A DNA stretch of 64,000 nt from positions 62,001-126,000 of the forward strand of contig JAKAGV010000015.1 of assembly GCA_021815405.1 (NCBI GenBank). Reading direction: 5' to 3'. Positions 1-64,000 of this stretch are shown here, piece after piece. The first letter of the stretch is position 1. The number at the start of each line of letters is the position of its first letter. The notes below the pieces were generated by a model, which saw only the letters and a list, made by a program, of their open reading frames with translations, was not told where the DNA came from and ran no database searches. Source of the stretch: Bacteroidota bacterium (lineage in GTDB: Bacteria > Bacteroidota > Ignavibacteria > Ignavibacteriales > Ignavibacteriaceae). A program made the translations under genes and the position numbers.

Positions 1-2462
1 CTTCCATCAATATTTGAAATTGTAATCAGCACGGGAACCTCCTTATTATTCTTCTTTACATTAGAAGGCTTAATTGCTGTCTTCAAATAATAATCAATTA
101 CCGCACCTGAGGGAGGATTCGGCGCAGCATATTTACCTGCTCCTCCAAATCCGCCTTTCCACCATCCGTGGAGCTGATAAACTGGCATCATCTTAAAGAA
201 AGTAAAATTATTTTCTTCAACTTTTTTATCTAACCCTTCAAGAGGCGTAATATTATCAAGAATAAAAATTCCTCTGCCGTGAGTGGCTATCGCAATATCA
301 TGATTGCGCTTTACAAATTTCAAATCCCACACAGGAACATTTGGGAAATTGCTTTTCAAATTTGTCCAGTTAGCGCCATCGTCAGTTGAAAAATATAAAC
401 CGGTTTCAGTACCTAAGAATAGGAAACCTTTTTTATTCGGATCTTCTCTTACAACATGGCAAGGTTCATCTTTCGGAAGACCATTAGTTATCAGCGTCCA
501 GCTTTTTCCATAATTATCGGTTTTGTAGACGAAAGGAGTTCTATCGTCCATCATGTGCCTGTCATCGATGATATAACAAGTTGATGGTGAGAAAGGTGAA
601 ACATCAAGTTGATATACTCTTCCCCACTCCGGAAGTCCGGGAATATTTTTAGTTACATTTGTCCAATGGCTTCCACCGTCGGTTGTATATTGAACCTGAC
701 CGTCATCAGTTCCAATCCAGATAACATTTGAATCTTGAGGTGATAGACTGATTGACATGATTGTGCAATAAGTTTCCGCACCGCTTATATCATGATTTAT
801 CGGACCGCCGCTTATTACTTCCTTACTTTTATCATCGCGAGTTAAGTCCGGGCTTATCACTTTCCAGGTATTTCCGCCATCCATTGATTTGAATAAAACA
901 TTTGCGCCGAGATAAACTTCATTTGCATTATGATAGCTTACGGCAATCGGAGTTGTCCAGTTAAACCTGTATTTAAGCGCTGATGGTTTTTTATCGCTTA
1001 CATCAAAAAAATACGGACGTATCTCGTGTCTGATACCTGTCTTCAGATCCAATCTGTTTAAAAATCCGTCTTGAGCTTCGGAGTAAATTATATTAGGATT
1101 GCTTGGAGCCGGAACAACATATTCTCCATCCCCGCCGGCAACAGGAAACCAATTTGAACCATCGACACTGCCTCCGTGAAGATTCCTCGAAGGACCATAC
1201 CAGGCGTTATTATCCTGAAGTCCGCCGCCGAGATTATATGCAATATTCGTATCGGTCGCGACTTGATAATATTCTTCTATCGGAATATTATCAAAGTACC
1301 GCCAGTCTTTACCGCCATTCAAAGATTGATAAACTCCGCCGTCGTTTCCTTCAATAATTCTATCAGGATTTTTGGGATCAATCCAAATTGCATGATGATC
1401 TACGTGAATCTGGTTATTAATTGATTTGACGGTTTTACCACCGTCGTTTGAGACTGAAATTAAGAATGAAAGAAAATAAACCTTCTCATCGTTATTCGGA
1501 GCTACAGCCATTTTAGAAAAATAAAAAGGTCGCACATTTAGTGTATGATTGTTGGAAACTAAATTCCAATTGTCTCCAAAGTTATGGCTGTCCCAAAGAG
1601 TTCCATGGTTAGATTCGATTAGAGCATAGACATGCTGCGGATTGCTTAATGAAGTTGCAAACGAAATTCTTCCAAGCAAACCTTTTGGCAATCCCTTAGA
1701 TAATTTTTTCCAGGTTTCTCCGCCATCTTTCGATTGGTAAACTCCGCTCCCTTTTCCTCCGTCTATTAAACGCCACGGACGCCTGATAACCTGCCATGCA
1801 CCAGCAAGCATTATTTGTGGATTACCAGGTTCGATTACAACATCGCTGATGCCTGTAGAATCATTAATGAACAAAACTTTTTTCCAGTTTTTTCCGCCGT
1901 CGATAGTTTTGAACAAGCCTCGTTCATTATTGGGACCCCAAGGATGTCCTAGTGCCGCAACGAAAACAATATTTGGATTGTCAGGATCAATGACAATTTG
2001 CGAGATTTGTCCGGCATCTTTTAATCCCATAAATTTCCAAGTTGCACCTGCATCGGGAGAAAAATAAACACCGTGTCCGTCAATTACATCGTTACGAATA
2101 TTAGATTCTCCGGTTCCAACCCAAACAAGATTTGGATTTGAGGGAGCCAAAGCAATGCAGCCAATTGATGAAGGATACTTTTTGAAAATTGCTTTCCACG
2201 AATATCCTTCGTCAGTTGTTTTGAATACTCCGCCTCCGGCAGCGCCGATATAATACGTGTAAGGATTCCCCGGAATTCCCACTACCGATGCAACTCTTCC
2301 GCCGGCGATGGCAGGACCAATATCCCTGAACTTTAAAGATGAAAAAATATCCATTTTGCCTTTATTCTTTTTTGAACCGCTTTCTGCTTTTGGTATGGCA
2401 GCGGTAGATAATAAGAAAAGAAAAAGCATCGACAGAATAATTGTTCGTCCAACTTTTATCAT
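1..2462 (-). CDS. Secreted BNR/sortilin-type beta-propeller protein (3' end outside window)
   Basis: The frame stays open from 2462 to the left edge, giving 820 codons with no stop, so the C-terminus is missing. The N-terminus is a signal peptide (Lys/Arg, then a run of about 17 hydrophobic residues ending near AIPKAES). The body consists of many sortilin/BNR repeats: strands ending in Asp-box-like motifs such as TDEGYSWK, DGGKNWKK and DGGETWKK, alternating with phrases such as DPDNPNIVFVAA. This is the fold of VPS10/sortilin-type and glycosidase-like propellers. An AAGGAG Shine-Dalgarno sequence about 8 nt upstream supports the ATG. Ignavibacterial relatives of about 1000 residues are often T9SS cargo, but the tail that would show this is not visible. 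Substrate unknown. Confidence 0.9.
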   Translation of the reverse strand, partial: MIKVGRTIILSMLFLFLLSTAAIPKAESGSKKNKGKMDIFSSLKFRDIGPAIAGGRVASVVGIPGNPYTYYIGAAGGGVFKTTDEGYSWKAIFKKYPSSIGCIALAPSNPNLVWVGTGESNIRNDVIDGHGVYFSPDAGATWKFMGLKDAGQISQIVIDPDNPNIVFVAALGHPWGPNNERGLFKTIDGGKNWKKVLFINDSTGISDVVIEPGNPQIMLAGAWQVIRRPWRLIDGGKGSGVYQSKDGGETWKKLSKGLPKGLLGRISFATSLSNPQHVYALIESNHGTLWDSHNFGDNWNLVSNNHTLNVRPFYFSKMAVAPNNDEKVYFLSFLISVSNDGGKTVKSINNQIHVDHHAIWIDPKNPDRIIEGNDGGVYQSLNGGKDWRYFDNIPIEEYYQVATDTNIAYNLGGGLQDNNAWYGPSRNLHGGSVDGSNWFPVAGGDGEYVVPAPSNPNIIYSEAQDGFLNRLDLKTGIRHEIRPYFFDVSDKKPSALKYRFNWTTPIAVSYHNANEVYLGANVLFKSMDGGNTWKVISPDLTRDDKSKEVISGGPINHDISGAETYCTIMSISLSPQDSNVIWIGTDDGQVQYTTDGGSHWTNVTKNIPGLPEWGRVYQLDVSPFSPSTCYIIDDRHMMDDRTPFVYKTDNYGKSWTLITNGLPKDEPCHVVREDPNKKGFLFLGTETGLYFSTDDGANWTNLKSNFPNVPVWDLKFVKRNHDIAIATHGRGIFILDNITPLEGLDKKVEENNFTFFKMMPVYQLHGWWKGGFGGAGKYAAPNPPSGAVIDYYLKTAIKPSNVKKNNKEVPVLITISNIDG

Positions 2463-2747
2463 TCTACATTCTCCTTCATTAATGTTGATAAATTTTTCTA
2501 ACGAAAAGTAATTTGAGAAATTGTTATCTAAAAAATTAAAGGTAAATTTCATTTTATTTGAGAATAGTCGTTTTCGATTTGAAAAAGTTCCGCTGGAAGG
2601 ATAAAAAATAAAACTTTATTATTACCAATTTCACTTTAATAATTATCTGTTAATTCTATGAAAAAATAACTATGATTTCTATTTTTCTTTTGTGATAACA
2701 AACAAAATAATTTTTTCAGAGAATTTTCTGAAGATCTTATATGAAAC

Positions 2748-3221
2748 TCAAAACAATGTCAATTTTATCTCAACAAAATTCAGGAAGTTAATTTCGTTGG
2801 CATAATAATCCGATATTATTTCGACTGAATTCCTCTGACCTTGCCAGGCAAGCAACCTTTTTGCTTCTTCAGGTTCTACCCATTTATAATCCGTATGTTC
2901 TTTGCTGATTTTTACTTCTGAATTTTTATCCACCAAAGCTGCAAACACCGGCAGCATTGAGATGTAATCTCCTTCCGGATAATAGAAAGAATTTATGTTC
3001 GGCGCAGTCCAAAATTTCTTTGGTACTAAATTGGTTTCTTCCTTTATTTCCCGGAGTGCTGCTTCATAGGCTTTTTCACCTTCATCAATCTTCCCGGAAA
3101 CCATTTGCCACAATCCTGGATAGATTTCAGTCTCTGATCTTCGGAGCAAAAGGAATTGCAAACCTCTTTCAGTTTCTCTGAAGATATGCGCTTCAATTAA
3201 ATTTGTAATTATCTTGCTCAT
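2748..3221 (-). CDS. Nudix hydrolase
   Basis: This 157-residue protein is a single Nudix domain. The Nudix box is clear at about residues 43-65: G, five residues, E, seven residues, then REIKEETNL. The Gly normally near the end of the box is Asn. Nudix enzymes hydrolyse nucleoside diphosphates linked to another group, using Mg2+ held by the box glutamates. The start MSKIITNLIEAHIF and the WQMVSGKID strand resemble the dATP/dihydroneopterin-triphosphate pyrophosphatase branch, but I would not fix the substrate. It lies 38 bp downstream of the large barrel-protein gene on the same strand and may be co-transcribed. Confidence 0.88.
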   Translation of the reverse strand: MSKIITNLIEAHIFRETERGLQFLLLRRSETEIYPGLWQMVSGKIDEGEKAYEAALREIKEETNLVPKKFWTAPNINSFYYPEGDYISMLPVFAALVDKNSEVKISKEHTDYKWVEPEEAKRLLAWQGQRNSVEIISDYYANEINFLNFVEIKLTLF

Positions 3222-3259
3222 AAATTTCTCTTGCGATATAAATTTGAATTTTGCAATAA

Positions 3260-6200
3260 TTAAAAAAATGCCCTGACTTCAGCTCTGGCTGTGTGAACCG
3301 TTCTATCATTTCCTTGAGCTCTTCCGTCATAACTTATTGTAGCTTGTAAATTTGCAGATAGTTTATAATCAAAATTAAACCTCCAAAAATAATTCTTACC
3401 GATCAAATTACCATTAAGCATTTCAAATGGAATAAAGTTCTGCGTTGTATTTGCATTCAATTCATCTCTTTCGAATTCTATCCTCAATCTGCCTGCTCCT
3501 GCAAACGAAAGCGTGAATCTTAACGACTGTGAATTTAAATTTATTATTGTCGGAACTGCCGGAAGATCATCTTCTTTTTTGCCGGCACTAATTTTAAATC
3601 CAACTTCAATATTCTGCTGGGGACGGTATGAAAAGTCTGAAGTTACACTGCTTCCTGTAATTTCTCTTTTTTCTATTGAAGAAGCCGGTGCACGATCATT
3701 GTCATTCTCGGCTACTAAATCTGTTTGGTTGCTCATTTCATTAATCAATTTAAAATTAATTCTTAGGCTACGTTCCCTGCTATAGAGCCTTTCCGTTCCA
3801 TAACTGTATTGGTTCAAGCTTTTTCTTTGAGAGTACCGCAGCCGCGCAGAAAATTCCGGATTGTTTTCGAACAAATATAAATCCTGCTGGAAAAAATTTG
3901 AGCCGTTTATTGTTTTAGCTGGATTCTGGAAATCAGAAAAATCCAGGAGATAGATTTTTTTGTAATCTTGTTCCTGACTATTCTCCTCAACCTGCCATGA
4001 AGTTTCAGAAGAGAACGGACTTAATATTTTACCAGCCAGTGAGTTAGGATCGACCATTTGCTTATAATTCAATCTCCATCTCGTATTCATTTTTAAATCA
4101 ATTACCGGGTAAAGCTGGTCGGTTGGAACCGTAACAACAACATAATTGCCGTCATAAAGCGCAGGCTCAAATTCATTTTCATCTTGAATACCGTTGTGGT
4201 TTAAGTCGCCAAGATAAATATAATTGCCCTGCCCCTGTGCTACCTTAACAAATACTTTTTGGAGTTTTGCAGTGCGTTGAGTTGAAACTTGATAGAAAAG
4301 ATCTCCTGAAACAGGATTCCATGGAATAAACCTGCTCTGCGAACGTACTAAAATTGTCTGGCTTTTTAAGTAGCCGAGTTTCTTAAATGTATTTTCATAA
4401 TTCTTATTTAAAATGGTCAAATTCAAAGTTGAATTTACCTGTCTGATTCCGCTGTAATTCAATTCAAAAGAACCGCCGTTTGTTAATGCTTGCTTCTGCA
4501 TTATTCCATTCAAAGGTAAATAGTCATCTCGTAAGGAATATTTTGATGTTAGTTTGAATCCATCAAAATCCACTAGTTCAAGGAAAGGATCAATCTCATA
4601 ATACTTCAAGCTGGATGAAAATAAAGTATCAGCGCCTGTCATTATATCTCTTTTATCTTCAGCGAGAAAATCGACGCCTGGTTTTAGTTTCCAAAACGAA
4701 TAATATCCGGTACCTTTCTGGCGGAACCACTTTGTTCTAATTGCAGAATTGTAAGAAGAAAGGTAATCAAGATTATAATTTAAAAGATAATTTTTGTTGT
4801 TGGAAAAATTCAAAGTATTATTAAAGCGGTTGGAAACAAAATCACTTCCTCTCTTTAATGAAGAATATGACGAAGTTATATTTAATTCAGTAACCGGAAT
4901 TAGATTTAAATTAAAATCCCTTAACTCTTCACTTTCCGGAGTCTGCGTATTTGTAATATTATAGTCCCGGTTGAATTCAATCGAATTAATTCTATCCAGC
5001 GAAGTAAACCGGTCTTGAATGAATCTATCCTGATAAGAAAAACCGATTTGCCCTAAACTAATTTTTCCTAATTCAACTTTTCTCGGCTCCATCTTCAACA
5101 AAATATTTCTTGCGTAACCGCCATCCTTACTTTTATCAATTGAAGAAAATCTATTTTGATCCCAAAAACTGCCGGCAAGTTCTAAGGACAAACTTATTCC
5201 TTTAAGCGGTAAATAATTTAATGTAAGATCTCCAAGTTGTTTTAGCTCAGGCAAAGGCAGTAAAACAACAGGTGCATAATCTCCCTGGTTTATTCCAACG
5301 AATTGAAAATTACCGATGCTTTGCCGGATATAATCGCCTTGTCCGCTTCCAACAAAACTGAATGTGACATTATAAATTGCGTTAACATTTCCAGGATTAT
5401 AAAAATAATAGGAATAAACCTGCCCGTTAAAAGTTGTATCAATTTTTTGATAAGTACCTCTAATAACTCCTTGAGAATCCGGAAGAGCTATTGTAACACC
5501 GCTTTTAACAGCTTTAAGCCTGTTGTTGCCAGCTGCTGCTAAAATTGCTTTGTCTGAATCGGACAGTGAAATATTAATCGGCGCATTCTGGTCATCGCCT
5601 TCTTGAACATATTGGAAGTTGATGCCGAGTTTATCATTAAAGAATTTTGTTTGAACTCCGGCACCGAAAAATGTTCTCGAATACTGTTGATCAGAATACT
5701 GGAAGTCAACAGTAATTCTGCTAGCAGAAGTTATAACTTTATTCGTGGTAAAAGTTATCTGAGCATTCGTATAATCAATTGTATAATCGTTCCGTTCGCC
5801 GCGTTTTACTTCGACGCCATCAATGTAAACTTTCTCTGTTCCGGCAATGATGATAATATCCGGCTCATTATTTGCGCCATGCAAATTATATGGACCTTGG
5901 ACACCATCTATTCCATTAAATTGATTGGTGGTAAATTTTCCCTTCGAATTCGCAATTGCTATATATGCCTTCTGCCCTTCATAATTAAACTCTCCGCGCA
6001 GTCCTTGCAATTTTCTATCGACAAATCCAAATTCTCCGGTTCTTTCCTGCAGCTCATAGTCTCCAAATGTCCCAATTGCGTTTGGGTGTTTTACTTGTAT
6101 AAAAACTTTATCCAACTCATTAAGTGTTGCAGTATTTCCTTCCGGTTGGATGGGAGAGTTCTCATCGGTTAACGCGGCAACAACTTCAACATTTTTATAT

Positions 6201-6727
6201 ATCTGTCCTGAAAGCTGCAAGCGCAAACCGCTGTTAAGTGTAAAATCTTTGGTAGTTCCGACGGTAAAACCTCTGACAATAGTTCCGCTTTTTTGTATTC
6301 CGCTTCCGAATATCGCTTCAGGCGAAAAAGGATTTGCTTCGCTTTTCATAACTCGTACGGTATCGCCAAGCATCTGCTCAAACTTGTAAACCATTTTACG
6401 CTTTTCATATTCTTTCTTTAATGACAGCCTTACAGCCTGGTAAGTTACAACGATTGTATCAAAAATTGAGTAGTGAAGTGAACCTGATAGACTAAATGAG
6501 GCTGTTGAATATGAAAAGCTATAATACTTTTTGTTGAGAATTTTATGGTTTAGTTCTACTGTTTCAGTAAAAGGAATAATCGTCGGATTAGACAGGAAAT
6601 ATTTATTTTCAAAATTAACATGCAAGGTATCTGAAACGATTGTTGTATAATATTTTTGCTGGGCAGTCAAGGAAATTTGCGCCAGAAATAAAACGGCAAT
6701 CGAGAATAAGTAAAGTCGTGCTTTCAA
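3260..6727 (-). CDS. Large outer-membrane/surface barrel-like protein, function unknown
   Basis: A 1155-residue protein with a Sec signal peptide (MKARLYLFS, hydrophobic core, cleavage near SLTAQQ). After the first 150 residues it is rich in alternating aromatic/polar strands, with a C-terminus ending in Phe-Phe (ARAEVRAFF), as in outer-membrane beta barrels. At about residues 300-340 it has a DGVEVKRGERNDYTIDY segment followed by ITFTTN; I recognise similar motifs in large surface proteins of Ignavibacteria and Gemmatimonadota. A short EF-hand-like loop (DLNHNGIQDENEF) suggests a Ca2+ site about three quarters along. It may be distantly related to SprA-like gliding/secretion barrels, but this is not demonstrated. 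Nothing in the neighbourhood fixes its role. Confidence 0.75.
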   Translation of the reverse strand: MKARLYLFSIAVLFLAQISLTAQQKYYTTIVSDTLHVNFENKYFLSNPTIIPFTETVELNHKILNKKYYSFSYSTASFSLSGSLHYSIFDTIVVTYQAVRLSLKKEYEKRKMVYKFEQMLGDTVRVMKSEANPFSPEAIFGSGIQKSGTIVRGFTVGTTKDFTLNSGLRLQLSGQIYKNVEVVAALTDENSPIQPEGNTATLNELDKVFIQVKHPNAIGTFGDYELQERTGEFGFVDRKLQGLRGEFNYEGQKAYIAIANSKGKFTTNQFNGIDGVQGPYNLHGANNEPDIIIIAGTEKVYIDGVEVKRGERNDYTIDYTNAQITFTTNKVITSASRITVDFQYSDQQYSRTFFGAGVQTKFFNDKLGINFQYVQEGDDQNAPINISLSDSDKAILAAAGNNRLKAVKSGVTIALPDSQGVIRGTYQKIDTTFNGQVYSYYFYNPGNVNAIYNVTFSFVGSGQGDYIRQSIGNFQFVGINQGDYAPVVLLPLPELKQLGDLTLNYLPLKGISLSLELAGSFWDQNRFSSIDKSKDGGYARNILLKMEPRKVELGKISLGQIGFSYQDRFIQDRFTSLDRINSIEFNRDYNITNTQTPESEELRDFNLNLIPVTELNITSSYSSLKRGSDFVSNRFNNTLNFSNNKNYLLNYNLDYLSSYNSAIRTKWFRQKGTGYYSFWKLKPGVDFLAEDKRDIMTGADTLFSSSLKYYEIDPFLELVDFDGFKLTSKYSLRDDYLPLNGIMQKQALTNGGSFELNYSGIRQVNSTLNLTILNKNYENTFKKLGYLKSQTILVRSQSRFIPWNPVSGDLFYQVSTQRTAKLQKVFVKVAQGQGNYIYLGDLNHNGIQDENEFEPALYDGNYVVVTVPTDQLYPVIDLKMNTRWRLNYKQMVDPNSLAGKILSPFSSETSWQVEENSQEQDYKKIYLLDFSDFQNPAKTINGSNFFQQDLYLFENNPEFSARLRYSQRKSLNQYSYGTERLYSRERSLRINFKLINEMSNQTDLVAENDNDRAPASSIEKREITGSSVTSDFSYRPQQNIEVGFKISAGKKEDDLPAVPTIINLNSQSLRFTLSFAGAGRLRIEFERDELNANTTQNFIPFEMLNGNLIGKNYFWRFNFDYKLSANLQATISYDGRAQGNDRTVHTARAEVRAFF

Positions 6728-6786
6728 ACGATGAAATTATTTTGTATGCTCAAATCTAAACTTACCCGCCGCTTTTATCAAGTCTA

Positions 6787-7152
6787 TTATTTTCTTTTCA
6801 TCTCTTCAATTAGCTTATTTCCGCGATCCCAAACTTTTATATTTATTCTACCTAACCGATGAAGTTCCATCGCTTGATCAAAATTAAATTTTAAAGCAAG
6901 TGAACGGCAATCTGCAATACGGCAAAGAACCGGCGAAGTATCATGAATGCTGCATCCGGTTTCATCCAGGTAAATACAGTCACCGTTTTCTTTATGGGCA
7001 ATCATTAATTCGCCTGCTAAGTATGGATGCTTCTCAGTTAAATAATTATGGCGATAATCCTCCGGCAAAAGCCTGACAGCATCTCCTACGCAGCAAAGTA
7101 CACAACCGTTGCATGGAACATAACCGAACGAAGGTTTTATTGTTTTATCCAT
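6787..7152 (-). CDS. YkgJ-family cysteine cluster protein
   Basis: A 121-residue cytoplasmic protein with the cysteine pattern of the YkgJ/UPF0153 zinc-or-iron chelating family: CNGCVLCC near the N-terminus, then GDCIYLDETGCSIHDTSP and CRIADCR in the middle. Eight cysteines probably bind a metal or Fe-S cluster. Family function is poorly known. It lies 17 bp downstream of the small exported-protein gene and 59 bp upstream of the large barrel gene, all on the minus strand, so the genes are probably one transcript. Confidence 0.85.
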   Translation of the reverse strand: MDKTIKPSFGYVPCNGCVLCCVGDAVRLLPEDYRHNYLTEKHPYLAGELMIAHKENGDCIYLDETGCSIHDTSPVLCRIADCRSLALKFNFDQAMELHRLGRINIKVWDRGNKLIEEMKRK

Positions 7153-7169
7153 TCCTTCTCCCCAGCAAT

Positions 7170-7625
7170 TTAAATTTTAATTTCTCTTTGTACTAGAAGC
7201 GAATATTCAAAATGATCTTGCGCCTTATAAAAAATCCGGAGATAAATTGTTTTGCCGCCTTCTGTTTTAAAATTATATTCTTCAGCGGTGGAACAAATAC
7301 AGCGCACTAGCCCCTTACTTGTATCTGCTAAAAAAATATTAATGTTATTTTCGGTAATGATTACGCTGTCTTTAATTTTGGATGCGCAATTAATTGTATG
7401 TGAAAAATTAATCGTAAGAATTCCCTGAGAATAGCCGTAATTTAAAATAGTTTCCGCCTGGGTCTTTTGAATAGTATTTTTTGAGGAGCATCCGTAATCT
7501 TTAAATGATATATATTGTATCGGACCGGAAGAAATGTTTGTTCCTTTATCGCTGCAATCCCAGAAAGGCAGCATCATAAAAAATATGAAGATTGGATTGA
7601 TTAAAACATGCTTTTTAACTGCCAT
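7170..7625 (-). CDS. Small exported protein, possibly a lipoprotein, unknown function
   Basis: 151 residues. The N-terminus has basic residues (MAVKKH) and a hydrophobic stretch ending in LPFWDCSDKG. The Cys is placed like a lipobox Cys, but W-D before it is unusual, so lipidation is uncertain. The mature part is a small beta-rich domain with Cys pairs (GCSSKN, NCASK, RCICS) that could form disulfides outside the cytoplasm. No family recognised. It is the first gene of the minus-strand run 7625-2748, with the patterned 7626-8471 gap as its upstream region. Confidence 0.65.
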   Translation of the reverse strand: MAVKKHVLINPIFIFFMMLPFWDCSDKGTNISSGPIQYISFKDYGCSSKNTIQKTQAETILNYGYSQGILTINFSHTINCASKIKDSVIITENNINIFLADTSKGLVRCICSTAEEYNFKTEGGKTIYLRIFYKAQDHFEYSLLVQREIKI

Positions 7626-7790
7626 TTTTTACCCCGTATGTTTAGTTATAAAATAATTTTTTAAGACCAAATTTCGAAATCCTCTTTTCTTTATAATTGT
7701 TTGTTTTTCTCTCAGTTAACCCTCCAAAATTAGAAGGTTTTTCAAGTCTTAATTAAAAAAATTGATTTTTTAACGATTTTAAGCTTTTTA

Positions 7791-8080
7791 CCTTGGGAAA
7801 TTTTCATTTTCCTTAAGGGATTTTACTTTTTCCTTAGGGAAATTCATTTTTACCTTAAGGAAATTTTGTTTTTCCTTTGGCAAAAACCGTTTTCCTTAGG
7901 GAAATTTAGTTTTTCCTTAAGGAATTTCATTTTTTCCCTAAGGTAATTGCCGTTTTCCCTTGGCAAATTCATTTTTCCTTAAGGAATTTTTCTTTTGCCT
8001 TAAGGAAATTCATTTTTTCCTAAAAGGAAATTGTTTTTCCTCAACGACTTTTATTTTTCCCTTCAGGAAAATTCTGATTT
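7791..8080. repeat. 14-unit palindromic tandem array, period 20-21 bp, with a four-unit superperiod
   Basis: Units start at 7791, 7811, 7832, 7853, 7874, 7894, 7915, 7936, 7957, 7977, 7998, 8019, 8039 and 8059. The typical unit is CCTTAAGGAAATTCATTTTT, with a palindromic core (TTTCCTTAAGGAAA). Spacings run 20,21,21,21 / 20,21,21,21 / 20,21,21,20 / 20. Every fourth unit is alike: units 1, 5 and 9 have a CTTGG-type core and are 20 bp long, while units 3, 7 and 11 share TTCATTTTT. The array therefore appears to have grown by duplicating an 83-bp four-unit block. Role unknown; intrinsic bending or repeated protein binding are possible. Confidence 0.9.
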
Positions 8081-8225
8081 CATTTTTTAAATTCAATCTA
8101 TATCGGCGGCAAATTTCTTTGCGGCATGGAGTTTTAATAAAATTCATCTAAACATTTGCAGTTCCCTATCCATATTTTATAATTTGATCTTTTAAAAGTT
8201 GATAATTTTAAGGACTAAAATCAAC

Positions 8226-8363
8226 TTAATTAACTCACGTTACGCACATGTCATGCTGAACTTGATTCAGCATCCCAAAAATGCTGAAAAATGAGATTCC
8301 GAACCAAGTTCGGAATGACAAAGTAAATTAGATCATTAATTGTGCGTAACGTAAGTTAATTAA
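8226..8363 (+). repeat. Dispersed inverted-repeat element, copy A
   Basis: The outer ends are a near-perfect inverted repeat (TTAATTAACT, then CACGTTACGCACA on the left; the reverse complement TGTGCGTAACG, then TAAGTTAATTAA on the right). Inside are two hairpins: ATGCTGAA-CTTGA-TTCAGCAT and ATTCCGAA-CCAAG-TTCGGAAT. The same plan recurs at 21528, 40311, 42229, 63367 and 63497. It is the most diverged of the forward-oriented copies, and the 100-bp interior has no coding capacity. Confidence 0.88.
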
Positions 8364-8471
8364 ATATCTTTCAAGATGAAAAGAAAATTGCCGGTATCAA
8401 TCCGCAATTCACCGATTCCAAGTTTCAAACAATTAAATTGTATTGTAATTTCACTAACAAAAAAATATATT

Positions 8472-9449
8472 ATGAATGACATAGTGATTGAAGTAAATCA
8501 ATTAAGAAAAATTTTTTCCAGCGGTAAACGAAAATCAAAGTCAGTTGAAGCGGTAAAAGGAATTGATTTTAATGTAACCAAAGGAGAAATATTTGGTTTG
8601 CTTGGTCCGAACGGCGCCGGCAAAACAACAACGTTAAGAATTCTCTGCACATTGATATCACCAACTGGCGGGAACATAAATATTCTCGGCTACGATTTGG
8701 CAAAGTATCAGAAAGAAATAAGAAATAACATAGGCTATGTAAGCCAGAAAGGCGGCTTGGAGCTGCGATCAACCGGCAGGGAAAATTTGATTCTTCAGGC
8801 TCGGCTTTACGGAATGTCTAACATTGAAGCTGAAGATCGCGCAGAATATTTAATTGAAAAACTTGAACTTCAATCTTTTGCTGATAGAAAAGCAAAAACA
8901 TTTTCGGGCGGTCAGAAAAGATTGTTCGACCTTTCAGCGGGGATAATCCACACGCCGAAAATTTTATTCCTTGATGAACCGACAACCGGACTCGATCCTC
9001 AAAGCAGAAGCCATATATGGAATGAAGTGACTAAGCTTCATGATGAAGGGACAACAATCATTCTAACCACCCATTATCTTGAGGAAGCCGACGTTCTTTG
9101 CAGCAGAGTCGCGATAATAAATCTCGGTAAGATTGTTGAGCTTGACAATCCGGCAGTTCTAAAGAGAAAAATTATTTCCGGCGATATTATTACCTTAAAT
9201 TTTGAAAACGGAATATCGCTTCAGACTGCATCCGGTTTGCTATCTTCCGAATCATTTGTTAAAGAAATAAAAACAGTCGATACGCTTCTCCACGTTTATG
9301 TTGATGAAGGTGACAGCGCTCTTCCGCTTGTAATGTCTGTCCTTCATAAAAATAATCTTTCAATTCAGACAGTAAGTTTATCAAGACCAACGCTGGACGA
9401 TGTTTTTCTAAAGCTGACAGGGAGAAAATTAATTGATGAGAAAGAATAA
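8472..9449 (+). CDS. ABC transporter ATP-binding protein (DrrA/NodI-like)
   Basis: 325 residues from ATG 8472 (MNDIVIEVNQL). An in-frame ATG 96 bp upstream would add a low-complexity leader that does not fit the family. Visible motifs are Walker A GPNGAGKTTT, the Q-loop region GYVSQKG, signature FSGGQKRLFDLSAG, Walker B ILFLDEPTTGLDP and switch His in TTHYLEE. The C-terminal extension with SLSRPTLDDVFLKLTG is typical of the daunorubicin-resistance (DrrA) subfamily. It should energise the ABC-2 permease encoded 119 bp downstream, exporting an unidentified drug, lipid or polysaccharide. Confidence 0.93.
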   Translation: MNDIVIEVNQLRKIFSSGKRKSKSVEAVKGIDFNVTKGEIFGLLGPNGAGKTTTLRILCTLISPTGGNINILGYDLAKYQKEIRNNIGYVSQKGGLELRSTGRENLILQARLYGMSNIEAEDRAEYLIEKLELQSFADRKAKTFSGGQKRLFDLSAGIIHTPKILFLDEPTTGLDPQSRSHIWNEVTKLHDEGTTIILTTHYLEEADVLCSRVAIINLGKIVELDNPAVLKRKIISGDIITLNFENGISLQTASGLLSSESFVKEIKTVDTLLHVYVDEGDSALPLVMSVLHKNNLSIQTVSLSRPTLDDVFLKLTGRKLIDEKE

Positions 9450-9568
9450 TTGAAATGAATAATTCTTTCTCTTAATTTTTCTTGCATTACAAATACAATT
9501 AAGATTAGGAGGAAGATTACAATTACGAATAAAAATATATAACTTCTAAAAATTTATAAGATGAAAAA

Positions 9569-10333
9569 ATGAAAAAGTTTTTAATCGATACATATATTAT
9601 CTTAAAAGAAGAATTGAGGATTCTTATTCGCAATCCATTCTGGGTATTCATTGGTTTGTTTGAGCCGGTTGTTTACCTGCTTTTATTTATGCCGTTTCTT
9701 AAAGGCGTTACTTCAGCGCCAGGCTTTCCTGCGGAATCAACTTCGCGGTTTTTCGTCCCCGGCTTAATTGTTATGACTGCAATGTTCAATTCATCATATT
9801 CCGGTTTCGGTGTTTTGGATCTTCTTGAAAACGGATTCATTGAAAGGCTGCGGGTAACGCCGGTGAACAGACTTTCGCTCGTTCTTGGATTTGTACTGCA
9901 AAGCGTTATTGTGCTCTTAATTCAAAGTATTATAATCTGTATAATATCATTATTCTTCGGCTACTCGCCAAGCTTTACCGGTTTGGTTTTACTTTTTTTA
10001 CTTGTCTTACTTATTGCAATTACTCTGTCTTCAATTTCATATTCAATTGCATTCTTAGTTAAGGATGGAGGAATGCTTGCAAGCGTAATAAACTTTTTCG
10101 TACTTCCGCTGTTTCTGCTTTCTGGAATAATGCTTCCACTTAGCTTTGCGCCAAAAATTATTCAAGGCATAGCCATGGTAAATCCGTTTACTTATGCAGT
10201 CAATGCATCGCGGTTTCTAAGCGATGGATTGATTGCACAAAATACTGTGGTGATAGCTTTTATTTTATTTATAATATTAAGTATCCTCACACTTCAGTGG
10301 TTCATAAGAGTAATGAAGGAAACGGTAGCCTAA
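9569..10333 (+). CDS. ABC-2 type permease (DrrB-like)
   Basis: 254 residues with about six membrane segments: one near 28-45, then groups near 70-90, 105-135, 140-165, 172-192 and 228-247. The amphipathic start (LKEELRILIRNPFWVFIG) and the conserved FIERLRVTPVNR loop before the third segment are typical of ABC-2 exporters of the DrrB/NodJ class. It is the membrane partner of the ATPase at 8472-9449. The 119-bp gap between the two is AT-rich and holds no clear terminator, so they are probably co-transcribed. Confidence 0.92.
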   Translation: MKKFLIDTYIILKEELRILIRNPFWVFIGLFEPVVYLLLFMPFLKGVTSAPGFPAESTSRFFVPGLIVMTAMFNSSYSGFGVLDLLENGFIERLRVTPVNRLSLVLGFVLQSVIVLLIQSIIICIISLFFGYSPSFTGLVLLFLLVLLIAITLSSISYSIAFLVKDGGMLASVINFFVLPLFLLSGIMLPLSFAPKIIQGIAMVNPFTYAVNASRFLSDGLIAQNTVVIAFILFIILSILTLQWFIRVMKETVA

Positions 10334-10346
10334 ATACCGCATGATT

Positions 10347-10391
10347 GCATGAATTTATGATCGTATGAATTTTATAAACATGCATTCATGC
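10347..10391. terminator. Inverted repeat between convergent genes
   Basis: GCATGAAT (10347-10354) and ATTCATGC (10384-10391) can pair across a 29-nt loop that itself contains ATGAATTT-type repeats. It lies after the permease stop and overlaps the last codons of the convergent DUF116 gene. It may end transcription from the left; there is no long U-run, so this is tentative. Confidence 0.4.
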
Positions 10392-11550
10392 TTGATTTAG
10401 AATTCAGTATTCTTTTTAACTCATGAACATTTAGTTGAGTTGGAAAACCGTCGCGGTGCCAATGCTTTTTGCAGCCACTGTAATCCAGCAGAACACATTG
10501 CGCCGGAACGCCGTATCGTTTAAGTTCCCAGCCACCTTCCACAAGAGTTGTAACACAAGCTGATGCGATTACTCCTTGCCTTTGTCTTCCGGGTTTTGGC
10601 GCCCACAAAGTTAAATCTGATGCATGCGGAATAATATAGACATCAAAATTATTTCTCTTTCCCATTTCTCTAAGCTGATTCACTTTGCATTTGGGTAAGC
10701 ATCCCTGGCATTTTAATCCTTCTTTTACTTTTACAGCTTTACATTCTTCAAAAGGACGACCACGCATGCATCCAGGAACAAGCACTGATGTAATTTCTGT
10801 ATTAACAAAATCTTCGCGGAAAGCCAGGTTCATAATTTCCGCTCCGACCATATTCAGATGATATTCAAGTCGAGTGCGAGTGCATGAAATTCTATCTTCA
10901 CGCCACCGGTATCGGGATTGAGATTTTTCTATGAAGCTTTCAACATTTTGAGTGTAATCTCCAAGAACCTCAAGCGAACGTGATTCAAACCAGCGCGTAA
11001 ATAAAGCAATCGACTTTAACTTCTGTTCAAACCTATCGTGCCCTATTGTCGACCAGAATGCACGCCATCTTATAAATCGAAGAGCTTCTTCCCTAAATTC
11101 ACCTGTCGCTTCAAACCAACTACACACTTTATCAATTTGTTCAATTGTCGGAAGATTTATTTCAGTTGTTCTTTCTTTTTTAGGAAGAAGAACCAATGTC
11201 GTCATTATCCCGCGGAATAAATCAATTGCCTGCTTTAACTTTTGATGTTTCTTTCGCCATTCAGCCATCCTTGATAAAGTAATAAACGGAGCATGCTTTA
11301 CTTCAAGAGCTGCGTTTCCGTATGTATACCACAATATTCCAAAGCTGATGAGTTCAAGTATATACTCTTCGGTTTTTCTAACTTCTTCAAGTTTAAATTC
11401 TTTTATGTAGGTAATAAACTCATTAACGTCTGGACCTATTGATTCGGATGCTTTGTCCAATACCTCTTTCGCAAAGGCTTTCACAGCGTTATAATATTCT
11501 TCGGAGTTTTTTCGGCGTTCAACCAAAGAATAGGTAATAGTTTCTTGCAT
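10372..11550 (-). CDS. DUF116 domain-containing protein
   Basis: 392 residues, probably cytoplasmic, with no signal peptide. The N-terminal 240 residues are helical. The C-terminal part carries the DUF116 signature: a CMRGRPFEECKAVKVKEGL segment, then CQGCLPKCKVNQLREMGKR, IPHASD, GVIASACVTTLVEGGWELK and a final LLDYSGCKKHW. About eight conserved-looking cysteines suggest an Fe-S or metal site. The biochemical function of the family is not known. It faces the ABC exporter genes and has its own upstream region, so it is probably a single-gene transcript. Confidence 0.85.
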   Translation of the reverse strand: MQETITYSLVERRKNSEEYYNAVKAFAKEVLDKASESIGPDVNEFITYIKEFKLEEVRKTEEYILELISFGILWYTYGNAALEVKHAPFITLSRMAEWRKKHQKLKQAIDLFRGIMTTLVLLPKKERTTEINLPTIEQIDKVCSWFEATGEFREEALRFIRWRAFWSTIGHDRFEQKLKSIALFTRWFESRSLEVLGDYTQNVESFIEKSQSRYRWREDRISCTRTRLEYHLNMVGAEIMNLAFREDFVNTEITSVLVPGCMRGRPFEECKAVKVKEGLKCQGCLPKCKVNQLREMGKRNNFDVYIIPHASDLTLWAPKPGRQRQGVIASACVTTLVEGGWELKRYGVPAQCVLLDYSGCKKHWHRDGFPTQLNVHELKRILNSKSSMNACL

Positions 11551-11778
11551 TGCCTCTCCTGTCTATTAATCTCAAACAAACTATTATAATAATTTTAAAA
11601 TAATCTTTTTTGAACTAACATGCAGATTAATATTACAATTTCCTTCCTATAAATTATTAAGTATATTTAAGAGGAAACTTGGTTTTATTCTCACTTCCAT
11701 TAATAATTATTACTCCGCATGTTCTTTTAAATTTCTTTGAAAAACTATTAAGCAATTTTTGCTTGGAGGTAAAGAAAA

Positions 11779-13149
11779 ATGAAACAAATATTCTGCCTTC
11801 TGTTCTTGATAACTCAACTGCACTCTGCTTTTGGACAAATAGAACAAATTGCGTTAAGAGGTGAAAAAGTTACTTCAATAATTATTATTAACGACGGCTC
11901 CTCCAGCAAATTTTCTTTTGCGGGAACAAAGTCAAACGGATTTTTCATGCACAGTTTTAATGACGATGATACAACATGGATAAATGGTTTTTTCAGAAGC
12001 TCTTATATATCAACGCTTTTTTCCAAACCTCATATTACCACACTGCCGGTTATCTTAAACAGAATTTATTTTTGTTTTATACCTGATTCTATTCATCAGC
12101 ATTTAATTTACTTCAATGACTTTCCTATTGGTTCATCAATCAATCCCGGCGATAATGGTTTGAATAAAAACGAAATCAGCAGTGTTATATCTATGGCTAT
12201 GCTGCAGCCGTTAGATTTTGTCCCAACACAAATTCTTTATTGCTGTGCCGGAAACAATTTTATTTATATCTGGAAAGATTCTGTTTGGGAAAAATCATGG
12301 AATGGAAACGAACCCGCTTCAATAAATGTTCTTTATTCAAACGGACAAACTATCTGGGCAGGCGGCACCGATAGTAGTAAAACCAATTCATTGCTTTTTT
12401 TAAAATATACTTTTCCGGATACTTCATGGACTGAAATCCATCCTTCAATCGGAACAGCACTTACTTGTTATTCAATTGCCGGCTCATATTCTAATCCGCA
12501 AGTAATGTATGCCGGAATAAATGGTGAAGTTATAAAATCAATGGACGGCGGTTTAAACTGGGATACAACTTCGCTAAAAGTAAATGGTGTGGATTTTACA
12601 TCTATCGTTGTAAATCCTCTAAACTCAAAACAGGTTTTTGCCGGAGGCAAAGATAAAAATAATTTATACGTCTTATATAAAAGCGATGATGAAGGATTGA
12701 ACTGGGAATATTTGATGTCAACTTATCAAAATTGTTCTACGCGCTGTTTAATCAGCGGAATAAATACAATGACCGGAGCGGTTGTGAATAACGAATTCAT
12801 AATTCTGATCGGAACCGACGGCGACGGCATATTTAAATATTCCGATAATCCTTCTTCAGTAGAACAAGAATTGGAAAATATGAACGATAAATATTTTCTT
12901 TATCAGAATTATCCGAATCCGTTTAATCCTTCAACAAGGATAAAGTTTTATCTTTTAGAAAATGCCGTTGTAAAATTGCAAGTATTTGATATTCTCGGTA
13001 ATGAAATCAAAACTCTTGTTAATGAATTCAAATCCAAAGGCAGCCACACCATTAACTTTGACGGCAGCAAATTACCAAGCGGGATTTATTTTTACCGGTT
13101 GAGAGCAAATGAGTTTGCCTCTACCGGTAAAATGATTCTGTTGAAGTAA
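11779..13149 (+). CDS. T9SS-exported beta-propeller protein
   Basis: 456 residues. The ATG is preceded by GGAGG about 10 nt upstream and starts a signal peptide (MKQIFCLLFLITQLHSAFGQ). The middle holds several BNR-like repeats such as SMDGGLNWDTT and SDDEGLNWEY. The last 85 residues are a type A T9SS sorting domain: NYPNPFNPSTRIKF, then VFDILGNEIKTLVN, then LPSGIYFYRL and a closing KMILLK. The protein should cross the outer membrane through T9SS and stay at, or be released from, the cell surface. Its stop lies 2 bp from the stop of the convergent gene at 13152. Confidence 0.9.
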   Translation: MKQIFCLLFLITQLHSAFGQIEQIALRGEKVTSIIIINDGSSSKFSFAGTKSNGFFMHSFNDDDTTWINGFFRSSYISTLFSKPHITTLPVILNRIYFCFIPDSIHQHLIYFNDFPIGSSINPGDNGLNKNEISSVISMAMLQPLDFVPTQILYCCAGNNFIYIWKDSVWEKSWNGNEPASINVLYSNGQTIWAGGTDSSKTNSLLFLKYTFPDTSWTEIHPSIGTALTCYSIAGSYSNPQVMYAGINGEVIKSMDGGLNWDTTSLKVNGVDFTSIVVNPLNSKQVFAGGKDKNNLYVLYKSDDEGLNWEYLMSTYQNCSTRCLISGINTMTGAVVNNEFIILIGTDGDGIFKYSDNPSSVEQELENMNDKYFLYQNYPNPFNPSTRIKFYLLENAVVKLQVFDILGNEIKTLVNEFKSKGSHTINFDGSKLPSGIYFYRLRANEFASTGKMILLK

Positions 13150-13151
13150 TT

Positions 13152-14510
13152 TTAGTTTTCTTGTTTCTGAGTCCCGGGTTTGAAATGGAATACTACTGAA
13201 TTTACTGCGGTCGTAGTTTCATTCTTGAAATACATATAGTCCGCCGCAACTTCGCCGTTGTAAGAATCTATTCCGATATAATCGCCAAAGAATACTTTCG
13301 GATTGCATTCAAACGGCTTCTGATCAATTTTGTAATTCACAAATGTTTTTCCGCCATCAGTACTTCGCGCTAAAGTTAATCCGGTAAAAGTGCCTTCTAA
13401 TTTTCGGCGGTCATAAAAGATAATGTTTACCGATCCGTCAACCGGATCAACAGACATCCAGGTAAAGAATTGATATTTACCATTCCCGATTTTATCATCA
13501 TTAACCCTGATTGTATTCGACCAAGTCTTTCCGCTGTCTCTGGAGAATTTTAAAAATACATCCGGATCGCCGAAGCGGTTATCTACCCAATTAACATAAA
13601 TTGTTCCTCGATAAGGGCTGTTGCTGATATCGACTTTAGTAACCGGCATTCCATTAGCTCTGTCGATTCCGGGAACTGTTAAATCCCAGCCGTGATAAAT
13701 CCAGCCGATCACCTTATCTTCTCCGAAAGTTTTTCCGCCGTCAAAAGATTCGTTCATTACAATACCTTTAGGACCAGCCCAAACAACATAAACTTCGCCG
13801 TCCGGTCCGGTTGCTGTAATTGCACCTTCAACTGTATTGCTGCTGTCAATACAGTCTCCGCCGGTAGTTGAGATTCTTATTGGTGATGAAAAAGTTTTTC
13901 CGCTGTCGATTGATCTTGTAAAATAAATTTGAGATGAATCCGCCGGATTATGGCTGCCGTATATTGCGAAGTGAGTCCATGCGGTATAAACATTGTTTTC
14001 ATATTTTGAAGTAGGAGAATTATCAACAACTACATAAGGCTTATCTTCCATTGGCGCATTTGTATTTATATGATCAACAACAACTGCTCGTCTATCCCAG
14101 TTAAATCCGCCGTCGCTTGAAGAACTGATATAGATACCGGAAGATAATTGTTTGCTCTTCCAATTTTTTGACGGACAAAAAGAAAGGAACGAATGATAAA
14201 CTCTTCCATTGATTCCATAAGCTACCCCGTCATCTCCTTGAATTCGTTTTTCCGGATTTTGATTTTGAACTTCAGTCCAGGTAATTCCACCGTCGGTTGA
14301 GGCGTAAATAAAATCAGAATAGCCGGGGACAAACTTAGTCAGCATCGTACATGAAGCAACTATATTTTTCGGATTCTTCGGATTTATGGCTATTGTAGTT
14401 TCAACCGGATTATGATCAGTCTCCTTTGAAACATGAACAACTTTGCTTGATTGTGCAAACAATAAATTAATAAATGAAATACAAAAGAAAATTGTAGTTG
14501 TTATCTTCAT
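13152..14510 (-). CDS. Secreted sialidase-like/BNR beta-propeller protein
   Basis: The start is placed at ATG 14510 because it begins a signal peptide (MKITTTIFFCISFINLLFAQ). A longer frame to 14576 adds 22 residues that do not look like a leader. The protein (452 residues) has many Asp-box motifs: STDGGITWTE, SSDGGFNWD, SIDSGKTFSS, SFDGGKTFGE, SRDSGKTWSN and STDGGKTF. This fits a six-bladed sialidase-type propeller. The usual sialidase arginine triad is not evident, so the activity is unknown. There is no T9SS tail, so it may remain periplasmic. AAAGG upstream is a weak ribosome binding site. Confidence 0.85.
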   Translation of the reverse strand: MKITTTIFFCISFINLLFAQSSKVVHVSKETDHNPVETTIAINPKNPKNIVASCTMLTKFVPGYSDFIYASTDGGITWTEVQNQNPEKRIQGDDGVAYGINGRVYHSFLSFCPSKNWKSKQLSSGIYISSSSDGGFNWDRRAVVVDHINTNAPMEDKPYVVVDNSPTSKYENNVYTAWTHFAIYGSHNPADSSQIYFTRSIDSGKTFSSPIRISTTGGDCIDSSNTVEGAITATGPDGEVYVVWAGPKGIVMNESFDGGKTFGEDKVIGWIYHGWDLTVPGIDRANGMPVTKVDISNSPYRGTIYVNWVDNRFGDPDVFLKFSRDSGKTWSNTIRVNDDKIGNGKYQFFTWMSVDPVDGSVNIIFYDRRKLEGTFTGLTLARSTDGGKTFVNYKIDQKPFECNPKVFFGDYIGIDSYNGEVAADYMYFKNETTTAVNSVVFHFKPGTQKQEN

Positions 14511-14689
14511 GAATGAAAGCCTTTCAAATTCGAATAATTCTTGAGTACAAATTAATCCACTTGGAAGTTCCGGCAAAGAATTATAATATCTTTTTATTTT
14601 GAATCACAGAATCTGCCAGTCGGTTAAAGAAATTCTTAATTTTATCTTTTTATTTGTAATTACAATCTTTTAACTTTTAATTTGTAATT

Positions 14690-15886
14690 ATGAATGATAT
14701 GAAATTTCCAATCTATTTAGATAATCACGCAACAACTCCGGTTGATCCGGAAGTGTTTGAAGCAATGAAACCTTACTTCTTAGAGAAGTTCGGCAATGCT
14801 TCAAGCAAAAATCATTCATTCGGATGGGAAGCCGAAAGCGCCGTTGAGCACGCAAGAAAGATCATTGCTGATTTTATAAATGCTGATTCTAAAGAAATTT
14901 ATTTTACAAGCGGTGCAACCGAGTCAATTAACCTTGCGCATTTCGGAATCGCTGATGCCTATTCTTTCAAAGGTAAACATATTATTTCAACCGTTGTTGA
15001 GCACAGCGCAGGCAATGACTCACTCCATAAACTTGAAGAAAAAGGTTTCGAAGTAACTTATCTTCCCGTGAATAATGAAGGATTACTTGATTTAGATTTA
15101 CTAAAAGATTCAATTAAAAAATCTACAATCTTAGTTTCGGTAATGACTGCAAACAACGAAATCGGAACTATTAACGACATTACTGAGATTGGTAAGATTT
15201 GCAGAGAACGTGGAATTATTTTTCATACTGACGCTACACAAGCATTAGGCAAGATCCACTTTGATGTTCAAAAATCTTTTGTTGATATCGCTTCTTTCTC
15301 TTCTCATAAAATTTATGGACCGAAAGGCGTTGGCGGAATTTTCATAAGAAAAAGAAATCCGAGAGTTAAAATTATTCCGCAAATTTTCGGCGGAGGACAA
15401 GAAAACAGCATTCGTTCCGGTACACTTAATGTAACTGGGATAGTCGGTTTTGGTAAAGCAGTTGAGATATGTTCACGGGTCATTAATGAAGAATCAAATA
15501 AATTGAAATTTTTAAGAGATAAACTTTTCAAAGGATTAACTTCACAGCTTGAAGATGTTTATGTAAACGGCACGATGGGAAACCGGCTCCCTAATAATTT
15601 GAATTTGTGTTTCAAGTATGTAAGATCGGAAGCATTCTTATCAAGCTTAAGAGAAATTGCAGTATCAACCGGCTCTGCATGCAATTCTTCAACTTTAAAA
15701 CCTAGTAGGATTTTAAAAGCTATTGGTCTTACCGATGAAATGGCTGCATCATCAATTAGATTCGGACTTGGAAGATTCAATACTGAAGAAGAGATTGATT
15801 ATGTTATAAACCGGATTGTTGAGGCAGCAAATCATCTAAGAAGTACTTCGCCAGTTAAATCAATGGAAGGCATAAATCAGACATAA
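14690..15886 (+). CDS. iscS: Cysteine desulfurase (IscS/NifS family)
   Basis: 398 residues. This PLP enzyme takes sulfur from L-cysteine as a persulfide for Fe-S cluster assembly. Key sites are [12 protein letters not shown] at the N-terminus, [17 protein letters not shown] (His105), [11 protein letters not shown] (Asp181), [10 protein letters not shown] with the PLP lysine at about 207, and the active-site loop [14 protein letters not shown] with Cys331, of the short-insert class I type. An A-type Fe-S carrier follows two genes downstream, which supports an Isc-like role. No IscU or ferredoxin gene is adjacent. Confidence 0.93.
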
Positions 15887-15969
15887 GATATTCAGAGGCA
15901 TAGTTCATAAAGCAAAGAGTACTTTAACATAATAAGATTTGCTATAATAATTAACAATAAAAGTATAAA

Positions 15970-16272
15970 ATGGATAACAGAGATAAATATTTTGAAATAA
16001 TTAAAAACAACGAGAAAGTTTTTCTTCAATTTTTAAAAGCAAAATTCCCCTTGTTCCATAACTCAAAATTCTTTTTTAGAGATTTGCAGTATGGAATTCA
16101 AAAGTATTTTGAAAGTCAGGGAACTAAATTAACTATAGCTGAAGCAGAAGTAATTGCCATCATGGTTGGAAAATATTTAGAGAAAGAAAATATTTTCATT
16201 TCATTAAACCATCAGGGCTGGAAAGTAAATTACCCGGAATTTGTGACGACCGTTCCAGGTGATCCTTTTTAA
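15970..16272 (+). CDS. Conserved-looking 100-residue protein of unknown function
   Basis: A small soluble protein, MDNRDKYFEIIKNNEKVF at the start, with helical first 45 residues and a C-terminal part ending in PEFVTTVPGDPF. No Cys residues, no signal peptide and no membrane segment. No family recognised. Its position between cysteine desulfurase (83 bp upstream) and the A-type carrier (87 bp downstream), on the same strand, suggests a link to Fe-S metabolism, but this is context only. Confidence 0.7.
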   Translation: MDNRDKYFEIIKNNEKVFLQFLKAKFPLFHNSKFFFRDLQYGIQKYFESQGTKLTIAEAEVIAIMVGKYLEKENIFISLNHQGWKVNYPEFVTTVPGDPF

Positions 16273-16359
16273 CTAACAATACAGAAGCTTAAGTGATACA
16301 AACCTTGACAAATTAAATAATATTTTTTCATTTTAAACAATCAATTAAGGAATGGATTA

Positions 16360-16710
16360 ATGTCGAACGTTCAATTAGACGCAGAAATAAAGATTACGGA
16401 AAAAGCAGCCAACGAAGTAAAAAAAATTATGGAAGAGAACAACGTGCCTGAAACTTACGGTTTAAGGGTTGGTGTTAAAGGCGGCGGCTGTTCGGGCTTA
16501 ACTTATACTCTCGGCTTCGACGGCGAGCAGAAAGAAAGCGATACAGTGATCGAATATAATGGCGTCAAATTATTTGTGGACGGAAAAAGTTTATTCTATC
16601 TTTCCGGCACTGAGCTTGACTTTACAGACGGCTTGAACGGAAAAGGATTTATTTTTAATAATCCAAATGCAGCCAAAACCTGCGGATGCGGCGAATCATT
16701 TGGTGTTTGA
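16360..16710 (+). CDS. A-type Fe-S cluster carrier (IscA/ErpA/SufA/HesB family)
   Basis: 116 residues, full length for the family. The three ligand cysteines are in place: Cys44 in GGGCSGLTY, and Cys108 and Cys110 in KTCGCGESF at the C-terminus. These bind a 2Fe-2S or 4Fe-4S cluster for delivery to target proteins. IscA, ErpA and SufA cannot be separated from sequence alone here. It belongs to the plus-strand group with cysteine desulfurase and superoxide dismutase, a plausible Fe-S and oxidative-stress set. Confidence 0.92.
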   Translation: MSNVQLDAEIKITEKAANEVKKIMEENNVPETYGLRVGVKGGGCSGLTYTLGFDGEQKESDTVIEYNGVKLFVDGKSLFYLSGTELDFTDGLNGKGFIFNNPNAAKTCGCGESFGV

Positions 16711-16814
16711 TTTCTTCCGGATGTAAATCACGTCTCCGGGAGTAATCGGAATCTATTTTCTTTTATAATCATTTCATAAATAAAATATTTAATAATTATT
16801 TTCGGGAGACTATT

Positions 16815-17423
16815 ATGGGAAAGTTTGAACTTCCAAAATTACCCTATGCATACGATGCACTTGAACCTTACATCGATAAAATGACGATGGAGATTCATTA
16901 CACTAAACACCACAACGGTTACGTTACCAATCTTAACAACGCTGTTGCCGGAACTTCTTTAGAAAACAAAACCCTTGAAGAAATCTTCAAAGAGGTTTCA
17001 AAACATCCGGCTGCTGTTAGAAATAACGGCGGCGGTACATACAATCATACTTTATTCTGGACTATCATGAAAAAGAACGGCGGCGGAAAGCCTTCCGGTA
17101 AACTTGGCGATGCTATCAATGCAGCTTTCGGAAATTTCGAAGAGTTTAAGAGCAAGTTCAGCAATGCCGCTGCTACAAGATTTGGATCCGGCTGGGCATG
17201 GCTTATAGTTCAGAACGGAAAGCTTGTTGTTACATCAACTCCAAACCAAGATAATCCTTTAATGGATGTTGCCGATCAGAAAGGCACTCCAATTCTTGGT
17301 CTTGATGTTTGGGAACATGCTTACTACTTAAAGTATCAAAACAGAAGACCTGAATACATTGAGAATTGGTGGAACGTCATCAACTGGGATGAAGTTGCAT
17401 CAAGATTTTCTACGATAAAATAA
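16815..17423 (+). CDS. sodA: Superoxide dismutase, Mn-type
   Basis: 202 residues, full length for Fe/Mn SOD, and cytoplasmic (no signal peptide). The metal ligands are His28 (in [11 protein letters not shown]), His78 (YNHTLFW), Asp164 and His168 (LDVWEHAYY). Gly at position 74 and Gln145 in TPNQD are the arrangement of Mn enzymes; Fe enzymes carry Gln at the earlier site. The sequence is close to Bacillus SodA in layout ([28 protein letters not shown]). The start is preceded by GGGAG 9 nt upstream. It converts superoxide to O2 and H2O2. A strong hairpin follows 8 bp after the stop. Confidence 0.93.
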
Positions 17424-17431
17424 TTGAAAAG

Positions 17432-17460
17432 CGTAGCACAGATTATTAATCTGTGCTACG
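17432..17460 (+). terminator. Hairpin after sodA
   Basis: A perfect 13-bp inverted repeat, CGTAGCACAGATT-ATT-AATCTGTGCTACG, followed by AAAGTTATTTTTT. It probably ends the iscS-to-sodA transcript. Its arm resembles the arm of the hairpin at 31416-31476 (GCAGCACAGA), so it may belong to a dispersed palindrome family. Confidence 0.75.
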
Positions 17461-17464
17461 AAAG

Positions 17465-17632
17465 TTATTTTTTAATCGGCGTAATTCCAGCCATATCTCC
17501 AATTATGTTTACTAAATCCTGATCCTGCGGAACAATTATCTTTGTATTCTTTTCCAATGAACTTTGAACGGTTTCAATTCTCTTTAAAATTTGTGCATTT
17601 CCAATAAAATATTTTTGATTGAATCCTTTTCA
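17465..17632 (-). pseudogene. 3' remnant of a band-7/SPFH (slipin-like) membrane protein gene
   Basis: On the minus strand a short frame reads FNQKYFIGNAQILKRIETV, then QSSLEKNTKIIVPQDQ and DLVNIIGDMAGITPIKK before a stop at 17465. I recognise this as the C-terminal tail of SPFH/band-7 proteins of the slipin type. A TGA stops the frame about 55 codons upstream, and no SPFH core follows in any frame. The rest of the gene is therefore deleted or decayed. The identification rests on the tail only. Confidence 0.6.
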
Positions 17633-17639
17633 TAAAACC

Positions 17640-18408
17640 CATTTCACTAGTTTGAAAATATTATCTCAATTTCCGGGTATAAAAAGAAATTAAAATCCAC
17701 AAAATTATTAACGATGCTTTTAGCACCAATTATTTTTGCAACATTGAATACCTAAACTTCTCTAACCATTACAAATATTTCCAAATCCCAATTTAATTTG
17801 TCTAAGCTAATGATTTATTTATATAAGAATATCGATATTTATTATTATCAACAGACTATAATTCAATTTATGTAGAAAAGTTTATAGAAGGGAAAATATT
17901 CAAGCAAGATTTCGCATTATCAAAAGCAGACCTCCTCAGGTTATATTGGCAATAGGCTTGGTGTTAGTTTATCTGATTTCTTTTTCTAATATATTCATTC
18001 AAGACTTCACCCCACGATCAGATTTGTAGAATTTTGGAAGCACATGCAGGATGTGATCGGTTAACTAGCATTATTCCTTTTGAACACTCACCCTCATCCC
18101 ATATGAGTCGCTTCAAGGTGGCTTTAATTGAAGATTTGAAGCGATTAAGTAGCGACTCATATTTGGTTTGAATAGTTCCATTGTGTGTTTATTGCTTATA
18201 ACATAATTATGACATCCGGAAGCTGCCTCTTAGTGGCTACCGGTTTATTTTTTCCTGGTCAGTAGTGATTTATTATGAAATCTCAATTTTCCAATAAAAA
18301 CAGATTTCTTATCCGCAGAAATCTTTCATTTCTCCAGAATTGCTTTCTTTAGTCACAATTTTGTTAATCATCGTTACCTCGCTAGGGATTTTCTGTCTTT
18401 CGCAGGAC
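17640..18408. other. Long non-coding stretch with a structured inverted repeat at 18101-18162
   Basis: About 770 bp with no believable gene. ATATGAGTCGCT (18101-18112) is repeated inverted as AGCGACTCATAT (18151-18162). A nested CGCTTCAA / TTGAAGCG pair lies inside, so the segment can form a branched hairpin. The remainder is AT-rich and unremarkable. The decayed band-7 tail next to it suggests the region is gene debris. Confidence 0.6.
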
Positions 18409-18639
18409 ATCTTAGCCGGCGAAGACCTCCAGAGAAGCAGCGAAGATGTGCTGCGATGTCACAAAAACATCCAGCGTTGTGATGATTAATAACAGCGAGA
18501 TAGCGACGATAATTAGAGAAGTGACGAAAATTCACAGCGAACTGGCGAAGACTTTCAGCGATTAGACTAAGACCTCCAACGAATCTGCGAAAGACATTAG
18601 CGAAGTAGCGGCTATCCTAAGCAAGATGAAGAATCTAAC
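18409..18639 (+). repeat. 21-bp tandem array, about 11 units
   Basis: Units begin at 18409, 18430, 18451, 18472, 18493, 18514, 18535, 18556, 18577, 18598 and about 18619, an exact 21-bp step. The consensus is CAGCGAANTAGCGAAGAC followed by three variable bases. One frame reads as heptads (SEIATII, REVTKIH, SELAKTF, NESAKDI, SEVAAIL) but is broken by TAG in two units, so it is not an intact gene. Just upstream (about 18373-18405) is a stretch whose reverse complement (CTGCGAAAGACA, later TAGCGAGG) matches the unit, as if one inverted copy bounds the array. Confidence 0.85.
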
Positions 18640-18801
18640 TTTTAAACTGCCAAATATGATTATTGAATTTGGACAGGACTATGAAAGGATAAAGATTTTA
18701 CACTTGAAATAAATCAACAAAAACTTGATAATAATTTATTACTTTATTCTCAGAATTGAATTAAGTTAAAAAAAATGTTTCATGAAGAAGAAGGAAACAT
18801 C

Positions 18802-19425
18802 ATGGAAAAAGTTATTCCGATATTTCCGCTTAAGCTGGTAATTTTTCCACAGTCTTTTTACCCTCTTCATATTTTTGAGAAGAGATACAAGAAGATGATA
18901 AGTAAATGTCTTGAGGAGAAAACAGGATTTGGAATTGTATCTCTTCTTAAAGATGACCTTTCGCAAATAGGGACGTACGTTGTAATAGATAAAGTACTTA
19001 AGACATACTTAACCGGCGAAATGGATATTATAGTAAAAGGAGTAAAAAGATTTTTTATAATCGATCATGAAATTCATCCGGAAGGATATTATGTGGCAAC
19101 AATAAAAGATTACAAAGACAATCCGGGTGAAACCGACATAATTTTAATTGAAGAGATGGAAATTAAGTTTGAGAATTTGATAGATAAGATTAATTACAAG
19201 CTTGAGGATAAATTCTGGAAAAATTATAAAAGCTCAAAGCTGAAATCATTCAAGGTTGCGGAGAAATCCGGCTTAACTCTTGAACAGCAGCAGGTATTAC
19301 TCTCGATGAGGCATGAAAGTATGCGAATTACTTTTTTAATAGAGCATTTTGAAAAGCTTGATGCAATGCTGAACGAGAACTCCGCATTGAAACAGATTAT
19401 TATTGGAGATGGGTATATTAACTAG
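18802..19425 (+). CDS. Lon N-terminal (substrate-binding) domain protein
   Basis: 207 residues from ATG 18802, chosen because GAAGGA lies about 8 nt upstream. An in-frame ATG at 18775 would add nine acidic residues. The first 110 residues are a LON-N domain: VIPIFPLKLVIFPQSFYPLHIFEKRY, split here as VIPIFPLKLVIFPQ and FYPLHIFEKRYKK, then GFGIVSLL and GEMDIIVKGVKRF. There is no ATPase or protease domain, so this is a stand-alone LON-domain protein, a class common in bacteria and of unclear role. The C-terminal half is helical. It converges on the ATP synthase genes. Confidence 0.85.
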   Translation: MEKVIPIFPLKLVIFPQSFYPLHIFEKRYKKMISKCLEEKTGFGIVSLLKDDLSQIGTYVVIDKVLKTYLTGEMDIIVKGVKRFFIIDHEIHPEGYYVATIKDYKDNPGETDIILIEEMEIKFENLIDKINYKLEDKFWKNYKSSKLKSFKVAEKSGLTLEQQQVLLSMRHESMRITFLIEHFEKLDAMLNENSALKQIIIGDGYIN

Positions 19426-19472
19426 ATTCTTGATGTTAGATACTGAAAACTGGATTATGTAAGCTTTATAAT

Positions 19473-19522
19473 GGATACTCAACCCCGTATAAAATCTTAT
19501 TTGTATCCGGGATTGAGTATCC
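19473..19522. terminator. Inverted repeat between convergent genes
   Basis: GGATACTCAACCCCG (19473-19487) pairs with CGGGATTGAGTATCC (19508-19522) with one mismatch across a 20-nt loop. It lies between the Lon-domain gene and atpC, which converge, and could serve both. TAAAATTATATTTT follows on the plus strand. Confidence 0.6.
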
Positions 19523-19534
19523 TAAAATTATATT

Positions 19535-19963
19535 TTAATTCGAGCTGACGAGTTGAAAATACTTTTCGTAAATCCTTATCCGGTTGTTGGCTCTTGTTAA
19601 AGCAGCTTCTGCACGAGGCACATCTATTTTTTCAATATGCTTTTTCGCTAATCTTTCCTGTGCACGTGTAAGAGCTCTATTTGCGCGGTCAATATCAATC
19701 TCAGATACTTGTTCCAATGAATCTGCAAGAATTTTTATTTTATTGTTAAGTACTTCAATTGTTCCGCCGCCGGTTGCAAAATAGATAGTCTTTTCATTGT
19801 TGACTTCGACTTTAATCGCACCTATATCAATTGTACTTAGAAGCGGCGCATGGTTGTACAAAACCTGAAAGCTGCCCACGGTACCGGGAACCGTCACTGC
19901 ATTTACTTCACCTGAATATGACAGTTTATCCGGCGTAAGTATTTCTAAAGTTAATTGAGGCAT
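19535..19963 (-). CDS. atpC: ATP synthase F1 epsilon subunit
   Basis: 142 residues. The N-terminal beta-sandwich (MPQLTLEILTPDKLSYSGEV, with VNAVTVPGTVGSFQVL and NHAPLLSTI) is followed by a two-helix C-terminal domain rich in Arg/Ala/Asn (RANRALTRAQERLAKK). Epsilon joins the rotor stalk to the catalytic head and restrains ATP hydrolysis. It starts 2 bp after the atpD stop and is surely co-transcribed with it. The other ATP synthase genes are not nearby, a known arrangement in Chlorobi and some Bacteroidota. Confidence 0.95.
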   Translation of the reverse strand: MPQLTLEILTPDKLSYSGEVNAVTVPGTVGSFQVLYNHAPLLSTIDIGAIKVEVNNEKTIYFATGGGTIEVLNNKIKILADSLEQVSEIDIDRANRALTRAQERLAKKHIEKIDVPRAEAALTRANNRIRIYEKYFQLVSSN

Positions 19964-19965
19964 AA

Positions 19966-21408
<1,443 letters not shown>

Positions 21409-21527
21409 CTAATTTAAGGATAAGGGCAAGATTTTACAAATTTTTGATAAACTTAATTTATTATCCCTTTAATGCATTGGTCGTAATCTTAATCGTTATC
21501 TTGTTTTTACTCGGATAAAAAATATTG

Positions 21528-21657
21528 TTAACTGAAGCTACGCAAAATAATGTTTTTGTCATTCCGACTTGTTTCGGAATCCCCTTTTTGCATTGTTTTT
21601 ATATGCTGAAGCAAGTTCAGCATGATAATTTAATATTCATGTGGAACTTCATTAACT
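21528..21657 (-). repeat. Dispersed inverted-repeat element, copy B
   Basis: Reverse orientation relative to copies A, C and D. Outer ends are GTTAACTGAAGCTACGCA on the left and GTGGAACTTCATTAAC on the right, a degenerate inverted pair. The internal hairpins are ATTCCGA-CTTGT-TTCGGAAT and ATGCTGAA-GCAAG-TTCAGCAT, so the complementary CTTG/CAAG loops are kept although the spacer has changed. It lies between atpD and the end of the surface operon. Confidence 0.85.
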
Positions 21658-21700
21658 AAGATAAAGAATTAATAGCAAGGCACGAGTTATAACTATATGT

Positions 21701-24700
21701 TTAACGTATCAAAATCATCTTCTTAACCTGGCGAAAGCTTCCGGCTGTCAGGCTGTAGAAGTAGATTCCTGAACTTAATCCGCTGGCATTAAATTGAATA
21801 GAATAATTTCCTGCTTGTTCATTTTTATCGACTAATATTTTTACTTCTTGACCAAGAATATCAAAAATTTTCAGAGTTACATGACTGTCTGAAGCCAGTT
21901 GATAGCTTATCATCGTACTTGGATTGAATGGATTCGGATAGTTTTGTGAGAGATTAAAATTTTCCGGGATATCTTTTCCAGTTCGATTATCAATTCCGGA
22001 AATTATATCAGTCCCTCCTGCTTCCAAATATCTTGCTTTGAATTCCTGTAAATAAAGATTAGCAATTCTATAACTGTGGATAATCAGCGTATTTTCGTTA
22101 TTTGAGGTCTCTGCTGAATTGGATAAGTTATGTGAACCTGTAATTACTATCTGATCAGCAAAGCGGGTATCACCATCAATAATAACATACTTATGATGAA
22201 ACATACCAGTGATTGCACTTCCCTTCAACATTATATCTATACCTGCATTTTGAAGAAAGCTAAACTGGTTACCGGAGTCAGTCTTATTATCTAAAATAAC
22301 GTGTACCTTTTCACCTGCAGCTTTTTTGTTTACTAAAATTTGTGCAAGATCATTTCTGGTAAAGGTCAGCATCGCAATGTTTATCGACGAAACGGATTCA
22401 TTAAGAGCATCTGCAATGTGAGATGTTGTATGATCAGAAGGATCAAAATAAAGCTCAACAGGAATTCCCGCAATGTTAAAGCGGTGAGGAGTATTATCTA
22501 ATTTTCGTATTCCAAATCTTGAATTGGATGAATTAGGAACGTCGTTATTGCTTCCCCACATTTCATCAAACTCGATTGTATAAGCATTAGCTAAAGATTT
22601 GTCCTGAATCTCAACAGCATTCTGAGCATCATTGTTGTTTCCGGGATCAGTTGCATTCCATGAACCTGACCATACCCAATCATCTGTATCTGAAGTGTCT
22701 TGGTTATCAAAAATAGCAAATTTATTATGCATCAAACCAACACCGGCATTTAAAGGATCATAATTATCGAAGATTACCGGTACGCCTGCATTTTTTAATG
22801 TTGACCATGGTGCAGTTCCGCTGTTATCATATTCTCCGATAACCCTAACTTTTACACCGCGATTCTTAGCAGTAATAAGTGCACTGGCAATACTTGCACC
22901 AACATTCCCGCTCAAGCTGTATAATGCCGCATCAATTGAATATTGAGCAGATTTAATTCTATCAATAAACTTTTGAGAAATGTTTACATTCTGTGCATCC
23001 TCACCGGCAGAAACAGAATTATCAACTGAGTGGTTGAAATATACATTTATTATTCCGGTGGAAGTCTGCGATGCCGTTGAAAAAAGCTCATCACCTGTAT
23101 AGTTTGTACCTATATCATCTCGCGCACCTACTTGATAATGATAGACAGTTGCGGGCTTCAATCCAGCCAAAACAACTTCATGTAAAGTATCATCTTTAGT
23201 AACGATTACAGAATCAGTATAAAAATTAGAAGTACCGTACTTAACCACTGCATTTGAAGGCTGCGAAGTCTTAAAGGAAATAGATACAGAATTATGTTGA
23301 ATATTTGTTTCAACTGGTTTAGTTAAATATTCCGGACCCGAACTAACTATTATATCAGCTTTGGAACGAGGATTAACTTCGTAATCAGATGTATAAGGTG
23401 GAGAAGCAGGAGTACCTGGTTTATATTGTTTTAAAATTCCGATTAAATCAAATGTACCGCTTGGTGGTGGAATACTTCCTAGATAAGCACCGGTAGTTCC
23501 GGATGCATCTGTAATTGTTTGGTTGGAAGAATTATATGTTACATTATTCAGCCTAACCAGTCGTCCTTCGTTTGGTTCGGTGTTATCTTCGCTGTTAAAA
23601 GTCAAATTGACATCCTCAGCAGTAAGTAACATAGGCTCAGGCAATTTGCTGCCATGTGAATGAATAAAAAACAAATTAGGATCAGGAGAAATTTCAGTCA
23701 GTCCTCTAAATTGAGTAATTGTTCCCGTAATCGTTACACTATCACCAACTTGATAGTTTAATAATCTTGAAGAATTATAAATATCTATCCCTGCCGTAGC
23801 ATCTTGTACATAAACATCCGTTGAAGTTGAATTATAATCTGCTGTAATAACTCCGCTGATTGAAACAGATGTTCCGATAGAATACGGAGCCGCCGGGACA
23901 CCGTTAGCATCGTTTACATGCAGTTGGATAATCGGAATGATTTTTATTACTTGAACACCGGGAAATATAGATATAGGGGCTGGTACTTCGCCACTTACTG
24001 CAGTTAATATTTGGAAATTAGTATGACTTGCATTTGAAGGAGCCGTAACCTTAGATATTTTTACTATCAAGCTATCGGTTGATGTAATTGCCAGAGATGA
24101 AATAAAAATAGTGTCTCCTTCAATTGTTATTATAGGAGAAACAGCAGCACTACCCGAAACTGAAATATCAGACAAGTTTTTACTCCATGTCCAACCGGAA
24201 GAATCAGGAATTTCAATAAGAACGCTGTAAAGAATATTTGTACCGTCTCCGACTAACTTAAAAGTAAAATCCGTTGTTTCGGATGAATTTACATAGGATG
24301 GATAAATTGATGCTATCCCTGTTCCATTGCCTCCCGTATCTTCTGCAGGTTCCGAACGGCTGGTTGAGTTTTGAGGCTGTGGTACCGAACGCTGAACAAA
24401 ATCATTATTGTTATTATCAGAATCGAATCCATTTCCTCCGAATTCATCCGTTCCTCCAATTCCCATTGAAACAGCGTCGGAAGAGTTTTTAGCTTTTCTT
24501 TCAAGTGAAACTCCTTGCGGAGCCTTTGCTGCGGCAGTTCCTTCATAATTATCCGAAGAAGCAGATCCCCACCCGATTAAATCGACAGTAGTTCCTGATG
24601 AATTTCTTAAAAATACACCACCGCCAGTATTTCCTAAACCAAGTAAAAGTACATCAGAAGAATTATCTCTGTTAGCAACACCTCCTCCGCCAATCAAATA

Positions 24701-24988
24701 ATATTTATGAGAAGGGATGACAGTACCGGAAGGAAATTTATATTTTGTATTAAAGGTAATCGATGAGGCACTGCGGTAATCTATTGTCCACATGCTTACA
24801 TCAATCGGCATAGAAGTAGGATTATAGATTTCAATAAACTCATCATTGTTTGATGCTAATGATTCATTAGCGCCATCTACCAGTATTTCACTTATAACCA
24901 TATGACCGGCAGTCTGGGCAAAAATAATTTTACCCAGTGATGTAATGCTTAGTATAAAAAGAATGAGTGTAAAATATTTTTTAATCAT
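21701..24988 (-). CDS. Secreted modular phospholipase-D-family protein with lamin-tail, OB-like and FN3 domains and a T9SS tail
   Basis: 1095 residues, signal peptide at the N-terminus (hydrophobic LILFILSITSLGKIIFAQ). Domain order: lamin-tail domain (about 28-170, with ISEILVDGAN, NDEFIEIYNPT); a beta-rich linker; an OB-like domain (about 365-455, VSISGVITADYN, DVYVQDATAGI, GDSVTITGTI); fibronectin type III (about 545-635); then two PLD modules with HxK(x4)D motifs, HNKFAIFD and HHKYVIID, the latter followed by ITGSHNLS. The end is a T9SS type A domain (NYPNPFNPSTMISY, SGIYFYSL). The two HKD motifs form one catalytic site in this superfamily. Lamin-tail plus OB-like modules are known from extracellular nucleases, so a secreted nuclease is my preferred inference; a phospholipase is the alternative. 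Its start overlaps the preceding gene by 4 bp. Confidence 0.88.
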   Translation of the reverse strand: MIKKYFTLILFILSITSLGKIIFAQTAGHMVISEILVDGANESLASNNDEFIEIYNPTSMPIDVSMWTIDYRSASSITFNTKYKFPSGTVIPSHKYYLIGGGGVANRDNSSDVLLLGLGNTGGGVFLRNSSGTTVDLIGWGSASSDNYEGTAAAKAPQGVSLERKAKNSSDAVSMGIGGTDEFGGNGFDSDNNNNDFVQRSVPQPQNSTSRSEPAEDTGGNGTGIASIYPSYVNSSETTDFTFKLVGDGTNILYSVLIEIPDSSGWTWSKNLSDISVSGSAAVSPIITIEGDTIFISSLAITSTDSLIVKISKVTAPSNASHTNFQILTAVSGEVPAPISIFPGVQVIKIIPIIQLHVNDANGVPAAPYSIGTSVSISGVITADYNSTSTDVYVQDATAGIDIYNSSRLLNYQVGDSVTITGTITQFRGLTEISPDPNLFFIHSHGSKLPEPMLLTAEDVNLTFNSEDNTEPNEGRLVRLNNVTYNSSNQTITDASGTTGAYLGSIPPPSGTFDLIGILKQYKPGTPASPPYTSDYEVNPRSKADIIVSSGPEYLTKPVETNIQHNSVSISFKTSQPSNAVVKYGTSNFYTDSVIVTKDDTLHEVVLAGLKPATVYHYQVGARDDIGTNYTGDELFSTASQTSTGIINVYFNHSVDNSVSAGEDAQNVNISQKFIDRIKSAQYSIDAALYSLSGNVGASIASALITAKNRGVKVRVIGEYDNSGTAPWSTLKNAGVPVIFDNYDPLNAGVGLMHNKFAIFDNQDTSDTDDWVWSGSWNATDPGNNNDAQNAVEIQDKSLANAYTIEFDEMWGSNNDVPNSSNSRFGIRKLDNTPHRFNIAGIPVELYFDPSDHTTSHIADALNESVSSINIAMLTFTRNDLAQILVNKKAAGEKVHVILDNKTDSGNQFSFLQNAGIDIMLKGSAITGMFHHKYVIIDGDTRFADQIVITGSHNLSNSAETSNNENTLIIHSYRIANLYLQEFKARYLEAGGTDIISGIDNRTGKDIPENFNLSQNYPNPFNPSTMISYQLASDSHVTLKIFDILGQEVKILVDKNEQAGNYSIQFNASGLSSGIYFYSLTAGSFRQVKKMILIR

Positions 24989-26073
24989 TGTATATCTGTC
25001 GATAAAATAAATCTTAAAATTCGGTTGTTACCGGTATCAGCCACATAAAGTATCCTGTCAAAATAGGCTACAGCATAAGGACCGTTAAAATATGCGGGAC
25101 CTCCAAAGGATTGCAACTCGTCACCCATCGGAGTAAATTTGAAAACACTATCTTTCTGCGAATCAGCTATATAAATATTTCCGGCATCATCAATACAACT
25201 CCCTTGCGGCTGACTGAATTTATTTGGAGACATTAATGCCCCTCCGTCTGATGGTGAAAGTCTAGCCTCGTAATCAGCAGAAGACGAAGTAACAACATAC
25301 GTGAGCCACTGTGTTTTTAAGAAGTTGTTCCCTGTTAAGGTAACAATAAAATCAATATTTTTTTTATTAAATGAAGTCAGAGAACTAATTTGATTTGCTG
25401 ATACCAATCCTGAACTGACAGGATTTATATTTGGAACTCTTCCAATAAGTGTGTCACCGATTCCGGTACCTAACAGTTCCTTCGGACTGAAATACAAGAT
25501 TGAATTATCGGGATCAATAAAACTGGAATTGTTGGGTCCTGTTCTGGCAACATAAAAAGTATTATTATAAAATACTGCCGCACCAGTATATTGCCTTCCA
25601 GGGAAGTTAAGATCAACTGGACGAGGAAGTAGCATTACCGATGGTGCAATACCAATTTGATGTTGTACTGCTACCATGTCATACTTAAATACCGCACCGA
25701 ATGTTTGTGTTTGTCCTTTTACCACAGTATCGAACTGAGCGCAGACTATTAAGTTCAATTTATAATCCTGGGCTATTGCAACCGGTCTCTTTACGTGTCT
25801 TGTTCCCAAAATATTGCCGTTTAAGTTCATCATTACGATCCGGTCGTTATATGTATCTGCAACATAAATGAAAGGTTCTCTGCCGATTATGATATCTTCC
25901 GGTTTATTAAAACCTTCCCAAGCAGGATTTAATTGAACATAGACAGTATCGCCGGCAATATTTGCATTTCCTCCAGCTTGAGTCAATTGATCTATGTTGA
26001 ACTTATCTCCGCATCCAATTAAAAAGGGAATTATAAACAATGACGAAATAAATAAAAATTTTCCGAGCTTCAT
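24985..26073 (-). CDS. NHL-type beta-propeller lipoprotein
   Basis: 362 residues with a clear lipobox: MKLGKFLFISSLFIIPFLIGC, Cys at 21. The mature part has NHL-like repeats, for example IIGREPFIYVADTYNDRIVM, then CIDDAGNIYIADSQKDSVFK and ILYVADTGNNRILRF. The ADTxNxRI phrase is diagnostic. Such propellers are binding surfaces rather than enzymes, and this one is probably anchored in the outer or inner membrane. The gene overlaps its upstream neighbour (PorV-like) by 1 bp and its downstream neighbour (PLD protein) by 4 bp, so translation is likely coupled. Confidence 0.85.
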   Translation of the reverse strand: MKLGKFLFISSLFIIPFLIGCGDKFNIDQLTQAGGNANIAGDTVYVQLNPAWEGFNKPEDIIIGREPFIYVADTYNDRIVMMNLNGNILGTRHVKRPVAIAQDYKLNLIVCAQFDTVVKGQTQTFGAVFKYDMVAVQHQIGIAPSVMLLPRPVDLNFPGRQYTGAAVFYNNTFYVARTGPNNSSFIDPDNSILYFSPKELLGTGIGDTLIGRVPNINPVSSGLVSANQISSLTSFNKKNIDFIVTLTGNNFLKTQWLTYVVTSSSADYEARLSPSDGGALMSPNKFSQPQGSCIDDAGNIYIADSQKDSVFKFTPMGDELQSFGGPAYFNGPYAVAYFDRILYVADTGNNRILRFILSTDIQ

Positions 26074-27053
26074 TAAAAACCTAAAATAATTGAAAATCTT
26101 TGAGCATTACCGAGCCGCACGAAATTAGAGAAAGAATAATCTACAGTGCATTGAGCGATTCTTATGGGAAGGTTAACTCCCAATCCGAATGAATAATTCT
26201 GTTCGCCAACATTAAACTTATAGCCGCCTCTTAAAAAAACTATTTGTTTCCAGCTATACTCCAAACCGGTTGAAACATTTTCGCTGTTGTCGTTCGGATG
26301 ATTCAACTGGATTGAAGTTGTAATTTTATGATCGCCATATTCGTAAGGCTCAAATGCAAATCCGATTCTGAAAATTGTAGGCGGTGAAAAAGCCTGCCAG
26401 TCTGATTTTTCTCGTTTTCCGATTAGAACAACTTTTCCATCCGGGGCAAGTTGATTACCAAAATTAGAAACCGCAACAGCAAATCTTGTTGTACCAAGTC
26501 CCGTCCAATAATAAGTCCCGAGGTCTATCATTACGCCTCGCATTTTTAAGTTGGCAAGTGTCTCTTCAATATATCTAACTGTACCGCCGAAGCTGAATTT
26601 GTCAGTCATCTTTCTGGCATAGGAAACTGCAAAAGCAAGATCGCCATAGCTGAAATATTCACCTGTTCCGAAAGGCGAGAATTCTGTAGTAACCTGCATA
26701 TCCTGAGTTGAGAGAGAAGTAACCGCAACTCCGATAGCATTGGTTGCGTCAAGATGATAAACCGCTCCGAGAAAATCATGGTTTATATCAACTACCCAAA
26801 TATTGTGTGAGAACATTATCTGATTATTATCAAACTGAACAAGTCCGGCAGGATTCCAATACAAGGCAGAAGCATCATTTGATACTGCAACAAAAGCATC
26901 TCCCAAAGCCGTAGCACGGCTGCCGACTCCAATCTTTAAGAATTGGGCTGTTGAAATGCCTGCTCGCTGCCCGCCAAGGTTTGGAAACAACTGCGCATTT
27001 GATTCTACGCTTACCACAATAAAAATTAAAAAGGCTGCAAATATTTTTTTCAT
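26073..27053 (-). CDS. PorV/PorQ-family outer-membrane protein
   Basis: 326 residues with a signal peptide (MKKIFAAFLIFIVVSVESNAQ). The segment after it, FLKIGVGSRATALGDAFVAV followed by SNDASALYWNPAGL, is the hallmark of the PorV/PorQ (UPF0164) family of FadL-like barrels. The rest alternates strands such as SYGDLAFAVSYARKMTD and SFGGTVRYIEE, and it ends in a Phe (FSIILGF). PorV is a T9SS component that carries cargo; many Ignavibacteria have several paralogues with unknown duties. Here it sits between the TonB receptor gene (2-bp gap) and the propeller lipoprotein gene, so a dedicated surface role with them is likely. Confidence 0.88.
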   Translation of the reverse strand: MKKIFAAFLIFIVVSVESNAQLFPNLGGQRAGISTAQFLKIGVGSRATALGDAFVAVSNDASALYWNPAGLVQFDNNQIMFSHNIWVVDINHDFLGAVYHLDATNAIGVAVTSLSTQDMQVTTEFSPFGTGEYFSYGDLAFAVSYARKMTDKFSFGGTVRYIEETLANLKMRGVMIDLGTYYWTGLGTTRFAVAVSNFGNQLAPDGKVVLIGKREKSDWQAFSPPTIFRIGFAFEPYEYGDHKITTSIQLNHPNDNSENVSTGLEYSWKQIVFLRGGYKFNVGEQNYSFGLGVNLPIRIAQCTVDYSFSNFVRLGNAQRFSIILGF

Positions 27054-27055
27054 AA

Positions 27056-29860
27056 TTAAAACTTAAAGGTAAATCCTAATTTTACATTCCTTCTAGTCAA
27101 ATAGCGTGAAGGATCATATGGATACGGCGAGATTGGTGCTTGTAAATCCGGATAATTCGGATCATTCCATGAATAAGGAACCGGATCACCTTTTTGATAT
27201 GCTTTGCCGGTAACAGGGTTAATTATTGTTGAGTTCTGCGTATCCAGCAGATTATTCACTTCAGCTACAAAAGAAAAAGTTAAACCGCCAATCTCAAAAT
27301 ATTTTTCGAAGTTCAAATCAATCCAAAACCAATTAGCACCAATGTTAGTATATAAATCGGTTACCGATGCTATGTACATCGGTCTTCCCTGGTTATCATA
27401 ACCAGTAAGATATGCCGGCGTATATCTTTTTCCTGACTCAAAGAATATTCTTATGTATAAATTATAATCGTCAAGAATCCCTTTGCCAAAACCGAATAGC
27501 GGCTCATTTTTTGCGACATAAAAATTAGACGTAATTGAAGCGGTTAGCGGTCTATCCCAGGGCATAAATTTTTCTTTGACCGATTCATTGATATCACCTT
27601 GAAGCACTAAAGCGCCTTCATCGGCGGAAGAGCTTTTACCGGTGACAATTGCATATGCTGCAGATAAAGTTCCGTTAAACCAGTTTCCAATTCTTTTTTT
27701 GAATTCAACTTCCACACCTCGCGAACGTGCATAATCGGCATTAACGTAAGTAACAAAATTTTTAGTAATAAGTCTTGCGGATGTAAGTTGAACAGATCTG
27801 GTGTTGATGTAATCAAAAATATCTTTGTAATAAGCAGTAACGGTTAAAACATCGTTCGGAGTAAATTGAGTCTTCAATCCAAGCTCGTATGCAACTGTTG
27901 TTTCCGGATTTAAATTTGGATTTCCAAATTGCTGAAATGATGATTGCGCATTAAGCGGATTCAGCTTTGCATAAACAAACTGCGGACGAGGCCATTTGCT
28001 AAAATGACCATAAGAGAAAAACAAGGTTTGAAAGTTTGTCACCGGATGCGAAATCCCAAGTCTTGGGCTCAGCCTGGCTTTGAATCTTCTATTGCCAAAC
28101 CACGCAAAGGTATCATTCTTATAATCCTGCCTTGTTTGGTCGGGTATAGTAACAACAGCAGGGTTATTAACTGCATCATCAACATACTTGCCTGGGAACC
28201 AGTAATCGAGGCGAAGTCCAAAATTCAAAATCATTCCGCTGAAGTTTATATTATCCTGTGCATAAAAATCTCCGATTGCAGGGTACACTTTATAAATGTC
28301 ATTGTTCAAACCTAAAGTTCCAATCCATGGCTGGTAAATGTCTACTACCTGCATTTCCTGGAATTGAGTTTGAAATCCTGCTTTGAATTTATTCTTCTCA
28401 TCGAAAAAGCTTGTTATATCTCCTTTGATTGAATACTCTTCAACATAATGATCATGCCATGTGTAAGGATTTCCGTAATCCCAAAAGCCGTCACCCGGAA
28501 TAACGCCGATTGTATCATGGTTTGTGTTGTAATATTGAATCGGAAAGTTTGGAATATCTTTAGGCTGTGTGTATTGGCTCCAGTTTTTACCGTTTGCATC
28601 AGCTCGGAGATTAGTGTAAAAATATCCGAATGTTAATTCATAATATGTCTTTGCGCTTAACGTATTTGTTATGGTAAGATTATGAAAAATATTGTCATGA
28701 GTATAGACATTAGCCTGATTCAAAATATTCTGAAATGTGTATTGATAACCGGGACTTGGTTCTACATATTCAAGATTAGTTTGAAGTGCGCCTGTATTCT
28801 GGCTTATGGATACTGATTGATTAAACGAGTAAGATATTTTCAACTTAGGTGAATATTTGTAAGTCAATTTTCCAAGCCAGAACCAATTGTTACTAGCTCT
28901 CGGCGCAAATCTTGTCCCGAAAAAAGTAGAAGAAAATAATTCACCTCCGGTAGGTTTATAATAGCCTTGAGTAATTCCGTCAGTTAACCCCATATAAAAG
29001 TTACCGAAAAATGTAATTTGACCAGGTATATTGATACCAAGTTTAGGCAGTATTGTTGAAGTAATTGGTTCGGGTCCGCCTAAATCAAATTCTAAGATAT
29101 CAGTATTGAAATTATTAAACGAACCTCTATTGCCAAGGTTATCTGTTTTATAGGAAACGTAACCGCTGTATCTTTCGCCGCCCTCTTTAGTTTTTACATT
29201 TACAATACCGGAAGTAGCCTGACCGTATTCAGCATTAAAGCCGCCGGTGATAACCTCGACTTCTTCAATTGCATTTGCACTTAATTGAAGTCCGAACCCT
29301 GTTCCCGCTAATGGATCTTGTACCGAAACGCCGTTTAAAAGAAATGCATTTTCATAAGATCTGCCGCCACGGATATGAATTTCATTGTCATCAGTAACTA
29401 CACCTGCCTGCTGAGATACTACATCAGCTACATTTTCAACTACTGCATTCTTGATATCCTCTGAAGAGATAGTGGTCTTGCTTTGGGTTTCGTCTACTTC
29501 AAGAAGCGGTTTTGAACCGACTACAACAATGTCATGATCTAATGTTAAAGCTGATTCAGTCATCTTCAAATTGAGTACTCTTGTTTTGCCGGCTTCAATC
29601 CTATATCCTGTGTACTCAATAGTTTTATAACCGATAAACGAAATAGTAATATTGTAGTTCCCGGGAGTAATATTCTGGATAGTAAATTTTCCGTCTAAAT
29701 CTGTTGCAGCACCGTAATAAGTTCCCTTCAATAAAATATTGACGCCGATGAGAGGTTCATTTTTTGCATCATCCACAATTTTTCCGGTAAGTGTTCCAGT
29801 GCTCTGACCGTAAAGAGAAACTAAACCGAATAAAAGAAATATCAGTAGAACTTTTTTCAT
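27056..29860 (-). CDS. TonB-dependent outer-membrane receptor with carboxypeptidase-regulatory domain
   Basis: 934 residues, signal peptide MKKVLLIFLLFGLVSLYGQ. Residues about 22-105 are a carboxypeptidase-D regulatory-like beta domain (GTLTGKIVDDAKNEPLIGVN, TDLDGKFTIQNITPGNY). The plug follows at about 115-230 (IKNAVVENVADVVSQQAGVV, IHIRGGRSYENAFLLNGVSV, EEVEVITGGFNAEYGQATSG). A 22-strand barrel takes up the rest, ending in Phe (LGFTFKF). It should import a bound substrate using the TonB/ExbBD system. No SusD-type partner is adjacent; instead the lipoprotein gene upstream overlaps it by 4 bp. Substrate unknown. Confidence 0.93.
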   Translation of the reverse strand: MKKVLLIFLLFGLVSLYGQSTGTLTGKIVDDAKNEPLIGVNILLKGTYYGAATDLDGKFTIQNITPGNYNITISFIGYKTIEYTGYRIEAGKTRVLNLKMTESALTLDHDIVVVGSKPLLEVDETQSKTTISSEDIKNAVVENVADVVSQQAGVVTDDNEIHIRGGRSYENAFLLNGVSVQDPLAGTGFGLQLSANAIEEVEVITGGFNAEYGQATSGIVNVKTKEGGERYSGYVSYKTDNLGNRGSFNNFNTDILEFDLGGPEPITSTILPKLGINIPGQITFFGNFYMGLTDGITQGYYKPTGGELFSSTFFGTRFAPRASNNWFWLGKLTYKYSPKLKISYSFNQSVSISQNTGALQTNLEYVEPSPGYQYTFQNILNQANVYTHDNIFHNLTITNTLSAKTYYELTFGYFYTNLRADANGKNWSQYTQPKDIPNFPIQYYNTNHDTIGVIPGDGFWDYGNPYTWHDHYVEEYSIKGDITSFFDEKNKFKAGFQTQFQEMQVVDIYQPWIGTLGLNNDIYKVYPAIGDFYAQDNINFSGMILNFGLRLDYWFPGKYVDDAVNNPAVVTIPDQTRQDYKNDTFAWFGNRRFKARLSPRLGISHPVTNFQTLFFSYGHFSKWPRPQFVYAKLNPLNAQSSFQQFGNPNLNPETTVAYELGLKTQFTPNDVLTVTAYYKDIFDYINTRSVQLTSARLITKNFVTYVNADYARSRGVEVEFKKRIGNWFNGTLSAAYAIVTGKSSSADEGALVLQGDINESVKEKFMPWDRPLTASITSNFYVAKNEPLFGFGKGILDDYNLYIRIFFESGKRYTPAYLTGYDNQGRPMYIASVTDLYTNIGANWFWIDLNFEKYFEIGGLTFSFVAEVNNLLDTQNSTIINPVTGKAYQKGDPVPYSWNDPNYPDLQAPISPYPYDPSRYLTRRNVKLGFTFKF

Positions 29861-31398
29861 AGTGCTAATCCAAAATCTTGAAATACTTTTTTCAGGAGAA
29901 CTTTAACGGTACCGCTGCCATCGGCTTTATTAAGCGGCAAGCCGATAAAGAAAAGTTTTTTTTGAGTATCGGTGAATCCGATATAACCCTTCATCTCATG
30001 GTTTGGGAAATAATAAATAGGTATGCCTCCGAGAGGAGTTACATAAAAAGATTTTACTCTGAATACATTTCCAGTTAATGTTAAATCAGGATATCCGGTT
30101 TTGGAAGTATCGGAAACTTTTACATTACTCAATAGAGAAAGCTTTGCGTCGCTCGAATCTGTTTGAACCGGAAGAAATCCCTGCAGCACTGTTAAATCTA
30201 AAGTCTGCGGAAACTGCATCGAGAATATGATCTTACCTCCCGCATCCAGATAATTTTGGGTTACCGCACTCGCAAGATCAAGCGAAGGATTGTTATCTGT
30301 GTACCAGAAAACATACTTGTAAAGCTTCAATGTAAGCAGAAACGTAACATTTAAGTAAGGCGGCATCTGATTATGGAAGTTATAAATATCATATTTATTC
30401 CTAAGTCCGAGATCGTTATCGAACAATGATGAATAGAATGTTGGAGCATTATCTGCAACTGTGTAATCTTTAACAATTAGAATATTACCTTGAGGTTTCT
30501 TTACAAACCAATTTTTCCCGCTTCCCGGCAGACAAATGAAATTTGATTTGGCACCGGAAATATCTTCAGCCTGAACAAAGAATTTATTATTCCCGTTAAG
30601 AATAAGTCCGGGTAATTTTTGTGAGGCTATATTTGATTCAACTCCTCCGATTAAAATATCCATCATAGGTGATGACGAATTGAAATCGGTTGTACGTATT
30701 GAAATATTATTAATGGAACCGTCCAATGAAACGATATTATTTGGATTAGTGGTATCGTTCAAAGCGATATTTATTTTTAAGATTGTCGAGTTACCATCGA
30801 TGTCGTTTGCATTCCAACCAAAAGACATTGCGGGAAAAGAAGTATCCGGCAGAACTGTTAATTGATCCCATGCTACAGTGGGAGCTGAATTTTTAATCGG
30901 GAATTTAATTGTTGCAGGATGCGGATCAATTAATCCGATATCGACATAATCTTCTCCGGGATCCCACACTCCATTTCCATTCTTATCTGTAAATGGTTCC
31001 GGTCCGTAATCAATTCCATTCTGTGAAATATCTTTATCATAAACACCATTGCCGCCGTTGTCAATAGCAGAGACATAAAACGTATAATTTGTATCGGTAA
31101 CACCTATCTTTAGTGCAAAAAGGCTGTCGTTCGATTTGGTAAATGACCAATGCCTTCCATCCCATGAAATATAATAGCCGATTATGAATCCATCAGGGTC
31201 ATCTCCCCACCAATGAACATCAATCTTGCTGGGCTGCCTGCTGATTGAGGAATCAGGATAAAGGAACACACCGGTTTTAGGCGCTTGGTTGCCGATCGGA
31301 TTATCGGTCATATCCTTAAAGCAAGATGAAAAAAGAAGCGCAAGCAATATGAGCGATACAAACTTTATTGTCTTCAACATTTTAAAACGTTCTAACAT
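29857..31398 (-). CDS. Surface lipoprotein with Ca-binding-like loops, unknown function
   Basis: 513 residues. A lipobox is present (LILLALLFSSC), so it is a lipoprotein. A second ATG six codons in, at 31380 (MLKTIKFVSL), may be the true start. The N-terminal half is Ig/FN3-like, with HWWGDDPDGFIIGYYISWDG and paired aspartate-rich loops (DNGGNGVYDKD, DKNGNGVWDPGED) that look like Ca2+-binding turns. The C-terminal half (about 310-510) has a Rossmann-like pattern (GNILIVKDY, YKYVFWYTDNN, NYLDAGGKIIFS) resembling GATase/ThuA-like folds. It overlaps the TonB receptor gene by 4 bp and could act as its substrate-capturing lipoprotein in place of SusD. That role is inference. Confidence 0.8.
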   Translation of the reverse strand: MLERFKMLKTIKFVSLILLALLFSSCFKDMTDNPIGNQAPKTGVFLYPDSSISRQPSKIDVHWWGDDPDGFIIGYYISWDGRHWSFTKSNDSLFALKIGVTDTNYTFYVSAIDNGGNGVYDKDISQNGIDYGPEPFTDKNGNGVWDPGEDYVDIGLIDPHPATIKFPIKNSAPTVAWDQLTVLPDTSFPAMSFGWNANDIDGNSTILKINIALNDTTNPNNIVSLDGSINNISIRTTDFNSSSPMMDILIGGVESNIASQKLPGLILNGNNKFFVQAEDISGAKSNFICLPGSGKNWFVKKPQGNILIVKDYTVADNAPTFYSSLFDNDLGLRNKYDIYNFHNQMPPYLNVTFLLTLKLYKYVFWYTDNNPSLDLASAVTQNYLDAGGKIIFSMQFPQTLDLTVLQGFLPVQTDSSDAKLSLLSNVKVSDTSKTGYPDLTLTGNVFRVKSFYVTPLGGIPIYYFPNHEMKGYIGFTDTQKKLFFIGLPLNKADGSGTVKVLLKKVFQDFGLAL

Positions 31399-31415
31399 TT
31401 ATAAATTTATTTTTC

Positions 31416-31476
31416 GCAGCACAGATTTTATTCTTTGGAAATTTATCTTATTCGCAAAGAATAATTTCTGTGCTGC
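31416..31476. terminator. Strong 22-bp stem hairpin inside the surface operon
   Basis: Arms 31416-31437 (GCAGCACAGATTTTATTC then TTTG) and 31455-31476 pair with two mismatches across a 17-nt loop. It lies in the 86-bp gap between the second and third genes of the operon. No U-run follows on the minus strand. It could reduce read-through, or protect the upstream mRNA segment coding for the two secreted proteins. The arm shares G(T/C)AGCACAGA with the hairpin after sodA. Confidence 0.65.
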
Positions 31477-31484
31477 AAATTTTA

Positions 31485-33629
31485 TCATTTAAGAAGAAGC
31501 ATCTTCTTTACCTGGTTAACCTCTCCAACTCTTAAACTGTAGAAATAAACTCCTGAACTCAGGTTATTTGCATTGAAATTTACTTTGTAAATTCCGGGAG
31601 TTTTATTTTGATTTACCAGAGTCTGGATTTCCTGACCAAGAATATTATAAATCTTAATTGTTACCATTCCTTCCCTTGGAATAGAATAAGTTATTGTTGT
31701 TGAAGGGTTGAATGGATTCGGATAGTTTTGTTCGAGCGTATACTGCTTTGGTAAATAAGAGTGTACTTCTTCAACAGCCATTGGTGTATAGCCAACGAAA
31801 TCGGCATTCTTTCTTGGAACGAGTTTATAATAGCTGTAAGAATAATAAAGAATACCGGTCATATCAGAAAACTTAGCGCTATCTGTTACTTCAATATTTG
31901 CCGGATCTTTTACAAGAGTTGAATCCCACAAATTATTATAATTATGATTACCATCCTGTAACTCTACTCTTGTATCTCCGGAACCATCATTAACATAAAT
32001 TTCTCCATGGTTATTGGTGTTGGGACCCGGCAATCCGTCTGCATTTGTATTTGTAACAGTAATATTGTGATACTTAACTAATACACTTTCCCATTTTTCT
32101 ACTGTAGTATCGCTTCCCGTCTTCTTATCAATATCACCTGTTTTCAATTCAACAGGATCTGGTAAAATATTATTTGATGAATTGACTTTTATATCTGTCA
32201 AAGTATCGATTGAAGTCACGCTGTAATTTTCCAGAATTGTACCTGTTAAAGTAACATTATCTCCTCTTTTCAATTTTAATGCATCGGTACCTTTAATTCC
32301 ACGGGTTCCGATCAAAATTCCATTCCACGGACCGGTTTTATCTTGCATATAAATACGTAATGGCGTACCGTTGCCGAATCCGGGAATGTCTGAAGTATCA
32401 GCAGTAACAATTCCAGACAAGGTAACTTGGTAACCATTATAGCTGCTATATCCGTTTCCGAACGGACTGAACTGGACATCTCTTATTGTCAATGGTTCAT
32501 CTAAAACTTGATAGAAATAATTTCCTTTTATTGTATCACTTGGAGTATAACCAATAAGACCCAGGTTATCATTTGCAGTAATAAAATAATCTACCATTGC
32601 AGAATCTTTGTTGATAGCAGGAATTACTGCTGAATATATAGTAGTATCAACAGTTGATTTAGTCATCGGGATAGCAACTCTACTTTGGTCTCCTACCCTA
32701 TAATGCAATTCTGCACTTTTAACATATCCACTTCCTCCAACTAATTTAGCTGAAACCGTTACCGGTACATTTGTATGCACCTGAACTACATCTCTTTTTA
32801 TATTGGAAATGGTTGGCGGAGTTAATGTTATATAAATATCATTCGGATAAATAGGGAGTATTTCAAAACCATCATTATATACTGTAATGATTCCTCTAAT
32901 AGAATTAATTGGCGTACCATCTTGAGGCGGCTGATAAGTTGAGCCTGGCATCTTGTTGCCATCCAATCTAAAATAACGCGATTGCGGATATACAATCATA
33001 AAATTACCGTTTCCGTCGTTGATATTAAAACCACCTGAAGAGGTATTTCTATCACTTGATATTACATTATGGAATTCAACATACATACCGGTATACTTCA
33101 TAGCATCTTTATTAACAACGCCTCCCGACATAAAATCGGTTAAAGACATTTGAAGCGGATCAGGTCGTTTGGACTTATTTCCAAGTATATTTACGGGAAC
33201 GGAAGGTAGAATAAACATTTCATTGGTTTGTCCGTATGATGTAATTACTCCTGTTAATTCCACAATCTGGGCGGTATCACTTAAATCAAAAAAAGTATTT
33301 TGAATCTCAGGTGAAGTTGTATCAACTGCTAGGACATTTAATCCGCCCCATCCTTCACTTGAAGCTGAAGTATCCTGTATATATGTACCCCAACGATTTC
33401 CATAATACATTACAGGAGTTCTGTTATTAATCGGATCCACAAGAGGTCGAATCATCATTATTCCGACTACTCTTACAGTATCATCGGTATATGAGGAAGC
33501 AGACCATCCTTTCGTTCCCACAGAATCAATATATTGAATATCATGGATTGAAACCAACGGGTATTGGCTTTGGGCAGAAATTATCCCAGCCGCCAAGATG
33601 CAAAGCATCAGCAATAATCTAAACTTCAT
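31485..33629 (-). CDS. T9SS-exported protein with repeated OB-like domains
   Basis: 714 residues, signal peptide MKFRLLLMLCILAAGIISAQ. At least two OB-like/DUF5689-type segments are visible: DDTVRVVGIMMIRPLVDP with WGTYIQDTSASSEGW (about 45-150), and YQVTLSGIVTADTSDIPGFG with LRIYMQDKTGPWNGI and GDNVTLTGTI (about 395-480). The repeated pattern (barrier sentence, then 'D-x-x-x', then GTI) matches the OB-like part of the PLD protein encoded at the end of the same operon. The C-terminus is a T9SS type A domain (NYPNPFNPSTTITY, VYNILGQ-like IYNILGQEIQTLVN, SGVYFYSL). It starts 15 bp after the preceding gene. Probably a surface adhesin or binding protein. Confidence 0.85.
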   Translation of the reverse strand: MKFRLLLMLCILAAGIISAQSQYPLVSIHDIQYIDSVGTKGWSASSYTDDTVRVVGIMMIRPLVDPINNRTPVMYYGNRWGTYIQDTSASSEGWGGLNVLAVDTTSPEIQNTFFDLSDTAQIVELTGVITSYGQTNEMFILPSVPVNILGNKSKRPDPLQMSLTDFMSGGVVNKDAMKYTGMYVEFHNVISSDRNTSSGGFNINDGNGNFMIVYPQSRYFRLDGNKMPGSTYQPPQDGTPINSIRGIITVYNDGFEILPIYPNDIYITLTPPTISNIKRDVVQVHTNVPVTVSAKLVGGSGYVKSAELHYRVGDQSRVAIPMTKSTVDTTIYSAVIPAINKDSAMVDYFITANDNLGLIGYTPSDTIKGNYFYQVLDEPLTIRDVQFSPFGNGYSSYNGYQVTLSGIVTADTSDIPGFGNGTPLRIYMQDKTGPWNGILIGTRGIKGTDALKLKRGDNVTLTGTILENYSVTSIDTLTDIKVNSSNNILPDPVELKTGDIDKKTGSDTTVEKWESVLVKYHNITVTNTNADGLPGPNTNNHGEIYVNDGSGDTRVELQDGNHNYNNLWDSTLVKDPANIEVTDSAKFSDMTGILYYSYSYYKLVPRKNADFVGYTPMAVEEVHSYLPKQYTLEQNYPNPFNPSTTITYSIPREGMVTIKIYNILGQEIQTLVNQNKTPGIYKVNFNANNLSSGVYFYSLRVGEVNQVKKMLLLK

Positions 33630-33644
33630 AAAGTTTACTCCTTT

Positions 33645-35768
33645 TTATTTGATTATTAAAAACTTGCCTCTTTTTATATCACCGGTATTCATATCTTTCA
33701 CAGTGAATAGATACAAACCGGTTGCAATTGCCTGGTCATTATTCGATAAAAGATCCCATGCATCTTCCCCGCCCGTCATTATTTGTTTACCATCGCTTGC
33801 GTAAGTCTGGAACCATTTTATCCCTGCACCATTGCTGTTCTGATGGTGCTCTATTCTTTTAACTATATCTCCTGAAAGAGTATAAATTGTTATCTCACAC
33901 TCTGAAGGAAGATTATAAAAATATATTTTTTTCTGCCGCTCGGTGCTGCCGTCCCATATTGCATTTCCATAATACGGATTTGGATATACACCTACTTCGG
34001 CTTTATCATTATTGTTAGGCAGTGTACCAGGAAGAATCCGGTTCAAAGATACAATCGGATTCGACTCAAGACTTTCCAGATTATTATCAGGATCTCCTTT
34101 ATCGAAAGCGGTCACAGAAAATAAATACTGCCATCCATTTAAAAGATTGTTTACATCGAACCTATAATAATATTGAGTAGTATCTCCTGGAAATGTTACG
34201 GGAGATTTTAATTCAACTTTTGAGAAACCGGTATTGAATCCAATAGAATTACCCGCGCTGTCAAATTGTGCAAGCATAACGAGAGAAGACCTGATATCTT
34301 GAGCAAGATTCAAATCAAAGCCGGCTTCGGTTCTATAAATCCTATAACCTTCAAAATCTTTCTTGCCGGAGATAGGATCGACTGAAGATTCTGCTTTCTT
34401 ATCCCAATAAATACTAACAGTCTGATTTCCCGGTACAACCTTTACCGCCGGAGATCTTGGCGGCGCAGGAAGAATATATCTGGTTATTTTTCCGTTCCCG
34501 TCCATATCTTCACCTGGATCCAAAATACCGTTACGGTTTCTGTCTTCACCATAATAGGCACGCAATGCCCATTCGGCATTTGAATAAAGGTTTGTTTTTT
34601 GTTCTTCATTATCAATTGCTGCGGGATCGTTCCCATATTTTTTTGCACAAACTATTGCATATACTACATTGATAGAATCCCCTGGTGCAATCTTTCTGAA
34701 AGCTCCGTCTGTAATTAATATAGATCTGTTGGATGGAGTTTTTAAATCAGCAGGATTAACTCCATACTTAATTCCATATCTGTTAGTTCCGCCAAAGTAA
34801 CCCTGCATCTTTCTGTAACGGTCAATATCTGTTACAGGAGAAAAGAAATTCGGATCACTAGTATTTTTATACTGCCAGCTTACAAAATTTACTGAGGGTA
34901 AGGTATCTTCATCAACAACATAGTAACTGTTTAACGATGGAGTAGAGCCGAGGAACTGAATTCCGACATAACTGTTTGTATATCCGACATCGCCGTCAGC
35001 GTCAAATTCATAAGCAATTTTCATTGAATCACTGTACCCTTCACCGCCGTGTGCGAAAAATGGGCTTCCTGTTCGGGGCGATGTAATTTTGGTATTACGA
35101 ACTACAGCATCAGTCCATAGTCCAACGTAAACGCTGTCGATGTATTTATTGGTTACGTTCTTTATTGTGTAGTTCATTATTACAAAGAAATCAGCGAAAG
35201 GATAATTCCACGCATAACATTCTTGATGAACTGCAATGCCTAAAGGATTATGGTCTTGAATAATTTCTCCATTGCTAAGGACTAAGTTTGTATCCACATA
35301 GTCCATAACAAAATCCTGGTGTGAGACGGCGTTTGGGTCGTAATATCTTGAATCGAGGAGAGATGATCTTTCAATTATCTTGCTGCCAGGGTTGTTAGTG
35401 AATTCAAATCCTCCGCCGCGTGTAGAGACAGAAGAGGCATCCACTGATCCGGTAGAAACGAATGGCCCTACTCTACCTTTACCAAGAGAATCGTTGCTGA
35501 CAAATCCTCCAATCCAAAGGCTGCCGTCAAAGATATGTTCTATTCCGCTTCCTAATGGATATTCACAACTTGGCTGCTGCGGCCATAGCGTAAAGCCGTT
35601 CCCGTACATTCCAAAGTTTGTAACCGTTAAGCCGATACTTCCAACATTAGTATATTTGGAATTGTCATCATCCAACTTCTTCTTGAGCTTTTTATCACCG
35701 CCATCTGGACTAAAAGCAAAAGACAAAAATGATAAAAAAAGAAATAGAAATAGTAATTTATATTTCAT
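33645..35768 (-). CDS. Large secreted protein with FN3-like domain and variant T9SS-type tail
   Basis: 707 residues, signal peptide MKYKLLFLFLFLSFLSFAFS. The first 400 residues are a beta-rich domain I do not recognise (FDGSLWIGGFVSNDSLGKGR, YSDSMKIAYEFDADGDVG). An EF-hand-like pair follows (DRNRNGILDPGEDMDGNGK), then a fibronectin III-like domain (SIYWDKKAESSVDPISGKKD, FEGYRIYR). The end (VGVYPNPYYGNAIWDG, ITIYTLSGDIVKRIEHHQ, ATGLYLFTVKD, GKFLIIK) is a divergent form of the T9SS sorting domain. It is the first gene of the surface operon. A small hairpin, AATTGG-TTCGC-CCAATT at 35794-35810, lies 26 bp upstream of the ATG. Confidence 0.82.
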   Translation of the reverse strand: MKYKLLFLFLFLSFLSFAFSPDGGDKKLKKKLDDDNSKYTNVGSIGLTVTNFGMYGNGFTLWPQQPSCEYPLGSGIEHIFDGSLWIGGFVSNDSLGKGRVGPFVSTGSVDASSVSTRGGGFEFTNNPGSKIIERSSLLDSRYYDPNAVSHQDFVMDYVDTNLVLSNGEIIQDHNPLGIAVHQECYAWNYPFADFFVIMNYTIKNVTNKYIDSVYVGLWTDAVVRNTKITSPRTGSPFFAHGGEGYSDSMKIAYEFDADGDVGYTNSYVGIQFLGSTPSLNSYYVVDEDTLPSVNFVSWQYKNTSDPNFFSPVTDIDRYRKMQGYFGGTNRYGIKYGVNPADLKTPSNRSILITDGAFRKIAPGDSINVVYAIVCAKKYGNDPAAIDNEEQKTNLYSNAEWALRAYYGEDRNRNGILDPGEDMDGNGKITRYILPAPPRSPAVKVVPGNQTVSIYWDKKAESSVDPISGKKDFEGYRIYRTEAGFDLNLAQDIRSSLVMLAQFDSAGNSIGFNTGFSKVELKSPVTFPGDTTQYYYRFDVNNLLNGWQYLFSVTAFDKGDPDNNLESLESNPIVSLNRILPGTLPNNNDKAEVGVYPNPYYGNAIWDGSTERQKKIYFYNLPSECEITIYTLSGDIVKRIEHHQNSNGAGIKWFQTYASDGKQIMTGGEDAWDLLSNNDQAIATGLYLFTVKDMNTGDIKRGKFLIIK

Positions 35769-36030
35769 TAACTCCCTTTAATGTGTTTTACTAAATTGGT
35801 TCGCCCAATTGAAATTTAATTTTCATTAATAATCCCCGAACCCGTTTCCAGCAGTTAAAAATTTATTTGATGATCCCAGTACCTTTTTACTAGCCGGAGT
35901 TAAAAATAATTATTTACTTTTAGGAATATTCCAAATGGAATACCTTTACTTTAATCTAACTGTCAGCAAACCTAAGGAAAAAAATATTAAGAGCAAAATA
36001 ATTTTTTAAATTTTTACTTAAAAATATTTT

Positions 36031-37251
36031 TTAATTTATTTCCACAATGCAGAACAAACCATGCCCGCATCCAATTCCTTCAGGTAAATTCAATTCAAGA
36101 TTTCTTAGTACACACGCAAGCTGAGGACCCATGACGCTTGCCCAAAAATTATCTACGGGAAACCTTTCCCTGTTTCTAAAAAGCCATGCAAGCATCTTTA
36201 GTTCTTCCGAAAGTGTTTCATCTGTTGATTCAATTAATTTTTTAATCAGATCATTATTATTTTTTATTAACGCTTCACAGAAATTAACCACCGTATTCCA
36301 CTGTAACAGATAACAATTTATTCTTTCAACTGTTTCCGGAAATTTATTTATATATGGTTTAAGAAAAGAAATATCCGCTTTTAACTCATCAACCCTTCCT
36401 TCATAATCCCGGTCGAAAAGTCTGTTTACTTGGTATCGTAAGCTTTGAGGGTGAGAATTGAAAAAACCGGTATCAATATGTCTTCCGACCAAAATAGAAC
36501 GGTCTTTGGTCATAATTTTTATTCTTTTACTTGTAACAGAAGCAGCATTAGTTAAAAGTTTAATCAAAGATTTTCTTTCCCAATATTTTACATAGTATGG
36601 TTCAATATCTTCCTGTTTTAATTTATCCGGCAAATGCAGCCATGCCATATTGTATGCAGACATTTTATTATCCGGATCATCCCAATAGCATGGCCATTCA
36701 GGTGAATATTTCCCAAATAAATCTAAAACGAGATATGATTTTTTTGAAGTATGCTGAAATACTTTTTCTACTAAGCGCCCCAGTTCTTCTACCGTTAAAT
36801 GAGATGGAGAAGAATAAGTTGACATATAAATATCAAATGGTTCTTCTTCGAGAAAAGGATATTCTTTAGATAAGTCTGCCTGAATAAATTTCATGTTTTG
36901 ATTTTTACTGTAAATAGATTTGCCTGAGTCAATCATGGATTTTGAAATATCCATTCCCAAATAAATTTCGATTTGTTCGGGGGTTAATAAAAAGTCTCTT
37001 TTAGTAGGTCTCTCTATCGGTGAAATATGAGTAATAAGTTCGTATCCTTCTCCGCTTCCGCAGCCGAAGTCTACAATCCTGATTTTTTCTTTATGATTTA
37101 GAAGTTCCAAGATTGGCGGCTTCATCAAAATTTTAACGGATAGATCTTCCCAATATTTTCTGACATTATCTTTTTTCCCAAATAATCCTCCCTTATCGAC
37201 ACCATAGAAACCCTGTTCTACAGCCGTTTCAAAGAATTCTGTCTTAATCAT
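36031..37251 (-). CDS. Class I SAM-dependent methyltransferase with extra C-terminal domain
   Basis: 406 residues, cytoplasmic. Motif I of class I methyltransferases is IRIVDFGCGSGEGYEL (about 57-72); a post-I acidic residue lies in YLGMDISKSMID, and motif II is in FDIYMSTYSSPSHL. SAM binding is therefore well supported. The C-terminal 180 residues are helical and include WNTVVNFCEALIKNN and EELKMLAWLFRNRERFP; I do not recognise this domain. The closing GCGHGLFCIVEIN may bind a metal. Substrate unknown. It is a single gene between long gaps, with 262 bp separating it from the surface operon promoter. Confidence 0.82.
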   Translation of the reverse strand: MIKTEFFETAVEQGFYGVDKGGLFGKKDNVRKYWEDLSVKILMKPPILELLNHKEKIRIVDFGCGSGEGYELITHISPIERPTKRDFLLTPEQIEIYLGMDISKSMIDSGKSIYSKNQNMKFIQADLSKEYPFLEEEPFDIYMSTYSSPSHLTVEELGRLVEKVFQHTSKKSYLVLDLFGKYSPEWPCYWDDPDNKMSAYNMAWLHLPDKLKQEDIEPYYVKYWERKSLIKLLTNAASVTSKRIKIMTKDRSILVGRHIDTGFFNSHPQSLRYQVNRLFDRDYEGRVDELKADISFLKPYINKFPETVERINCYLLQWNTVVNFCEALIKNNNDLIKKLIESTDETLSEELKMLAWLFRNRERFPVDNFWASVMGPQLACVLRNLELNLPEGIGCGHGLFCIVEIN

Positions 37252-37966
37252 TTATCATCCTCCTGTTTTATAATTAAGAAACTTAAATATGATTAAATAT
37301 TCCGGATAATCCCATGATTTAATATTTTCAAAATATATTGGGCAACCAGGTTCTTTTGCAAAATAGCATTCATAGAATCAAAGCGCAATTAGATTATGAT
37401 TTTTTTTAATTATTATAAGTCATCTTTCGCAGGCACTACCCTTGGAGTAATTTAGTCTACTAAATTTCGCCACTCCATTATTCCAAAAGCTTTCATAATG
37501 TGAGTAATTAATTTCTTGGGTTTATAGGTGACGCAGCGAATTGAAAGCAGCGAGAGTATGTCAAATTTACAGGCATTTCTATAGCCTGAAATTGAGTGCT
37601 TTTCAGAGGCTTGTTATAGGCTTGTCATAGGCTTGTTAGATACTTAGCAGAATTTGGTTAAATTTTAGCGAAAAAGGACTTGAAATATGTAAAAATGGCA
37701 GAGGTATTTTGGTGAGAACTTACTAACACACCTTAACAATCCTTGGAAAAATGGAATAGTGGAGTAATGTGATTGATAGAATTGTTCACTTATTTCAGTA
37801 TTCAAAAGCTAAAAAATTTGTTCTGCGTAAGGTGACTTATTTTAATATCTTCATAACATAAGATGGACTTGTACTTTGACTTACTCTTCGTTTAATTTAA
37901 GTTTACATACAAGTTTAAAGATAGATCTTATAGAAAAATTTTTTATCAAAAAAAAGGAATTAGGAG
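37252..37966. other. Long intergenic region with an 11-bp repeat cluster and small hairpins
   Basis: About 715 bp between divergently transcribed genes (methyltransferase on minus, DUF2179 protein on plus). It includes an imperfect hairpin at about 37453-37486 (GGAGTAATTTAG-TCTA-CTAAATT, then CCACTCC), two CAGCGA motifs near 37530-37552, and the 11-bp tandem repeat at 37604-37659. No believable gene. Confidence 0.7.
37604..37659 (+). repeat. 11-bp tandem repeat
   Basis: CAGAGGCTTGT, TATAGGCTTGT, CATAGGCTTGT, TAGATACTTAG and CAGAATTTGGT follow one another at an exact 11-bp step. The middle three are strong and the outer ones degenerate; weaker units may extend back to about 37571. Non-coding. 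Confidence 0.75.
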
Positions 37967-38485
37967 ATGTGGGAAATAATCGGCGGCGCTGCACTAATTG
38001 CCGGAATGCGAGTTTGCGATGTCAGTCTGGATACTATTCGAGTAATAAACGTTGTGCAAGGTAAAAAATATTTAGCCGGTATTGTCGGTTTTTTTGAAGT
38101 ATTAATTTGGGTGTTTGCTCTCCGTTTTGTATTTCAGCATCTAGACGTTATTCCTAATTTATTTGGATATGCCTTCGGATTCGGTTTGGGAAATGTTCTG
38201 GGGATAACAATCGAACAAAAAATCGGATTAGGTTTTGTCCAGCTAAATATTATTTCACTTCACTTTGCAGATGAAATTGCCAATACACTGAGAAAATCAA
38301 AATTCGGCGTGACAATTTTGCCGGCGGAAGGAGGTTCGGGTGGAATTTCCGTAATCGTTGTTTTAATACCGCGTAAAAAACAAAATAATGTTTTGAAGCT
38401 TGTAAGATCTATAGATTCAAAAGCTTTCATTGCAATTCAATCTTCAATACCTCTTGGCGGGTTTATGCATGGAGCAAGAAGATGA
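37967..38485 (+). CDS. DUF2179/UPF0316-family membrane protein
   Basis: 172 residues. The ATG is preceded by TTAGGAG immediately upstream. The N-terminal part has three membrane segments (about 4-20, 38-60, 66-88) with the family phrase MRVCDVSLDTIRVINVVQG and GFFEVLIWVFAL. The C-terminal 75 residues are a DUF2179-type cytoplasmic domain (GVTILPAEGGSGGISVIVVL, PRKKQNNVLKLVRSIDSKAF). DUF2179 domains often bind small ligands; the role of the UPF0316 family is unknown. Confidence 0.88.
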   Translation: MWEIIGGAALIAGMRVCDVSLDTIRVINVVQGKKYLAGIVGFFEVLIWVFALRFVFQHLDVIPNLFGYAFGFGLGNVLGITIEQKIGLGFVQLNIISLHFADEIANTLRKSKFGVTILPAEGGSGGISVIVVLIPRKKQNNVLKLVRSIDSKAFIAIQSSIPLGGFMHGARR

Positions 38486-38826
38486 AAATATGATAAATAT
38501 TTTTTATCAACAGAACCCAATTTCATATAAATTCATGAAATTATCTTATAAAACTGAAGCGTCCTGGCACCAAATATTAAGAATGATTTTAATTACTTTT
38601 ATTATTATTTTATTCACTGAAAATAATCTGTATTAACTTCACAATGGTTTTACTCATTACCGGAATTAAAGGTTATCAGTAAATGACCAAGTAAAGAATC
38701 GCTCTACTAACCTTTAAAAATCACTCACTTAAGAATTTCTTTTTGCTGAATTAAATAAATGACAGACTTATTCACAGGCGTGATAAGTCTTTTCAAAATT
38801 TCAAAAAAAAATTAATGGAGTGATAT
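38486..38826. other. Intergenic region, nothing recognised
   Basis: About 340 bp between two plus-strand genes. A short open frame (ATG 38491, MINIFYQQNPISYKF) could encode a peptide of about 48 residues with a hydrophobic C-terminus, but it has no ribosome binding site or family support. The stretch CAGACTTATTCACAGGCGTGATAAGTCTT at about 38762-38790 holds an inverted AGACTTAT / ATAAGTCT pair close upstream of the next gene. Otherwise nothing. Confidence 0.5.
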
Positions 38827-40293
38827 ATGAAAAAAATACAAGTCTATTCGGTTTTCGCTTTTCTATTTTGCTTTGTTTTGATGTGCTTTATTGGATGTAA
38901 ATCTCAACAGGACGAAAAGGTTCCAATTACAACAACATCTGAAAGTGCAAAGCAAGATTTTATTAAAGCTAGGGATCTTGTCGATAAGCTTCGTACACAA
39001 GAGTCCTTGGAATACGTACAGGATGCAATAGACGCCGATCCAAATTTTGCAATGGCATATTTGTTAAGAGCGCCTTTCCGCAGTACCAGCCAAGAAAGCT
39101 TAAATGATTTAAAGAAAGCCATTTCGCTTAAGGATAAAGTGTCCGAAGGCGAGCGCTTAATGATTTTAGGCTTCGAAGCTGAAGTAAATGGTAATTCTGC
39201 AAAAGAACTTGAACATCTTCAAAAGCTCGTCTCATTGTACCCAAATGATGAACGTGTACTCAGTTCCTTAGGTACTTACTATTATTCACAGCAGAATTAC
39301 CAGAAAGCTATAGATGCATTAAATAAAGCGATTAAAATAGCTCCAAACTATTCGGCTCCCTATAATATGCTCGGTTACGCAAATATGTCACTAAATAATA
39401 ATGATGAAGCAGAAAAAGCATTTAAGAAATATATTGAACTGATTCCTGATGAACCTAACCCTTATGACTCCTATGCTGAGTTCCTGTTAAGAAGGGGCAA
39501 CTATGATGCATCAATTGAAAATTACCAGAAAGCTTTAAGTATAAATCCGGATTTCATTTCTTCAGAAATGGGAATAGTATCCAACAACATATATAAAGGA
39601 AATTACGCCGATGCAAGAAAAGATCTTCAGAAGATGTATGATGCTGCAAAAACAGACAATGATAAAAGTAATATTATTTATTATACTGCTATTACCTATA
39701 TAGAAGAAGGTAATATAAATTCGGCAATAAAAGAATTGGATAAAGACTATTTGCTTGGCGAAAGAAACAGGGATGCATATTGGATGGGTAATGCTTTAAA
39801 TCGAAAAGGTGATGTGCTTTTCGAATCCGGGAAGTATAAAGATGCACTCGATAATTATATTAAGTCAGTTAATAAGTTTAACGAATCAACATTAACTTCT
39901 GAAATGAAAGAAAACATAAAACGGCGTCATCTTTTAAATGAAAGTAGAATAGCTTTAATGCAGAAAGACTTTGAAACGGCTGTTGCAAAATCGAATGAAT
40001 TTATGAAAGGAGTAATGGCATTAAACAATGCTAATCAAATTAAACAAGCAAACAGCCTAAAAGGAATGATAGCCTTAGAACAAAAAAAGATTGATGTTTG
40101 TATAGAATCACTAAATGGAGCTAGTACTCAAGATCCTAATGTATTATTCATGCTGGGCAGGGCTCATCACCTAAAAGGCAACACGGAAAAAGCTAAAGAA
40201 TATTATTCCAGTGTTGTCAATTTTAATCAACTGCCTACATTGAATTCGGCATTTGCAAGAGTAAAGGCAAAAAAGATGTTAAAGACAATTTAA
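38827..40293 (+). CDS. TPR-repeat lipoprotein
   Basis: 488 residues with a lipoprotein signal (MKKIQVYSVFAFLFCFVLMC, lipobox CFIGC). It carries about nine tetratricopeptide-like repeats. The clearest are the ones with YYSQQNYQKAIDALNKAIKI then APNYSAPYNMLGYANMS, DEAEKAFKKYIELIPDEPNP, and YDASIENYQKALSINPDFIS. Later repeats run to the C-terminus (FMLGRAHHLKGNTEKAKEYY). TPRs are protein-binding scaffolds, so the product probably tethers or organises partners in the periplasm or at the outer membrane. Apparently monocistronic; a dispersed inverted-repeat element lies 17 bp after the stop. Confidence 0.9.
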   Translation: MKKIQVYSVFAFLFCFVLMCFIGCKSQQDEKVPITTTSESAKQDFIKARDLVDKLRTQESLEYVQDAIDADPNFAMAYLLRAPFRSTSQESLNDLKKAISLKDKVSEGERLMILGFEAEVNGNSAKELEHLQKLVSLYPNDERVLSSLGTYYYSQQNYQKAIDALNKAIKIAPNYSAPYNMLGYANMSLNNNDEAEKAFKKYIELIPDEPNPYDSYAEFLLRRGNYDASIENYQKALSINPDFISSEMGIVSNNIYKGNYADARKDLQKMYDAAKTDNDKSNIIYYTAITYIEEGNINSAIKELDKDYLLGERNRDAYWMGNALNRKGDVLFESGKYKDALDNYIKSVNKFNESTLTSEMKENIKRRHLLNESRIALMQKDFETAVAKSNEFMKGVMALNNANQIKQANSLKGMIALEQKKIDVCIESLNGASTQDPNVLFMLGRAHHLKGNTEKAKEYYSSVVNFNQLPTLNSAFARVKAKKMLKTI

Positions 40294-40310
40294 TTGTTTA
40301 GAATTTTTAA

Positions 40311-40446
40311 TTAATTACTGAGGTTATGCAATTGTCATGCTGAACTTGTTTCAGCATCTAAAAACAGCTTAAAAATAAAGATTCCGAAACAAGTTCGGAA
40401 TGACAAATGGATCATTTTATTCATTTTGCGTAACTTCAGTTATTAA
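40311..40446 (+). repeat. Dispersed inverted-repeat element, copy C
   Basis: Left end TTAATTACTGAGGTTATGCAA, written in two parts as TTAATTACTG and AGGTTATGCAA; right end TTGCGTAACTTCAG then TTATTAA. Internal hairpins are ATGCTGAA-CTTGT-TTCAGCAT and ATTCCGAA-ACAAG-TTCGGAAT. From TGTCATGCTG to the right arm it is identical to copy D (42229-42361), in the same orientation. Confidence 0.92.
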
Positions 40447-40820
40447 GTTAAAAAGAAGGGCTGCCATTAATTAAAAGCAGCATTTCAAAATTCAATTAGA
40501 CAATGGATGGTTTTAAATAGAAGGATTAAATTTGTACAAAAAAATGTCGAAAATTTTCGGTTTAAATGTTTGCATTTAGAAATAAATTTGTTACTTTAGT
40601 CGTAGTTAATGGAGAGCAATAGGTGCAGCTTAGTTTTAGATATTTTCTGAGTTTCAAGAGGTAATAAAATTATCGCTTATATGTTACAAAGAATTCTTGC
40701 CTTGAATATTATTAAAGCTCTCGTTTATCTAAGGGATTTTTCCAACAATTTATTTTCCTTGGGCTAAAAAGATTATTAGATAATTAACATCTTATGGGTT
40801 TGATTTATAAGATTCTGAGA

Positions 40821-40926
40821 TTGGGATATGACTCTGCCCTTTAGTTTTATCCCAACCGGCGACAGGTAAAAACCCTACCTGTCGCCAAATTATTTACGGC
40901 GGTAAAGCAGTACCACATTACCGCCG
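40821..40926 (+). promoter_or_regulatory. Structured leader: three consecutive hairpins upstream of a small gene
   Basis: Hairpin 1: TTGGGAT (40821-40827) with ATCCCAA (40849-40855). Hairpin 2: GGCGACAGGTA-AAAACCC-TACCTGTCGCC (40858-40886), a perfect 11-bp GC-rich stem. Hairpin 3: CGGCGGTAA (40897-40905) with TTACCGCCG (40918-40926), a perfect 9-bp stem. The set ends 23 bp before ATG 40950. The G+C of stems 2 and 3 stands out from AT-rich surroundings. A cis-acting RNA leader or a free small RNA are both possible; it matches no riboswitch class I know. Confidence 0.6.
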
Positions 40927-40949
40927 AATTAATTTTTACGAGGTTTTTT

Positions 40950-41237
40950 ATGAAAGCTAAGGAATCTGAAGCGGTAAAAAGAATTACCCATCCTATTAGT
41001 GTCTTTTCCAATAATCCCCACTTTGTCTCTTCAATTTCTTTCCATGATAAAGAGTATATAGCAGAAATCCCGGCTAAAGCTTTGTTCGTTCAGATTGATG
41101 AAGAGACATTTGAAGAGATAAAATATTTCTGGGATAACTTCTGCGCCGCTGTCTTAAATTATACCGGTGGAAAGATAATTCACGGCAGCCTTGTTGTTAA
41201 AGCCAAATACTCGTTAGAATGTGAAGAATGCTTCTGA
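40950..41237 (+). CDS. Small protein of unknown function with Cys-rich C-terminus
   Basis: 95 residues, no signal peptide or membrane segment. It starts MKAKESEAVKRITHPISVF, contains FVQIDEETFEEIKYFWDNF and ends in YSLECEECF, so CxxC lies at the very end and could bind a metal or form a disulfide. CGAGG lies about 10 nt upstream of the ATG. The structured leader immediately upstream suggests regulation at RNA level. No family recognised. Confidence 0.65.
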   Translation: MKAKESEAVKRITHPISVFSNNPHFVSSISFHDKEYIAEIPAKALFVQIDEETFEEIKYFWDNFCAAVLNYTGGKIIHGSLVVKAKYSLECEECF

Positions 41238-41671
41238 CTAAGCTTATTTAGTGAAGCTACGCAAGCTCAGAGATGTCATCTTTATAACTAATGCAGTTAA
41301 TTAATATTCATTGAAATGGTTATATTTTTGCAAATTCTACCTTAGAATGTAAAGATGACAACTCGACAGTTAAATTGTTGCATAAATCCTGATATTAATT
41401 ACTTAATGAAGTTATCCAAAGAAATTATTAAAGCCGGCAAACATTAGTAAAATAAAATCATTTAATTCCTGCCGAATAGGAAATAATTCAAGCTTCTTTG
41501 TAATATTTTTGCTTGGATTAAATGAGATTGCTAAGCCGGCATTTGGAATGCAGATAAACTGCGGTTAGATGGTAATCGCATTTATATTTTTTATTTTTAT
41601 GTTAACATTAGCGGCTTTACAATTAAAGTTAATTAATTTTGAGAGATAACAAATAAAAATCTGGAGGAAAT
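41238..41671. other. Intergenic region with a possible decayed repeat element
   Basis: 434 bp without a gene. TTTAGTGAAGCTACGCAA at 41248-41265 resembles the outer arm of the dispersed element, but no matching right arm is present. Instead GTCATCTTTA (41275-41284) pairs with TAAAGATGAC (41350-41359). It may be a truncated or rearranged copy. The rest is AT-rich with nothing recognised. Confidence 0.5.
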
Positions 41672-42196
41672 TTGGAAACTCTAGTTAATCAAGAAAAGAA
41701 TCAGAAAACCGTAAGAGTATTTACATGGATTCTTATCGTCATTGCTTCGCTCTCAATATTAGCCGGTATAGCCGGTATAATCGGTTCTTATTTCTTAAAC
41801 TCTGCGCAGGAATATTTTGAAACAATGCCCGGGAAGGCTGCATTCACATTGAATATGACTCCGATTATAATAATTAATTCTATAAAAATATTAATCAGCG
41901 TTTTCATTTTGCTGTCGGCAATTTTTGTACTTCAATACAAAGAAATATGGAGGAAACAAATCATAATCGGATTAATACTTGCAATTGCTTACTTATTAGT
42001 TTCTCCGCTAGTAAATTATTTTGATTTATTACAAATACATTACACAGGTAATGAAAACATTTCTCAGCAAATGCAGGATATGGCTAAAACGGCATCGCTG
42101 ATTTTTTCTTATGGATGGTCGGTTTTATTTTCTGTCTTCTTTATTGTAGCAATTGTTAAATATAATAACAAGGATATAAAATTGTTGTTCAAATAG
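41672..42196 (+). CDS. Small integral membrane protein, unknown function
   Basis: 174 residues from a TTG start, chosen because GGAGG lies just upstream (41663-41667, a short 4-nt spacing); no suitable ATG is near. Four hydrophobic segments are visible: TWILIVIASLSILAGIAGII (about 19-40), IIIINSIKILISVFILLSAI (about 66-85), IIIGLILAIAYLLVSPLV (about 97-114) and WSVLFSVFFIVAIV (about 147-162). The N-terminus is polar. No family recognised. It is flanked by repeat copies C and D at a distance. Confidence 0.75.
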   Translation: METLVNQEKNQKTVRVFTWILIVIASLSILAGIAGIIGSYFLNSAQEYFETMPGKAAFTLNMTPIIIINSIKILISVFILLSAIFVLQYKEIWRKQIIIGLILAIAYLLVSPLVNYFDLLQIHYTGNENISQQMQDMAKTASLIFSYGWSVLFSVFFIVAIVKYNNKDIKLLFK

Positions 42197-42228
42197 AACT
42201 GAATTTAAAATTTTGCTTCTGCTTTGAA

Positions 42229-42361
42229 TTAGTAACTGAAGTTACGCAATTGTCATGCTGAACTTGTTTCAGCATCTAAAAACAGCTTAAAAATAAAGAT
42301 TCCGAAACAAGTTCGGAATGACAAATGGATCATTTTATTCATTTTGCGTAACTTCACTAAA
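42229..42361 (+). repeat. Dispersed inverted-repeat element, copy D
   Basis: Outer ends TTAGTAACTGAAGTTACGC and GCGTAACTTCACTAA. The interior is identical to copy C, including both hairpins with complementary loops. It starts 32 bp after the stop of the membrane-protein gene. Confidence 0.92.
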
Positions 42362-42447
42362 TTCTCATTCATGTTAATCAAAAGAATAAGTATAATTAAA
42401 AAAGAAGAAAAGACTACGAGCCTCCAATTGCAATTTCAAAGAATGGA

Positions 42448-42797
42448 ATGCGCTTTCACCATATCGGAATTCCGACAAGCGAAATAAAGCCAGATGAAAA
42501 ATATCTTGAGCAATATAAATTTTACGTTTCAGGATTCGATACCGGTGAATACAGGTATGAATGGATGAGGTTTGAGAAGGCAGCCCTATTGCTAAAACAA
42601 TTCAAAATGATCCGCATATTGCTTTTGAGGTTGAGAATCTTGAAGAAGCAATTAAAGGTAAACAGTTAATCGGAGAAATAAGCTCACCATCAAAAGTAGT
42701 AAGGACAGCAATATTATTAGAAAACGGCGCTTCAGTTGAATTTATTGAGTTCAGAAAAAATAAAAAGTTCCTTTCCAAAATCAACCGGCATTTATAA
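42448..42797 (+). pseudogene. VOC-family (glyoxalase-like) gene with a frameshift
   Basis: The frame from ATG 42448 (MRFHHIGIPTSEIKPDEKYL) runs into MRFEK at about 42579. Homologous sense then continues in the frame one base back (GSPIAKTIQNDPHIAFEVEN, LEEAIKGKQLIGEI, ILLENGASVEFIEF) to a stop at 42795-42797. A missing G in what should be GAGAAGGGC explains it. Joined, the two parts give about 116 residues with the beta-alpha-beta-beta-beta pattern of a VOC half-module (HHIG near the start, SVEFIEF at the end). It is either a true disruption or a single-base sequence error. Confidence 0.8.
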
Positions 42798-42917
42798 TAT
42801 AGATGTAGTTAAAAAAGCTTTATCAGAACAGCAAGAAACAAGAAGAAGAATTTGCTGTTCAAAGAACCTATTCTCTTTCATCTCCCAAGGTTTTTATTAT
42901 AAAGGTTCGATTAAATT

Positions 42918-44336
42918 TTACGCTATAGCTTCTTTGCCCCGCCCTATACGATGTCCTTTCAAGCCATAAAAGCCCACGTACGAGTAAGCAATAAACGGAA
43001 CTATGTAAGAAATTTGCAGACCCCCAAGATCGGCAATGTATCCCATCAATGGTGGTAAAATGGCTCCGCCAAGTATTGCCATTACGAGCAAAGATGAAAC
43101 CTGACTTTTAAATATTCCAGTTCCTTCAAGCGCAAGCGAAAATGTGTTTGACCATCCGATTGATGAAAATAATCCAATACCGACTACGCACCACATCGCA
43201 ACTCTTCCGCCCACAATAATTGTTATTAATAGCAGAACAACTATTGTTGCAGAGAAAATTGTAAGTGTTCGTCCGGCATTTGCTTTGCCAAACTGGAACA
43301 AAACCCAGCAAAGAATTAAAAGTGGAAGATAATCTTTTACAATATTCCAGCCGCTTACTAATCCCAGAATAATAAATGCAGCAATCGGAATTGCAGCCAA
43401 AATAATTTTTTTATTTTTAGCTTTTATTTCACTCAACTCAACTGCGCCCATAAATCGACCAATCAGCATACCGCCCCAGAAAAGCGAAACATACTTGCTT
43501 GCTTCTACTGCTGTTAATCCGGCAATGCTATGCTGACCAAGAAAATTTATGATTGAACTGCCGACAGAGACTTCGCCGCCGACATACATAAATATTGCGA
43601 TGATTCCTAAAATAACATGCGGAAATTTTAATGCACCCGCTCCCTTCTCTATTTTCCCTTCTCCGATATGAGGAAGATGGACGTAAAAGAAAATACCTGC
43701 AAGAATTAAAAACACAATGCTGAAAGTTATATATGGAATCTTGACTGATTCAGCTCCGTGCATACCGACTTTATCAAAATATTGGAATATTAAATAACCG
43801 CCGATCAATGGACCGATAGTAGTTCCCACCGAATTAAATCCTTGTGCAAGATTTAATCGGCTTGATGCAGTTCGTTCAGGTCCAAGGATTGTTACATAAG
43901 GGTTAGCCGCAATCTGAAGCATAGCAAAGCCAAGACCAACAATAAACAATGCAATCAGAAAAAGCGGATAAGAAGTTGCGGTTGCAGCCGGATAAAACAG
44001 CGCGCTGCCAAAGGCTGAAATCAACAGCCCGATGACAATTCCGTTTTTATAACCAATTCTTGCGATCGGGTCGCCTGTCGTCATTGAGATTATAAAATAA
44101 AGCAGCGAGCCGACGAAGTAAGCTCCAAAGAAAGCGAATTGAACAAGCATCGCCTGGAAAAAATTTAGAGTGAACGCTTCTTTGAAACGTGGAATAAGAA
44201 TATCATTCCACACGGTCATGAATCCCCACATGAAAAACAATGTTGTCATGATCGCAAAAGGACCGCGATAACCCTTGCTTTGAACATCTTGTGTCGTTAC
44301 TGTTGATTGTTTTACTGTTCCGGTTATACCAGCCAT
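42918..44336 (-). CDS. Sugar:H+ symporter, MFS FHS family (FucP/GluP-like)
   Basis: 472 residues with about 12-13 membrane segments. The phrases TTLFFMWGFMTVWNDILIPR (segment 1, with the Asn-Asp pair typical of this family), FAFFGAYFVGSLL and the mid-protein ANPYVTILGPERTASSRLN, then LAQGFNSVGTTIGPLIGGYL, identify the fucose/glucose/galactose permease group. It imports a hexose with protons across the inner membrane. It lies 61 bp downstream of the ROK sugar kinase gene on the same strand, so uptake and phosphorylation are probably coupled in one operon. Confidence 0.93.
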   Translation of the reverse strand: MAGITGTVKQSTVTTQDVQSKGYRGPFAIMTTLFFMWGFMTVWNDILIPRFKEAFTLNFFQAMLVQFAFFGAYFVGSLLYFIISMTTGDPIARIGYKNGIVIGLLISAFGSALFYPAATATSYPLFLIALFIVGLGFAMLQIAANPYVTILGPERTASSRLNLAQGFNSVGTTIGPLIGGYLIFQYFDKVGMHGAESVKIPYITFSIVFLILAGIFFYVHLPHIGEGKIEKGAGALKFPHVILGIIAIFMYVGGEVSVGSSIINFLGQHSIAGLTAVEASKYVSLFWGGMLIGRFMGAVELSEIKAKNKKIILAAIPIAAFIILGLVSGWNIVKDYLPLLILCWVLFQFGKANAGRTLTIFSATIVVLLLITIIVGGRVAMWCVVGIGLFSSIGWSNTFSLALEGTGIFKSQVSSLLVMAILGGAILPPLMGYIADLGGLQISYIVPFIAYSYVGFYGLKGHRIGRGKEAIA

Positions 44337-44397
44337 AAAAATTTTTTCTTTCTATCTTCGTTCATTATTTAAGCTTAATGAAAATATTATTTAAGGA

Positions 44398-45501
44398 TCA
44401 TTTATCAAGAGAATTCAATGCGAATGCATAGGCGCCGATTGAGATAGCTTTGCTTGCACCTATTTTTGATATGCCGACGCCAATGCGCATTTCATAATCA
44501 TAAATAACCTTTTTATCCGTTCCGTAAACGGTAATTTCTTTGGTCTTACCCTTTGTAAATTCTACAATCTGTCTTTCATCCTCAAGATTATAAACCATTG
44601 CAGAAAGTCTTCTGAATTGAGAACCATCCCGTCTAATGTAATTGCTATTCATTTCAGCAACAAGCTTTGGAAGAAAAACATCCGCTGCACCCGCAAGACC
44701 TCCGCCAATAACAACCAGTCCGTCAATTAAAGTAATTGCATTTGCAATTGCATCACCTGCAGCCTCAGCGAATTCACTAAATGCTTTTTCAGCAGCGACT
44801 TTGTTTCCAGCTTTCTTGCCTGTACACATTTCGTAAATATCTTTCGGAGAAGGTACGACTTCCGGATTTATTTTAGCAGCTCGTGCAAAAGCATTTTTTA
44901 ATCCATGCGTACTTACATGCTCTTCAATGTAGGTCTGCGGATTTAACTTATCACGCAGCAGCCAAATTTCTCCCGAGCCTGAATTGTCTCCTAAAAATAA
45001 ATTTCCATCTCGAACAATACCTGCCCCGAAGCCTGTTCCAAAAGTTAATCCTAAAAGATTTTTATATTTTTTAACGCTGCCGGCTTTTTCCAATCTATTA
45101 TTGATTGACGGAAGAAATCCCGCTATTGCTTCACCGTAGGCGTAAAGATCGCCATCATTATTTATGAAGACAGGCAGATCAAATTTTTCTTTCAGCATCG
45201 GACCTAACGCAACACCTCCATGAAATGCAGGCAAGTTCGGCAAGTCTCCGATAATTCCATTAGGATAATCAGCAGGACCCGGAAATGCGAAACTGATTGC
45301 TACCGGTTTGTTTTTCAATTTTGATTTTACCTGGTTGAAGCCATCGACAATTGATGACATACATTTATCGAGATTATCTGCATTACTTGGCAAAGTAATT
45401 TCATCAACAACTTGTTCATTACCCTGCATAGCGGTAAAGACCAGGTTAGTACCGCCAGCATCAAGCGTCATTACTGTTCTTTTATCTGTATTGAAATTCA
45501 T
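44398..45501 (-). CDS. ROK-family sugar kinase
   Basis: 367 residues. The ATP-binding phosphate-1 motif is LDAGGTNLVFTAMQG (about 13-27), the sugar-binding/catalytic region is FINNDGDLYAYGEA with Asp after Asn-Asn, the second motif is LGLTFGTGFGAGIVRDG, and adenosine-binding glycines are in LVVIGGGLAGAADVF. The usual ROK zinc motif (CxCGxxGCxE) is absent, with GSGEIWLLRDK in its place, so this is a zinc-free subtype. It likely phosphorylates glucose, fructose or a related hexose brought in by the permease encoded downstream. There is no DNA-binding domain, so it is an enzyme and not a repressor. Confidence 0.9.
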   Translation of the reverse strand: MNFNTDKRTVMTLDAGGTNLVFTAMQGNEQVVDEITLPSNADNLDKCMSSIVDGFNQVKSKLKNKPVAISFAFPGPADYPNGIIGDLPNLPAFHGGVALGPMLKEKFDLPVFINNDGDLYAYGEAIAGFLPSINNRLEKAGSVKKYKNLLGLTFGTGFGAGIVRDGNLFLGDNSGSGEIWLLRDKLNPQTYIEEHVSTHGLKNAFARAAKINPEVVPSPKDIYEMCTGKKAGNKVAAEKAFSEFAEAAGDAIANAITLIDGLVVIGGGLAGAADVFLPKLVAEMNSNYIRRDGSQFRRLSAMVYNLEDERQIVEFTKGKTKEITVYGTDKKVIYDYEMRIGVGISKIGASKAISIGAYAFALNSLDK

Positions 45502-45990
45502 TTAATATTTTTTGTGGTTAAATCAAATTTATTTTTCTCAGTTGATCGCCCGTTTGATAATCCGTTGAAAAGGTTATAAATCTTTCGCTTAATGATTGAA
45601 TCTCTCAGGCTCGAATCTTTCATGGATTTTTATTCTCAACAATCAAACTGAGTTTAATTTATTACAATGTATTTAGGCAATCGTGAATTAATTTGCCTGC
45701 CATTCAGTTTGACTTATATAAGTTATTAATTCTGTTAAAATACTCAATTTCTATTGAAATACAATCAATTATTTTCGAAAGATTTAATAATGTTAAATTA
45801 TTATCGAGCACCAGCAGGCTAAAAATGTATACACAATGACAATTTTGAAATATTTTTACATGATCATCAAAGGACATTTACATGTTATCTAATCTTTTTG
45901 GAAAGACATTTACAATAATTTCCTGTTTACCTCATTATCCCAAATGAATTTTTAGTATTTTTCTAAACAAAAAATTTATCTCATTTATTG
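45502..45990. other. Divergent intergenic region with a nested inverted repeat
   Basis: About 490 bp between the sugar-kinase gene (minus) and recQ (plus). TCAAACTGA (45643-45651) is inverted at 45704-45712, and inside it AGGCAA (45675-45680) pairs with TTGCCT (45693-45698). The nested palindrome could be a regulatory site for the sugar operon. Nothing else recognised. Confidence 0.5.
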
Positions 45991-48612
45991 ATGACACCCG
46001 AAGAAGCGTTAAATAAATATTTTGGCTTTGAAACTTTTCGTGATAGCCAGAAAGAAATAGTTGATACAATTTTGAAAGGCGAGAATGTTCTTGCGGTACT
46101 TCCTACCGGGGCAGGAAAATCTTTATGTTATCAAATTCCTGCATTAGTTTCTAAAAACTTTTCTATTGTCATTTCCCCTCTAATCGCCTTAATGAAAGAC
46201 CAGGTAGATTCGTTAAACGGCACCGAAACTATTGCCGCGTTCATAAATAGCCAGATGAGCTTTTCTGAAGCTGATGAAGTTCTGAAAAAGATTTCCTTCG
46301 GTTCTATTAAACTTCTTTATGTTGCACCTGAAAGATTGGAAAATTTAATCTTTGCAGACAAAATAAAAAGCTTACAGCCTTCACATTTATTTGTAGATGA
46401 AGCACATTGTATCAGCGAGTGGGGACATAGCTTTAGACCGAGCTACAGAAAAATAAAAGGGTTCGTCGATTATATTTCTGTAAAACATATTTCTGCTTTT
46501 ACCGCCACTGCTACACCTGAAGTTGAAAAAGATATAGTTGAGCAGCTTGGATTAAAAGAACCTAAAATTTTTGTACGCGGCTTCGAAAGAAAGAATTTAG
46601 AGCTTAACGTCTTCATTACAAAAAAGAAAAAGGAAAAATGTCTTGAGCTGCTTTCACGTCATGGAACGCCAGCAATAATATATTCGGCATCCAGAAAACG
46701 TGCAGAGGAAATTGCAGAGTTTTTAAACCTTCATAGAATAAATGCCGCATATTATCATGCCGGATTAGCAGCCGAAGAAAGAAGTAAGATTCAAGAAGAT
46801 TTTATGAACGGTATTACACCGGTTATAGTTGCTACAAATGCTTTTGGAATGGGGATCGATAAGAAAGATATAAGGCTTGTTATTCATTTTAATACTCCTG
46901 GCTCAATCGAAAATTATTACCAGGAAATCGGACGCGCCGGAAGAGACGGCAAAACTTCTTTCATTTATCTTCTGCATGATGACTATGATATAAATATTCA
47001 AAACTTCTTCCTTGAAAATTCTCATCCCGATAAAGAGCTAATTCAAAAAATATATGATGCAATTTGCGACTATGGAAAAGTTGCTGAAGGTAATTTACCT
47101 GCTGCCGAAATACCTTTAAGCAAAGATTTTATTTCAGCGTTTGCTAAAAGAGAAGTCAGTAAAGGTCTGCTTTATTCGGCAATAAAAATTCTTGAACACG
47201 GCGGATACCTAAAACAGCCGTCGGAATTCGAGAATAAATCTTCTTTGCAGGTTATATTTGATAAAAATAAATTGAAAGAATTTGTTAAAAGAAATTCTAA
47301 TAACCTTATCAAAGAAATGATAGTTTATTTTCTGCGTGAGTTCGGCAGCAGAATTTTCTCTGATAAAGTACAAATGACTTCCTACAGTATTGCTGCTCAA
47401 TTAGGCTTCGCTGAACAAGACGTGGAAGAAACATTAATAACTCTTGATAATCTCGGGATTATAAAATACAATAAACCATTTTCTAAAGAATCCGTGCTGC
47501 TTACTTCTCCGCGAATTAATTCCAATAGGCTTCGGCTTGATTATAAAAAAATAAACGAAAGCTTCCTTTCTCTTCAAAAGAAAATTGAGCAAATGGTGGA
47601 TTATGTTTACACTAATGACTGCCGTTTTAAGTTCATTCTAAATTATTTTGGCGAGAAGAATGAAGAATATAAATGCGGAAGGTGCGATAAATGCCGGACT
47701 GAAGAACTTTTACCCGAATCAACAAGCGATTATCTAAAAGAAATTATTCTTAGAACGCTAAATGAAAATAAATTTGCGCTGACTGAAAAATCTCTTATTA
47801 CTGTTATCAGAGGTTCAAGCAGAACAGAAAAATACAAATCCTTTGAGACGTTCGGCAGCTGTGCAAATTATGAAATAGAAGAATTGAAAATAGTTCTTCA
47901 CAGCGTTTTAATGGAAGGCTGTATTGCAAGAAACCATGACAATAATTTTCTTTACTTAACTCAATCCGGTTTGAATTTACTTGAACAAGCAGGATTGATT
48001 AGCGGAAATAATTCCAAACCGGCAAACTATGAGGAGAATCTGGAGTTATTTAATCTTCTTAAGGAAGCAAGATCCAAAGCAGCAAAGAAATTTATGCAGA
48101 CCGGATATTTAATTTGCCCTGACGAAGTTCTCCGAGAAGTTGCAGCAAAGCGTCCGCTGGGAAAAAGCGAGCTTTTATCAATCAGCAGATTTAATCATCG
48201 AATGTTTAACAAGCTTGGAAACGATTTGTTGGAAATCGTAAATGAGTTTGTAAAAAGTAACAGCAAAAAAGAAAAGCCGAGACCTGAAAGCAGGACACTT
48301 CCGCAAAACATTAAAGAAACTTATAGCTTATTAACCAAAGGGTATTCACTTGCAGATATCGCTTCACTGCGGCAGCTTTCCGAAGCCGTAATATCAATGC
48401 AGATTGAGACTATTCTTGAATATGAACCTTCGGTTGATGTCATTCATCTTTATGAGGAAGACATCTTTAATATAACAATGAAAGAAATTGAGAAAGGATT
48501 TGCAGACTTAAAAGATTTGAAGCAGAGACTGCCGGATGTTTCTTATCCATTGATTAGAATTGCTTTGGCAAAAAACAGAGCATTAAACAAGCTCGAAAAA
48601 AGTAAATCATAA
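45991..48612 (+). CDS. recQ: ATP-dependent DNA helicase RecQ, long form
   Basis: 873 residues from ATG 45991 (a TTG one codon earlier is less likely). Helicase motifs: Q/0 motif GFETFRDSQKEIV, Walker A LPTGAGKSLCYQIP (about 38-50), DEAH at 136-139 in VDEAHCISEWGHSFRPSY, TATATP, and motif VI QEIGRAGRDGK. The RQC zinc site is CRFKF then CGRCDKCR (about 545-575). An HRDC domain (about 675-745, CPDEVLREVAAKRPLGKSEL) and a C-terminal helix-turn-helix of the HTH_40 type (TYSLLTKGYSLADIASLRQL) follow. It unwinds DNA 3' to 5' in repair and recombination. It is about 250 residues longer than the E. coli enzyme because of the C-terminal extension. Confidence 0.95.
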   Translation: MTPEEALNKYFGFETFRDSQKEIVDTILKGENVLAVLPTGAGKSLCYQIPALVSKNFSIVISPLIALMKDQVDSLNGTETIAAFINSQMSFSEADEVLKKISFGSIKLLYVAPERLENLIFADKIKSLQPSHLFVDEAHCISEWGHSFRPSYRKIKGFVDYISVKHISAFTATATPEVEKDIVEQLGLKEPKIFVRGFERKNLELNVFITKKKKEKCLELLSRHGTPAIIYSASRKRAEEIAEFLNLHRINAAYYHAGLAAEERSKIQEDFMNGITPVIVATNAFGMGIDKKDIRLVIHFNTPGSIENYYQEIGRAGRDGKTSFIYLLHDDYDINIQNFFLENSHPDKELIQKIYDAICDYGKVAEGNLPAAEIPLSKDFISAFAKREVSKGLLYSAIKILEHGGYLKQPSEFENKSSLQVIFDKNKLKEFVKRNSNNLIKEMIVYFLREFGSRIFSDKVQMTSYSIAAQLGFAEQDVEETLITLDNLGIIKYNKPFSKESVLLTSPRINSNRLRLDYKKINESFLSLQKKIEQMVDYVYTNDCRFKFILNYFGEKNEEYKCGRCDKCRTEELLPESTSDYLKEIILRTLNENKFALTEKSLITVIRGSSRTEKYKSFETFGSCANYEIEELKIVLHSVLMEGCIARNHDNNFLYLTQSGLNLLEQAGLISGNNSKPANYEENLELFNLLKEARSKAAKKFMQTGYLICPDEVLREVAAKRPLGKSELLSISRFNHRMFNKLGNDLLEIVNEFVKSNSKKEKPRPESRTLPQNIKETYSLLTKGYSLADIASLRQLSEAVISMQIETILEYEPSVDVIHLYEEDIFNITMKEIEKGFADLKDLKQRLPDVSYPLIRIALAKNRALNKLEKSKS

Positions 48613-48653
48613 AGTAATTGATATTAACAGTCAAACCTCCCTACTCTGAATAT

Positions 48654-50063
48654 TTATTTAAAATCCTCCGCTTTTATATTGTACTTCTTCATCATGCGCT
48701 GGAAATTTTGTCTCGTCATTCCGGAGGCTTTTGCTGCTGAAGTAACATTACCTTGCAGAGATCTAAGTTTATCTTCAACGAACTGTTTTTCAAACATATT
48801 CATTATATAATCGCGTGACTGTTTAAATGTTGAGCTGTTAATAGGAAGAACCTGCTCTTTAATTACAGGATTTAGACTAAGCATTTTTTCTAGCGGATCA
48901 CTGGTAATCTCTTCACCTCTTGTAAGCATAACAGCACGTTCGATTAGATTTTCAAGTTCTCTGACATTGCCGGGAAATTGATAAGAATTTAAAAGCGATA
49001 CCGCATCTGAAGAAAATCCTTTAACATTTTTTTTAAGATGCTCATTGTACTTTGCTAAAAAATAATTTGCAAGAAGAGGAATATCTTCCGCACGGTCTCT
49101 TAACGGAGGCAATTTAATATCCACAACATTCAGACGAAAGAATAAATCTTCTCTGAAATTTCCATTTTTGATTTCTTCCTCTAGATCTCTGTTTGTTGCA
49201 GCAATAAACCTTGCCTGTACTTTTATCGGCACATCGCCGCCAAGCCTTTCAAATTCTCTTTCCTGAAGTACTCTCAACAATTTTTGCTGAAGTGCAGGTA
49301 AAAGGTTTCCAATTTCATCTAAGAAAATGGATCCGTTCTGGGCAAGTTCAAACTTGCCTAACTTGCGTTCCGATGCGCCTGTAAATGCGCCTTTCTCAAA
49401 GCCGAATAATTCAGACTCAAGAAGATTATCCGGAACTGCCGAACAGTTTAGCCCGATAAAAGGATGCCCTGGACCAGCAGTGCTGCCATGAATAGCTCTT
49501 GCAACCAATTCTTTTCCGGTTCCACTCTCCCCTGTTATTAAAACAGAAACAGTATTGGGAGTCGTCGAAACCATTCCGATCAATTTATATATCTCCTGCA
49601 TTCTTTGGCTTCTGCCTATAATTTCATACCGGTCTATAATGTCAGCATTGTAAGAAAATCCTTCATCATTTTCCGACGCAGTGGATTTTGATAAAGCCTT
49701 CTTTGTCAGTTCTCTGATTTTATTTATGTCTAGCGGCTTTGTCAAATAATCAAACGCACCAAGCTGCATTGCCTTGATAGCATTCTGCATTATGCCGTAG
49801 CCGGTAATAATTATAGTAGGAATGTTTATTCCTTGCTCTCTGAATTTTTTTAATACTTCCAATCCGGTTATTTTCGGAAGCGTTATATCCATAAAGATTA
49901 AATCGATATTATCGGAACTCGCGATTTTTAATCCTTCTTCTCCATCTTGCGCCATAACTGCAGTATAGCCATCCTTTTTGAAAACCTCAAGGAATGCAAA
50001 CCGTATGTTTTCATCATCGTCAACAACAAGAATTTTTTCTTTGTGCTTTAATTTATCGTCCAA
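48654..50063 (-). CDS. Sigma-54-dependent response regulator, NtrC family
   Basis: 469 residues in three parts. Receiver domain (1-125): acidic pair DDDEN and phosphoacceptor Asp59 in LIFMDITLP, with Lys in LTKPLD. AAA+ domain (about 150-385): Walker A GESGTGKELVARAIH, the sigma-54 contact loop GAFTGA, and Walker B GSIFLDEIG. C-terminal Fis-type helix-turn-helix (LQGNVTSAAKASGMTRQNFQ). It should activate sigma-54 promoters when phosphorylated by the kinase whose gene ends 15 bp upstream. The targets are not obvious; I found no convincing -24/-12 promoter in the adjacent gaps. Confidence 0.95.
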   Translation of the reverse strand: MDDKLKHKEKILVVDDDENIRFAFLEVFKKDGYTAVMAQDGEEGLKIASSDNIDLIFMDITLPKITGLEVLKKFREQGINIPTIIITGYGIMQNAIKAMQLGAFDYLTKPLDINKIRELTKKALSKSTASENDEGFSYNADIIDRYEIIGRSQRMQEIYKLIGMVSTTPNTVSVLITGESGTGKELVARAIHGSTAGPGHPFIGLNCSAVPDNLLESELFGFEKGAFTGASERKLGKFELAQNGSIFLDEIGNLLPALQQKLLRVLQEREFERLGGDVPIKVQARFIAATNRDLEEEIKNGNFREDLFFRLNVVDIKLPPLRDRAEDIPLLANYFLAKYNEHLKKNVKGFSSDAVSLLNSYQFPGNVRELENLIERAVMLTRGEEITSDPLEKMLSLNPVIKEQVLPINSSTFKQSRDYIMNMFEKQFVEDKLRSLQGNVTSAAKASGMTRQNFQRMMKKYNIKAEDFK

Positions 50064-50078
50064 CTTTTTCCTTTAGAA

Positions 50079-52598
50079 TTAAATAAGATGTTCGGGCAAC
50101 GAGTAGCTTTCATTTAATAGCGGAATGTATATATTGAAAGTTGTTCCCATTCCTTTTTTGCTTTCGACCGTAACAATGCCATGATGAGCATTTATAGTTC
50201 TCTTAACCATTGGCAAACCTAAACCGGTACCATTGGTTTTGGTTGTAAAAAATGGATCAAAGATTCTAGTAATATTTGCACTTTCAATGCCGGTGCCGGT
50301 ATCTGTTATTTGAGTAAGAATACATTCTGTCCCTCTGCGCAAAATTATTTCATACCTGTTCCTGTCGGCATCTTCGATGTTTGTGTACCCAACAGCTTCT
50401 TCTAATTTGAAATCTCGAAGAGTTTTTTTGAGGATCACTTTTCTAATCGAAATTGAAATTTCATTATTCCCACCTTCGTTTAGTTCCGTATCCTCAAGTG
50501 AATTTCTTTTTTCATCTATCGATTGAACCGCATTCAATAAAATATTGATAATAGCTTCCTTTAGGTGAGACGCATCCAGCAGAACTGAAGGAGTTGATGA
50601 CTCAATTTCTTTCTTAACTGAAATTCCGGATTTCTTAAATCGAAGCTGAACGAATGTAAGACTTTCATTTAGAATATCTGCGACGTTTGCAGTTTGAAAA
50701 TTCATGGGCACAGGATAGGCATAATTTAACAGCTTGGTTACGGTCTCTTCCATTTCGCCGGTAGAATTAAGCGCAACAGTTACGGATTTTTTTTCAGACT
50801 TAGCAAGATGATCTGATTCTGCAAGAAGCTGTAAAATCATTTTGATAGAAGTAAGTGAGTTGCGAAATTCATGAGCTACAAATGCAGCTATTTCACCTGT
50901 TGCCGCAAGCTTCTCGGTCTTTACCAGAACTCCCTCAAGCTGTTTGCGCTTCGTAATATCTGTAATAACTGCAAGGACGGCAATTACTTCACCGTTACTT
51001 TTCATCGGAATAGCGATATGTTCAATGTAGCGCTCATGCTGTTTATCATCGACCTTGCAATCAATACAGCTCTCTATTTTGCTTTTTGAAATTGCACGCA
51101 TGCAAATACAATCTATACAAAATCCATTTGTACCGAATATCTTACTGCAATCTTCGCCTTTGACATCATCAATATTATAGCCGGTAATTGTTTTAAAAGC
51201 TGCACTTGCAGTTTGAATTCTTAAATCTTTATCAAGCAGAAGAAATGCACTCGGAACATTATCCAGTATTGCCTGCAGTTTGGATTTTTCGGCAAACAAC
51301 TCTTCGGTTCTCGCATCGACCATTTCTTCAAGATGTGTTTTATATTGTTGAATCTCTACATCGCGGTCGTGTAGAGATTGAGCCATTAAGTTAAACTGCT
51401 CGGCAAGCTTTTCAATCTCATCGCGAGTTTCAACTTTCACACGGTGATTATAATTTCCTTTAGTGATTGTTTCGGCACCTTCGGTAAGCTTTCCAATTGA
51501 GACAGTAAAATGCCTTGTTGCCAACAAGCTTAAAATAAAAGATATCATTAAAAACAAAATTAGAATGCCTGCAAAACTGTATTCATATAAATGAACAGGA
51601 TGCATAATTACTGCCTTTGGAACAGCAACCAAAAGATAAAGCGGCATAGCAAGATTCGGTTTAAGGCTTGTATGATATAGAGAGGTATTCCCATAAAAAA
51701 GCGGAGCGTGTGAAATGATATCATTGCTTCCATTAGTTATAATAGAATCCTTATTAGACAGGATTTGAGCTGCAATCTTTTCCGGGTAGTCATGCTGTAA
51801 ATTAATTTTATCTCTAGCTGCAAGCAGTTTGTTCCAGCTTTTCTTCTCTTGAGAATGATAAAGATAATGTCCGTCACCGCTAACAAGAATTACTTTTTCA
51901 TCCGGATTAAGGCTTCTATAAGTCCGAAGAGTATTAAAAAGATTTTTTACAAAAACATCAGCGATTAGAATTCCGATTTCTTTATCGTGCGATAAAAGCG
52001 GCATCGCAAAACTTATAACCGGAACAATTTTGTTATTCGGGCTCAGCAGCTCTGCCGGTGCAAGCGCAATTTGATTTTTTGTTAAATTTTTTGTTAATAA
52101 AAAATAATAGACTTGAGGAACATGCCTCAGTTCATTCGCAGGGATTATTTTGAACTTTTCCTTAGAATCAGCGGAACTTGATTGGATCCGAGCAACTTCA
52201 TTTCCTTCATCATCAACGATTCTTAACTGATAATAAATGTCCCTTGTTTCCGCAAAGGATAGAAGTTCATTATCTAAATTTTTAATGTTGTTTTCATCCG
52301 ATGAATAGGCTTCTTTATTCATATCTGAACGAACACGGCTGTTTAAATAAGATCTTTGGATTAACAACATATCGCGTTCGATATTTACTATTAGGTTAGC
52401 AGTGTTTTCCTGAATTAAAGATAAATCATGATCAAGGTTCTGAACTGCGGAGTCTTTCATTGAACGAGTATTGGATATTATACCGTATATGCCGACGAGA
52501 ATAATCGGAAGTATGGAGAGACCGACAAAAGCAATTATCAGCTTATTACGGATGGAGAGCCAGGGAAATAATTTATTCAATCTATTTAATTCCAACAT
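50079..52598 (-). CDS. Sensor histidine kinase (extracytoplasmic sensor-HAMP-PAS-kinase)
   Basis: 839 residues. Membrane segment 1 is at about 19-40, then a large dCache-like extracytoplasmic domain, with membrane segment 2 at about 335-360. HAMP and linker (ITKGNYNHRVKVETRDEIEK) and a PAS domain (about 440-550) follow. The phosphoacceptor His is in FVAHEFRNSLTSIK; the N box is INILLNAVQS and the G boxes are ITDTGTGIES and TNGTGLGLPMVKR. The PAS domain contains a Cys cluster (NGFCIDCICMRA, ESCIDCK) that might sense metal or redox. It forms a two-component system with the downstream NtrC-type regulator and is divergent from the copper locus. Confidence 0.93.
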   Translation of the reverse strand: MLELNRLNKLFPWLSIRNKLIIAFVGLSILPIILVGIYGIISNTRSMKDSAVQNLDHDLSLIQENTANLIVNIERDMLLIQRSYLNSRVRSDMNKEAYSSDENNIKNLDNELLSFAETRDIYYQLRIVDDEGNEVARIQSSSADSKEKFKIIPANELRHVPQVYYFLLTKNLTKNQIALAPAELLSPNNKIVPVISFAMPLLSHDKEIGILIADVFVKNLFNTLRTYRSLNPDEKVILVSGDGHYLYHSQEKKSWNKLLAARDKINLQHDYPEKIAAQILSNKDSIITNGSNDIISHAPLFYGNTSLYHTSLKPNLAMPLYLLVAVPKAVIMHPVHLYEYSFAGILILFLMISFILSLLATRHFTVSIGKLTEGAETITKGNYNHRVKVETRDEIEKLAEQFNLMAQSLHDRDVEIQQYKTHLEEMVDARTEELFAEKSKLQAILDNVPSAFLLLDKDLRIQTASAAFKTITGYNIDDVKGEDCSKIFGTNGFCIDCICMRAISKSKIESCIDCKVDDKQHERYIEHIAIPMKSNGEVIAVLAVITDITKRKQLEGVLVKTEKLAATGEIAAFVAHEFRNSLTSIKMILQLLAESDHLAKSEKKSVTVALNSTGEMEETVTKLLNYAYPVPMNFQTANVADILNESLTFVQLRFKKSGISVKKEIESSTPSVLLDASHLKEAIINILLNAVQSIDEKRNSLEDTELNEGGNNEISISIRKVILKKTLRDFKLEEAVGYTNIEDADRNRYEIILRRGTECILTQITDTGTGIESANITRIFDPFFTTKTNGTGLGLPMVKRTINAHHGIVTVESKKGMGTTFNIYIPLLNESYSLPEHLI

Positions 52599-53305
52599 CT
52601 CAGTATATTCAACAGTTCCTAATTATCATATCAAAATTTTTCGGCGAAATCTATGAATAGTGAAACTAACATACAAATATAGATTATAGACGGACTAAAA
52701 GTTGTTCTTTAGAGATTTAGCTTATTAGATTTTAGTCTTTTTATGCGCTGTAGCTCTTTCGAAGAAGCAATTTTCAGGTTTATTTTGCGAATCACCTGAT
52801 TGTCAATTTTTCACCATAGCTCGTCTAAAATATTATATCTTAATTCTGTTATGGCTGCTGTTTTGCATTATAGTTAGTACGGAATATATAGGAAGATGAA
52901 CGCGAGGAATATGGGATTAAGACGTTTTCAGGACGTTTTCAAGACGATTTCAGAACGTTTTCAGATAAAGCATATTGGTTGGTTTTGATTTGTTAATCCC
53001 ATTTTAAAATAATGATAATAAAAAAATAATTTAGCATTTAAAACTAAATTTATCTGACTCAATTATATTAAATAATAATAAAAGCCGCAAGAAGCGAAGT
53101 TGGTATTAAACATCATCCAAGTCTTTTCTTTAACTTCAACATCATGAAGTTTGAATATAAAATATTTTATTGATTACTAATAATCCCTATTTTACCATTT
53201 CAAGTGACTTACAACATCAAACTATTTACTAATTATAAATAATTTTTACACACCTGTATTTATGTGGAATTAAGAACTAATTAGATTAATAGAAAAGGAA
53301 GATAT
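52599..53305. other. Divergent intergenic region between two-component system and copper locus
   Basis: About 700 bp. It holds the 11-bp repeat at 52919-52962 and otherwise AT-rich sequence with no gene. Promoters for the histidine kinase (minus) and the DUF3347 gene (plus) must be here. AGAAAAGGAAG about 8 nt before ATG 53306 is the ribosome binding site of the latter. No sigma-54 promoter was recognised. Confidence 0.65.
52919..52962 (+). repeat. 11-bp direct repeat, four units
   Basis: AAGACGTTTTC, AGGACGTTTTC, AAGACGATTTC and AGAACGTTTTC follow with no gaps (52919, 52930, 52941, 52952). Each unit differs from the consensus AAGACGTTTTC by at most two bases. An 11-bp step places all units on one face of the helix, so a regulator could bind cooperatively. 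Located between the sensor-kinase gene and the copper locus. Confidence 0.85.
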
Positions 53306-53830
53306 ATGAAATCTCTATTTGTATCTATGATTTTGGTTTGTTCTTTTGCCATATCTTTGAGTGCGTCACCAAATCATAAAACAGTTATTAAAAAAGACAG
53401 TACAAATAAAATTTCCATCAATCAACTGCTGGAATATTATTATAAAGTAAAGGATGCCCTTGTTAATTCCAGCTCTTCAAATGCTGCTGCTCATGCTGGA
53501 GGTCTTTTGAATGCAATTCAAAGCATTAATGTTAAGACCTTAACCGACGCGGAACAAAAGGCGTTCATGTCGATCCAAGATAAGCTATCTTCCGAGGCAA
53601 AAAGTATATCACAAAGTAAAGAGCTTCCTAAACAGAGAATCTATTTTGCTTCGCTGTCAGATAATTTTTATACGCTTGCTAAAGAGGTAAAATTATCTAC
53701 TAAACCAATCTACCGCGACTATTGCCCGATGAAAAAGAAGTACTGGCTTAGCAGCGAATCGACAATTAAAAATCCTTACTTCGGCAAAGCTATGCCGACT
53801 TGCGGTGAAGTGAAGGAAACTCTAAAATAA
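53306..53830 (+). CDS. DUF3347 protein, periplasmic, copper locus
   Basis: 174 residues with a signal peptide (MKSLFVSMILVCSFAISLSA). The helical DUF3347 domain covers about residues 38-130 (LLEYYYKVKDALVNSSSSNA, AAHAGGLLNAI). The C-terminal tail YRDYCPMKKKYWLSSES with NPYFGKAMPTCGEV carries a Cys-Pro-Met and a later Cys, the usual metal-binding tail of these proteins. The family accompanies CusB-type efflux proteins and is thought to bind copper. It is the first gene of the copper/silver locus. Confidence 0.88.
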   Translation: MKSLFVSMILVCSFAISLSASPNHKTVIKKDSTNKISINQLLEYYYKVKDALVNSSSSNAAAHAGGLLNAIQSINVKTLTDAEQKAFMSIQDKLSSEAKSISQSKELPKQRIYFASLSDNFYTLAKEVKLSTKPIYRDYCPMKKKYWLSSESTIKNPYFGKAMPTCGEVKETLK

Positions 53831-53869
53831 AGTTGAGAAACTATAACTTAAAAAATAATTTTTTATATC

Positions 53870-53952
53870 CATGTGAACTCTGCGGCTCTCTGAGTTACAG
53901 AAAAAATGTTACGCTGAGGTACAAAGGACTAGGACGGAGAACCACAGAGAAA
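53870..53952. repeat. Dispersed-repeat-like sequence before the multicopper oxidase
   Basis: The segment from about CTCTGCGGCTCTCTGAG to ACCACAGAGAAA has the wording (CTCTGCGG, CTCTGAG, ACCACAGAG) of intergenic repeats I recognise from many bacteria. It reads through in frame with the multicopper oxidase, but the resulting residues look unlike any leader. It is probably untranslated. Confidence 0.45.
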
Positions 53953-53964
53953 TTTTTATTAAAA

Positions 53965-56184
53965 GTGTTAAAGGGACAAATAAGTTTCATCTACCTTCTA
54001 ATATTTTTCCTTTTCACAAGTTCTTTTCCATTTGTTTACCCCCAACAATTAGAGAAGCATCATTTATACACAACTACAGATGAGGATTCAACTGTTAATC
54101 GGTATGTAAGCGACTCTAAACCTCAAGTTATCCGTTACGATTTATTCATTAGAGATACTACAGTAAACATTACTGGTGAAAAGGCAGACGCAATTTCTGT
54201 CAACGGTTCTATCCCTGGTCCCACTTTGTATTTTACCGAAGGCGATACTGCAGATATATATGTTCATAACGAAATGAACAAGCCTACCTCGATTCACTGG
54301 CATGGAATGATAATACCGAACCAATATGACGGAGTTACTTACCTAACACAAATGCCAATTGAACCAGGAAAAACATTCTTATATAAGTTTCCTATTGTTC
54401 AAAGCGGTACATACTGGTATCATTCTCACTTTGGTATGCAGGAACAAAGCGGTCTTAACGGAGCTTTGATTATCTATAAGCGTAATGAGCCGAAGATGAA
54501 AGAATATACTTTGCTTCTAAACGATTGGACGAATGAAAATCCTTACGAGGTTGAACGCTCATTGCACATGGCAACTGATTGGTATGCAATAGAAAAAGGA
54601 AGTGTACAGAGTTACGGTGAGGCTTTAACGCAAGGCTATTTTTTTACCAAGCTTACTAATGAATGGAAGCGAATGCTCTCTATGGATGTAAGCGACGTTT
54701 ACTATAATGCATTTCTTACCAATGGAAAAATTCAACAGACTCTTCCTCATTTAAAGCCTGGTGATAAAATAAAACTCCGAATTATTAATGGTTCGTCTTC
54801 AACTTATTTCTGGCTTCAATATGCGGGCGGAAAGATAACTGTAGTTGCAAGCGACGGCAGTGATGTTGTACCGGTCAAAGTCGATAGAATGATAGTCGGT
54901 ATAGCCGAAACTTATGATGTAATTGTAACAGTTCCTGACAGCAGTAAAAGTTTCGAATTCCGTGCAACGTCGGAAGACAGAACTCACCACACTTCGCTTT
55001 GGCTTGGCAACGGTAAAAAAGTATATGCCCCTACTCTTCTTCCCCTCAAATATTTTGAAGGCATGAAGATGATGAACAGCATGATGAATATGGATGGTTC
55101 TATGAATCCTATGGGCATGCAGATGAGCCTTCAACAGATGGATATGAATACCGTAATGTATCCGGAAAATTTGGATACAATTACAACTCTAAATTATGCA
55201 ATGCTTAAAGCTCCGTTCAAAACAACTTTGCCAAAGGATTCGTTAAAGATTTTGCACTTTAATCTAACCGGTAATATGAACCGTTATGTTTGGAGTATTA
55301 ACAACAAAACACTTTCGGAATCTCATAAGATATTGATTAAAAAGGGAGAGAATGTAATGATTATTCTCTACAACAGAACCATGATGCGGCATCCTATGCA
55401 CCTGCATGGTCATTTTTTTAGAGTCTTAAACGGACATGGAGATTATGATCCGCTTAAAAATGTTCTTGATATTATGCCGATGGAAACAGATACAATTGAA
55501 TTTGCCGCACGGTATTCCGGCGACTGGTATTTTCACTGCCATATTCTCTACCACATGATGAGTGGAATGGCAAGGATATTCAGTTATGAAAATTCATCGC
55601 CTAATCCGTTTCTACCCGACAATGAAAAGACAATACAAATGTTATACGATGACGATAGGATGTTTTACCCGGGGGCAAGAATCACTTTGGAGAACAGCGG
55701 AAGTATGGGCGAAGCAATGCTTGCTAATACCCGCTACCAGTTTCTAACCGAATGGCATGTCGGGATAATTCATTCCAAAGGCTACGAAGATGAAACAGTC
55801 TTTGGAAGATACCTTGGAGAAATGCAATGGTGGTTTCCCTACGTTGGCTGGGATGTGCGTTATTGGAATTCTTCAAGCCGCGATAAAAACATGTTTGGAC
55901 AAAAAAATACTGCAGACAACCGGAAAGTGGTTTGCGCGGGAATTCAATATACTCTGCCTCTGCTTATTATTGCTGATGCAAGAGTTGATTCTCAGGGAAA
56001 ATTTCGTTTTCAGTTAAGCAGGGACGATATACCAATAACTGCCCGTCTTAGATTTGATTTTTCAGTAAACACCGATAGAGAAAGTACTTTTGGATTCGGC
56101 TATATAATTTCCAAGTACTTCGGCATTTCTGCAAATTATGACAGCGATATGGGCTTTGGTGCAGGAGTTACAATAATATACTAA
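53965..56184 (+). CDS. copA: Multicopper oxidase (CopA/PcoA type) with C-terminal CopB-like barrel segment
   Basis: I place the start at GTG 53965, which opens a signal peptide (KGQISFIYLLIFFLFTSSF). An in-frame TTG at 53833 would add 44 residues from a repeat-like sequence. 739 residues. Copper ligands: HWHGMIIP (about 111), WYHSHFG (about 152), HPMHLHGHFF and the HCHILYHMMSGM motif with the type 1 Cys. A Met-rich stretch (MKMMNSMMNMDGSMNPMGMQ) of the copper-resistance subfamily lies at about 353-390. The last 150 residues are beta-rich (FGRYLGEMQWWFPYVGWDVR, GIQYTLPLLIIADARVD, DMGFGAGVTIIY) and resemble CopB/PcoB, an arrangement I recognise in Bacteroidota. It oxidises Cu(I) outside the cytoplasm. 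Confidence 0.9.
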   Translation: MLKGQISFIYLLIFFLFTSSFPFVYPQQLEKHHLYTTTDEDSTVNRYVSDSKPQVIRYDLFIRDTTVNITGEKADAISVNGSIPGPTLYFTEGDTADIYVHNEMNKPTSIHWHGMIIPNQYDGVTYLTQMPIEPGKTFLYKFPIVQSGTYWYHSHFGMQEQSGLNGALIIYKRNEPKMKEYTLLLNDWTNENPYEVERSLHMATDWYAIEKGSVQSYGEALTQGYFFTKLTNEWKRMLSMDVSDVYYNAFLTNGKIQQTLPHLKPGDKIKLRIINGSSSTYFWLQYAGGKITVVASDGSDVVPVKVDRMIVGIAETYDVIVTVPDSSKSFEFRATSEDRTHHTSLWLGNGKKVYAPTLLPLKYFEGMKMMNSMMNMDGSMNPMGMQMSLQQMDMNTVMYPENLDTITTLNYAMLKAPFKTTLPKDSLKILHFNLTGNMNRYVWSINNKTLSESHKILIKKGENVMIILYNRTMMRHPMHLHGHFFRVLNGHGDYDPLKNVLDIMPMETDTIEFAARYSGDWYFHCHILYHMMSGMARIFSYENSSPNPFLPDNEKTIQMLYDDDRMFYPGARITLENSGSMGEAMLANTRYQFLTEWHVGIIHSKGYEDETVFGRYLGEMQWWFPYVGWDVRYWNSSSRDKNMFGQKNTADNRKVVCAGIQYTLPLLIIADARVDSQGKFRFQLSRDDIPITARLRFDFSVNTDRESTFGFGYIISKYFGISANYDSDMGFGAGVTIIY

Positions 56185-56549
56185 CTTCACCTGCTGTTTA
56201 ACATTTTAGAAAAATAGAATAATTGATTTCTCCAATTCAAAATCTAAGAATAAATCTCTTAGAAATAAACATTGAAAATTGAAAGTGAAAAATTATAAGT
56301 AAATGCTAAATGGTCTACTTCCTTTACATTCTGAGCAATATTTGTTTACAAAGTTATTATAAATCGCGCTAATCAACTGCTTTCCTTCCAGAATTACAGA
56401 GGCATAAAAGTTTCAAATCATTCTTAATTGAATCTCACTTTTGAGATTTACATCATATATGTGTTGTTTCTAAGTTCATTTTTCCATATTGTTGCTTATA
56501 TATATATGGCATTATAATTGAAATTATTGGTTCAACAAAAGAAAATATA
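56185..56549. other. Intergenic region, nothing recognised
   Basis: 365 bp of AT-rich sequence between the multicopper oxidase and the HYC_CC_PP-like gene. It contains a TATATATATATGGCATTATAATTG stretch (about 56496-56519, here only described) that could include a promoter for the downstream efflux genes. No hairpin or gene seen. Confidence 0.5.
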
Positions 56550-56978
56550 TTGATTAAAAAGATTTTCATATTATCCATAACATTGACTTTCTTCATTTCA
56601 ATAACGAGCCTTCCGGTTACGTTCTATTATTGTAATATGACGAAAACTTTTTCATTCCATAGCTGCGGGATGGAAATGAACGATGGCAGTTCGATGAGCC
56701 AAAGCGGTATGAGTAATGATACCATCCACAATTCGGCAGAAAACATCAGCAGCCAGGATTGCTGCACTGTTAAGGTTATCGATTCTAAAGTAAAAGATAA
56801 TTACATAGGAATTACTTCTGAAAAAGTTGACCACTTTCAATTTATAACGATAATTGAAGTAAAAAATATTTCGAACAATATATTATCTTCAACCCGAATT
56901 AATAAGATTTATTATGATACTTCTCCTCCTTTAACCAGTAATTCCCTTTATTTAAACAACTCAGTTCTATTAATCTAA
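56550..56978 (+). CDS. HYC_CC_PP-like small exported protein
   Basis: 142 residues from a TTG start (MIKKIFILSITLTFFISITS as signal peptide); no nearby ATG gives a leader. It carries the pattern of the HYC_CC_PP family seen next to metal-efflux genes in Bacteroidota: TFYYCNMTKTFSFHSCGME (Tyr-Tyr-Cys instead of His-Tyr-Cys), a Cys-Cys pair in SSQDCCTVKV, and Pro-Pro in DTSPPLTSN near the end. Met and His residues between (MEMNDGSSMSQSGMS) could bind copper. Function unknown; location in the copper locus supports metal binding. Confidence 0.75.
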   Translation: MIKKIFILSITLTFFISITSLPVTFYYCNMTKTFSFHSCGMEMNDGSSMSQSGMSNDTIHNSAENISSQDCCTVKVIDSKVKDNYIGITSEKVDHFQFITIIEVKNISNNILSSTRINKIYYDTSPPLTSNSLYLNNSVLLI

Positions 56979-57136
56979 TCTTCGCTTTAGCCGGCATTAG
57001 TGCGCTAATTTTTGCCGGTTCTCCAAAATAATTCCTTTTATAAAATCATGTGGGCATAAAGCTCAATTGGTTAAAAAGAAAATTCTATTCGTTAGAGTTT
57101 TTTGAATCATAATATTTTTAGAATTGAGGTTTTTAG

Positions 57137-58411
57137 ATGATAAGAACAGTTTTTTTAATTTTTATTTTATTTCTTCCTTCTACAGGATTTGGACAGGAGA
57201 AAAATCATTCTGCTCTTGAGGATTTAGTTGCTGAGGCTCTTAGGAATAATCCCCAGTTAAAAGCGGCAAAAAGCCAAACTCTTGCTGAACAAACAAAAAT
57301 AAAACAGGTAACCGCATGGGATCCGCCGCAGGTTGGAATTTCATTTTATCAGACTCCAATACAATCATTTCCAAATCCTATTAAAAATGGAATGGAGACA
57401 GATTATTACATTCAGCAGATGTTTCCGTTTCCGGGTAAGCTAAGTAACATGGGAAAGTCTGCAGAAAATAATGCAGAGATGTATGGGCAGCAGTATAAGG
57501 AATTGGAGCGTGAAATAATTCGCGAAGTGAAATCTGATTACTATGAACTTTACTTCGTCCAGAAGAAAATTGATATAAACCAGGAGAATCAAATTCTTCT
57601 TAAACAACTTACCAATATAACTGCAAAGCAATATCAGGTCGGGACAGGCAGCCAGGCAGATATGCTGAGAGCACAAACTGAACTATCAACACTAATAAAT
57701 GACGGAGTTAATCTCAAAAAAGAAAAAATAAATGTTGAGACAATGTTGAACACACTACTTAACCGTCCTGCTGTTGGTACATTCCCTGAAATAATTTCAA
57801 TTGAAGATACTATACCTAATTGGAGCTACAGTCAGCTTTCAACTCTTGCTTTTGAATTCCGACCTGAACTAAAAGCTATGCAGTATAACATCAAAATGAA
57901 TGAAGCTGAGCTTGCGTCATCTAAACTGGAATATTATCCCGACATTATGGTGCAGTTAATGTATAAGAATATGACGGGCACGACGAACGATTTCTGGTCG
58001 ACAATGGTTGGAGTAGATATTCCGATTGCCTTCTGGTCGAAAGATAAATTTTCAGGCAAGATTGAAGAAAATAAAATAAACATTAACACTGCACAAGAAC
58101 AATTCAATGCTTCAAAAAATTTAGTTGCGAGCCAGGTGCAGGATGCGCTTGTAAAAATTGAGAGCAATAAAAATCTAATCGACCTTTACAAGAATACGGT
58201 TATTCCGCAGGCACAGCAGACACTACAATCAACGCTTGCCGCTTATCAGACCGGCAAGACACAGTTCTTAATGGTTATTGATGCATATAAAATGGTACTG
58301 AAGGCAAAGCAGGATTATTACATGGCACAGATGAGTTACATGCAAAGCCAGGCACTGCTCGAGCAGGCAGTCGGGCTTAGCATTGATCAGATTAAAGAAA
58401 AAATTCAATAA
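57137..58411 (+). CDS. TolC-family outer-membrane efflux protein (CusC-like)
   Basis: 424 residues, signal peptide MIRTVFLIFILFLPSTGFGQ. Two repeats of the outer-membrane efflux domain are present, with the typical coiled-coil helices and TolC phrases such as EDLVAEALRNNPQLKAAKSQ, QVGTGSQADMLRAQTELS and TLAAYQTGKTQFLMVIDA. There is no lipobox, unlike E. coli CusC. It forms the outer-membrane channel for the CusB/CusA pair encoded immediately downstream (22-bp gap to cusB). Confidence 0.92.
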   Translation: MIRTVFLIFILFLPSTGFGQEKNHSALEDLVAEALRNNPQLKAAKSQTLAEQTKIKQVTAWDPPQVGISFYQTPIQSFPNPIKNGMETDYYIQQMFPFPGKLSNMGKSAENNAEMYGQQYKELEREIIREVKSDYYELYFVQKKIDINQENQILLKQLTNITAKQYQVGTGSQADMLRAQTELSTLINDGVNLKKEKINVETMLNTLLNRPAVGTFPEIISIEDTIPNWSYSQLSTLAFEFRPELKAMQYNIKMNEAELASSKLEYYPDIMVQLMYKNMTGTTNDFWSTMVGVDIPIAFWSKDKFSGKIEENKININTAQEQFNASKNLVASQVQDALVKIESNKNLIDLYKNTVIPQAQQTLQSTLAAYQTGKTQFLMVIDAYKMVLKAKQDYYMAQMSYMQSQALLEQAVGLSIDQIKEKIQ

Positions 58412-58433
58412 GAGTTTACGGAGAAATTAAATT

Positions 58434-60128
58434 ATGAAAAAATTAATTATAGTTGGAGTAGCTGCCGTTCTTATCGGTCTTGGTGTCGGATGGCTGCTTT
58501 TCGGAAACGGTTCTTCATCAAGTTCTTACGGCAAGCCGGGAGAAAGAAAAATTCTTTTCTACCGCAATCCGATGAATCCTTCAATAACATCAAAAGTGCC
58601 GATGAAGGATGAGATGGGGATGGATTACGTTCCAGTATATGCAGATCAAGGTAATTCTAGCAACGAAAGAAAAATTGCTTATTACCGTTCGCCGATGAAT
58701 CCGAATGAAACTTCACCAGTCCCTAAAAAAGATGAAATGGGAATGGATTATGTTCCGGTTTATGAAGACCAGGTTGGTTCCGAAACTATTCACATTGACC
58801 CAGCAACACAGCAAAATATCGGCGTAACAACAGAGTTAGTAAAGAAGATGAAGCTGTCACGAACAATTAGAACGACAGCTAACATCACTTATGATGAAAC
58901 AAAGCTTTACACAATCTCTACAAAGGTTGGAGGGTATGTTGAAAAGCTTTATGTAGATTACACCGGACAGATGGTAAGAAAAGGACAACCGCTGCTTAGT
59001 ATTTACAGCCCGGATCTGGTTAGTACACAGGAAGAATATCTTCAGGCAATAAAATACAGGAACGAAATTTCCAAAGGCGGTTCTGCATTAAGCAGACAGG
59101 GAGCAGAGCAATTGGTTGAAAGTGCAAAACGCCGGCTACTTTACTGGGACATCTCTGAAAAGGAAATTCAGGCTCTTGAAAAAAGAGGAACTCCGGAAAA
59201 AACAATGACCATTTATTCTCCGGCAAGCGGAATTGTTACTGATAAAATGGTAATCAATGGACAGAACATTATGCCGGGAATGTCGCTTTATAAAATTGCG
59301 GACCTAACAACTGTCTGGGGACTTGCCCAGATCTATCAGTACGAACTTCCCTGGATAAAACTAGGAGATAAAGTTGATTTGCAATTGTCTTATATCCCCG
59401 GAAAATCTTTTCTTGGAAGAATAACTTATATCTATCCTTATCTTGATTCCGAATCAAAAACACTCCAGGTAAGAATTGAAATCCATAATTCAGGTAATTA
59501 TGAATTCAAACCGGGCATGTTTGCAGATGCCGTTATTAAATCTCCGCTGAATCTTGAAACGATTGCTGTCCCCAACCAGGCAATTATTCACACTGGAACA
59601 AGGGATGTTGCAATAATCGCGATTGGAAACGGATACTTCAAGCCAGTTAATGTTACGCTTGGAGTACATGGAGACAGCGGTTATGTACAGGTACTTAAGG
59701 GCTTAAGCGAGGGCGAAAACATCGTCACCTCTTCTGAATTCCTAATTGATTCTGAAAGCAATCTAAGCGCAGCCTTAAAAAATATGCAGCTTGGAAATTC
59801 ACAAAGTGAAGATAATTCAACTTCACAAAATAATGCTGCTGAAGACTCTTCATCTGAAGCTGATAATATGAAAAGTATGCAGATGAACAACAAAGAAAAA
59901 ACACCGGCGGGCAAACTAAAACATTCCTATCCGGTTGAATACAAAGGTATAATTGATGTAAAGTCGATTGATGACAATAAAAACGGCAAAGTTTATCAAT
60001 GTCCTATGGACTTTAATGTTCTTTCAGATAAGCCGGGAATCGATCCCAAGTGCGGAATGAAACTCCAGGAAGTCACCATCAAACAGGCAGAAGAGAATTT
60101 AGTCAAACATGGTTTCAAAATTAAATAA
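58434..60128 (+). CDS. cusB: Cu/Ag efflux periplasmic adaptor (CusB-like) with three metal-binding motifs
   Basis: 564 residues; residues 1-25 are a membrane anchor (LIIVGVAAVLIGLGVGWLLF). Two heavy-metal-binding repeats follow, FYRNPMNPSITSKVPMKDEM and YYRSPMNPNETSPVPKKDEM, each closing with GMDYVPVY. The adaptor part has the lipoyl-like halves (GYVEKLYVDYTGQMVRKGQP, PASGIVTDKMVINGQNIMPG), an alpha hairpin (about 190-245) and a beta domain. A third motif is at the C-terminus (VYQCPMDFNVLSDKPG, DPKCGMKLQEV). It links CusA to the TolC channel and passes Cu(I)/Ag(I). Confidence 0.93.
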   Translation: MKKLIIVGVAAVLIGLGVGWLLFGNGSSSSSYGKPGERKILFYRNPMNPSITSKVPMKDEMGMDYVPVYADQGNSSNERKIAYYRSPMNPNETSPVPKKDEMGMDYVPVYEDQVGSETIHIDPATQQNIGVTTELVKKMKLSRTIRTTANITYDETKLYTISTKVGGYVEKLYVDYTGQMVRKGQPLLSIYSPDLVSTQEEYLQAIKYRNEISKGGSALSRQGAEQLVESAKRRLLYWDISEKEIQALEKRGTPEKTMTIYSPASGIVTDKMVINGQNIMPGMSLYKIADLTTVWGLAQIYQYELPWIKLGDKVDLQLSYIPGKSFLGRITYIYPYLDSESKTLQVRIEIHNSGNYEFKPGMFADAVIKSPLNLETIAVPNQAIIHTGTRDVAIIAIGNGYFKPVNVTLGVHGDSGYVQVLKGLSEGENIVTSSEFLIDSESNLSAALKNMQLGNSQSEDNSTSQNNAAEDSSSEADNMKSMQMNNKEKTPAGKLKHSYPVEYKGIIDVKSIDDNKNGKVYQCPMDFNVLSDKPGIDPKCGMKLQEVTIKQAEENLVKHGFKIK

Positions 60129-60152
60129 AATGAATCTCAATACAGGATACAT

Positions 60153-60189
60153 GATTCTGGATTCTAGATAACTAGTATCATCCAGAATC
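60153..60189. repeat. Hairpin between cusB and cusA
   Basis: GATTCTGGAT (60153-60162) is inverted as ATCCAGAATC (60180-60189) with a 17-nt loop. It lies in the 84-bp gap between the adaptor and pump genes. It may affect mRNA stability or read-through. Confidence 0.55.
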
Positions 60190-60212
60190 GAGTATCGAAT
60201 TAGGAGTTTTTA

Positions 60213-63200
60213 ATGTTAGAAAAAATAATTGAATACTCAGTCAAAAATAGATTCCTGATAATACTTGCAGTAGTCTTTCTAATGGGCTGGGGAATTTATT
60301 CACTGTACACAATACCGGTAGATGCAATACCTGATTTAAGCGATGTACAGGTTATCATCTACACAAAGTATGAAGGACAATCACCACAGATTGTTGAAGA
60401 CCAGGTGACTTACCCGCTGACAACAGCGCTGGTTTCCGTTCCGGGCGCAAAAGTAGTAAGAGGATATTCCTTCTTCGGTTATTCTCTTGTCTATGTAATT
60501 TTTAAAGATGGCACAGACCTTTACTGGGCACGAAGCCGTGTTTTGGAATATCTTAATTATGCATCAAAAAGATTGCCTGCAGGAGTAGTCCCAACTTTGG
60601 GTCCGGATGCAACAGGCGTCGGTTGGGTTTATGAATATGCGCTCACTTCAAATAAACGCTCTCTGGCAGATCTTAGAACAATCCAAGATTGGTATTTGAA
60701 ATATCAATTAAGCACTGTTCCGGGAGTTGCAGAAGTTGCAAGTGTTGGCGGATTTGTTAAACAATTTCAAGTTACTGTAGATCCGGCAAAGCTTCTTGCT
60801 TACAACATCCCACTAAGCGATGTTGAGATGGCATTGAAGAAATCGAACAACGATGTTGGGGGTGAAACAATTGAAATGGGAGAATCCGAATTTATGATTC
60901 GTGGTTTGGGTTACATAAAGACATTGCAGGATGTTGAAAACATTCCTGTCAAGTTTGATAAAAAAACTAACACGCCTGTTTATATAAAAGATATCGCTAA
61001 TGTAACATTTGGTCCGGAAATGCGCCGCGGTGCTGCAGAGCTGGATGGGAAAGGTGAAGCAGTTGGCGGTATCATAGTAATGAGGTATGGTGAAAATGCT
61101 CTTCAAACAATTCAAGCAGTTAAAAAGAAGCTGGCAGAATTAAAGCAGGGGCTTCCGTCAGATGTAAAGATTACAACGGTATATGACCGTTCAGGCTTGA
61201 TTGAAAGAGCAATCAATACACTAAGAGATAAACTGATTGAAGAAATTTTAATCGTAGCTCTCGTATGTATTTTATTCCTGATGCATGCACGAAGCGCATT
61301 TGTCGCAATCTTTACACTTCCGACTGCAATATTGATGTCATTCATAGTCATGAAGATGCAGGGAATAAATGCAAACATTATGTCGCTTGGCGGAATTGCA
61401 ATTGCCATCGGCGCAATGGTGGATGCAGCCATAATAATGATAGAGAATGCACACAAGCATATCGAACATGATAATTTAAAGCCGCCGGAACAAAGGCGCG
61501 ACCGCTGGCAGCTAATTATTGAATCGGCTAAGGAAGTTGGTCCTTCCCTATTTTATTCGCTGCTTGTAATTACAGTTTCTTTCATTCCAATATTCACGAT
61601 GGAAGCACAGGAAGGCAGATTATTCAAACCGCTTGCTTTCACGAAAACTTATTCAATGGCTGCGGCAGCAATCCTGTCAATTACACTTGTGCCAGTGTTG
61701 ATGGGTTATTGGATCAGGGGAAGAATTATGCCGGAAGAAAAAAATCCTATTAACAAATTTCTTATTAAGATTTATCATCCGGTTGTAGATTTTGTAATCG
61801 GGCATTGGAAATATGTTTTACTGACTACTATAGTTTTATTGGGAATAACAATCATTCCATTCTCAAGTATCGGCAGTGAGTTTATGCCGCCTCTTTACGA
61901 AGGAGATTTGCTTTACATGCCTACAACTCTTCCGGGGATATCAATTACGAAGGCAACAGAGATACTTCAACAGACTGATAAAATTATTGCATCGTTCCCG
62001 GAAGTAAAGCGTGTATTTGGTAAAGTAGGAAGGGCTGAAACTGCTACTGATCCCGCAGGTCTCGACATGATGGAGACAACCATAATGCTTAAGCCGGAAA
62101 GTGAGTGGCCCAAAGGAATGACGCCTAAAAAATTAATAGATCAACTGGACCAGGCGGTACACTTCCCCGGCGTTACTAATTCATGGACGATGCCGATTAA
62201 AACGAGAACCGACATGCTTAGCACCGGAATTAAAACTCCAGTCGGAATTAAAATCTCCGGTCCTAATCTTGATACCTTGCAGTCGATCGGCGAGAAAATT
62301 GAAGCGATTATGAAGACCATTCCCGGAACTCTCAGCGCTTATGCTGAAAGAACCGTCGGCGGCAACTATGTCGACATAAATATCAACCGTGAAGAAGCTG
62401 CAAGATATGGACTTACGATTCAGGATGTTGAAGATGTTATTCAATCTGCCATGGGCGGAATGAATGTAACAACTGTAATCGAGGGTCTCGAAAGATTTCC
62501 GCTTAACTTAAGATACGGTCGTGAACAAAGAGACAACATTGAAGATCTAAAGAGGGTACTTGTTCCAACGCCAACAGGTGCGCAAATTCCTATGGAACAA
62601 CTGGCAGACTTTACGATACACAAAGGTCCAATGATGATTAAAACTGAAGGGACTAGACCAAATGCATGGGTTTATGTTGACCTCAAAACTTCTGACATTG
62701 GCAGTTATGTTGAAAATGCTCAGCGAATCGTTGCCAAAAACATAAAGCTGCCTGCAGGTTACAGCCTTATCTGGAGCGGAGAATTCGAGTACATGCAGCA
62801 TGCTGAAAAGCGTTTGATGATTGTAATACCGATGACATTGTTCATCATCTTTTTAATTCTTTATCTTAATACAAAATCGCTTAAGAAAGTTGCAATTATT
62901 TTCTTAGCTGTTCCGTTTTCATTAATCGGTACGTTCTGGCTGCTTTATATTTTAGGATATAATTTGAGCGTTGCAGTCTGGGTCGGTATAATTGCACTTG
63001 CCGGACTCGACGCTGAAACCGGCGTTGTAATGCTTCTTTACTTAGATGTTGCCTATAAGGAATGGCAGGACAAAGGAATGATGCGAGGCATTAAAGATTT
63101 GATTGACTCAATTCATCACGGCGCAGTTAAAAGAGTAAGACCAAAGATAATGACGGCTTCGGTAATAGTTGCCGGCTTAGTTCCGATTATGTGGAGTAAC

Positions 63201-63365
63201 GGCGCCGGCGCAGATGTAATGAAAAGAATTGCCGCACCAATGCTTGGCGGTGTTGTTACATCCGTATTGATGGAACTTGCAGTCTACCCGGTGATTTATT
63301 ACTTATGGAAATCTTATGAACTTAAGAAGCAATATAAACTTGAAGGTAAACTTTTAGAAAATTAA
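60213..63365 (+). CDS. cusA: Heavy-metal RND efflux pump (CusA/CzcA family, Cu/Ag type)
   Basis: 1050 residues, full length, with 12 membrane segments: one near 14-31, five in 335-500, one near 527-550, five in 865-1030. The fourth-segment proton-relay motif is GGIAIAIGAMVDAAIIMIEN. The periplasmic part includes TMPIKTRTDMLSTGIKTPVG, which in CusA holds the methionine ligand pair for Cu(I)/Ag(I). The Cus type is favoured over CzcA by these residues and by the neighbouring multicopper oxidase. It pumps metal out through CusB and the TolC channel. Two copies of the dispersed inverted-repeat element follow the gene. Confidence 0.95.
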   Translation: MLEKIIEYSVKNRFLIILAVVFLMGWGIYSLYTIPVDAIPDLSDVQVIIYTKYEGQSPQIVEDQVTYPLTTALVSVPGAKVVRGYSFFGYSLVYVIFKDGTDLYWARSRVLEYLNYASKRLPAGVVPTLGPDATGVGWVYEYALTSNKRSLADLRTIQDWYLKYQLSTVPGVAEVASVGGFVKQFQVTVDPAKLLAYNIPLSDVEMALKKSNNDVGGETIEMGESEFMIRGLGYIKTLQDVENIPVKFDKKTNTPVYIKDIANVTFGPEMRRGAAELDGKGEAVGGIIVMRYGENALQTIQAVKKKLAELKQGLPSDVKITTVYDRSGLIERAINTLRDKLIEEILIVALVCILFLMHARSAFVAIFTLPTAILMSFIVMKMQGINANIMSLGGIAIAIGAMVDAAIIMIENAHKHIEHDNLKPPEQRRDRWQLIIESAKEVGPSLFYSLLVITVSFIPIFTMEAQEGRLFKPLAFTKTYSMAAAAILSITLVPVLMGYWIRGRIMPEEKNPINKFLIKIYHPVVDFVIGHWKYVLLTTIVLLGITIIPFSSIGSEFMPPLYEGDLLYMPTTLPGISITKATEILQQTDKIIASFPEVKRVFGKVGRAETATDPAGLDMMETTIMLKPESEWPKGMTPKKLIDQLDQAVHFPGVTNSWTMPIKTRTDMLSTGIKTPVGIKISGPNLDTLQSIGEKIEAIMKTIPGTLSAYAERTVGGNYVDININREEAARYGLTIQDVEDVIQSAMGGMNVTTVIEGLERFPLNLRYGREQRDNIEDLKRVLVPTPTGAQIPMEQLADFTIHKGPMMIKTEGTRPNAWVYVDLKTSDIGSYVENAQRIVAKNIKLPAGYSLIWSGEFEYMQHAEKRLMIVIPMTLFIIFLILYLNTKSLKKVAIIFLAVPFSLIGTFWLLYILGYNLSVAVWVGIIALAGLDAETGVVMLLYLDVAYKEWQDKGMMRGIKDLIDSIHHGAVKRVRPKIMTASVIVAGLVPIMWSNGAGADVMKRIAAPMLGGVVTSVLMELAVYPVIYYLWKSYELKKQYKLEGKLLEN

Positions 63366-63366
63366 T

Positions 63367-63500
63367 AATTAACTGAAGTTACGCAAAATGAATAAAATGA
63401 TCCATTTGTCATTCCGAACTTGTTTCGGAATCTTTATTTTTAAGCTGTTTTTAGATGCTGAAACAAGTTCAGCATGACAATTGCGTAACTTCAGTAATTA
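63367..63500 (-). repeat. Dispersed inverted-repeat element, copy E
   Basis: Reverse complement of copies C and D, nearly exact. Ends are TTAACTGAAGTTACGC and GCGTAACTTCAGTAATTA. Hairpins ATTCCGAA-CTTGT-TTCGGAAT and ATGCTGAA-ACAAG-TTCAGCAT. It begins 2 bp after the cusA stop. Confidence 0.92.
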
Positions 63501-63639
63501 AGTGAAGTTTCGCAAAGAAATGAATTTGTCATTCTGACGTGATTCGGAATCTCTTTTTTGCGCAATTTTTAGATGCTGATCCCGAAAGCTTTCGGGACAG
63601 CATGACATTTATAAGCTCTTGCGCAACTTCAGTAATTAA
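63497..63639 (-). repeat. Dispersed inverted-repeat element, copy F, diverged
   Basis: Abuts copy E, sharing the ATTA at the junction. Ends are ATTAAGTGAAGTTTCGCA and GCGCAACTTCAGTAATTA. The first hairpin is ATTCTGA-CGTGA-TTCGGAAT and the second, ATGCTG-TCCCGAAAGCTTTCGGGA-like, has replaced the usual loop by a longer CCCGAAAGCTTTCGGG stem. Confidence 0.85.
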
Positions 63640-63642
63640 AAA

Positions 63643-63678
63643 TAGAGATGACTACTTTAGGAAAAGATGTCATCTCTA
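63643..63678. repeat. Hairpin upstream of the small Cys-tailed gene
   Basis: TAGAGATGAC (63643-63652) pairs perfectly with GTCATCTCTA (63669-63678), loop 16 nt. It ends 14 bp before ATG 63693. A similar GTCATCTTTA / TAAAGATGAC pair exists at 41275-41359. Confidence 0.65.
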
Positions 63679-63692
63679 CAGGAAACATAAAA

Positions 63693-63791
63693 ATGAAATA
63701 TATAGTTCTAGTCTTAGTTGCAGCATTATTCGTCTTTTTACTTTGGAGAAAGTTTAAGAAAGCTTCCGAAGGTAAAGACTGCTGTAAATAA
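63693..63791 (+). CDS. Tiny membrane protein with Cys-Cys tail
   Basis: 32 residues: M K Y I V L V L V A A L F V F L L W R K F, then KKASEGKDCCK. One membrane segment is followed by a basic, Cys-containing tail. AGGAAAC lies about 8 nt upstream of the ATG. Its layout resembles the small FeoB-associated Cys-rich membrane proteins, but there is no feoB here. In a copper/silver locus a metal-binding role for the CC pair is plausible. The residues are visible directly; the role is inference. Confidence 0.65.
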   Translation: MKYIVLVLVAALFVFLLWRKFKKASEGKDCCK

Positions 63792-63830
63792 ATATTTCAA
63801 ATTAATCTAAAATAAAAAAGGATAATTTAC

Positions 63831-64000
63831 ATGAAAACAAATCTTGCAAGAACTGTGTTCTTTTCGTTTGCGGTTTTAATTCTTGCTGCTTCATTTACCT
63901 TAGCACAGAATTCACCAAAGACAGAAAAACATCAAATGAAATCGGGAAACATGAAAATGGATATGAAAGGGATGAAAATGGACAGCAGCATGCATTCCGG
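63831..64000 (+). CDS. Met-rich exported protein, 5' part only
   Basis: The frame opens at ATG 63831 and runs off the right edge after 56 codons. A signal peptide is clear (MKTNLARTVFFSFAVLILAA, cleavage near TLAQN). The mature part seen so far is Lys/Met-rich (HQMKSGNMKMDMKGMKM), typical of copper/silver-binding periplasmic proteins. It continues the copper locus, 39 bp after the tiny Cys-tailed gene. Domain content beyond the window is unknown. Confidence 0.8.
   Translation, partial: MKTNLARTVFFSFAVLILAASFTLAQNSPKTEKHQMKSGNMKMDMKGMKMDSSMHS

Follow-up and report, generated by a model that had tools for sequence, protein, structure and literature searches.

Introduction

Among the closest described counterparts of the element reported here are the CGTC REPs. 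In the sections of Di Nocera 2013 (PMC3733652) that deal with them, these repeats have no dedicated transposase and heterodimers prevail in some families; avoidance of palindromes is already suggested there as a reason for their different stems, and whether other transposases move CGTC REPs was left open in 2013. A MITE that holds a REP has a precedent in QMITE2 of Coxiella, as far as the description of that element goes (PMC5896051). RepRanger (PMC12306157) covers Bacteroidota genomes; its main text makes no mention of 'transposase', 'RAYT' or 'MITE'. As to insertion sequences (IS), the relevant parts of PMC2266710 characterize the IS4 subgroup ISPepr1 by a YREK motif, 5'-CT ends, duplications of 7-8 bp, AT-rich targets and a length of 1500-1600 bp, and the IS701 family by a 4-bp duplication, other ends, a larger size and a YREK tyrosine that is mostly absent.

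Here we compare with these systems a family of inverted-repeat elements from one window, that is, the whole stretch of 64,000 nucleotides of an Ignavibacteriaceae genome that was analysed. A search of the open-access literature on the REP sequence, Bacteroidetes REPs, Ignavibacteria MITEs and later usage of CGTC REPs found no description of the element.

Results

Six copies in the window

The preliminary description had proposed six copies that share outer arms and hold two hairpins each, and all six (A to F) are present in the window where it had placed them. They represent one element in opposite orientations, A, C and D against B, E and F, and the limits given below for the copies exclude the target duplications.

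8226..8233, unstranded: target-site duplication TTAATTAA, left of copy A
8234..8355, plus strand: copy A, MITE of subfamily 2 (SF2), 122 bp, arms CTCACGTTACGCA / TGCGTAACGTAAG
8250..8274, plus strand: GCT-type REP hairpin GTCATGCTGAACTTGATTCAGCATC of copy A
8295..8319, minus strand: TCC-type REP hairpin of copy A, reading GTCATTCCGAACTTGGTTCGGAATC on the minus strand
8356..8363, unstranded: target-site duplication TTAATTAA, right of copy A
21532..21652, minus strand: copy B, degenerate, 121 bp, without an exact target duplication
40318..40439, plus strand: copy C, MITE of subfamily 1 (SF1), 122 bp, flanked by TTAATTA / TTATTAA, which agree at 5/7 positions
42236..42357, plus strand: copy D, SF1, 122 bp, final base altered, without an exact target duplication
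63366..63372, unstranded: target duplication TAATTAA, left of copy E
63373..63494, minus strand: copy E, SF1 reversed, 122 bp
63495..63501, unstranded: target duplication TAATTAA between copies E and F, common to both
63502..63632, minus strand: copy F, 131 bp, with the top of the GCT hairpin replaced by a TCCCGAAAGCTTTCGGGA palindrome
63633..63639, unstranded: target duplication TAATTAA, right of copy F

The TTAAT-like edges that had been noticed earlier are indeed there, but they lie outside the element proper and are its target-site duplications. TAATTAA recurs to the left of, between and to the right of copies E and F, which indicates that one copy landed beside the other as a tandem insert; the left duplication of copy E directly adjoins an AcrB-family ORF ending at 63365. 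Loops with CTTG and CAAG occur in five of the six copies, the exception being copy F, in which one hairpin top is another palindrome and the remaining loop reads CGTG. No Rfam family matched the window when gathering thresholds were applied.

A high-copy family with common ends

From the 4.97-Mb host genome we collected 87 distinct, non-overlapping copies, both hairpins being present in 84 of them; they came from loci with arms matched almost exactly or with an exact REP tag, a choice that favours intact copies. Inverted arms of 13 bp enclose the hairpin GTCATGCTGAACTTGTTTCAGCATC and, beyond a spacer of roughly 20 nt, a second hairpin in inverted orientation, with GTCATTCCGAACTTGTTTCGGAATC as its reading on the opposite strand. 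The element spans 112-165 bp (122 bp in 68 of the 87 copies) and contains no transposase gene. Subfamily SF1 comprises 45 copies with arms CTGAAGTTACGCA and SF2 24 copies with arms CTCACGTTACGCA, leaving 18 others; among 39 copies of SF1 there are 93 pairs of identical sequence.

With up to one mismatch, the arm TGCGTAACTTCA was found at 85 + 88 places in the host genome, compared with 17 + 13 for the reversed-pattern control, and exact matches to CTGAAGTTACGCA numbered 45 + 49, compared with 0. All 87 copies have 13-bp terminal inverted repeats with at most 3 mismatches per arm, which follows from the construction of the set; the inverted pairing of arms at a spacing of 107-108 bp was first seen from one-arm matches and is free of that bias. 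A covariance-model search of the genome and its relatives, as suggested in the preliminary description, matched at least 61 places in the host genome and gave matches, many of them low-scoring, in 25 of 59 genomes. The same description had named an absence of further copies in the genome as counting against the family, and the 87 copies collected settle this point in the family's favour.

The copies without the GCT + TCC pair are L030, which has an unrelated interior, and L021 and L229, which carry CCC-type REPs. The ends thus tolerate more than one cargo in the host genome, since at L030 1500-1664, and with an arm at L026 173, they are associated with several palindromes that form an unrelated interior. 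Element lengths change in steps of about 10 bp, from 112 bp (L002, L017) through 122 bp in most copies to 132 bp (L046, L048), and some copies move 10 bp between linkers while the total stays near 122 bp. These steps possibly reflect helical phasing between the ends; elements of other genomes do not clearly show them. Two candidates for long elements, L111 and L112, with arms 1.7 and 3.6 kb apart, were rejected, as they appear to be ordinary genes flanked by separate MITEs.

Target-site duplications and an unoccupied junction

Of the 87 copies, 66 lie between exact direct repeats of 6-9 bp (52 of 7 bp, 8 of 8 bp, 5 of 6 bp and 1 of 9 bp). When left and right flanks were shuffled among copies, about 7.9 of 87 retained repeats, nearly all of 7 bp because the target sequences are alike. 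The duplications are AT-rich, typically TTAATAA, and are positioned immediately outside the arms; no exact duplication is present at 21 of the 87 copies, window copies B, C and D included. Same-ended MITEs from named genomes likewise have exact 7-8 bp repeats in 40 of 52 cases, compared with about 1.6 in shuffles. The unit is a MITE with 13-bp terminal inverted repeats and target-site duplications, and the family, which had been described as mobile-looking, is mobile and of high copy number.

We further compared aligned fcl-gmd loci from eight genomes. The element is present at this junction in G000 and absent in the congener G012 (L341), the only locus that reads through both flanks without it; at L342 (G007) both coding ends align and the junction is shorter, and the remaining loci (L343-L346, L348, L349) are uninformative. 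The comparison of empty sites envisaged in the preliminary description therefore yielded an unoccupied junction in G012, but one too diverged to serve as a base-exact empty site.

Hairpins of the CGTC REP type

The hairpins had also been described as REP-like and common in Bacteroidota. Consistent with this, the GCT-type 25-mer, allowing one mismatch, is present in 59 of 395 Bacteroidota genomes, the host included, with 0 for the reversed control among the rows listed; in other genera the hairpin was found without the MITE arms at the loci that were read. Each hairpin has a stem of 8-9 bp beginning with AT and a loop of 4-5 nt, and the two are arranged head-to-head. The tag is TGTCAT in most aligned host copies and CGTCAT or CGTCAC in several other genomes, and the tails after the stem are mostly CTA, CCC, CTC or CTT, CCA being mostly absent. 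The interior, a head-to-head pair of TGTC-tagged hairpins, fits the CGTC REP superfamily as characterized in the relevant sections of PMC3733652.

To evaluate stem covariation, hairpins were defined solely by tag, GAA/TTC core and spacing, with no constraint on the 3' side. Complete pairing at the four variable stem positions is seen in 159 of 176 hairpins of the phylum and in 81 of 98 of the host. The phylum set contains eight fully paired stem types; the GCT type served as bait for this set, and its independent part consists of the other types.

Around the 94 GCT-type hairpins outside the host genome, none of the 58 nearest-inverted-neighbour relations involves a second GCT type (CCC 48, TTC 6, TCC 4), and 44 of 46 direct neighbours are of the GCT type. 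The inverted relations are to the nearest hairpin up to 80 nt away on either side, and one lying between two hairpins may count twice; they come from 15 genomes and are not independent, since arrays in G436 and G443 supply many. For 52 of the 94 no inverted 3' neighbour was detected. Assembly or instability could be an alternative cause of the missing perfect palindromes.

Loops, folding and placement

In the preliminary description the complementary loops suggested that the two hairpins might kiss or refold as one stem, and that selection might maintain this. The corresponding rival explanation is that selection keeps the pair as an RNA/DNA switch, working by kissing or refolding, that serves the host in, for example, termination or mRNA stability. 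Some of our observations agree with it: the stems covary between REP types, as given above for phylum and host, and copies lie closer to the 3' ends of genes (median 59 bp) than to the 5' ends (median 177.5 bp). The latter value comes from a crude ORF caller and 62 of the 87 copies, the other 25 being too close to a locus edge for placement; 38 of the 62 lie between codirectional, 12 between convergent and 12 between divergent genes, and none inside an ORF. Both loop motifs are kept in 52 of the 87 copies, so complementarity has not been lost from most of them, a loss that the preliminary description had named as weighing against its own reading; one motif is kept in 30 and none in 5, and the 35 copies in which one or both exact motifs are missing speak against a maintained switch.

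Recent copies bear on the same question. CTTGT/ACAAG is kept in 28 of the 39 SF1 copies of 122 nt, and a compensating second change is seen in 0 of the 11 others, one of which is misaligned (69 differences). In the 33 copies that remain after omitting the misaligned copy and five with at least 10 differences, change rates were 0.66% for the stem, 0.86% for the spacer, 1.05% for the arms and 1.82% for the loops. Loops changed most (6/330 versus 13/1518 in spacers, p = 0.13), and neither stem, arm nor loop rates differ significantly from that of the spacer in these 33 copies. This even decay and the uncompensated loop changes leave selection on loop complementarity unsupported, and we regard a host switch as very unlikely. 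Since both hairpins belong to one REP superfamily and are inverted relative to each other, CTTG comes to face CAAG.

The folding part of the earlier suggestion fared better. For copies A, C, D and E, but not for B and F, the most stable structure predicted is a single long stem (DNA z-scores -7.1 to -9.3), so that refolding into such a stem is physically plausible; selection for kissing or for refolding is unsupported.

Insertion sequences with the same ends

Exact arms were found in 23 of the 59 genomes searched, the host genome included. Complete IS with exact 13-bp ends are present at L109 (1175 bp), L110 (1074 bp) and L182 (1200 bp), those at L109 and L110 being in two congeners with one DDE transposase gene in each element, and IS with related ends are present at L184, L186 and L187; L182, L184, L186 and L187 come from 30 profile-matched loci that were inspected. 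Both ends of the L184 element are matched by the left SF2 arm over 13 bases; for the right SF2 arm the match extends over 10. L110 and L182 lie between exact 7-bp duplications (TAAATAA and AATATAA, respectively), and the flanks agree in part at L109, L184 and L186 (6/7) and at L187 (5/7).

The candidate IS have CT ends, 7-bp duplications and AT-rich targets. Their transposases match Pfam DDE_5 and DDE_Tnp_1, and a YREK motif was read in 7 of the 8 attempted, L185 being the one left unread. Against NCBIfam IS701_2 (cut-off 250 bits), the L109 transposase scores 328.8 and that of L110 185.9, below the cut-off. We class the putative partner as 'IS4/IS701-like', since the NCBIfam model bears the IS701 name and the features seen in the sequences would point to IS4 subgroup ISPepr1, for which the length is too short.

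A profile built from the two transposases gave matches in 38 of 146 genomes, many of them weak or partial, with E < 1e-70 in nine genomes. In the host genome it gave 0 matches from 14 candidates, and none of the four host matches to DDE_Tnp_1, the one family examined in this way, has the arms; the host assembly consists of 31 contigs, and the IS could sit in a gap. An IS with the same ends, which the preliminary description had proposed to look for, was therefore found in relatives (L109, L110 and L182) but not in the host genome itself. BLAST of SF1 and SF2 against the six IS revealed nothing in common beyond the ends and chance-length matches, so the MITE interiors are not internal deletions of these six IS.

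MITEs with the same ends but without GTCAT hairpins also exist, for instance L118. In total, 51 stretches have the same ends, in records titled Ignavibacteria, Ignavibacteriales, Bacteroidetes, Bacteroidota and, for 15 of them, one Thiomargarita MAG. The Thiomargarita MITEs (L138, L142, L144, L145, L148, L151, L156, L157, L161, L164, L165, L167, L172, L175 and L176) have identical 13-bp ends and AT-rich interiors without GTCAT hairpins, which hints at IS transfer between phyla or at a mis-binned MAG. In genome G221 (L246, L277-L280), REP heterodimers appear to lie within a different outer inverted repeat (AATGACGAGT ... ACTCGTCATT in some copies), which would make them a second composite of the same design.

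These findings bear on the idea that the arms are merely a preferred palindromic target for REP pairs and are themselves immobile, as for the CGTC dimers of Halothiobacillus, which the pertinent section of PMC3733652 places inside 41-bp palindromes. Duplications lying outside the arms contradict it; in addition, the arms are shared by whole IS and by MITEs that lack GTCAT hairpins (L118 and those of Thiomargarita). We find this idea scarcely credible.

Tyrosine transposases

Inverted REP pairs are the layout of REPINs in the corresponding part of PMC3116915, and the preliminary description had pointed to a REP-associated tyrosine transposase (RAYT) as one possibility. The element would then be a REPIN or BIME moved as a single strand by this HUH enzyme, its arms being an extra part of the REPIN. 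The host genome has five Y1_Tnp matches. Two ordinary MITE copies lie near one of these (L035), at 209 bp on its upstream and about 1.3 kb on its downstream side, and the long hairpin predicted above for four of the six window copies would suit single-strand transposition. Direct 7-bp duplications are not expected from Y1 transposition, yet they are found at the copies, and the two MITEs at L035 each have a separate 7-bp duplication of their own. The other four of the five host loci (3.3 kb each) contain no such hairpin. In 10 REP-rich genomes with 52 Y1 matches, the GTCA hairpin was found at 0 of the 30 loci inspected (flanks of up to 1.5 kb). A tyrosine transposase is therefore not the likely mover, and we judge the REPIN or BIME explanation most unlikely; a same-ended IS of the DDE type is a more probable one.

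Two further associations were seen near these genes. At L035 1290-2100 an IS200-like gene lies amid repeats containing AATAAGGTAATAAGGT and adjoins an intact MITE copy, and at L033 copies of a CACGAAGTGATGCAA repeat (35, 199, 1124, 1288 and 2121) surround an IS200-like gene, a possible different repeat-transposase association.

REPs nested within REPs

At L216 and L218, the TCC hairpin of SF2-type copies has a third REP, GTCATCCCGGACTTGATCCGGGATC, in its loop, together with short flanking sequence. The three nested elements (L216 199-353; L218 195-351 and 1572-1726) have distinct 7-bp duplications. The REP-in-REP hairpin also occurs without MITE arms in view at L214 (395, 1610 and 3373, minus strand), once with a base change. 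Hairpin tops are exchanged in further copies and in another genome. The REP-in-REP arrangement suggests insertion of single hairpins without target duplication.

Discussion

Taken together, we consider it highly probable that the element is a non-autonomous MITE that is moved in trans by an IS4/IS701-like DDE transposase and carries a captured REP pair. The 13-bp ends (CTGAAGTTACGCA, or CTCACGTTACGCA in the second subfamily) would be recognised in trans by the DDE transposase of the IS, and insertion into AT-rich, TTAATAA-like sites would create the target duplication of 7 bp (6-9). The interior would be a captured head-to-head pair of two different TGTC/CGTC REP hairpins, which would be passengers and not IS-derived, and the loop complementarity would be a by-product of the inverted pairing of related REPs. 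The IS transposase presumably moves the MITE, judging from the congeners; the partner IS has probably gone from the host genome, and the REP pair appears to be unnecessary for transposition.

A broader and rather unlikely reading is that CGTC REPs spread in two ways, as paired cargo within DDE-transposon ends and as single hairpins inserting precisely into hairpin loops. If it were true, the different-stem rule for inverted neighbours would be a general safeguard against long perfect palindromes, and the loop-inserted REP-in-REP would be direct evidence of an undescribed single-hairpin mobility.

New here are the CGTC heterodimer as MITE cargo, the candidate IS partner and the REP-in-REP nesting. 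One lineage supplies a concrete candidate mover for CGTC REPs, namely a DDE transposase whose substrate would be IS ends with a REP heterodimer between them, and a clean data set for asking why inverted REP neighbours differ in stem. If the proposal is confirmed, some REP families are passengers, and not RAYT substrates or host regulators.

Among known systems, the cargo resembles E. coli BIMEs, in which inverted REPs of different unit types are paired. REPINs (PMC3116915) are likewise inverted REP pairs. Both systems are linked to RAYTs, and neither is known to have IS-type ends flanked by 7-bp duplications. QMITE2 of Coxiella burnetii is also a MITE (150-190 bp, 7-11 nt repeats) that holds a REP and lies mainly in 3' untranslated or intergenic regions; compared by description only, it differs in its host and in carrying a GTAG REP in place of a CGTC heterodimer (relevant parts of PMC5896051).

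The candidate IS share with ISPepr1 the YREK motif, 5'-CT ends, 7-8 bp duplications and AT-rich targets, and satisfy its end consensus at 7 of 8 specified positions; they differ in length (1074-1200 versus 1500-1600 bp) and in that their best NCBIfam model is IS701_2 (subgroup data from the pertinent part of PMC2266710). With IS701 they share the transposase profile NCBIfam NF049921, matched above cut-off by one of two, but the 7-bp duplications at L110 and L182 contrast with the 4 bp published for that family, as given in the same part of PMC2266710.

There is also a close likeness to the CGTC REPs as the relevant sections of PMC3733652 present them: an unpaired TGTC/CGTC tag, an 8-bp stem starting with AT, a 5-nt loop, head-to-head heterodimers, no adjoining transposase gene, and occurrence in Bacteroidetes and Chlorobi among others. 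In contrast to those repeats, the dimer described here lies inside IS-type ends with 7-bp duplications, a same-ended IS is identified, and the CCA tail is mostly missing.
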